Below, piece after piece: positions 1-32,104 of a stretch of DNA of 32,104 bases. The stretch comes from Bacteroidales bacterium. GTDB lineage: Bacteria > Bacteroidota > Bacteroidia > Bacteroidales > VadinHA17. Position 1 is the stretch's first letter. The number at the start of each line of letters is the position of its first letter. The notes under the pieces were generated by a model. That model had not been told where the DNA came from. It made no database searches and saw nothing but the letters and a program-made list of their open reading frames with translations. Position numbers and translations under genes: made by a program. The stretch is taken from NCBI GenBank assembly GCA_012517605.1, contig JAAYUS010000052.1, forward strand, positions 1-32,104, written 5' to 3'.

Positions 1-36
1 AATGAACTTCTAAGCCGCATTCAACCACGGAGTTTA

Positions 37-53
37 TCACGCTACCAGCGTGA
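37..53. repeat. REP-like 17-nt hairpin
   Basis: TCACGCT-ACC-AGCGTGA is a perfect 7-bp stem with a 3-nt loop. It has no T-tract after it, so it is a poor terminator. Its 7+3+7 geometry matches the hairpins at 6609-6810, which suggests the same class of extragenic palindromic repeat, although the stem sequence differs. Confidence 0.5.
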
Positions 54-85
54 CCATTTCTCCAATATGTAATGAACCTCTTGCT

Positions 86-145
86 GCTCTGCGCCCTCTG
101 CCCTGCGCCCTCTGCTCTGCGCCCTCTGCCTTCCCTCACACCTCG
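86..145. repeat. Mosaic 7-bp-period repeat array
   Basis: In one unbroken 7-bp register from position 86 the units read GCTCTGC, GCCCTCT, GCCCTGC, GCCCTCT, GCTCTGC, GCCCTCT, GCCTTCC, CTCACAC and a partial CTCG. The first six form a 14-bp super-period. The last units switch to the CTCACAC type also found at 3786-3820, and an 11-mer (CCTCACACCTC) is shared exactly between the two places. Confidence 0.85.
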
Positions 146-162
146 TTTTCCAAGCGTCGCCG

Positions 163-170
163 CAAAGATA
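163..170 (-). promoter_or_regulatory. Possible -7 promoter element reading off the left edge
   Basis: The minus strand reads TATCTTTG, an exact match to the Bacteroidota -7 consensus TAnnTTTG, followed by CGGCG. It would drive a gene lying to the left of the window. I see no clear TTTG -33 partner at the usual spacing, so this is a weak call. Confidence 0.3.
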
Positions 171-397
171 ATATTTTTTTGATTTTCCCTCAGTTTTATG
201 GAAAAAATGATAATTGTCACGTTTTCAGAGATATAAACTATTTATGAACAGGATTTTAACACAGATTTTATGTTAATTTACGCAAATGACCACCAGATGG
301 GCATTTGAGGCATTTCTTAAAATACGGGTTTTTATTCCTGAAAAGGACCTTTATGATGCTAAAACCGCCATCATTTGAGCAAAATAGGAAAAAATAA

Positions 398-428
398 TTT
401 GCATATGATAAAAAAGGAAATATATTTG
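398..428 (+). promoter_or_regulatory. Bacteroidota-type promoter of the HU gene
   Basis: TTTG at 398-401 and TATATTTG at 421-428 are separated by exactly 19 nt, which matches the Bacteroidota sigma factor consensus TTTG-N19-TAnnTTTG. Transcription would start near 435, giving a leader of about 35 nt before the HU start codon at 470. This is the best promoter in the window. Confidence 0.8.
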
Positions 429-469
429 TATCCAATTAGAACCATTGGTCTAACCTTAAATCTCTCATT

Positions 470-739
470 ATGACAAAAAAAGAATTAGTAAATGCAATTG
501 CTGCTGATGCAGGTCTTTCTATCAAAGATTCAGGTAAAGCTTTGAACGCATTTGTAGGAGCCTTCGGTAAAGCTATGAAAAAAGGTCAGAGAATACAGCT
601 TCCGGGAATGGGTACCTTCAAAGTTGACAAGAGAAGTGCAAGAGTTGTCCGCAACCCACGCACCGGCGCCAAACTTAATGTTCCTGCCAAAAAAGTAGTT
701 AAATTCAAAGCTGCTCCCGCACTTAGCAAAGGTCTTTAA
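470..739 (+). CDS. HU family DNA-binding protein
   Basis: This 89-aa histone-like protein would bind and bend DNA as a dimer in the nucleoid. The length is normal for HU/IHF. Visible hallmarks are the N-terminal helical dimerisation part (MTKKELVNAIA), the GMGTF turn near residue 47 (GFGTF in most family members) and the RNPRTG tip of the DNA-binding arm near 62-67, followed by a lysine-rich C-terminus. The ATG is chosen because it is the family start and lies about 35 nt after a strong promoter. The gene is a single unit: it has its own promoter upstream and a strong intrinsic terminator 23 nt after the stop. HU and IHF paralogues cannot be told apart here, so no symbol is given. Confidence 0.95.
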   Translation: MTKKELVNAIAADAGLSIKDSGKALNAFVGAFGKAMKKGQRIQLPGMGTFKVDKRSARVVRNPRTGAKLNVPAKKVVKFKAAPALSKGL

Positions 740-762
740 TCTTAAGGAATTGAGATTGTCAG

Positions 763-798
763 GGGGGTGTTCTGCAAACACCCCCTTTTCTGTTTTTT
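763..798 (+). terminator. Intrinsic terminator of the HU gene
   Basis: GGGGGTGTT (763-771) pairs perfectly with AACACCCCC (777-785) around a 5-nt loop and is followed by TTTTCTGTTTTTT. It is a textbook Rho-independent terminator and isolates the HU gene from the response regulator downstream. Confidence 0.9.
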
Positions 799-893
799 AA
801 AATCTGTCAAGGTTCCTTAAATGGCATCTAAATATTTCATTGCCAGATGATTGAAATGTTTCAGAAATCTTTAACAGGAATAATGATATTTCT

Positions 894-925
894 TAGATTT
901 GTTTTCAATTTTTTTACTATTTTTG
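894..925 (+). promoter_or_regulatory. Possible promoter of the LytTR regulator gene
   Basis: Two matches to TAnnTTTG occur upstream of the LytTR gene, TAGATTTG (894-901) and TATTTTTG (918-925). The TTTG inside the first could serve as -33 for the second, but the 16-nt spacer is short compared with the usual 19 or so. Either could be real; the region is T-rich, so chance matches are possible. Confidence 0.3.
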
Positions 926-955
926 GTTTGGTAAATTCCATTTAACAAGGAAGTA

Positions 956-1669
956 ATGAATTGTATAATAGTCGATGATGATAAGTTAAGCTGCAAGCTG
1001 CTGGAAGGTTATGTTAACAAATATGCCTCCCTGAATCTTGTCGGTGTTTATAACGACCCGATCTCAGCCCGAAATGAAATTTCCAAAAAAAATAAAGACA
1101 TCGACCTCATTCTTCTTGATGTTAAAATGCCGGAAATGGACGGCTTTGATTTCATTGGCAGCCTTGACCATCCCCCCAATATAATAATAGTCTCAGGAGG
1201 CGGCGAATATGCCGTGAGGGCTTTTGATTTCAATGTTGTGGATTTTCTCCTTAAACCTGTATCCTATTCAAGATTCTGCAAGGCAATCGACAAAACACTT
1301 CGCTACTTTACCCCAAACAAGGAAATTGCAACGACGGGCGATGAGGAGATATTCATTAAAAAGGGGTCATCACTTGTAAAACTGAAATTGCGTGAAATAG
1401 TATTTGTTGAAGCCCTCGAAAACTACGTCACACTGAACACAAATACCGACAAGTTCACGATACACTTCACGATGAAGGCTATTGAAAGCCAGCTCCCCTC
1501 AGGAGTCTTCATCAGGGTGCACAGATCATTCATAATTAATAAAAGCATGATACAGGCAATCAAGGAAAATTCCCTTGATATTACCGTAGGCCACAATGTT
1601 AAGAATATTCCTGTTGGCAAGTCATTCAGGGATTCGCTTCTGAATGACATAAATGTCATGGCCCGATAA
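956..1669 (+). CDS. LytTR-family response regulator
   Basis: This 237-aa cytoplasmic transcription regulator is the output half of a two-component system. Residues 1-115 form a receiver domain with an acidic pocket (VDDDK near 6-10), the phosphorylation aspartate D55 in LILLDVKMPEMDG, S80 and K100 (LLKPV). Residues about 130-237 form a LytTR DNA-binding domain (IFVEALENYVTL, RVHRSFIINK). The length is normal for the LytR/AlgR type. No histidine kinase lies next to it; in Bacteroidota such regulators usually pair with a membrane-bound kinase of the YehU/LytS kind, which must be encoded elsewhere. The aminotransferase gene follows 12-15 nt downstream in the same direction, so the two are probably cotranscribed. 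The target genes cannot be inferred. Confidence 0.92.
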   Translation: MNCIIVDDDKLSCKLLEGYVNKYASLNLVGVYNDPISARNEISKKNKDIDLILLDVKMPEMDGFDFIGSLDHPPNIIIVSGGGEYAVRAFDFNVVDFLLKPVSYSRFCKAIDKTLRYFTPNKEIATTGDEEIFIKKGSSLVKLKLREIVFVEALENYVTLNTNTDKFTIHFTMKAIESQLPSGVFIRVHRSFIINKSMIQAIKENSLDITVGHNVKNIPVGKSFRDSLLNDINVMAR

Positions 1670-1684
1670 TTTTCATCCATAGTG

Positions 1685-2887
1685 ATGCTTACAAACCGGC
1701 AACTGTTTCTTCAACACCTCGGACAAACTTCTGCTTCACCATTAATGCTCGAAATAGTTCAGGCAGAAGGTGTATTTATGTATGGCCCTTCAGGTGAGAA
1801 ATATCTCGACCTGATATCAGGCGTCTCGGTGAGCAACACCGGTCATCGTCATCCAAAAGTTGTCAGAGCAGTGAAGGATCAGGCCGATGCATATTTGCAC
1901 CTCATGGTCTATGGCGAAATTATTCAATCGCCCCAGGTCGCTTATGCGGAATATCTTTCCCGTTTCCTGCCGTCTTCCCTGGGATGCACATATTTTGTGA
2001 ATTCCGGAAGCGAAGCCGTCGAGGGAGCCCTTAAGCTTGCAAAGAGATACACCGGGCGGAGCAGAATAATCAGCTTTAAAAATTCATACCACGGAAGTAC
2101 CCACGGCGCTCTGAGCATACAGGGCAGCGAATTCTACAGGAATGCATTCCGGCCGCTTCTTCCCGATACTTACCAGGCTGAATTCAATAATCCTGCCTCC
2201 CTTGATATTATTGATGAGAAAACTGCCTGCGTAATTGTTGAACCTGTTCAGGGCGAAGGCGGCGTGATCCTCCCGCAGGACGGATTCCTCGAGCTGGTAA
2301 GGGAGAAATGCTCGCAAACAAAGGCACTGCTTATTTTTGATGAGATACAAACCGGCTTCGGAAGGACAGGCTATATGTTCGCGATGGACCGCTATAAGGT
2401 AAATCCCGATATCCTCCTTCTTGCAAAAGCACTTGGCGGGGGAATGCCGCTGGGAGCATTCATATCATCAAACGAAATAATGTCAGCCCTTGTTTCATCT
2501 CCGCCGCTGGGACATATCACCACCTTCGGCGGGCATCCTGTATGCTGCGCTGCAGGTCTTGCTTCAATGAAGGTGCTGAAGGAGGAAAACCTTGTTGAGT
2601 CTTGCAACGATAAATCGCTGTTGTTCAAAAAACTGCTTTGCCACGAGCTGATAGGCGAGGTTAGGGGAGAAGGACTTCTCCTTGCAGTCAGACTGCCTCA
2701 TCCCGATTATATAAGATACATCATTTCAGCAGCTCCCCGCTTTGGTCTCGTGCTCGACTATTTCCTCTTCTGCGATTCCGCGTTCCGGATAGCGCCTCCT
2801 CTGGTAATAAATGAGGATGAGATCCGTTGGGCTTGCCGACAGATATTACTGCTTCTTGATGAGGCAGGGAAAAATGTAAGGATATGA
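1685..2887 (+). CDS. Class III PLP-dependent aminotransferase
   Basis: This is a fold-type I aminotransferase of the acetylornithine / 4-aminobutyrate / diaminobutyrate group, about 400 aa as expected. Visible motifs are the phosphate-binding NSGSEAVEGALKLA, EPVQGEGG, the cofactor-binding aspartate in FDEIQTGFGRTG and the Schiff-base lysine in LLAKALGGGMPLGAF (about residue 248). The track starts at GTG 1682; the ATG three bases later is the more likely start. The substrate is not evident. The genes around it are not arginine genes (a LytTR regulator before, an exported protein after), so argD is not assigned. Its last codons overlap the next gene by ATGA, implying translational coupling. Confidence 0.88.
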   Translation: MLTNRQLFLQHLGQTSASPLMLEIVQAEGVFMYGPSGEKYLDLISGVSVSNTGHRHPKVVRAVKDQADAYLHLMVYGEIIQSPQVAYAEYLSRFLPSSLGCTYFVNSGSEAVEGALKLAKRYTGRSRIISFKNSYHGSTHGALSIQGSEFYRNAFRPLLPDTYQAEFNNPASLDIIDEKTACVIVEPVQGEGGVILPQDGFLELVREKCSQTKALLIFDEIQTGFGRTGYMFAMDRYKVNPDILLLAKALGGGMPLGAFISSNEIMSALVSSPPLGHITTFGGHPVCCAAGLASMKVLKEENLVESCNDKSLLFKKLLCHELIGEVRGEGLLLAVRLPHPDYIRYIISAAPRFGLVLDYFLFCDSAFRIAPPLVINEDEIRWACRQILLLLDEAGKNVRI

Positions 2888-3708
2888 TTAGAAAGTCTTT
2901 GTTCATAATTTCCATAACTTTATTAACATCTGCGCTGTCGCTGCCTGGCCAGACAACAGGGCCGTCAGCTGAAAAAAAACTTGCCGGATTGTATGCACGT
3001 CTTGCGGCAAACAACAATGATTCGGCAAAGCTGGCTGTGAACGACTCAATTATTGCAATAATAGATAGTTATGTGTTGTCAGACACGGTGATGAAACACA
3101 CTCTTCAGGGAGTGAAATACCTCGGGCAGATAACCGACAGCAACCATAAACTGAAGATCATTACCTGGAATCTGATCCTGAACGAATCGAAGAGCAGATA
3201 TTATTGTTATTTTATTAACAATTCAGGAAATGTTCCTGTGGCGAGGAAGCTGACAGCCATTTACAATGAAGAACCGGTAAGAACCGATGTACAGTATTCT
3301 GAAAAGGATTGGTACGGAGCTCTTTACTACGACCTTAAAGCCATAAGAAAAGACAGGAAGACATACTGGATCCTTCTTGGAATAGATTATGGTAATCCGT
3401 CAGTGACCCGGAAACTTATTGAAGTCATGAGTTTTGCGCCCGACGGGCAGGTGCAGTTCGGGGATAAGATATTCGAATCAGGTAAAGTTTTGAAATACAG
3501 GGAAGTGCTTGAATACAGTTCCGAAGCTGTCATTTCACTTAAATTCCTTAACGACAGAACAATAGTCTTCGACCATCTTGTTCCGGTGTCACCCCAGATG
3601 AAAGGACAAAAGGAATTCTATGGTCCCGATTTTTCATATGACTCCTACACTCTTGAAAAAGGAATATGGAAATTCAATGCCAATGTTGATGTAAGAAACA
3701 AAAAGTAG
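2884..3708 (+). CDS. Exported protein of unknown function
   Basis: I do not recognise a named family. The 274-aa product begins with a typical signal peptide (MIRKSLFIISITLLTSALSLPGQ), with likely cleavage soon after residue 22, so it should be periplasmic or surface-exposed. There is no lipobox cysteine and no further membrane segment. The mature part is mixed alpha/beta with many aromatic residues (DWYGALYYDL, WILLGIDYG). It resembles conserved uncharacterised Bacteroidota proteins in general character, but I cannot name a domain. The start overlaps the aminotransferase stop by 4 bases (ATGA), so the two are coupled. The stop codon directly adjoins a heptamer repeat array. Confidence 0.75.
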   Translation: MIRKSLFIISITLLTSALSLPGQTTGPSAEKKLAGLYARLAANNNDSAKLAVNDSIIAIIDSYVLSDTVMKHTLQGVKYLGQITDSNHKLKIITWNLILNESKSRYYCYFINNSGNVPVARKLTAIYNEEPVRTDVQYSEKDWYGALYYDLKAIRKDRKTYWILLGIDYGNPSVTRKLIEVMSFAPDGQVQFGDKIFESGKVLKYREVLEYSSEAVISLKFLNDRTIVFDHLVPVSPQMKGQKEFYGPDFSYDSYTLEKGIWKFNANVDVRNKK

Positions 3709-3769
3709 TCAGCGGTCAGCGGTCAGCGATTAGCTATCAGCGGTCAGCGGTCAGCGATCAGCGGTCAGC
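3709..3769. repeat. TCAGCGG heptamer array
   Basis: Eight full 7-bp units plus a partial one follow the TAG stop codon without any gap: TCAGCGG, TCAGCGG, TCAGCGA, TTAGCTA, TCAGCGG, TCAGCGG, TCAGCGA, TCAGCGG, TCAGC. The register is exact over 61 bases; variation is by substitution, never by insertion or deletion. There are no spacers, so this is not a CRISPR array. Confidence 0.95.
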
Positions 3770-3785
3770 ATGTTTCAGGATAAGG

Positions 3786-3820
3786 CACCCCACACCTCAC
3801 ACCTCACACCCCGCACCCCA
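3786..3820. repeat. CACCTCA heptamer array
   Basis: Five consecutive 7-bp units read CACCCCA, CACCTCA, CACCTCA, CACCCCG, CACCCCA. The array begins 17 nt after the TCAGCGG array and has a quite different sequence and a strong C bias on the plus strand. It shares CCTCACACCTC with the array at 86-145. Confidence 0.9.
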
Positions 3821-3913
3821 TGCCATAACATGACTATTTGTCAGTCTCCGGACAACGGCACGTCTTTTGACTGTTAACCCGCGTTACATTGTTTAACTTA
3901 TAAAACCAGAGAT

Positions 3914-5959
3914 ATGCAGACCGGAAAAATTGGAGTTACAACCGAGAACATTTTCCCGATAATCAAGAAGTTCCTTTATTCAGATCATGAGATTTTCCTG
4001 CGTGAGATAATATCAAATGCCGTTGATGCAACCCAGAAGCTAAAGACAATGGCATCGGCTGGTGATTTCAAGGGTGAACTGGGAGACCTGACAATACGTG
4101 TGTCTGTTGACAAAAAGAAAAAAACAATTACAGTGACCGACGCCGGCGTGGGAATGACCTCCGAAGAGGTTGACAAATACCTGAACCAGATAGCCTTTTC
4201 AAGTGCAAACGATTTCCTTGAAAAGTACAAGGACCAGGTAAACAGCATGATCGGACATTTTGGCCTGGGCTTTTATTCAGCCTTTATGGTATCTGATAAG
4301 GTTGAGGTGGTATCCAAATCATGGGACGAATCAGAACCTGCTGTCAAATGGACATGCGATGGCAGTCCCGAATACCAGATAGAAGAAACGGAAAGGAGTG
4401 GAAGAGGAACCGATGTCATCCTGTATATTGACAAGGAATCGAAGGATTTCCTGGAAGAGAACAAAATAGAGGAACTTCTCAAAAAGTACTGCAAGTTCCT
4501 GCCTGTTGAAATAGCTTTCGGAAAGGAAAAGGAATGGAAAGACGGGAAGTATGTTGAGACCGGCAAAGACAAGATCATAAACAATACAAAACCTGCATGG
4601 ACAATAAAGCCGTCAGAACTCAAGGATGAGGATTACATGAAATTCTACAGGGAGCTTTACCCTGTCGGAGATGAACCTCTTTTTTACATTCACCTTAATG
4701 TAGATTATCCGTTCAAGCTTACAGGTATACTGTATTTCCCGAAAATCAAGACTAACATTGAAATACAGAAGAACAAGATCCAGCTGTACTGCAATCAGGT
4801 GTTTGTCACTGATTCGGTTGAAGGTATTGTTCCCGAATTCCTGACCCTTCTCCACGGTGTCATTGATTCTCCCGACATACCTTTGAACGTGTCGAGAAGT
4901 TACCTTCAGAGTGATGCAAACGTAAAGAAGATATCATCCCATATCACAAAAAAGGTAGCTGACAGGCTTAACGACATTTTCAAGAACAACCGGGAGGAAT
5001 TTGAGAAGAAATGGGACAACGTGAAGCTTTTCATTGATTATGGAATGATTACTGAGGAAAAATTCTATGAGAAGGCTTCAAAATTCGCTCTGTTCAAGAA
5101 TACCGACGACAAATATTTTACATATGAAGAGTATGAGAATCTCATAAAGGAAAACCAGACTGACAAAAACAAGACACTCGTATATCTTTATTCAACGAAC
5201 AAGACAGATCAGTTTCCATATATAGAAAAAGCAAAAAACAAAGGCTATGATGTCCTTCATCTCGACGGCCAGCTCGACATACACCTTATAAACCACCTTG
5301 AAACAAAATTCAAGGATTCGAGGTTCGTGAGGGTCGATTCTGATGTCATCGACAAACTTATACTTAAGGATGATCCAAAACAGGCGAAACTTTCAAAGAC
5401 ACGTCAGGATGACATTAAGAGCATATTCAACATAAGACTGACAAATAAAGAGATATACAATGTGGTTCCCGAAACCCTCGATGAGAATGATTCACCGGTT
5501 GTCATCACCCAGTCGGAATTCATGCGCAGGATGAAGGAGATGTCGGCTCTTGGCGGCGGAATGAATTTCTATGGCGAACTCCCCGACAGCTATAACCTTG
5601 TGGTGAACGTAAATCACCCCCTTGTGGTTAAAATCTCTGATGAAGCCGAGAATGAGCTCGGGAGCAAGCTTCAGGAGAATATGAAGGAAATTGAGAGAGT
5701 AAAGGAAGAAATCTCATTTATCGAGAAGGAGCATGGCAGGAAAAAACCTGAAGAGATATCCCAGGTTGAAAAAGATGATCTTGAGAAACTCAGGAAGGAA
5801 CTCGAAAGTTATGAAACTGCCAGGAAGGAAATGCTTGAAACCTTCGGGTCAAACAGCAAGGTGGTCAAACAGCTTATCGATCTTGCACTTCTGGCAAACA
5901 ATATGCTCAGAGGCGAAGACCTTAGTACGTTCGTGAAAAGGAGTGTGGAGCTGCTCTAA
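3914..5959 (+). CDS. htpG: Molecular chaperone HtpG (Hsp90)
   Basis: This 681-aa cytosolic ATP-dependent chaperone is somewhat longer than the E. coli protein (about 624 aa). The N-terminal GHKL ATPase shows E31 and N35 (LREIISNAVDA), D76 in DAGVGM and the lid/G2 motif GHFGLGF (114-120). The middle client-binding part follows, including IPLNVSRSYLQ. The C-terminal dimerisation part includes a charged, probably coiled-coil stretch (about 585-645, rich in E and K) that accounts for some of the extra length and, from memory, is common in Bacteroidota HtpG. There is no eukaryotic MEEVD tail. It is a single gene; I found no perfect TAnnTTTG element upstream, and the leader contains the two heptamer arrays. 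A further heptamer array follows the stop codon. Confidence 0.97.
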   Translation: MQTGKIGVTTENIFPIIKKFLYSDHEIFLREIISNAVDATQKLKTMASAGDFKGELGDLTIRVSVDKKKKTITVTDAGVGMTSEEVDKYLNQIAFSSANDFLEKYKDQVNSMIGHFGLGFYSAFMVSDKVEVVSKSWDESEPAVKWTCDGSPEYQIEETERSGRGTDVILYIDKESKDFLEENKIEELLKKYCKFLPVEIAFGKEKEWKDGKYVETGKDKIINNTKPAWTIKPSELKDEDYMKFYRELYPVGDEPLFYIHLNVDYPFKLTGILYFPKIKTNIEIQKNKIQLYCNQVFVTDSVEGIVPEFLTLLHGVIDSPDIPLNVSRSYLQSDANVKKISSHITKKVADRLNDIFKNNREEFEKKWDNVKLFIDYGMITEEKFYEKASKFALFKNTDDKYFTYEEYENLIKENQTDKNKTLVYLYSTNKTDQFPYIEKAKNKGYDVLHLDGQLDIHLINHLETKFKDSRFVRVDSDVIDKLILKDDPKQAKLSKTRQDDIKSIFNIRLTNKEIYNVVPETLDENDSPVVITQSEFMRRMKEMSALGGGMNFYGELPDSYNLVVNVNHPLVVKISDEAENELGSKLQENMKEIERVKEEISFIEKEHGRKKPEEISQVEKDDLEKLRKELESYETARKEMLETFGSNSKVVKQLIDLALLANNMLRGEDLSTFVKRSVELL

Positions 5960-5963
5960 AAGG

Positions 5964-6000
5964 TTGAATGTTGCAAGTTGTGTGTTGCAAATTGCAAGTT
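5964..6000. repeat. TTGCAAG heptamer array
   Basis: Five 7-bp units read TTGAATG, TTGCAAG, TTGTGTG, TTGCAAA, TTGCAAG, followed by TT. It fills the gap between the htpG stop and the minus-strand gene: the final TT (5999-6000) is part of that gene's TAA stop codon. The pattern is the same as the arrays at 86, 3709 and 3786, with a different unit. Confidence 0.88.
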
Positions 6001-6520
6001 AAATCATTCTGGCTATTTCGCTCTTCAGAAAGTCGATAGCTACACGGGTTGGTTCTTTTTCCAGTTCCATTACCCTTGAGAGAAGCTGTTTGCTCAATTC
6101 AATTCCCTGTGCTTCGGGATTGATCTTTTCTGACTCGGAGTTTATCAGCTTGATGATATTTGAACGGGCGTTTTTTACAACTTCCCAAGCCTGCGGACTC
6201 ATATAGATCTGCTGGGAGAGGTTATGTTCGAATTCGCTTCTGATGGCTGCCAGGAGGGCCGACTGAAGCTGGCCGGCATTCATCCCTGAAGTGCTTACCC
6301 TTACAAGCAATGATTCAAGTGATATCCTTTCGAGGAAAAGCACTATCCTTTCATAGGCCTGCAATCTGATCGGAGTGACAGTGCGGGCGCCCTGCATGAT
6401 GATCTCCTGCCGTCTTCTTTCCTGCTCATTCCTTATCATGTTCTTAAGAATGATCCAGGCTGTAAGGAATACAATCAGAGCAGGAATTGTTATTTTCAGT
6501 ATTTCAGTAAAAAGTTCCAT
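5999..6520 (-). CDS. Small membrane-anchored protein of unknown function
   Basis: The product is 173 aa when started at the ATG at 6520 (MELFTEILK); the longer form on the track uses a TTG seven codons earlier and is less likely. One transmembrane helix lies near residues 8-26 (ITIPALIVFLTAWIIL), followed by a basic, charged segment (RNEQERRRQEI). The rest is a soluble helical domain with the phrase TPIRLQAYERIVLFLERI. I recall similar uncharacterised proteins throughout Bacteroidota (possibly the DUF7935 group, unverified). It is convergent with htpG, and its stop codon lies inside the heptamer array. It probably sits in the inner membrane with the domain in the cytoplasm. Confidence 0.75.
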   Translation of the reverse strand: MELFTEILKITIPALIVFLTAWIILKNMIRNEQERRRQEIIMQGARTVTPIRLQAYERIVLFLERISLESLLVRVSTSGMNAGQLQSALLAAIRSEFEHNLSQQIYMSPQAWEVVKNARSNIIKLINSESEKINPEAQGIELSKQLLSRVMELEKEPTRVAIDFLKSEIARMI

Positions 6521-6582
6521 TTTCGCCGGTTTTTTATACAAACGTAAAACATTTCAAAACATTATCATTTAAAAATAACTGC

Positions 6583-6900
6583 TGATGCGTTAATTCTAAA
6601 ATTAAATAGTGCCGCGAAGTGGCACAATCTGAATAACCGTGGGTGCAAACCCACGGCTAAACATAAACTGAATATCTCAGCCCTGAAGGGGCTGAATAAT
6701 AGATTTTTATATTAAGATCAATATTCAACCCCTTCGGGGTTGCAAAGTGGAGGGAGGTCTTAACCGTGGGTGTAACCCACGGTTATTCAAATTTAACCCC
6801 TAAGGGGTAAAGATATCCATCCAAATTAAAAAATCAAAGAACACTTGTATTATGTTTACTATTAACACTTTGAAGTGATTTCTAAAATGTTAACGCATCA
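6583..6900. mobile_element. Candidate REP/BIME-type non-autonomous element
   Basis: TGATGCGTTAA at 6583-6593 and its exact reverse complement TTAACGCATCA at 6890-6900 enclose 318 bp containing all six hairpins and no ORF. TTCTAAAAT also occurs just inside both ends, in direct orientation (6594-6602, 6880-6888). No target-site duplication is visible and no transposase is present. Such hairpin clusters are typical of REP elements moved by IS200-like (RAYT) transposases acting in trans. An 11-bp inverted repeat can arise by chance in AT-rich DNA, so the boundaries are tentative. Confidence 0.4.
6609..6810. repeat. Cluster of six REP-like hairpins
   Basis: Six palindromes occur within 202 bp. 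(1) GTGCCGC-GAA-GTGGCAC, 6609-6625. (2) CCGTGGGT-GCAA-ACCCACGG, 6637-6656. (3) CAGCCCT-GAA-GGGGCTG, 6678-6694. (4) CAACCCC-TTC-GGGGTTG, 6726-6742. (5) An 11-bp stem ending in CCGTGGGT-GTA-ACCCACGG, 6761-6785. (6) TAACCCC-TAA-GGGGTAA with one mismatch, 6794-6810. Hairpins 2 and 5 share the same stem; 3, 4 and 6 form a second, related C/G-rich type, so the two types alternate. None has a proper T-tract. Confidence 0.85.
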
Positions 6901-6995
6901 CTACTATTTAAAAATTATGAATCATTTCAGACTTCAGGTGTCTGGAACGTTCATTTCTTTTTGATCTTTCCCTTTTCTTTTCATTTATTACTTTA

Positions 6996-7003
6996 TACAT
7001 TTG
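6996..7003 (+). promoter_or_regulatory. -7 promoter element of the class I aminotransferase gene
   Basis: TACATTTG exactly matches TAnnTTTG and lies 37 nt before the start codon, giving a leader of about 30 nt. The region 19-21 nt upstream is T-rich but has no exact TTTG, so the -33 half is weak. Confidence 0.5.
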
Positions 7004-7040
7004 ATTCCGACCATAACATACTAAAACCATAATTTTAATC

Positions 7041-8234
7041 ATGGAATACCTATCCGACAGAATCAAATCGTTGTCAGTGTCACAGACACTTGCCATGGCT
7101 CAGAAGAGCAGGGAGCTGAAAGCCAAAGGACTGGATGTTATAAGTCTAAGCCTTGGAGAACCCGATTTCAATACGCCCGACTATGTGAAGACTGCAGCCA
7201 AAAAGGCAATTGATGACAATTATTCAAAATATCCTCCCGTTCCGGGATATGATGATCTGCGGGCTGCAATTTCAAAGAAATTCAGGGAGGAGAATGGCCT
7301 TGAATATACCCCGGAACAGATCGTCGTGTCGGCAGGCGGCAAACATTCCCTTATAAATGTGATCCTTTCGATTGTAAATCCCGGTGATGAAGTGATAATC
7401 CTTGCTCCATACTGGGTAAGCTATTATGACCAGATAATACTTGCAGGCGGCAAACCCGTTATAATACGTGCAACCCTTGAAAATGATTTCAAGGTCAGAC
7501 CGGAACAAATTGAAGCTGCTATAACGGATAAAACAAGGCTTTTGATTTTCAACTCACCTTCCAATCCGACAGGTATGGTTTACACAGGGGATGAAATTGG
7601 GAAAATTGCAGATGTCATTGGCAGGCACGAAGGATTGTTCGTTATCTCTGATGAAATATATGAGCATATCATTTTCGAAGGCTTACATGTTAGCATGGCT
7701 TCCTTTAAATCAATATACGACAGGGTAATCACCGTGAACGGGGTTTCAAAAGGATATGCTATGACAGGATGGCGCATAGGCTATATCGGAGCTCCTGTTT
7801 GGATATCCAGGGCATGCAACAAGCTTCAGGGCCAGTTCACTTCAGGCGTATGCTCCATAGCACAGAGGGCCGCGCTGGCTGCCATTCAGGGAAATGATGG
7901 TTCCCGTCAGGTGATGAAAGAAGCATTTCAGCGCAGGCGCGATCTTGTTTGCAATCTTCTCAGCGATATTGAAGGAATGAAGATAAGGGTGCCTCAGGGT
8001 GCATTTTATGTGATGCCGGATATATCCTCCTTCCTTGGAAAATCGGATGGGAACGGCACTATAGCGAATTCGGATGATCTTGCCCTTTATCTTCTGGATA
8101 AGGCACAGGTAGCTGTTGTAGGAGGCGGTGCATTCGGCGCTCCGGAATGTATAAGAATCTCATATGCAACTTCTGATGAATTGCTTGTGGAGGCCGTAAA
8201 AAGAATAAAATCAGCTCTTTCCAGACTTAACTGA
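7041..8234 (+). CDS. Class I PLP aminotransferase (aspartate aminotransferase type)
   Basis: This 397-aa cytosolic fold-type I aminotransferase belongs to the Ib subgroup and probably transfers amino groups between aspartate (or aromatic amino acids) and 2-oxoglutarate. Visible features are LSLGEPDFNTPDYV near the N-terminus, AGGKHSL for cofactor phosphate binding, NSPSNPTG (171-178), D204 in ISDEIYEHI and the Schiff-base lysine K237 in SKGYAMTGWRIGY. C-terminal RISYA provides the substrate-carboxylate arginine. Length is normal. It is transcribed alone from its own promoter and ends at a strong terminator. Exact substrate preference cannot be read from the sequence; aspC/aspB is the likely name, but I leave the symbol blank. 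Confidence 0.93.
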   Translation: MEYLSDRIKSLSVSQTLAMAQKSRELKAKGLDVISLSLGEPDFNTPDYVKTAAKKAIDDNYSKYPPVPGYDDLRAAISKKFREENGLEYTPEQIVVSAGGKHSLINVILSIVNPGDEVIILAPYWVSYYDQIILAGGKPVIIRATLENDFKVRPEQIEAAITDKTRLLIFNSPSNPTGMVYTGDEIGKIADVIGRHEGLFVISDEIYEHIIFEGLHVSMASFKSIYDRVITVNGVSKGYAMTGWRIGYIGAPVWISRACNKLQGQFTSGVCSIAQRAALAAIQGNDGSRQVMKEAFQRRRDLVCNLLSDIEGMKIRVPQGAFYVMPDISSFLGKSDGNGTIANSDDLALYLLDKAQVAVVGGGAFGAPECIRISYATSDELLVEAVKRIKSALSRLN

Positions 8235-8272
8235 ATTTGATAAGGGCCCGCGGCCAGGGCTGAAATATAAAA

Positions 8273-8322
8273 TAAGGCTGTTTCACATGTCAGAAAAGAG
8301 GATTAATTGTGAAACAGCCTTA
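8273..8322. terminator. Bidirectional intrinsic terminator
   Basis: TAAGGCTGTTTCACA (8273-8287) is the exact reverse complement of 8308-8322: a perfect 15-bp stem with a 20-nt loop. T-rich sequence follows on both strands. It lies between the convergent aminotransferase (+) and nitroreductase (-) genes and should end transcription from both. Confidence 0.88.
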
Positions 8323-8341
8323 ACTGTTTTATGAAAGCGGA

Positions 8342-8893
8342 TCAGTATTTATTGAATGAAACTGTAATTTCCTTTGGTTTGCGTCTTTTTTGCCTGTACT
8401 CGCTTAGTGAATATCCGAGTGATATAATCAGTTCCACTCTTTTAGATCCCGGTATGCCAAGGATGCTTCTCACTTCCTTCTCATCAAACCACCCCAGGAT
8501 GCACGACCCCAAACCTTCGGCAGCAGCCTGGAGGCATATGTTTTCAGCTGCGATGCCTATGTCGATGTGCGAATAATCCTTGCTCTTTATCAGCCCTCCC
8601 GCTTTTGAGGAAAAGTTGGGGCTCTCCCTTACAATAACTATCAGAACAGGGGCCTGTTCTACGAACATATTCATCCCCAGAACTTTGGCCGATGCGGCTT
8701 TTGCCACCCTTCCGAGCTTTTCCGGATCATTTACAACAACAAATTTCCACGGCTGTGCATTGCAGGCCGACGGTGCCATTCTGGCTGCCTCAATTATCCT
8801 TTCCAGTTTCTCCTCTTCAACGGGCCTGTCAGAATACTTCCTGTCGCTCTGACGCCTGAGGATCAGCTCAAGCATCTCTTTACCAGATACCAT
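8342..8893 (-). CDS. Nitroreductase family protein
   Basis: This FMN-dependent NAD(P)H oxidoreductase of the nitroreductase fold is 183 aa long when started at the ATG at 8893. The track's extra first codon is a TTG that is unlikely to be used. Family hallmarks are the N-terminal RRQSDRKYSDRPV (FMN phosphate binding), MAPSACNAQPWKFVVV, and the C-terminal AAAEGLGSCILGWF. Its physiological substrate is unknown; members reduce quinones, flavins or nitro compounds. It lies 3 nt behind the rubrerythrin gene, so the two form an operon, which suggests a role in redox or oxidative-stress handling in an anaerobe. Confidence 0.92.
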   Translation of the reverse strand: MVSGKEMLELILRRQSDRKYSDRPVEEEKLERIIEAARMAPSACNAQPWKFVVVNDPEKLGRVAKAASAKVLGMNMFVEQAPVLIVIVRESPNFSSKAGGLIKSKDYSHIDIGIAAENICLQAAAEGLGSCILGWFDEKEVRSILGIPGSKRVELIISLGYSLSEYRQKRRKPKEITVSFNKY

Positions 8894-8896
8894 CAA

Positions 8897-9475
8897 TCAA
8901 TAGTTTTCTGAAAGCAGTTCGAAATAACTGGTTGGATGAAGGCATGCAGGACAATTTTTCAATGGTTTTGTACCGAAATGGATATATCCGCATTTCCTGC
9001 AGTACCAGAATACTTTTTCATCGCGTTCGAATACCTTATTCTTCATTACGTTCTCAAGGAGTTTCCTGTAACGCGTTTCATGGTTCTTTTCCGCAGCAGC
9101 TATTGCCTTGAAAGCAGTCGCCACTTCCTTGAAACCTTCCTTCTCAGCAACTTCGGCAAACTGCGGATAGAGAATGCTCCATTCTTCGTGTTCGCCTTCG
9201 GCTGCAGCTTCGAGGTTCTCTTTTGTAATACCCGTTTTACCTGCAGGATACGAGGCGGTTATTTCAACCATTCCGCCTTCAAGGAACTTGAAAAATCTTT
9301 TTGCATGTTGCTGCTCCTGCAATGCAGTTTCAAGAAAAATACCGGCAATCTGCTCATAGCCTTCTTCCTTTGCTACCTTGGCGGCAAATTCATATCTGTT
9401 TTTTGCCTGTGATTCACCTGCGAAAGCCTTCAGGAGATTCTTTTCCGTTAAGGTTCCCTTTAAACTCTTTTCCAT
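8897..9475 (-). CDS. Rubrerythrin
   Basis: This 192-aa non-haem iron protein reduces hydrogen peroxide in the cytoplasm of anaerobes and microaerophiles. The N-terminal ferritin-like four-helix domain supplies diiron ligands: E21 (AGESQAKNRY), E54 and H57 (LQEQQHAKR), E94/E97 region (EGEHEEW), E129 and H132 (AAAEKNHETRY). The C-terminal rubredoxin-like domain binds one iron through C159-x2-C162 and C175-x2-C178. Every expected ligand is present and the length is normal. It is the first gene of a two-gene operon with the nitroreductase, transcribed divergently from lemA; the shared 139-bp upstream region has no perfect promoter element that I could pick out. Confidence 0.96.
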   Translation of the reverse strand: MEKSLKGTLTEKNLLKAFAGESQAKNRYEFAAKVAKEEGYEQIAGIFLETALQEQQHAKRFFKFLEGGMVEITASYPAGKTGITKENLEAAAEGEHEEWSILYPQFAEVAEKEGFKEVATAFKAIAAAEKNHETRYRKLLENVMKNKVFERDEKVFWYCRKCGYIHFGTKPLKNCPACLHPTSYFELLSENY

Positions 9476-9614
9476 ACTTATTTGTTTTAATTTTAGACTA
9501 TTGTGATTGAAGATAATTAATCATGAGCAAGGCTTAAATATAGTAAATTTAGCTATCTTTAGTTTCAGTTTTTCAGGAATTACCGAATAATATTAACCTT
9601 AACAAAGAAAGAAA

Positions 9615-10178
9615 ATGGGAATAATACTTGTCATTCTGGGTTTGTTTGCGATTCTTGTACTATGGGCGATCTCCCTTTATAACAGGCTCGTACGTCTTAG
9701 AAACGGGAGGGAGCAGGCTTTTGCGGATGTCGATGTGCAGCTGAGGCAGAGGCACGACCTTATACCACAGCTTGTCGAAGCCGTAAAGGGATATATGGTT
9801 CATGAAAGAGGCGTGCTTACGGAAATCACCGAGGCAAGGGCAAACGCGATGAAAGCCACTTCGATAAATGATAAAATAGCGGCTGAGACTCGTCTCTCCA
9901 CTGCTCTTGACGGACTGAGGGTTCAGGTTGAAGCATATCCTGACCTTAAGGCAAGCCAGAATTTTCTTGATCTTCAGAACGAAATTTCAGATGTTGAAAA
10001 CAAGATCGCGGCAGCAAGAAGATTCTTTAACTCTGCAACAAAGGAACTCAACGTTGCCACTGAACTTTTCCCTTCAAACATTATTGCCACACTTTTCAAT
10101 TTCAAACGGGAACCAATGTTCGAGCTTGGCGAAAACCGTGCAACAATTGAGGAACCTCCACAGATAAAGTTCCAGTAA
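9615..10178 (+). CDS. lemA: LemA family protein
   Basis: This 187-aa protein has one N-terminal transmembrane helix (IILVILGLFAILVLWAISLY, residues 3-22), followed by the family sequence YNRLVRLRNGREQAFADVDVQLRQRHDLIPQLVEAVKGY and a long helical cytoplasmic or periplasmic domain. The ending FNFKREPMFE resembles the family's FNF-x5-F tail. The molecular function of LemA is not established. It is coupled to the HtpX-like protease gene one base downstream, a pairing seen in many bacteria, which suggests a joint role in membrane-protein quality control. Confidence 0.93.
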   Translation: MGIILVILGLFAILVLWAISLYNRLVRLRNGREQAFADVDVQLRQRHDLIPQLVEAVKGYMVHERGVLTEITEARANAMKATSINDKIAAETRLSTALDGLRVQVEAYPDLKASQNFLDLQNEISDVENKIAAARRFFNSATKELNVATELFPSNIIATLFNFKREPMFELGENRATIEEPPQIKFQ

Positions 10179-10179
10179 T

Positions 10180-11121
10180 ATGAAGTATTTTGGCCTGCAG
10201 AGCCAGATTCGTAAAAACAACATGAACTCGGTGCTGCTGCTGATAATGTTTCCTGTTGTTTTTTACGGACTTGCCTGGCTGTTCTTCTTTATATTTTCGA
10301 TGAGCGCTCAGGATGCCACAATGGGGATCCGTGATGTGAACCGCTCCTTCTTTTCGACCATACCCTGGATAACAGTCGGAGTTGTGATATGGTTTATTAT
10401 AGCATATTTTTCGCATACGGCAATAATAAATTCAGCCACCGACTCGCGGCCTCTGGAAAGGAAGGATAACAAACGAGTTTATAATCTTGTTGAGAACCTG
10501 TGCATATCCTGCGGGATGCAAATGCCAAAGATAAATATCATTAACGATGATTCCCTGAATGCATTTGCAAGCGGGATAAATCAGTCAACATATACTGTAT
10601 CACTCTCAAAGGGGATTATCGAAAAGCTTAATGATGATGAACTTGAGGCCGTCATTGCACACGAGCTTACCCATATCCGTAATCGTGATGTGAGGCTTCT
10701 TATAATTTCGATAGTATTCGTAGGGATCTTTGCTTTTATTACCGAAATGCTTTTCCGCTCGCTCAGGTTCGGCCGTCTCGGCAGGGGAAAGAAGGAAGGT
10801 GCCGGGATTCTTATTGCACTTCTCCTTGCACTTATCGGTTATCTGCTTGCCTCACTTTTCAGGTTTGCCTTGTCGAGGAAACGTGAATACCTTGCTGATG
10901 CCGGCTCGGCAGAGCTTACGCGAAGGCCTCTGTCGCTGGCTTCAGCCCTGAGAAAAGTAGCTCTTGACCCGACCATTGAAGCTGTTAAAAGAAAGGATGT
11001 TGCCCAGATGTTCATTGAAAATCCACGGGAGGAAGAGGAAAAAAGCTCATTTTCCTTTGCCAATCTGTTTTCCACTCATCCGCCTGTTGAGAAAAGAATA
11101 GAGCTTCTTGAACAGTATTAA
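10180..11121 (+). CDS. HtpX-like M48 family membrane metalloprotease
   Basis: This 313-aa inner-membrane zinc protease would degrade misfolded membrane proteins. It has two N-terminal membrane segments (about 17-40 and 63-82), the zinc motif HELTH (161-165) in AVIAHELTHIRNRD, two more membrane segments (about 171-193 and 208-228) and the third zinc ligand E236 in SRKREYLAD. Length is slightly above the E. coli HtpX (293 aa). It forms an operon with lemA and ends with TAA; the terminator appears to lie inside the facing plsY gene at 11160-11186. It could equally be annotated simply as an M48 peptidase. Confidence 0.94.
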   Translation: MKYFGLQSQIRKNNMNSVLLLIMFPVVFYGLAWLFFFIFSMSAQDATMGIRDVNRSFFSTIPWITVGVVIWFIIAYFSHTAIINSATDSRPLERKDNKRVYNLVENLCISCGMQMPKINIINDDSLNAFASGINQSTYTVSLSKGIIEKLNDDELEAVIAHELTHIRNRDVRLLIISIVFVGIFAFITEMLFRSLRFGRLGRGKKEGAGILIALLLALIGYLLASLFRFALSRKREYLADAGSAELTRRPLSLASALRKVALDPTIEAVKRKDVAQMFIENPREEEEKSSFSFANLFSTHPPVEKRIELLEQY

Positions 11122-11131
11122 TTACAAAATT

Positions 11132-11764
11132 TCAGGATTTTCCTTTCCGTATGAATTTTGACTCCTCACCCCTGAGGAGTCTTTTTATATTTTTCCGGTG
11201 TGTAAAAAGAAGGGCTACTGCCACGATTACCGAAAAAATCCTGAGAACGGCCGATGGCGTCCCGAAAATGAGCATAAGCAGGATGGGGAATGCCACGCCT
11301 GCGCTCATTGACGCCAGAGAGACATATGATGAAGCAAAGAGCACGATAAGGAATATCCCGAGGCATGATAGTGTGACTGCAGGATGAATGGCAAGCATCA
11401 CACCAAAAATGGTTGCAACCCCTTTCCCGCCGCGGAAACCGGCAAAAACGGGGAAAATGTGGCCGAGCACAGCCGCAACTCCTGCAGCGATCTGCAGGTC
11501 TGTAAGAAGTGCTGATCCTTCGCCTGCAAGATTGAAGAAAACCGGGAGCATTGCTGCACACCACCCCTTGAGAACATCAAGAAGCAATACCGGTATGCCA
11601 GTACCCCATCCGAGAACCCTTATTACGTTTGTGGCTCCTGCATTTCCGCTTCCGTGTTCCCTTACATCAATATTATGGAATATCTTTCCAACCCATACCG
11701 CGGTCGCTATCGATCCAAGAAGGTAAGCCAGAACCAGTGTAATGATAAGCAGGGTTACATTCAT
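11132..11764 (-). CDS. plsY: Acyl-phosphate:glycerol-3-phosphate acyltransferase
   Basis: PlsY transfers the acyl group of acyl-phosphate to glycerol-3-phosphate in the inner membrane, the first committed step of phospholipid synthesis. The 210-aa product has about five membrane helices and the family motifs GSGNAGATN (38-46), LLDVLKG (61-67) and GFRGGKGVAT (109-118). It is slightly longer than usual because of a basic C-terminal tail (THRKNIKRLLRGEESKFIRKGKS). It starts 14 nt after pckA, so it is probably cotranscribed with it. Its 3' coding part doubles on the other strand as a likely terminator for htpX. Confidence 0.95.
   Translation of the reverse strand: MNVTLLIITLVLAYLLGSIATAVWVGKIFHNIDVREHGSGNAGATNVIRVLGWGTGIPVLLLDVLKGWCAAMLPVFFNLAGEGSALLTDLQIAAGVAAVLGHIFPVFAGFRGGKGVATIFGVMLAIHPAVTLSCLGIFLIVLFASSYVSLASMSAGVAFPILLMLIFGTPSAVLRIFSVIVAVALLFTHRKNIKRLLRGEESKFIRKGKS
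11160..11186 (+). terminator. Intrinsic terminator for lemA-htpX within plsY
   Basis: GACTCCTCA (11160-11168), loop CCCC, TGAGGAGTC (11173-11181), then TTTTTAT on the plus strand. The 9-bp stem is perfect and stands 38 nt after the htpX stop. The same bases encode RLLRGEES of PlsY on the minus strand. Confidence 0.72.
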
Positions 11765-11778
11765 TTTCCTTGGTTATT

Positions 11779-13398
11779 TCAGATCTTTGGTCCGTATGCG
11801 GCAAGCTTTGCAGTTTCCTCGTTCGAGGCAAACTTGCTGAAATTATTTATGAATTTAAGTGCAAGATCAGTCGCCGCAATATGCCATTTGATGGGTGACT
11901 CCCATGATCTTGAAGGATCGAGGATATTCTTCCTCACACCGGCGATCCTGTCGGGTATGCTCAGGTTAAAAACGGGAAGAGTGCTGAATTCATTCGATTT
12001 GATTGAATCATCGAGGATTGCATTTATTATAAGCCTTGTAGTCGGCAGGTCAATCCTGGTCCCGATATTATAGGGTCCGCCTGTCCAGCCTGTATTGACA
12101 AGCCATGCATCCGCTCCATGAAGCTTCATCTTGGCAGCAAGCTGGTTTGCATAAACAATAGGATCAAGCATCAGGAATGCAGCACCGAAGCAGGCTGAAA
12201 AGGAAGGGACCGGTTCAATTATCCCCCTTTCTGTTCCTGCCACTTTTGCAGTATAACCGCTGAGAAAATAATATTTTGTCTGTTCCTCGGTGAGATGGCT
12301 TACAGGAGGAAGTACTCCGAAAGTGTCGGCCGTCAGGAATATTACCTTCCTGGCGTGACCGGTCTTCGAAACAGGTTTTACGATATTGCGAATATGATAA
12401 ATAGGGTAAGATACTCTTGTGTTCTCTGTTTTTGAGTCATTATTGAAATCTATGGTTCCATCGGAAAGCACCACCAGATTTTCAAGCAGGGCATCACGGC
12501 GTATTGCATTGTAAATATCAGGTTCGTTCTGTTTGTTCAGCCTGATACATTTTGCATAGCAGCCTCCTTCCAGATTGAAAATGCCTTCATCATCCCATCC
12601 ATGCTCATCATCGCCAACAAGCGCCCTTTCCGGATCAGTCGAAAGGGTTGTTTTTCCTGTCCCGGAAAGTCCGAAGAATATGGCGACATCTCCTTTTTTG
12701 CCTACATTCGCAGAACAATGCATCGATGCAATTCCCTTAAGGGGAAGGTAATAGTTCATAACAGAAAAAATACCTTTTTTCATCTCTCCGCCATACCAGG
12801 TACCTCCAATCAGCATCATTCCTGCCGTGAGATTGAACATCACGAAATTTTCGGAATTCAGGCCCTGTTTCTGCCAGTCGGGGTTGGTTGCCTTTGAAGC
12901 ATTCAGAACCACAAAGTCAGGAATGAAGTTTTCAAGTTCACTTTCTTCCGGTCTGATAAACATGTTCTTAACAAAATGGGCCTGCCAGGCAACTTCCATG
13001 ATGAATCGGACTGCAAGCCTTGTATTTTTATTTGCCCCGCAGTAACAATCTACTACGAAAATCCTTTTCCCGGAAAGCTGCCTTGAAGCTATGTTTTTGC
13101 AGTGTTCCCAGATTTCAACTGAGATTGGTTTGTTGTCGGATACCTTTGCTTTTTCCGATTTCCACCAGACTGTATCCCTTGTCGTTTCATCGAGAACGAC
13201 ATATTTGTCATTCGGGGAACGGCCTGTAAACACTCCGGTGTCGACAGAGACAGCTCCGAGCCGTGTGATTATACCTTTTTCGTATCTGCTGAGACCGGGT
13301 TTTGTTTCTTCTGCAAAAAGAACATTATACGATGGATTATAAATTATTTCTGTTACGTTTTCGATCCCGTAACTCTTCAAATCATTAGCAGTAAGCAT
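11779..13398 (-). CDS. pckA: Phosphoenolpyruvate carboxykinase (ATP)
   Basis: PckA interconverts oxaloacetate + ATP and PEP + CO2 + ADP. In gluconeogenesis it makes PEP; in succinate- or propionate-forming Bacteroidota it often runs toward oxaloacetate. The 539-aa product has the normal length for the ATP-dependent type. Visible motifs are FTGRSPNDK (substrate binding), the P-loop GLSGTGKTT (243-251), [11 protein letters not shown] (metal and nucleotide binding, about 260-270) and GCYAKCI. It has its own promoter candidate (13430-13437) and is followed by plsY after 14 nt. It sits near ppdK and pyk, giving a local group of PEP-node enzymes. Confidence 0.97.
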
Positions 13399-13429
13399 GA
13401 TCAGGTAATTTTGAATGGAAACAAGTTAT

Positions 13430-13437
13430 CAAATGTA
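13430..13437 (-). promoter_or_regulatory. -7 promoter element of pckA
   Basis: The minus strand reads TACATTTG, an exact TAnnTTTG match, 31 nt before the pckA start codon. The upstream sequence is AT-rich, but a TTTG at the expected -33 distance is absent (the nearest is 29 nt away). Confidence 0.5.
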
Positions 13438-13582
13438 TTAAATATTATTTACAATTTAATTGCCTTCAAAGCCGGAGGTAGTTTTAAAAACCATGTTTGA
13501 CAATAGGGTATGGATCCTTCCGGGGGTCTTTACAGAGGTTAAACAATAAAGAATTTGTTTTGGGGGCAGGTATGAAAAGTAA

Positions 13583-13606
13583 AAGGGCATCCGCGTGGAT
13601 GCCCTT
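13583..13606 (-). terminator. Intrinsic terminator of ppdK
   Basis: AAGGGCATCC and GGATGCCCTT form a perfect 10-bp stem with a 4-nt loop; on the minus strand TTACTTTT follows. It lies 19 nt after the ppdK stop codon and separates ppdK from pckA. Confidence 0.88.
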
Positions 13607-13625
13607 CCTTATTAATAAATATGAA

Positions 13626-16352
13626 TTATCTTTCATATTTAACTGAAGCCTGTGCAGCTGCCAGTCTGGCTATGGGAACCCTGAAAGGTGAGCAGCTTAC
13701 GTATGTAAGGCCTGTCTTATAGCAGAATTCCACTGAAGCCGGATCTCCGCCCTGTTCGCCGCAGATACCTACTTTCAGATCTGGTCTGGTAGCGCGACCT
13801 TTTTCAACCGACATCTTAATAAGCTGTCCTACGCCATCCTGATCTATTGTCTGGAAAGGATCTGACGGGAGCATCTTCTTGTCGAGATAATCGTGGAGGA
13901 ATCCTCCGATGTCATCGCGGCTGAAACCGAATGTCATCTGGGTAAGGTCGTTTGTACCGAATGAGAAGAACTCGGCTGTTTTGGCCATACGGTCGGACAG
14001 AAGAGTTGCCCTCGGGATCTCTATCATTGTACCGTATTTGTAATCAATCTTTTTCAGATTGTGTTTCTTGCATACTTCTGCATAAATGGTATCAACAATC
14101 TTTTTTGTGACATCAAGTTCCGATACGTCGCAGGTAACAGGTACCATTAGTTCGGGTTTCGGATGTTTTTTCTCATTCAGAAGTTCTGCAGAGGCTTCAA
14201 ACATTGCCCTTACCTGCATTTCGGTGATTTCAGGATATGTTATGCCAAGGCGTACGCCACGATGACCCATCATCGGATTGCTTTCATGAAGAGCTTCGCC
14301 GCGTTTTGCAACATCCGATTTTTTGATTCCGAGAGCTTTGGCAAGTTCGGCTTGTTTTTCGGCACCCTGAGGTACGAATTCATGAAGCGGAGGATCGAGA
14401 AGCCTGAATGTGACTGGTAATCCGTCCATGGCTTCAAGAGTGGCTTTCATGTCCTTTTTGACATATTTGTAAAGTTCGTTCAGGGCCTTTCTGCGCTCTG
14501 CCTCATTGGCGCTGAGGATCATTTTGCGGAGAAGGAAGAGGGGCTGTTCTGAACCTTTGCCGTAGAACATATGCTCGGTACGGAAAAGACCGATTCCCTC
14601 AGCTCCGAAATCACGTGCAATTTTTGCATCTTCAGCAGTGTCAGCGTTTGTGCGGACACCCATTTTTCTGAACTTGTCGACAAGTTTCATGAAGCTCTGG
14701 AACCTTGGATTTTCAGAAGCATCCATGAGCTCAAGAGCACCGGCGTATACATTTCCTTTTGTTCCGTTGAGTGTGATAATATCACCTTCCTTAAGAACTA
14801 TATCTGTTCCGGTAATCTTAACTTTCTTGCCTGCTGCGTCAACATGAAGAGCTCCTGCTCCCACGATACAGCATTTACCCCATCCGCGTGCTACAAGGGC
14901 TGCATGTGAAGTCATACCACCCCTTGCCGTAAGTATGCCTTCGGCTGCTCTCATCCCTTCAACATCTTCAGGGTTTGTCTCTTCACGGACAAGAATGACT
15001 TTCTGACCTTTGCGGTTCCAAGCAACTGCATCCTCGGCTGTGAATACTATTTTACCGACTGCTGCACCCGGACCTGCAGGTAAACCTTTTACAAGCGGTT
15101 TGACTTTCTTTTCAGCTTCAGGATTGCAGATAGGATGAAGGAGCTCGTCAAGCTGTGCGGGATCAACGCGCATGATGGCTGTTTTTTCATCGATAAGCTT
15201 TTCCTTGAGCATGTCCATTGCCATATTGAGGGCAGCGGTTCCTGTCCTTTTCCCTGCACGGCACTGCAGCATATAGAGTTTACCCTCCTGGATTGTGAAT
15301 TCAATGTCAAGCATATCGTGGAATGACTTCTCGAGTATCTCACGGATGTTGCAAAGTTCCCTGTAAGTTTCAGGCATAGCTTCTTCCATGCTCTTCAGAT
15401 GCTTGTTCTGTTCGTTTTTGGTCTCGTTGTTGAGAGGGCTGGGAGTGCGGATACCAGCAACAACGTCCTCACCCTGGGCATTGACGAGCCACTCACCGTA
15501 AAACAGGTTTTCCCCGGTTGCAGGGTTGCGTGTGAAAGCAACACCTGTGGCTGATGTATCACCCATATTACCGAATACCATGGCCTGAACGTTTACAGCA
15601 GTACCCCAGTCATCAGGAATTCCTTCGATACGACGGTAGGAAACTGCCTTTTTGCCATTCCAGCTTTTGAAAACAGCCTTGATACTTCCTTCAAGCTGTT
15701 CTTTTGCATCATCAGGGAAAGGTTTGCCAAGAACCTGTTTTACCTTCTTCTTGAATTTTTCAGACAGATCCTTAAGTTCGTCAGCTGTGATTTCTGTATC
15801 GGACTTATATCCTTTAAGCTTTTTGAAATCATCAAGCATTTCATCAAGCTGTTTGCGGATACCTTTTCCTTCACCGAGGTCAATTCCTTCTGCTTTTTCC
15901 ATTACGACATCAGCATACATCATGATCAGACGGCGGTATGAATCCCATACGAACCTTGGATTGTTGGTCTTTTTGAGGAATCCGGGGATGGTTGCAGTAC
16001 AGAGTCCGATATTCAATACTGTATCCATCATTCCGGGCATCGATTTGCGTGCACCTGAACGGCATGATACTAGAAGTGCATTTTCGGGATCTCCATACTT
16101 CATACCCATAGTCTTTTCTGTAAGCTTCATTGCTTCCCAGACTTCAGGCATAAGTTCTTTCGGAAGCGTGCAATCGTTTGCGTAATATTCATTACAGGCA
16201 TCAGTGGTGATTGTAAAACCGGCAGGAACAGGAAGACCGAGCAGGCACATTTCGGCAAGGTTGGCACCTTTACCGCCGAGAAGATTCTTCATATCGGCTT
16301 TTCCTTCTGCTGTCTTATTTCCAAAGGAATAAACTCTTTTTACTTTTGACAT
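13626..16352 (-). CDS. ppdK: Pyruvate, phosphate dikinase
   Basis: PpdK reversibly converts pyruvate, ATP and phosphate to PEP, AMP and pyrophosphate, by way of a phosphohistidine. The 908-aa cytosolic enzyme has the usual three parts: an N-terminal ATP-grasp domain (LLGGKGANLAEM, SCRSGARKSMPGMMDTVLN), a swivelling central domain with the phosphorylated H483 in GGMTSHAALVARG, and a C-terminal PEP/pyruvate TIM barrel (FRTEHMF, GTNDLTQM) with the catalytic cysteine C864 in GICGEQGGDP. It appears complete, with all catalytic residues present. It has its own promoter candidate and terminator. With pyk and pckA nearby, the organism can set the PEP/pyruvate balance with pyrophosphate-linked as well as ATP-linked enzymes. 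Confidence 0.98.
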   Translation of the reverse strand: MSKVKRVYSFGNKTAEGKADMKNLLGGKGANLAEMCLLGLPVPAGFTITTDACNEYYANDCTLPKELMPEVWEAMKLTEKTMGMKYGDPENALLVSCRSGARKSMPGMMDTVLNIGLCTATIPGFLKKTNNPRFVWDSYRRLIMMYADVVMEKAEGIDLGEGKGIRKQLDEMLDDFKKLKGYKSDTEITADELKDLSEKFKKKVKQVLGKPFPDDAKEQLEGSIKAVFKSWNGKKAVSYRRIEGIPDDWGTAVNVQAMVFGNMGDTSATGVAFTRNPATGENLFYGEWLVNAQGEDVVAGIRTPSPLNNETKNEQNKHLKSMEEAMPETYRELCNIREILEKSFHDMLDIEFTIQEGKLYMLQCRAGKRTGTAALNMAMDMLKEKLIDEKTAIMRVDPAQLDELLHPICNPEAEKKVKPLVKGLPAGPGAAVGKIVFTAEDAVAWNRKGQKVILVREETNPEDVEGMRAAEGILTARGGMTSHAALVARGWGKCCIVGAGALHVDAAGKKVKITGTDIVLKEGDIITLNGTKGNVYAGALELMDASENPRFQSFMKLVDKFRKMGVRTNADTAEDAKIARDFGAEGIGLFRTEHMFYGKGSEQPLFLLRKMILSANEAERRKALNELYKYVKKDMKATLEAMDGLPVTFRLLDPPLHEFVPQGAEKQAELAKALGIKKSDVAKRGEALHESNPMMGHRGVRLGITYPEITEMQVRAMFEASAELLNEKKHPKPELMVPVTCDVSELDVTKKIVDTIYAEVCKKHNLKKIDYKYGTMIEIPRATLLSDRMAKTAEFFSFGTNDLTQMTFGFSRDDIGGFLHDYLDKKMLPSDPFQTIDQDGVGQLIKMSVEKGRATRPDLKVGICGEQGGDPASVEFCYKTGLTYVSCSPFRVPIARLAAAQASVKYER

Positions 16353-16404
16353 ACTTTTATGAATTTGATGTAAACTTAAATTGTTGATTTCTAAAAATAA
16401 GGTG

Positions 16405-16412
16405 CAAATTTA
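16405..16412 (-). promoter_or_regulatory. -7 promoter element of ppdK
   Basis: The minus strand reads TAAATTTG, an exact TAnnTTTG match, followed by CACC; it lies 52 nt before the ppdK start codon. The -33 position reads TTCT rather than TTTG, so the upstream half is weak. Confidence 0.5.
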
Positions 16413-16448
16413 ACATTAAAAATCAAATTTCAGAATAGTGTTGAAAAT

Positions 16449-17348
16449 TCATGCTCTCGGGTGAAACATCATAAGAGTATCACGAAGATAGCTTCTGTCG
16501 ATGTGTGTATAAATCTCTGTTGTTGTGATCGATTCATGGCCCAGCATCTCCTGCACGGCCCTCAGATCGGCCCCGGCTTCGATCATATGTGTGGCAAACG
16601 AATGGCGGAAAGTGTGAGGACTTATTTTCTTCATTATTCCCGCTTTTGCTGCAAGGTCCCTGACAATAGTGAATATCATGGCCCTCGTCAGCTTTCTCCC
16701 CCGGCGGTTAAGAAAAACAATATTCTCATTATAAATAACAGGAAGCCTGTTCCTGTCAATCCTGTACAGATCAATCTCTTTAAGCGCTTTGTTGCTGATC
16801 GGCACCAGCCTCTGCTTGTTACCCTTCCCGGTGACACTCACATATCCCTCGGAAGCATGAATATCAGTCAGCTTCAGTCCGACAAGTTCCGATACTCTAA
16901 GACCACAACCGTACAGAGTTTCAATTATGGCTTTGTTACGGTGACCGTCGGGACGGCTGAGGTCGATGGCCTCGACGATTCTGTCGATCTCCTCAACTGA
17001 AAGAACCTCGGGCAGCTTCAATCCTGACCTGGGCGACTCGATAAGCGATGAGGGGTTCTCATCTATTTCTCCGTCTGCAAGAAGAAACCTGAAAAAAGCC
17101 CGTATACCCGATAAAACTCTTGCCTGGGTCCGGGCATTTTTGTTTTCAGAACCATACCAGTTGATAAATTCTCTGATGTTGTCGAATTTTACTGCTGAAG
17201 GATCAGTTTCATGGCCCGGCCTGCTAAAAAATGATTCAAGCTTATGAATATCATTGAGATATGCTTCTATGCTGTTCTCTGAAAGGGATTTTTCGAGCCG
17301 GAGATAATTTTCAAAATTCCTGAGCGATGTTTTCCAGCTTATGGCCAT
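16449..17348 (-). CDS. xerD: Site-specific tyrosine recombinase (XerD-like)
   Basis: Xer recombinases resolve chromosome dimers at dif during division. The 299-aa protein has the N-terminal SAM-like core-binding domain (about 8-92) and the C-terminal catalytic domain with the complete active site: R151 (GCGLRVSEL), K175, H245 and R248 (HTFRHSFATHM), H271 (LGHESITTTEIY) and nucleophile Y280. Length and lack of neighbouring phage or integron genes favour a housekeeping Xer over an integrase. XerC and XerD are hard to tell apart from the sequence alone; XerD is my preference. It is upstream of ppdK in the same direction, 96 nt away, and divergent from aroQ. Confidence 0.9.
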   Translation of the reverse strand: MAISWKTSLRNFENYLRLEKSLSENSIEAYLNDIHKLESFFSRPGHETDPSAVKFDNIREFINWYGSENKNARTQARVLSGIRAFFRFLLADGEIDENPSSLIESPRSGLKLPEVLSVEEIDRIVEAIDLSRPDGHRNKAIIETLYGCGLRVSELVGLKLTDIHASEGYVSVTGKGNKQRLVPISNKALKEIDLYRIDRNRLPVIYNENIVFLNRRGRKLTRAMIFTIVRDLAAKAGIMKKISPHTFRHSFATHMIEAGADLRAVQEMLGHESITTTEIYTHIDRSYLRDTLMMFHPRA

Positions 17349-17491
17349 TTAACCTATTGTTGTTTTTCAATGTAAAAGTATCATTTGATAGCATTATATC
17401 ATAAGGAGAATTGCATAATCTTACAAAACTGCCGGCCTGGGCCCTGATCGTTGGAATTTTAACTATTTTTACACCTGTTAAACGGGTGAAA

Positions 17492-17941
17492 ATGACAAAA
17501 ATGAAAATCCAGATAATAAACGGTCCGAATCTGAATCTTCTCGGGAAAAGAGAACCCGGGCTTTATGGCGGGATGACATTTGAAGATTATCTTGAGTTTT
17601 TAGAAAAAACTTTCCCTGAGGTTTCATTTGATTATTATCAGTCGAACGTGGAAGGAGAAATAATAAACAGGATACATGAGACAGGATTCTTATATGACGG
17701 AATTATTCTTAATCCTGGGGGATATACGCATACTTCGGTATCTATAGCTGATGCGGTATCGTCGGTAAGTGCACCTGTGGTCGAAGTGCATATTACAAAC
17801 GTAGCAGCCCGGGAAGAATTCAGGCATAATAGTCTTGTAGGAAGATTTTGCGCAGGAAGTGTTATAGGTTTCGGTCTCGACGGTTACCGGCTTGCTGTTC
17901 TGGCTCTTATTGAAATTAAAAGAAAATCATCAAAGGGGTAA
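17492..17941 (+). CDS. aroQ: Type II 3-dehydroquinate dehydratase
   Basis: AroQ dehydrates 3-dehydroquinate to 3-dehydroshikimate, step three of the shikimate pathway. The protein is about 149 aa (146 if started at the second ATG, 17501), matching the family's 140-150. Motifs are INGPNLNLLGKREPGLYG (with the catalytic arginine and tyrosine), YQSNVEGEIINRIHE, LNPGGYTHTSVSIADA and the catalytic histidine in VEVHITN. The track's longer form begins at a TTG 81 bases upstream and adds a hydrophobic stretch foreign to this family, so I reject it. The stop TAA shares its last A with the pyk start codon, making a translationally coupled pair. Confidence 0.95.
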   Translation: MTKMKIQIINGPNLNLLGKREPGLYGGMTFEDYLEFLEKTFPEVSFDYYQSNVEGEIINRIHETGFLYDGIILNPGGYTHTSVSIADAVSSVSAPVVEVHITNVAAREEFRHNSLVGRFCAGSVIGFGLDGYRLAVLALIEIKRKSSKG

Positions 17942-19371
17942 TGATAAGAAAACGGACAAAAATAGTTGCCACAATTTCCGACAAAAGATGCAGTCCTGAT
18001 TTTATCAGGGAGCTTTACAATGAAGGGATGGATGTTGTCAGGATAAATTCGGCCCATCTCAATATTGAGGGCGCACTTACCATAATCCGCAATGTCAGGG
18101 AGGTATCTGATAAAATCGCCATTTTACTCGATACAAAAGGTCCCGAGATCAGGACAACAGTCTGTGATTCGCCAATTGAACTGAAAAACGGGTCGGTGGT
18201 CTCTGTCAAAGGTGACCCTGCGGGGATAACAACACCTGAAATAATATGTGTCAGCTATAAACCATTTGTATCAGAGGTGCCTGAAGGGACTGCCATCCTG
18301 ATAGATGACGGCGACATCGAGCTCAGGGCCGTCAGAAGGAACGGGGATGTTCTTGAATGTATCGTTGAGAATGACGGTATTCTCGGATCAAGGAAAAGCG
18401 TGAATCTTCCCGGGGTGAAGATTTGTCTTCCGTCAATCACCCCGAAGGACAGGGAGTTTATAAAGATGGCTGTTGATAATGACGTCGATTTTATTGCTCA
18501 TTCATTCGTCAGAACTTCACAGGATGTTCTTGATGTTCAGGCAGTACTCGACAGCTACAACAGCAGGATCAGGATAATCGCGAAGATCGAAAACGAAGAG
18601 GGTGTTAATAATTTTAATGATATCCTTGAGCACGTTTATGGTATCATGGTTGCAAGAGGTGATCTCGGCATTGAAATTCCGTATGAAAAGATACCCGGAA
18701 TCCAGAAGATGATGATCTCCAAATGTATAAGTGCAAGGAAACCCGTAATTGTGGCGACACAGATGCTTCAGTCGATGATAACCGGTCCGCGACCCACCAG
18801 GGCCGAAGTCAGCGATATTGCAAATGCAGTCTATTCACAGACAGACGCATTGATGCTCAGCGGCGAGACTGCCAGCGGAAAATATCCCGTTGAGGCTGTC
18901 AGAACAATGACAAAGGTTGCACTTGAGGCTGAAGAGAACAAGGAGAAGTTTCTTGATCTTCCGTCGGTCAACCTTATAGGCGAAATTTCAGGGTATCTGG
19001 CAAAAGTAGCTGTCAAAACTTCAGTCAGGATAGGAGCCAGAGCCATCATTTCGGATACCACAGGAGGAAGGACAATAAGGGATATGGCTGCCTACAGGGG
19101 CTATAACCATATACTTGCCCAGTGCTATCTTAAAAGTACAATGAGAGAACTTGCACTGTCGTACGGGGTATATACAAGTTACCAGGAAAAGAAAAACTCG
19201 ATAGACGACTTTATAAAAATAGCACTGGCTGACCTGGTAACACGTAAATCTCTCGACATTAAAGATGTTGTGGTCGTGCTGGCTGGTAATTTTTCAGGCG
19301 GCTCAGGTTTTTCGTTCATTGAAGTGGGATCGGTTGAGTATCTCAGGGACAGGGTTGATATAGTGGATTAG
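17941..19371 (+). CDS. pyk: Pyruvate kinase
   Basis: Pyruvate kinase transfers phosphate from PEP to ADP at the end of glycolysis. The 476-aa product is normal in length and has the TIM-barrel sequence RTKIVATISDK, RINSAH (RINFSH in most members), DTKGPEIRT, the signature IAKIENEEGV with the catalytic lysine, MVARGDLGIEI and VATQMLQSM followed by PTRAE. A B-domain (about 70-160) and the C-terminal allosteric domain follow. No extra PEP-utiliser domain is fused at the end. It overlaps aroQ by one base (TAATG) and so depends on the same transcript. The combination of pyk with ppdK 1.6 kb away allows opposite fluxes between PEP and pyruvate. Confidence 0.97.
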   Translation: MIRKRTKIVATISDKRCSPDFIRELYNEGMDVVRINSAHLNIEGALTIIRNVREVSDKIAILLDTKGPEIRTTVCDSPIELKNGSVVSVKGDPAGITTPEIICVSYKPFVSEVPEGTAILIDDGDIELRAVRRNGDVLECIVENDGILGSRKSVNLPGVKICLPSITPKDREFIKMAVDNDVDFIAHSFVRTSQDVLDVQAVLDSYNSRIRIIAKIENEEGVNNFNDILEHVYGIMVARGDLGIEIPYEKIPGIQKMMISKCISARKPVIVATQMLQSMITGPRPTRAEVSDIANAVYSQTDALMLSGETASGKYPVEAVRTMTKVALEAEENKEKFLDLPSVNLIGEISGYLAKVAVKTSVRIGARAIISDTTGGRTIRDMAAYRGYNHILAQCYLKSTMRELALSYGVYTSYQEKKNSIDDFIKIALADLVTRKSLDIKDVVVVLAGNFSGGSGFSFIEVGSVEYLRDRVDIVD

Positions 19372-19507
19372 AAGTGTATTAATGGTCTGATTTTTGAGGA
19401 TGTTTTATTGCCATATACCGGTAATCAATGGTCAGAAACTTGTTAATTTCCTCAATGAATATTCTTCAAAATGTTCATGTTTCAATTCTGGGCATCGATT
19501 ACGCCAG

Positions 19508-19522
19508 AACCTGAAACAGGTT
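19508..19522. other. Short hairpin between pyk and the T9SS cargo gene
   Basis: AACCTG-AAA-CAGGTT is a perfect 6-bp stem with a 3-nt loop, followed by TGTTATTAGTT. It could be a weak terminator after pyk or a regulatory hairpin in the leader of the next gene. The rest of the 189-bp gap shows no clear promoter element. Confidence 0.3.
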
Positions 19523-19546
19523 TGTTATTAGTTATTTAATCTTTTT

Positions 19547-19552
19547 AAGGAG
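19547..19552 (+). promoter_or_regulatory. Shine-Dalgarno site for a GTG start
   Basis: AAGGAG stands 8 nt before the GTG at 19561. It fixes the start of the T9SS cargo gene and is notable because most genes in this window, as in Bacteroidota generally, have no clear Shine-Dalgarno sequence. Confidence 0.65.
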
Positions 19553-19560
19553 ATTTAAAG

Positions 19561-22182
19561 GTGAAACTTTTAAAAATAAGGACATTGATTGCGTCTGCAT
19601 TTCTGTTTCTGCTGGCAGGAAATGCATGGGCAACACATAACAGGGCAGGGGAGATCACTTATGTTCAGCTGTCGGATCTTACCTTTGAAATTACAATAAC
19701 CACATATACCTATACCCTGAGCTATGCCGACAGGCCCGAACTTGAAGTAATGTGGGGCGATAATTCGACTTCGGTGGCAAAAAGGATAAGCATCCTCTTT
19801 CTTCCGAATTATTATAAGCGCAACATATACAAGATCACGCATACATACCCGGGACCAGGCGTATATAAAATTGTAGTCCAGGATCCTAACCGGAATGCAG
19901 ATATCAAGAACATACCCAACTCCGTAAATGTGATCTTTTCAATTTCAACAATACTGATCGTAAACCCTTCAATCGGAAGGAACAATACACCTGTGCTTCT
20001 TAATCCACCCTATGACAAGGCCGCCAGAGGTTATGTATTCATTCATAATCCCGGTGCCTATGATCCTGACGGAGACAGCCTTTCCTACAAGATTACAGTT
20101 TGCACAAGAGAAGACGGAAGGCCTATCGAGAATTATACATTTCCGCCTGCATCCCATTTTATAAGAGTCGACTCGATAAGCGGAGACCTGATCTGGGATA
20201 CACCTGTCGATACCGGAGCATATAATGTTGCCATGGAGATTGAAGAATGGCGTTATGGAAAAAAAATAGGAATTGTCGAAAGAGATATACAGATAAATGT
20301 TTATGATTCAAAGAATAAACCCCCTGTGAATGGTCCGTTGCATGACATATGCGTTGAAGCCGGGAAGCCTGTCAATTTAAAAGTTACGGCAACTGATCCT
20401 GACAATGATTTCATAAGCCTTATGTCAACCTCTGGCATCTATACGATTCCGGAATGCCGGGCAAGGTTTGTTCATCTTGATTCGATAGCCGGTTATGCGT
20501 CGGCAACTTTGCAATGGACTCCATGTCATGCTGCTGTGAGAAATCAACCATATGATGTTCTGATAAAATCTGATGATTACAGCAGTGAAATGAAGCTGTC
20601 GGATATTGACAATTTCAGGATAAAGGTCCTGGGGCCGGCGCCGGTTCTGGTCAATGCAGCGCCTGAAGGCAAATTCATAAGGCTTACATGGAACAACTAC
20701 GGTACTGATGTGATTACAGGATTCAACATATACAGGAGGGATGGCCCCTCGTCATTTGTCCAGGACTCCTGTTCGTCAGGGCTGCCTCCCTCATCTGGTT
20801 TTGCAAAAGTTGGTTATGCGGCGGGGAGTTCGGCAGTGTCATTTGTTGATACTGATAACGGACAGGGACTGCAGTTCAGCAGGGAATATACATACAGGAT
20901 TGTTGCAGTGTATCCAAATGGCACCGAAAGCAAAGCCTCTAATGAAATATCAGGAGCACTGGTGTCGGGTGTTCCCGTGATAACAAATGTAAGTGTCAGG
21001 ACCACCTCTCTGACAAACGGATCAGTTTATGTTGCCTGGAGGAAACCCGACCGGCTCGACACCATCCCGGCACTTGGGCCATATGAGTACCTTATTTACA
21101 GGGCTGAAAGCATAACCGGCACAAACTATGTGCAGATCCGTTCAATAAATACTTCCACTCTGAATGAAACAAGTTTTATTGATACACTTATTAATACCCA
21201 GGGCAGTGGCTATGTTTACAAGATCGAACTTTACAACAACGCACCCGCTAACAGGTTCCTGATTGGTGAGCCGGGATATGCTTCGTCAGTTTTCCTGGCA
21301 GCAAGCCCGGGCGACAGGAAGGTGCGTTTCACAATAAGCCGCAATACTCCATGGATCAATACCAGATATGACTTCTTCAGACTTAACCAGGCCACAAACC
21401 GGTACGATTCAATTGGCACTACAACGCAGCTTACTTTTACGGATGAAGGTCTTGTCAATGGCCGGCAGTATTGCTACAGGGTAAGATCAACAGGAGGATA
21501 TACAAATCCAGGATATCCGGTGAACCTTATTAATTTTTCCCAGGAAACCTGCGCAACAGCAGTCGACAATGAAGCTCCGTGTATTCCGCAGATATCCGTA
21601 TCAAGCCAGTGCGACAGTCTTTACAATACTGTCAGATGGACAATTGCCGACACCAAATGCCTTGAAGATGTCAGTGGATACAAGATCTACTATAAACTCC
21701 TCACGGATGAAAATCTGTCTTTGCTTACAACTATCAACGATAAGAACACATTCATGTGCAAGCATTACCCGGGCGAAGTTGTTGCCGGATGTTACGCGGT
21801 CTCCGCTTTTGATGCAATAGGTAATGAAGGCGAGAAGTCGGCCATGATATGCGTGGATTCGTGCAAGTTCTATGAGATCCCCAATGTTTTTACTCCAAAC
21901 GGGGATGATATCAATGATCGCCTCGTGGCAAAGACATCCGGACTTATTGAAAAGGTCGATTTCAAACTTTTCAACCGTTATGGTGTGCTTATATTTGAGA
22001 CTGATAATCCAAAGCTTGACTGGGAAGGGACATATAAAGGTAAAATAGTCTCACCGGGAGTATATTTCTATCAGTGCGATGTTTACGAGAGAAGAATTTC
22101 CGGTCTTGAAATGTACCATCTTTCGGGATTTGTACATGTGATAACCGAGAAAGGAGCGACAGTAGGGAAACCGGAGTATTAA
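19561..22182 (+). CDS. Secreted protein with T9SS type B sorting domain
   Basis: This 873-aa protein would be exported by Sec and then carried across the outer membrane by the type IX secretion system to the surface or medium. A signal peptide covers residues 1-25 (ending GNAWA, then THNRAGEITY, a start typical of CHU-type cargo). The middle contains repeated beta-sandwich modules: PKD-like parts to about 360 and fibronectin-III-like parts from about 365 to 670 (ITGFNIYRRDG, YTYRIVAVYPNGTES, YCYRVRSTGG). The last about 100 residues (IPNVFTPNGDDINDRL to VYFYQCDVYER) are the gliding-motility-associated C-terminal (CHU_C) domain. No catalytic domain is seen, so adhesion or matrix function is likely. 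The start is GTG with a good Shine-Dalgarno. The exported TPR gene follows 20 nt later. Confidence 0.9.
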   Translation: MKLLKIRTLIASAFLFLLAGNAWATHNRAGEITYVQLSDLTFEITITTYTYTLSYADRPELEVMWGDNSTSVAKRISILFLPNYYKRNIYKITHTYPGPGVYKIVVQDPNRNADIKNIPNSVNVIFSISTILIVNPSIGRNNTPVLLNPPYDKAARGYVFIHNPGAYDPDGDSLSYKITVCTREDGRPIENYTFPPASHFIRVDSISGDLIWDTPVDTGAYNVAMEIEEWRYGKKIGIVERDIQINVYDSKNKPPVNGPLHDICVEAGKPVNLKVTATDPDNDFISLMSTSGIYTIPECRARFVHLDSIAGYASATLQWTPCHAAVRNQPYDVLIKSDDYSSEMKLSDIDNFRIKVLGPAPVLVNAAPEGKFIRLTWNNYGTDVITGFNIYRRDGPSSFVQDSCSSGLPPSSGFAKVGYAAGSSAVSFVDTDNGQGLQFSREYTYRIVAVYPNGTESKASNEISGALVSGVPVITNVSVRTTSLTNGSVYVAWRKPDRLDTIPALGPYEYLIYRAESITGTNYVQIRSINTSTLNETSFIDTLINTQGSGYVYKIELYNNAPANRFLIGEPGYASSVFLAASPGDRKVRFTISRNTPWINTRYDFFRLNQATNRYDSIGTTTQLTFTDEGLVNGRQYCYRVRSTGGYTNPGYPVNLINFSQETCATAVDNEAPCIPQISVSSQCDSLYNTVRWTIADTKCLEDVSGYKIYYKLLTDENLSLLTTINDKNTFMCKHYPGEVVAGCYAVSAFDAIGNEGEKSAMICVDSCKFYEIPNVFTPNGDDINDRLVAKTSGLIEKVDFKLFNRYGVLIFETDNPKLDWEGTYKGKIVSPGVYFYQCDVYERRISGLEMYHLSGFVHVITEKGATVGKPEY

Positions 22183-22202
22183 CAGAAAACAGATCCTCTT
22201 CG

Positions 22203-23405
22203 ATGAAAAGAACATTATTCTGCATTGCAATTTCATTCATAACGGTTCTGGCATCTGGTCAGAAACCGGTCTATTACCTGATGAAGGGTAAAGCACTCAT
22301 TGAGGCCGGAAAAGCCGGGGAAGCTGCTGCTTTGCTTACAGGGGCGATAAAGGACAACCAGGATGCTTCCTTCTACCTCTGGAGGGCTGAAGCTTATCTT
22401 GCAAAAGGTGATTATTCATCAGCAATTGATGATTTCAACTCGGCAAACAAAATGACTGCCGCATCAGGCGAATACGGACTTGCAAGGATCTATGCCATAA
22501 GGAATGACGCGGCAACGGCAGTATATCATCTTGAACTCTCGATGAGATCCCCGTTCAGGAAAAGTGAAAAGGAGATAATGACCGATCCTTCTTTCACACT
22601 GCTTGAAAACAGACCGGAATGGCGCCAGTTCTGGAAAAAGGACTGGTATTCCACACCTGAAAAAAGGGTTACCGAGATTGAGTACAGCATTTCAACAGGG
22701 AACCTTGCTGAGGCAAAGAACATATTCCGGTCACTCAGCTCCTCATATCCGGAGGATGTCATTACAGAGTATTCATCAGCTTTGATCAGCATTGCCGAAT
22801 CAAAGTATGCCGATGCAGTGAGGACACTTACACAGATCCTGTCGGAAAATCCCGGTGATATTAAATGCCTCAGGCTTCTTGCATCTGCACAGGAGGTATC
22901 AGGTAATCCGGCCGGGGCATCAGCCTCCTATACCAGTCTGATAAACATGAACGTTGCCGATCCCGAACTTCTCTTAAGCAGGGCAGGATGCTACAGGAAG
23001 ACTGGTGAAACAGAAAAAGCCATTGATGACATTGCAGAATATCTCGATTTTTATCCTGGCAGCAAAAAAGCGCTGAGCCTTGCGGGAAAGGCAGCATCCG
23101 CAGCAGGTGATAATATAAGGGCTCTGTCGTATTTCTCGGAAAATGTCAGGCTTCATCCAAATGATCCTGAATGTTTTATCGACCGCGCAAATTCCTATTT
23201 CATGTCCCGTTCCTGGGAATGGGCTGCAAAGGATTATGGGATGTCGCTCGACCTTCAACCGGGTAATTCTGAAGCCTGGCTCAATAACGGGATTTCACTT
23301 CTCAATATGGGAAAGACTGAAGATGCCTGCTACAACTTCAGGAAAGCATTCAATCTTGGAAACAGGAATTCAACAGAATATCTGAGCAAATATTGTATAA
23401 AGTAG
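22203..23405 (+). CDS. Exported tetratricopeptide-repeat protein
   Basis: The 400-aa product has a signal peptide (MKRTLFCIAISFITVLASG) and no other membrane segment. Helical TPR units are visible throughout: GKALIEAGKAGEAAALLTGAI, YLWRAEAYLAKGDYSSAIDDF, LLLSRAGCYRKTGETEKAIDDI and AWLNNGISLLNMGKTEDACYNF. The region of about 130-160 departs from the repeat. TPR domains bind partner proteins; there is no enzyme motif. It follows the T9SS cargo gene by 20 nt and may help fold, secrete or anchor that protein in the periplasm or at the outer membrane; this is inference from position only. It is convergent with the histidine kinase gene, 12 nt apart. Confidence 0.85.
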   Translation: MKRTLFCIAISFITVLASGQKPVYYLMKGKALIEAGKAGEAAALLTGAIKDNQDASFYLWRAEAYLAKGDYSSAIDDFNSANKMTAASGEYGLARIYAIRNDAATAVYHLELSMRSPFRKSEKEIMTDPSFTLLENRPEWRQFWKKDWYSTPEKRVTEIEYSISTGNLAEAKNIFRSLSSSYPEDVITEYSSALISIAESKYADAVRTLTQILSENPGDIKCLRLLASAQEVSGNPAGASASYTSLINMNVADPELLLSRAGCYRKTGETEKAIDDIAEYLDFYPGSKKALSLAGKAASAAGDNIRALSYFSENVRLHPNDPECFIDRANSYFMSRSWEWAAKDYGMSLDLQPGNSEAWLNNGISLLNMGKTEDACYNFRKAFNLGNRNSTEYLSKYCIK

Positions 23406-23417
23406 ATCCTCAGGTTT

Positions 23418-25586
23418 TTATCTTACATTTTTCAGGATCTTTTCGAACAGGTCGCGCGGCTTAAAAGGTTTCAGGACATAATCGTTTATGTTGAGATTGT
23501 CGATCCTGTCGTGTGTTTCCGACATTATTGCCGCAGTCAGCGCCACAACCGGAATGTCCCTGATCCTGGGATCATCGGAGTTCCTGATTATCCTGGTGGC
23601 TTCTATTCCGTCGAGGACAGGCATGTGAAGATCCATAAGGACAAGATCAAAATCTTCTTTTTCGAGAAGGCTCAGAGCAATTCTTCCGTTTTCCGCATGC
23701 GTGACCTTTACTCCCCAACCGTTGAGGAATTTATTTGCCACGAAGAAGTTTATCTTGTTATCCTCAGCAACAAGTATTCTCTTTCCTTCAAGTCCGGCAT
23801 ACGATTCCGGCGCATCACCTTTCTGGGTGATTTCGCTTTTTTCGGCTATCCCGAATGAAAGCACAAACCTGAAGGCTGAACCCTTTCCTGTTTCGCTTTC
23901 AACCTCAATATGACCCCCCTGAAGTTCAACAAGCCTTTTGCAGATGGCGAGTCCGAGACCGGTCCCACCGTAATGTCTTGTTGTATCGGGTGATGCCTGG
24001 GTATAGCTTTCAAAAATATAATCGTGCTTGTCTTTCGGGATCCCGATACCTGTATCTTTCACAATGAATTCGATCTTTGTGGATCCGGCAGTTCGTTCAA
24101 GTGCCTTCAGGAAGACATGAATACCTCCCTTCTGCGTGAATTTCAGTGCGTTTGAAAGAAGGTTTGAAAGGATCTGGTTCAGCCTTATAGGATCACCTAT
24201 TAAATCATCAGGCAGTTCATTTTGCCTCGTTATATCAAATTCGAGGTTCTTGGACTTGGATCTGAATGAATATGTTCTCTGGATATCTTTCAGGAAATCA
24301 CTTAAGTTGAATGAGGTTTTTTCAAATTCAATCTTGCCTGATTCCATCTTATTATAGTCGAGCACATCATTTACAAGAGTCAGAAGGTGGTTGCCCGAGA
24401 ACCGCAGAGTTTTGATATAATCCATCTGATCTTCCCTGGGATTGCCCTGAAGGAGGAGATTGGTGATACCTATGACTTCGTTCAGAGGCGTTCTGATCTC
24501 ATGGCTCATTGTCGACATGAACTGCTGTTTTGACTGGGCAGCTTCTTCAGCTTTACGGCTGGCCATGATAACATTGTCAATCATTATCCTTCGCTGAAGC
24601 GCTATGGCAATCTGGTTTGCAATGAATTCAAGAACTGTAACATCCTCCTGTGAGAATTTGTCCTCGTCGTGATAATCCTGGAAAGCCATCACCCCTATTA
24701 TCTCTTTTTCTGCTTTCAGAGGAACACCCATCCATACCTTGCAAGGCGCTCCGACAAGGGCTATGTCTCCTGAATTTTCAAGGCATTTCATATCATTTAC
24801 CTTGAGAAGAACTGATTTTTTAAGCCCAATTGCCCATTTGGAAATTGTCTTACGGGCAGGCACCCTTTCGAACTGATCCTTTTCGTCAGAAAAGAATGGC
24901 ATGGAAAGAGTGTCAGAAGCTTTATCATAAAGTGCAATGAAGAAATTGTTTGTATCCCATATTTTGCTCAGCTCCTGCACTATCGTCGGATATATCTCCT
25001 TTATGTCGGTCTGGTTCAGTGCTGCTGTCGATATATTGTACAGGATTTCCTGGATCGTCTGATTCTTCTTTTCAATGGATATGTCGCGGTAAATGCCAAG
25101 GGAGGCAACAATCTCATTATCAATAAGAACGTTAGTGGCAATTAGTGATACATTGATCCTTTTTCCGGCTTTATTGCATCTTATAGTATTCCTCGTTACC
25201 CTGTGATTTTCAAAGGCAATCTCACTGGGTTTGACAGAATCGTGTTTCAGATCTTCAGGGATAATGAGTTCGTCAGCATATCTTCCCACAGCTTCCCCGG
25301 GTGTATAGCCGAAAAGATCAGTGAACTCCCTGTTTACCATTACGACCCTGTCTTCAAGGTCAATAATTGCAATGGCCTCCGGAATAGAATCTATGAGATG
25401 TTCAAGGAGTACATTTTCCCTGCTTGTCTTTTCTCTTTGTCCGCTTGTTCTCAGGTCATGATCTATTCCTGATTTCGCTCTGAGAAATTCATTTTCCCTT
25501 CTTAATATGGAATTCTCCTTAAGAAGTTCCTCATATTTCTCTTTAAAGTCAGTCATGGCCTGTTTTGAAAAAGGAGGTATGATCAT
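23418..25586 (-). CDS. Soluble hybrid sensor histidine kinase (PAS-GAF-HisKA-HATPase-REC)
   Basis: This 722-aa two-component protein has no signal peptide or membrane helix, so it senses a cytoplasmic signal. Domains in order: coiled coil (about 12-40), PAS (about 60-172, with IPEAIAIIDLEDRVVMVN), GAF (about 185-335), HisKA with phospho-acceptor H362 in MSHEIRTPLNE, HATPase (N box NQILSNLLSNALKFT, G1 DTGIGIP, G2 GGTGLGLAI) and a C-terminal receiver with D608/D609 pocket region, phospho-acceptor D652 (LVLMDLHMP) and K706. All catalytic residues are intact. No partner with an HPt domain or output domain lies nearby. The start is probably the first ATG, but the ATG at residue 11 is possible. It follows nth by 44 nt on the minus strand. 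Confidence 0.94.
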   Translation of the reverse strand: MIIPPFSKQAMTDFKEKYEELLKENSILRRENEFLRAKSGIDHDLRTSGQREKTSRENVLLEHLIDSIPEAIAIIDLEDRVVMVNREFTDLFGYTPGEAVGRYADELIIPEDLKHDSVKPSEIAFENHRVTRNTIRCNKAGKRINVSLIATNVLIDNEIVASLGIYRDISIEKKNQTIQEILYNISTAALNQTDIKEIYPTIVQELSKIWDTNNFFIALYDKASDTLSMPFFSDEKDQFERVPARKTISKWAIGLKKSVLLKVNDMKCLENSGDIALVGAPCKVWMGVPLKAEKEIIGVMAFQDYHDEDKFSQEDVTVLEFIANQIAIALQRRIMIDNVIMASRKAEEAAQSKQQFMSTMSHEIRTPLNEVIGITNLLLQGNPREDQMDYIKTLRFSGNHLLTLVNDVLDYNKMESGKIEFEKTSFNLSDFLKDIQRTYSFRSKSKNLEFDITRQNELPDDLIGDPIRLNQILSNLLSNALKFTQKGGIHVFLKALERTAGSTKIEFIVKDTGIGIPKDKHDYIFESYTQASPDTTRHYGGTGLGLAICKRLVELQGGHIEVESETGKGSAFRFVLSFGIAEKSEITQKGDAPESYAGLEGKRILVAEDNKINFFVANKFLNGWGVKVTHAENGRIALSLLEKEDFDLVLMDLHMPVLDGIEATRIIRNSDDPRIRDIPVVALTAAIMSETHDRIDNLNINDYVLKPFKPRDLFEKILKNVR

Positions 25587-25630
25587 AATTATTGTTTATG
25601 CAGATAATTTAACGTGGAATAAGGTCAAAT

Positions 25631-26293
25631 CTATATGTCAGATGCCTTTTTATCCCTATTTTTTTCATTATAATATTTGCAAAATCCGGATAAACCGCAT
25701 TTATGGCATAAGGGATTTCTTGCTTTGCATACGTAACGGCCATGAAGAATAAGCCAGTGATGTGCTTTATGAATAAGCTCCGAAGGGATATGTTGCGACA
25801 ACTGGATCTCAGCGCTGAGGGGAGTCTTTGCATTCCTGACAAGCCCTATTCTGCGTGAAACCCTGAATACGTGGGTATCGACTGCCATAACCGGCTTTTT
25901 GAATACCACCGAAGCAACGACATTTGCCGTCTTTCTGCCAACACCAGGCAATTTCCGGAGTTCCAGCGGATCAGACGGTACAATGCCTCCGAATTCATTA
26001 ACAAGCATCCTGGCCATTCCCGACAGATGTTTCGCCTTGTTGTTGGGATAGGAACACGACTTTATATATTCAAATATTTCCGAAGGATCGGCATCGGCCA
26101 TTGAGCGGGCATCGGGAAACCTTTCAAGAAGGGCAGGGGTGATCATGTTCACCCTCTTGTCAGTGCACTGCGCCGACAGGATAACGGCAACCATCAGACT
26201 GAACGGATTGTCGAAAGAGAGTTCTGTCTCCGCAACTGGCATATTCTCCGTGAAATATGAAATTGTAAGCGCATATCGTTCCTTGAGTGTCAT
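25631..26293 (-). CDS. nth: Endonuclease III
   Basis: Nth is a DNA glycosylase/AP lyase that removes oxidised pyrimidines in base-excision repair. The 220-aa protein is of family length. It has the helix-hairpin-helix LPGVGRKTA with catalytic K121, D139 in VDTHVFRVSRR, and the C-terminal [4Fe-4S] cluster cysteines C189, C196, C199 and C205 in the canonical C-x6-C-x2-C-x5-C spacing. It lies upstream of the hybrid kinase gene with a 44-nt gap and is divergent from aroB, from which it is separated by 143 bp. The two minus-strand genes may share a transcript without a functional link. Confidence 0.97.
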   Translation of the reverse strand: MTLKERYALTISYFTENMPVAETELSFDNPFSLMVAVILSAQCTDKRVNMITPALLERFPDARSMADADPSEIFEYIKSCSYPNNKAKHLSGMARMLVNEFGGIVPSDPLELRKLPGVGRKTANVVASVVFKKPVMAVDTHVFRVSRRIGLVRNAKTPLSAEIQLSQHIPSELIHKAHHWLILHGRYVCKARNPLCHKCGLSGFCKYYNEKNRDKKASDI

Positions 26294-26327
26294 GTCAATT
26301 TATTTTTCAGTATATGGTAAGGGTTAT

Positions 26328-26335
26328 TATCTTTG
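26328..26335 (+). promoter_or_regulatory. -7 promoter element of aroB-aroC
   Basis: TATCTTTG exactly matches TAnnTTTG; a TTTC lies 19 nt upstream (26305-26308), one base off the TTTG -33 consensus. Transcription would start near 26342, leaving a leader of about 95 nt before aroB. Confidence 0.55.
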
Positions 26336-26436
26336 TAAAAATGGTAAACTTATTTGAAAATTCAGGTCTGATACAGATTGCTTTTATTAAGGATTAAACA
26401 AGGTTTTTCAACTTTAACATTTAACGTGATTGCCAC

Positions 26437-27474
26437 TTGGATAAAATAGTAGTAAAAACAGGAGGATTTGTATCCGAAATCTTTGTCGGGATGAACTGGG
26501 AGTCTGTCAAAGAGCTTATACCCGCTTCGGGTACGGCAATTATCACCGACATCAACGTAAACAAAATATACGGGGACCGGTTTCCCGATGTACCGGTGCT
26601 TCAGATAAAACCGGGGGAGTGGAGTAAAAAGATGGAAGTTGTTGAAAATCTTGCTGAGAGACTTATCGAGTCGGGTATCGACAGAAGCGGATTTTTACTT
26701 GGCATAGGCGGGGGTGTTGTGTGTGACATCACTGGATTTCTGGCTTCAATATATATGAGAGGGATAAAATGTGCATATGTCTCATCAACATTGCTTTCCC
26801 AGGTCGATGCAAGCACGGGCGGGAAAAACGGGGTCAATCTCGGAAGTACCAAAAATGTCCTGGGGTGCTTCAAACAGCCTGAGTTTGTTGTTTGTGATCC
26901 TGTCATGCTGCAGACACTTCCCGAAGAGGAATACCTGTCGGGGATGGCTGAACTTATTAAAACCGCAATCATTGGAAATGCAAAACTCTTTGATATTATT
27001 GAAAACAACTACGAAACAATAATGAAGAGAGATCCTGCACTTCTTACAATGCTTATCTCAATGGCTGTAAATTTTAAGGCATCGGTAGTCTCTGAGGATG
27101 AAAAAGAATCAGGTCTTCGCAGGATCCTCAATTTCGGCCATACATACGGTCATGCCCTTGAGCTGTACAAATCATTCAGGCATGGTTATGCTGTTGCATG
27201 CGGGATGGAACTCTCATGCGGGTTCTCGCTAGCACGTGGATATATTACAGATGAAGAACACGACAGGATCATTGCCCTTCTTCATAAATTCAGGCTTCTG
27301 CGGCCTCACCAGATACCGTATGACAAGGTCAGCCAGCTCATAATGCATGATAAGAAAAAGTCGGGCAATGAAATTCATTTTGTCTTCATTGAGGGAATTG
27401 GACAGGCTGTTACAGAAAAAATCCCGCTCGCAGAGGTTGTTGAATATTACAGACAAAGCAAAGCAAAAAACTAA
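26437..27474 (+). CDS. aroB: 3-Dehydroquinate synthase
   Basis: AroB converts DAHP to 3-dehydroquinate using NAD+ and a divalent metal, step two of the shikimate pathway. The 345-aa protein shows the NAD-binding GIGGGVVCDITGF (89-101), SQVDASTGGKNGVN (121-134), metal ligands E172 (SGMAELIKTA), H235 (LNFGHTYGHALE) and H249 (FRHGYAVACGM), and DKKK near the end. The start codon is TTG: an in-frame TAA lies only 15 bases upstream with no ATG or GTG between, while the next in-frame ATG (codon 19) would cut into the first beta strand. The chorismate synthase gene follows 11 nt later, forming an operon. Confidence 0.96.
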   Translation: MDKIVVKTGGFVSEIFVGMNWESVKELIPASGTAIITDINVNKIYGDRFPDVPVLQIKPGEWSKKMEVVENLAERLIESGIDRSGFLLGIGGGVVCDITGFLASIYMRGIKCAYVSSTLLSQVDASTGGKNGVNLGSTKNVLGCFKQPEFVVCDPVMLQTLPEEEYLSGMAELIKTAIIGNAKLFDIIENNYETIMKRDPALLTMLISMAVNFKASVVSEDEKESGLRRILNFGHTYGHALELYKSFRHGYAVACGMELSCGFSLARGYITDEEHDRIIALLHKFRLLRPHQIPYDKVSQLIMHDKKKSGNEIHFVFIEGIGQAVTEKIPLAEVVEYYRQSKAKN

Positions 27475-27485
27475 TTCTATCTTTT

Positions 27486-28481
27486 ATGAACTCTTTTGGG
27501 AATGTGTTCAGGGTATCGCTTTTCGGGGAATCGCACGGAAATGCTATAGGAGTGATTATTGATGGCTGTCCTCCAGGTATCCCGGTCAGCCCCGATGATT
27601 TTATGCCTGATCTTTCAAGACGACAGAGCGGAAGCAGGGGCACAACAAACAGACACGAACCGGATAAACCCGAGATCCTGAGCGGTATATTCAACGGATT
27701 CACGACAGGCTCGCCCATAACTGTCATAACAAGGAACAGCGACAGGATCTCTTCAGATTATGATGATTTTAAAAATATTCCGCGGCCCGGACATGCGGAT
27801 TTTGTGGCCGGGGTTAAATACTCGGGATTTGCCGATCTCAGGGGAAGCGGACATTTCTCCGGCAGAATAACATGGGGATATGTTGCCGCAGGGGTTATCG
27901 CAAAAAAAATCCTGAAGCCTGCTGAAACAGAGGCAAAGCTGATCTCGGCCGGAGGAAGCACTGATATCGGAAAGGCTCTTGATGAGGCGATTGCAGACAA
28001 TGATACCATAGGCGGAATAATTGAATGCAGAGTACATAATCCGATGAAAGCCATCGGAGAACCTTTCTTTTATTCTGTCGAATCGGCAATAAGCCATGCA
28101 GTTTTCTCTGTGCCGGCAATAAAGGGAATAGAGTTCGGATCAGGATTTTCAGCAGCTCTGATGCGCGGGTCAGAACATAATGATCCTTTTGTTGAGTCAA
28201 CAGGTAAAACATCCACAAACAACGCAGGTGGCATTAACGGGGGAATTACAAACGGCAATGAAATAGTGTTCAGGGTTGCAGTCAAACCTACCTCGTCAAC
28301 CGGGGTGGCTCAGAATACCCTCGACTTCAGCACGGGAAAAATGACAGAGCTGAAGGTCAAAGGCAGACACGATACCTGTATTGCCCTCCGGATGCCGGTC
28401 ATCATTGAGGCGGCAGCAGCAATCGCCCTTGCAGATCTTATGATGATCGACAGGGCCGTAAACGGATCAAGAGGATCTTAG
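27486..28481 (+). CDS. aroC: Chorismate synthase
   Basis: AroC removes phosphate from EPSP to give chorismate, the last shikimate-pathway step, using reduced FMN. The product is 331 aa, shorter than the usual 350-400. The N-terminal signature FGESHGNAIG is present, as are RPGHADF, TSTNNAGGINGGITNG, RVAVKPTSS and GRHDTC. The central signature reads GSGHFSGRITWGYVAAG (120-136) instead of the common GGGRSSARET-type sequence; from memory, this resembles the form found in Clostridia. It lies 11 nt after aroB. Its last 44 bases overlap the convergent tilS gene, so both genes share the DNA that encodes their C-termini. Confidence 0.95.
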   Translation: MNSFGNVFRVSLFGESHGNAIGVIIDGCPPGIPVSPDDFMPDLSRRQSGSRGTTNRHEPDKPEILSGIFNGFTTGSPITVITRNSDRISSDYDDFKNIPRPGHADFVAGVKYSGFADLRGSGHFSGRITWGYVAAGVIAKKILKPAETEAKLISAGGSTDIGKALDEAIADNDTIGGIIECRVHNPMKAIGEPFFYSVESAISHAVFSVPAIKGIEFGSGFSAALMRGSEHNDPFVESTGKTSTNNAGGINGGITNGNEIVFRVAVKPTSSTGVAQNTLDFSTGKMTELKVKGRHDTCIALRMPVIIEAAAAIALADLMMIDRAVNGSRGS

Positions 28482-29781
28482 TTGTCGAAGACGTTACTTT
28501 GAACCTTTCGTCAAGCCTTTCTCCAAGAATCCAGACTATTTTTCCATCCGACTCAAGAATTCTTGCATTTTCCTTGCCGGGAAGGGAATATTTCCTGTCT
28601 GTGAAATAATCGCTGAGCTTTTTCTTCCCGTTCATTCCAAGAGGATAGAAGAAATCACCCTTTTTCCAGCCTCTTATCACAAGAGGGAAACTGATCCTGT
28701 CAAGATCAATGCATGCAACATTACTTTCGCAGGGTATAATGAAATCAGTTCCCCTGTCTGTTATTTCAGCTGACATAATCCCGGGGACATCATTCAGATC
28801 TACAGGTTTTGATATCAGGTAATCAAATGATTCTCTTCGAGCGACTGGTCCAACAATCAGTTCATTCCTGTTTTTCACGATTCTGTGTGTTTCCGTGATA
28901 AGCATCTTTCCTGTTCTGCCTTTCAGTAATCCGAACAGGCCAGATGACCCGGATCCAGTGATCCCATACCTGCTGAAAACCTCAAAAAGCAGGGCCCTGT
29001 CGGGGTTCAGTTCTGTTAATTTATTAACACTGAATATTGTAGTATCCCCCGAAGACACCGATGTAGTTCTGATCAGCTGATCAACATGGCCGGCAATGAT
29101 TTTATCAAGCGAGGCAAACCTTTGCGCCGTTTCATTCAGTGTTTCTTCAACCGAAGGATTTATCTCCTTAAGGATGGGCAAAACCAGATGTCTTATTTTG
29201 TTCCTTGTATACTTGGTCCCGGCATTCGATCTGTCCTCCCTGAATGCTATCCTGTTCTCATTGCAATATTCGGTGATCTTCTGCCTGGTGGCAAAAAGAA
29301 GCGGCCGGACAATATGATTGACCGAGGGTCTTATGCCTGAAAGACCCGTCAGGCCGGTCCCTCTTGTGAGGTTTATAAGGAGTGTTTCAATATTATCATT
29401 AAGATTGTGGGCAACCGCGATAAGGTCATAATGGTAAGCCTTCCTTATTTTTTCAAACCATTCGTATCTTAATTCCCTTGCGGCCATCTGGACTGATATC
29501 TTTCTGTTGCGGGCATATTCCCTGGTGTTGAAGCGAACACTGTAAAAAGGCAGGTCATGCTGTTTTGCAAAATCCCTGACAAATTCCTCATCCATATCCG
29601 ATTCGGCGGCTCTCAGGCTGAAATTGCAGTGTGCAATTCCGGGACGCATTCCGATGCTCAGGAAAAGATGGGCCATTGCCATTGAATCGATACCTCCGCT
29701 CACCGCAAGAAGTATCCTGCCATCACTTTCAACAAGGTGATGGATTTGTATAAAACTCCGGAATTCATCAGGCATTGACAT
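28438..29781 (-). CDS. tilS: tRNA(Ile)-lysidine synthase
   Basis: TilS attaches lysine to C34 of the minor isoleucine tRNA (anticodon CAU), changing it from AUG to AUA reading; it is essential in most bacteria. The 447-aa protein has the N-terminal PP-loop SGGIDS (28-33), FREDRSNAGTKYTRNKIRHLVLPIL in the catalytic part and a C-terminal domain with GDFFYPLGMNGKKKLSDYF, the family's tRNA acceptor-stem binding region. Length is normal. The first ATG is used; an ATG two codons later is also possible. The final dozen codons overlap aroC on the other strand. The beta-barrel gene precedes it by 12 nt, so the two are probably cotranscribed. Confidence 0.95.
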   Translation of the reverse strand: MSMPDEFRSFIQIHHLVESDGRILLAVSGGIDSMAMAHLFLSIGMRPGIAHCNFSLRAAESDMDEEFVRDFAKQHDLPFYSVRFNTREYARNRKISVQMAARELRYEWFEKIRKAYHYDLIAVAHNLNDNIETLLINLTRGTGLTGLSGIRPSVNHIVRPLLFATRQKITEYCNENRIAFREDRSNAGTKYTRNKIRHLVLPILKEINPSVEETLNETAQRFASLDKIIAGHVDQLIRTTSVSSGDTTIFSVNKLTELNPDRALLFEVFSRYGITGSGSSGLFGLLKGRTGKMLITETHRIVKNRNELIVGPVARRESFDYLISKPVDLNDVPGIMSAEITDRGTDFIIPCESNVACIDLDRISFPLVIRGWKKGDFFYPLGMNGKKKLSDYFTDRKYSLPGKENARILESDGKIVWILGERLDERFKVTSSTTKILLIRLRPCRSS

Positions 29782-29793
29782 GGGTCGATCGTT

Positions 29794-31743
29794 TTATTCA
29801 TACTTTAACAGGGAAGGGGGCCGCGGTTCAAAAGTCACAGGCTCAAGCAACTGTTCTCCTGAAAACAACAATGATTGGGTGTTGGAATATCTTGGAGGAT
29901 TCGGGAAATAGCCAAAACGTATCTGGAACGTATTAAGGATAAGATTGTCATTTCTGATCCTTACCCCGATCCCGACTGAAGAAAGGAAAACACCTCTGGC
30001 AATTCCTTCGTTCAGTCCGTAAAGTGCCCCTGCATCGGCGAAAAAATATCCTGCGAACCTGAAACCATAGAAATTTACCGGGCTGAACAGGACAGACTCG
30101 ATGCCTACTACAAGCCGCTGGGCATTTCCGATGGAATCATTGCTGAATCCTGAAAACCCGTTCCTTTTTATGAAATATAATTTTTCGTCCCTGTACCTGT
30201 CGAATCCCCTTGTGTAATCGGCCTTAATGAAATTCCTTATCCTGTAATTGCCTATATTGTAAAGTCTTGAAATAAAGCTTGTCCTGATCGAGAATACCCC
30301 CTGTTCTGTCCTGGTGCCGTTAAAAAAAGTTCCTGCACCGGCTGAAGACTGGATATATCCTAATCCGCCCAGAGTTTCACCCACTGAAAGTGATCCCCCT
30401 ATGTATGTCCGGAGCTTGAATTCATTGTTCTCCCTTCCGACTGTAAAATTCAGGGATCCGCCGACAGGAATATCCTCGGTGCGGCCATAGCTGTAAATAA
30501 GGTTTGCCTTGTAGAACTTTCTCATGCTGTATGATATTGACCCGAGAAACAGCTTGTACTTCTGAAGGTTGTAATAGGTTTCTGGAAGAATGAAAGGATG
30601 GTCGAAAACGTTATTGTTTGTATATCTTGCACCGATTACAATTCTCGAAACAGATTCACGGTTCAGGAGGAATGATCTCTGCAGCCAGTAATCCTGCAGA
30701 GTGTATTTTACAGGAGCTGGCTCAACCGGACTTTCACGATCCTCATAAATACTCATTCTTCTTACCGAAATTCCACCTGCAAACCTGGTCTCTGAGCTTA
30801 CAAGCTCGCGGGAAAGGTTGAATCCATAGGTTCTTCTTCCAAGACCGTTATGAAAATAAATGTCGAGATTCGCGAAAGAACTCATTATATTGTTGATCCT
30901 GTAGCCTGCCCCGAACCCCGGAGAATCGGGGTACAATGAATTCCATGGTATCACTATCCCGAATTCCTGGCCTGTACCAAAAATGTTTTCATCGAAGACC
31001 GACACCGATCCTTTTTTTATCCCTTTGAGATCGGCTCTGGCACCAAGTGAATACACGTCTTTTGTTATCACCGAAACGTCAACACTGCCATCTTCTGCTT
31101 GTTTGGCGAGCACCCTGGCGTCGTCGATATAGGGCAGGTTCCTGAGCAGCCTCTCGTTGTCGCTTAATGTCAACGGCGACAGTGTATCACCTTCATGAAA
31201 AAGAAGATATTTTCTGATTAAATTCTCGTTGGAATTTACGTGAGTCTTGTTAAGCAGCTTTTCAGTCCTGTTGGGAAGGAAGAAATCAGGATTGTCAATG
31301 TCGGTGCCAAAGACATTAAGCCGCTTTATTGTGATGTTTCTGATTATCTTTCCTGAATAGGCAAGGAATACGGCGTCGCTTGCATTTTCAGTTTTCCCGA
31401 CTGTCCCTGATACTTTGTTCACTATCACAAAATCGAACAATTTCCTGGTAATGCTGTATTTTGATGCCCTGGTTTTCAGGCTGTCGAGAAAACTCCTTGT
31501 CCTTGTAAGATCAAAGTTATAAGGTGGAACAGGCGTTTTCTCAATCCTGAAGGAGGGAACCTGCAGGAATGGATAAATATTTTTTATGTAAACCGGATTA
31601 ATTATATCCGTTCTTCTCCGGATTGTATCCCGATCTGAGCTGGCCTGTGAGTATGATGATATGAAAAGTGAAAGTAATACCGGGAAAAAGAAAAGGTTAC
31701 TGATTATTTTCCGGATTCCGGTATGATACTTTTCAGGTTTCAT
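29794..31743 (-). CDS. Outer-membrane beta-barrel protein (BamA/Omp85-like)
   Basis: The 649-aa product starts at the ATG at 31743; a signal peptide follows (IISNLFFFPVLLSLFISSYSQ). The longer form on the track starts seven codons earlier, ahead of a less natural N-terminus. Residues of about 125-225 contain a POTRA-like part (NENLIRKYLLFHEGDTLSPLTLSDNERLLRNLPYIDDARV). The rest alternates polar and aromatic residues in the manner of beta strands (FGFGAGYRINNI-like and IVIGARYTNNNVF segments), with NFYGFRFAGYFFADAG near the C-terminus, as in the Omp85 barrel. A single POTRA-like unit makes it a short, TamA- or surface-antigen-like member, not BamA itself. Its substrate is unknown. The upstream gene overlaps its start by 11 bases, implying coupling. 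Confidence 0.78.
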   Translation of the reverse strand: MKPEKYHTGIRKIISNLFFFPVLLSLFISSYSQASSDRDTIRRRTDIINPVYIKNIYPFLQVPSFRIEKTPVPPYNFDLTRTRSFLDSLKTRASKYSITRKLFDFVIVNKVSGTVGKTENASDAVFLAYSGKIIRNITIKRLNVFGTDIDNPDFFLPNRTEKLLNKTHVNSNENLIRKYLLFHEGDTLSPLTLSDNERLLRNLPYIDDARVLAKQAEDGSVDVSVITKDVYSLGARADLKGIKKGSVSVFDENIFGTGQEFGIVIPWNSLYPDSPGFGAGYRINNIMSSFANLDIYFHNGLGRRTYGFNLSRELVSSETRFAGGISVRRMSIYEDRESPVEPAPVKYTLQDYWLQRSFLLNRESVSRIVIGARYTNNNVFDHPFILPETYYNLQKYKLFLGSISYSMRKFYKANLIYSYGRTEDIPVGGSLNFTVGRENNEFKLRTYIGGSLSVGETLGGLGYIQSSAGAGTFFNGTRTEQGVFSIRTSFISRLYNIGNYRIRNFIKADYTRGFDRYRDEKLYFIKRNGFSGFSNDSIGNAQRLVVGIESVLFSPVNFYGFRFAGYFFADAGALYGLNEGIARGVFLSSVGIGVRIRNDNLILNTFQIRFGYFPNPPRYSNTQSLLFSGEQLLEPVTFEPRPPSLLKYE

Positions 31744-32104
31744 GTGAATTTTTAAGCAGCACATCGTCAGAGTTGAACTGGAACCCGAGACGTTTGCCTG
31801 TTATTACCCTTGAATGCTGGATTTTTGCTTCAGCCTGGCCAACAGTTGCAATTTTGACTGTGTCGTATGGCGGGACAAGGAGGTCAAACTCGAGTGAATA
31901 CTGAACGGCTGTTGAAATAATCACCTGAAGCGCGTTACGGCTGATTGCTTCATTGCCGTAATTCGAGAAGAGCATTCCCATCTGGCGTTTCCCTTCAACA
32001 AGATATTGATTTTCATGGTTTATGAATATCCTGGCGATAAGGTATCCAAGATCATCCAGCCTTGAATATTTGAATGAATCGAAGAGAAAATTGTAAATGT
32101 TTAT
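31733..32104 (-). CDS. C-terminal part of an unidentified protein (cut by the window edge)
   Basis: The reading frame is open from the right edge to the TGA at 31733-31735, giving 123 codons with no start required inside the window; the track's 82-aa ORF is only the part after the first in-frame ATG. The upstream codons read INIYNFLFDSFKYSRLDDLG and continue into FINHENQYLVEGKRQMGML. I do not recognise the family. No membrane segment or signal is visible in this part. It ends 11 bases inside the beta-barrel gene (ATGAAACCTGA), so it is the upstream member of an operon with that gene and tilS. Confidence 0.7.
   Translation of the reverse strand: MNIYNFLFDSFKYSRLDDLGYLIARIFINHENQYLVEGKRQMGMLFSNYGNEAISRNALQVIISTAVQYSLEFDLLVPPYDTVKIATVGQAEAKIQHSRVITGKRLGFQFNSDDVLLKNSHET

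Follow-up and report, generated by a model that had tools for sequence, protein, structure and literature searches.

In the IS200/IS605 insertion sequences, the subterminal hairpins at the two ends are in the same orientation. In the RAYT/REP systems (REPtrons) and the REPIN and BIME repeats, a Y1 HuH gene with inverted hairpin flanks is found together with dispersed, mostly non-coding copies, gene-less inverted doublets occur, and the gene copies are few and the hairpin copies more numerous. The definition of REPs includes a tetranucleotide, GTAG or GTGG, at the hairpin's 5' foot (PMC6006769). For subclass 1.2 of the TnpA_Y1 transposases no REP is listed, and its members are described as "generally without typical terminal IS200 secondary structure features" (Quentin et al. 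2018, PMC6006769). In the IS4 family, target duplications of about 10 bp are generated (PMC2266710). MITEs of IS4-family insertion sequences have terminal inverted repeats, a target duplication of this size, no coding capacity and ends in common with an intact IS. The locus described here lies in a window (the whole 32,104-bp stretch of DNA analysed) that is contig C62 of a Bacteroidales metagenome-assembled genome (G000; 3.40 Mb in 269 contigs, about 95% complete).

An earlier note on this DNA had pointed to six REP-like hairpins at positions 6609-6810. All six were found and their number is far above chance, as this interval contains six perfect stems of at least 6 bp with loops of 3-5 nt compared to a mean of 0.19 and a maximum of 4 in 2000 first-order Markov sequences. 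The pattern CCGTGGGT-N2-5-ACCCACGG occurs twice in the window for 0 occurrences expected, and the folding energy of the 331-nt stretch 6575-6905 is -121.4 kcal/mol compared to -68.6 ± 5.1 kcal/mol for shuffled sequences (z = -10.4). The stem count, the pattern count and the folding z rule out a chance origin of the hairpins. Two hairpin types had been described as alternating, which is ruled out by the mirror-symmetric order A-B-C-C'-B'-A'. This order results from two copies of a single three-hairpin module (A, connector TGAATAA, B, spacer, C) in inverted orientation, and its arms at 6626-6644 and 6775-6793 are 95% complementary. With R1, a covariance model of the three-hairpin module, the left half-module (A-B-C) was detected on the plus strand at 6608-6702 (88.3 bits, E = 6.5e-16 in its own genome) and the right, inverted half-module (C'-B'-A') on the minus strand at 6718-6811 (82.9 bits, E = 1e-14). 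The plus-strand features are hairpin A (GTGCCGC-GAA-GTGGCAC, 6609-6625), the connector AATCTGAATAA between A and B (6626-6636), hairpin B (CCGTGGGT-GCAA-ACCCACGG, 6637-6656) and hairpin C (CAGCCCT-GAA-GGGGCTG, then AATA, 6678-6694). Beyond the short spacer at 6695-6725 follow, on the minus strand, hairpin C' (CAACCCC-TTC-GGGGTTG, 6726-6742), hairpin B' (TAACCGTGGGT-GTA-ACCCACGGTTA, then the inverted connector TTATTCA, 6761-6785) and hairpin A' (ACCCC-TAA-GGGGT, 6796-6808). The 7+3+7 layout that had been attributed to five of the six hairpins is thus a loose description: it holds for A, C and C', with one G-T pair in A and one in C, but B is 8+4+8, B' is 11+3+11 and A' is 5+3+5. Further strong single hairpins are located outside the array, at 763-785 (GGGGGTGTT-CTGCA-AACACCCCC) and at 13583-13606 (AAGGGCATCC-GCGT-GGATGCCCTT), the latter between two minus-strand genes, where it could be a terminator.

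The half-modules belong to a family in which pairing is kept while bases vary, as had been proposed. In an alignment of 36 half-modules, which were chosen as members so that the counts describe conserved pairing within the family and not an unbiased rate, the covariation score over 22 pairs was 0.410, while shuffled alignments scored 0.193 and slid structures no higher than 0.130. Helix B was paired at 97.6% with both sides changed in five of its eight pairs, and AATAA of the connector was invariant in 36 of 36 half-modules. Helix A scored lower (62.7%), partly because its 3- and 4-nt loops shift its alignment register. The note had also asked for further copies in the genome, extragenic and paired, and the family is indeed dispersed. 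R1 gave 21 matches in the window's own genome at E ≤ 0.1, and 16 of the 20 examined overlap no ORF of at least 90 aa. Matches were found in 78 of 117 genomes of the family at E ≤ 1e-4, and in 33 of 295 genomes sampled from the class, representing 22 genera, at 1e-6. Among the 150 family matches listed, 25 of the 30 neighbouring module pairs face each other. The A-B stretch is also common to three records of other species, all Bacteroidales/Bacteroidetes MAGs. No description of the three-hairpin module was found in the openly licensed literature on REP, REPIN, MITE and Bacteroidetes. It should be noted that a search with CCCCTNNNGGGG retrieved mostly another repeat type (TTTACCCCCC...GGGGGGTAAA), and that inverted CCCCCCTGAAGGGGGG hairpin pairs followed by short tandem units such as GGGGGGTAAAACAAAAAAA, without sequence relation to the array, are present on six other contigs of the same genome (C51, C79, C120, C127, C254 and C266; loci L040, L048, L057, L058, L062, L068 and L070).

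Strong folding (z = -10.4) together with compensatory changes could also be the mark of an RNA or regulatory structure maintained by the host, such as a transcription attenuator, an insulator, an mRNA stabiliser or an sRNA, under selection for a cellular function. We consider this unlikely, as compensatory change is also expected if a transposase reads the hairpins, and the presence of the array is patchy, with a varying genomic place and target duplications (see below). Moreover, the array is located between divergent genes (a minus-strand ORF starting near 6541 and a plus-strand ORF at 7041), upstream of both, and so acts as a terminator for neither. A position between divergent ORFs is also seen for the C144 copy and for one of the C121 copies. 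Two specific forms of this explanation were rejected: an intrinsic terminator, since the array is upstream of both neighbours and no T run directly follows the hairpins, and a known RNA family, since the single Rfam match, to a Staphylococcus sRNA model, was sub-threshold (27 bits compared to 100).

The limits of the feature had been set at 6609 and 6810, but the array proved to lie inside a longer element of 329 bp, which has terminal inverted repeats and is flanked by a target duplication. A three-way alignment showed that this element (6577-6905, plus strand), an IS4-type MITE without coding capacity, is copied as a block. Its left terminal inverted repeat AACTGCTGATGCGTTAATTCT (6577-6597, plus) contains the core TGATGCGTTAA, the inverse of 6890-6900, its right terminal inverted repeat GTTAACGCATCACTACT is at 6889-6905 (minus), and two copies of ATTTAAAAAT, identical at 10 of 10 positions, flank it at 6567-6576 and 6906-6915. 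Searching the window's own genome with 6540-6940 yielded a copy at C144:1692-2037 with 90% identity over 347 bp, one short form on C129 and, on C121, two rearranged copies (truncated and internally deleted). The left-end type TGATGCGTTAA is common to the copies on C144, C121 and C129 and to those of relatives G029, G042, G056 and G067, and the two-ended copies have in common ends like TGATGCGTTAA...TTAACGCATCA. A 10-bp repeat was found at approximately the same distance from the ends in all eight two-ended copies from five genomes (four in G000 and one each in G029, G042, G056 and G067). The matched bases, each out of 10, were 10 for C62, 9 for C144, 7 for C121, 10 for C129, 9 for G042, 10 for G029, 9 for G056 and 9 for G067. 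Together these represent 73 of 80 bases compared to a mean of 4.36 of 10 for cross-locus pairs, the choice of the duplication frames by eye inflating the match somewhat but not to the level of 73/80. Such repeats are characteristic of DDE transposition that duplicates 10 bp of the target.

That this intergenic region gathered six independent REP hairpins next to one another through successive rounds of RAYT activity appears highly improbable. The hairpins are REP-sized and the genome does contain a hairpin-flanked Y1 gene (see below), but the 329-bp block is copied in its entirety, ends included, the A-B-C-C'-B'-A' order is constant across genomes, and the 10-bp duplications flank the block and not single hairpins. 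Plain REP accumulation is ruled out by this block copying with 10-bp duplications. The IS4-type copies are few in G000 (C62, C144, C129 and two on C121) and several are rearranged; full IS4-type ends were found only around the modules of C62, C144 and C121 and were absent around those of C61, C97, C68 and C35. The short forms of C129 and G067 were considered as empty MITEs, but both retain hairpin A', which makes internal deletions more likely. These short forms lack the five other hairpins and have good target duplications, which suggests that the outer element can do without the array, the alternative being deletion after insertion.

The origin of the outer ends can be traced. The segment at 6822-6905 (minus strand) derives from the left end of an IS4-family insertion sequence, from the stretch that precedes its transposase gene, and contains a TTCTTTGATTTTTTGATTTGA-like motif. 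In G115, G038 and G077, the DNA just upstream of IS4 transposase genes, intact or partial, is 77-78% identical to this segment, and the identity is 75-78% when the right 85-100 bp of the element are compared. The intact gene of G115 encodes a 388-aa protein that matches DUF4372 and DDE_Tnp_1 and scores 241 bits with the NCBIfam IS4 model NF033592 (cut-off 115). In G070, an intact relative is bounded by ACTAGTGATGCGTTAAC and TTAACGCATCACTAATG and has a duplication of 10 bp, ATTAAGAACC. Terminal inverted repeats with TGATGCGTTAA are common to the MITE and to the IS of G115 and G070, and the length of the MITE target duplication agrees with the approximately 10 bp of the IS4 family in 8 of 8 two-ended copies. 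Homologues of the IS4-type transposase are present in 35 of the 117 family genomes, but a search of G000, a MAG of 269 contigs and about 95% completeness that may miss one, revealed none. The element thus has the features of an IS4-family MITE except a cognate transposase in the same genome, where it appears stranded. From this gene content, the outer layer is probably stranded in G000 today. The window element differs from other MITEs of IS4-family insertion sequences in its interior, where a structured repeat of foreign origin, linked to a different transposase family, stands in place of a remnant of the IS gene.

The earlier note was right that the window contains no gene for an IS200-like RAYT transposase, and three Y1_Tnp genes were detected elsewhere in the genome. 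On contig C61, half-modules at 18-113 (plus) and 630-723 (minus) surround a Y1_Tnp gene (Pfam; 181-627) that encodes a 148-aa protein with the motifs YINNQREHH and NHVH. The hairpins are AACCGCGACAGCGGTT, CCACCGGCGCAACCGGTGG and AAACCCTGAAGGGGTTT on the 5' side and CAGCTCCTTCAGAGCTG, CCTCCGGTTAGACCGGAGG-TTATTCA and CAGCTCTTTCAGAGC on the 3' side. A Y1 gene flanked by the same hairpins, which the note had proposed to look for, therefore exists as far as hairpin order, loops and connector are concerned, but the stem sequences differ from those of the window; in particular, the B stem is CCGTGGGT in the window and CCACCGGC in this cassette of the same architecture. C227 shows a related layout with other stems, and its protein is 39% identical. 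A search of the 117 family genomes with the C61 protein identified about 25 genes at 54% identity or more, and in the 18 relatives examined the flanks mostly agree in hairpin order and loops and have a TATGAATAA connector. Stems of the CCGTGGGT type were not found in any complete Y1 cassette, so descent of the window array from such a cassette is deduced from order, loops and connector. A direct repeat, ATTGTGGTAAGTT, is present on both sides of the C61 cassette (L073, at 1-13 and 3' of the right half-module) and may be a duplication or an assembly effect at the contig end.

The spacing of facing modules, among the matches listed, has two classes. Fourteen facing pairs are no more than 120 bp apart (commonly 13-15 or -2 bp) and nine are separated by 515-520 bp; the gene is present at about 515 bp and there is none at about -4 to 72 bp. 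In the window, the gap between the half-module matches is 15 bp, compared to 515-520 bp in the nine gene-bearing cassettes, in which the spacer is the site of the Y1 transposase gene. Of all the observations, these two peaks of spacing argue most strongly that the window array is a gene-less form, and the window copy is the REPIN/BIME-like form of the cassette. Head-to-tail A-connector-B units, near Y1 genes or alone, were also observed and are similar to tandem BIMEs (L151, L153, L155 and C68:242-548 of G000).

The RAYT/REP/BIME reading of the earlier note is partly supported and, as regards the RAYT link, largely right. A dispersed family, inverted pairs, compensatory changes and a Y1 gene with the same hairpin order at C61 agree with it. 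By contrast, each side of the gene carries three hairpins and not one. No conserved GTAG/GTGG foot was found in the 36 aligned half-modules, which have TGAATAA as their conserved element. With its Y---Q--HH motif the transposase is IS200-like, and neither the C61 nor the C227 protein matched the NCBIfam REP-associated model NF047646 (REP_Tyr_transpos). The Y---Q--HH motif and the lack of a match to NF047646 place the Y1 gene on the IS200-like side, the scores of the C61 and C227 proteins with the IS200 model NF033573 being 52 and 32 bits, below its cut-off of 55. As neither the GTAG/GTGG foot nor a REP-type transposase was found, we do not classify the array as a REP. Furthermore, its terminal inverted repeats and 10-bp target duplications indicate that this copy of the array was brought to its site inside an IS4-type MITE. 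Like IS200/IS605 elements, the cassette has a small HuH transposase gene with hairpins close to its two ends, but here the left and right hairpins are mutually inverted, with three on each side. Among described Y1 enzymes, the C61-type protein, likened to published members by their description, resembles subclass 1.2 (PMC6006769) by its length of 148 aa, its Y---Q--HH signature and its host group, the Bacteroidetes, and its low copy number is also in keeping with this subclass. It differs by the three-hairpin sets that flank the gene and by the HuH motif, NH[VL]H here and DH[IV]H in the published table.

Taken together, the nested anatomy, the block copying, the target duplications, the IS4-like ends, the Y1 cassettes of the same architecture and the covariation observed here make it very likely that the locus is a two-layer mobile repeat, in which a gene-less hairpin dimer of a Y1 cassette is nested in an IS4-type MITE. 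The inner layer (6609-6808) would be an inverted dimer that arose when a cassette of the order A-B-C-[Y1 transposase gene]-C'-B'-A' lost its gene. If RAYT/REP and IS200/IS605 are taken as a guide, the hairpins would be bound in single-stranded form by the Y1 (HuH) enzyme, with cleavage and joining close to them. In the outer layer (6577-6905), end segments of an IS4-family IS would have trapped the dimer in place of the IS transposase gene. The ends and the 10-bp duplications observed are those expected if the block in its full length was mobilised as a MITE by an IS4 transposase, presumably active in trans, and the outer element would thus have spread the CCGTGGGT lineage of the module. Descent in the reverse direction, in which the hairpin dimer was original to the IS4-type MITE and served as the source of the hairpins of the Y1 cassettes, is compatible with the observation of the CCGTGGGT version only inside IS4-type or other MITE-like ends (G000, G029, G042, G056 and G066, with a second end type in G022/G023), but seems highly improbable to us. 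Modules that lack such ends, frequently in gene-less pairs, are widely distributed across 22 genera of the class, and the ends of the IS4 insertion sequences themselves contain no such hairpins; the module therefore looks like the older, independent partner.

With the nested repeat as the preferred reading, a repeat that seemingly depends on an enzyme of single-stranded DNA travels inside a repeat moved by a double-strand DDE transposase, and REP-like copy numbers therefore need not reflect their own enzyme. We lean, if only slightly, towards the broader proposal that the subclass 1.2 Y1 transposases of Bacteroidia have a REP-like system of their own. It would be defined by the three-hairpin module, the TGAATAA connector and gene-less inverted pairs through much of the class, with a second, DDE-driven spread as MITE cargo (IS4-type, and the other end type of G022/G023). 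For IS200-like enzymes without a known substrate, the three-hairpin modules with their strong covariation provide a concrete and testable candidate, and the covariance model R1 allows easy annotation of the module family in Bacteroidia.

A few further arrangements of hairpins, ends and Y1 genes were observed. The second MITE-like element, in G022/G023 (L090 1370-1660, L098, L097 and L101), has the ends ATGCGAATCAAGAGTTGAA.../...TTGATTCGCAT and a possible short duplication, and encloses a TGAATAACCGTGGGTGCAACCCACGG hairpin and others; from this element, the capture of hairpins by MITE ends may have happened twice. In G086, on its contig C106 (L080), a truncated copy of the element adjoins a Y1 gene remnant flanked by ACCTCGTAGAGGT hairpins. 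Upstream of the third Y1 gene of G000 (C4, L072, 5529-6050, minus strand), tandem GAGCGTCGTAGACGCGACATGTTTGTAGAATC and GCCGC..GCGGC hairpins form a different repeat type. Other Y1 groups in the family carry other hairpins, and most of them (L104-L131) have flanking hairpins of their own (GTCCCGTAGGGAC, AACCGCGGAGCGGTT and CCGTTGGCTTCAGCCAACGG), which suggests that several independent REP-like systems may be present in the family.
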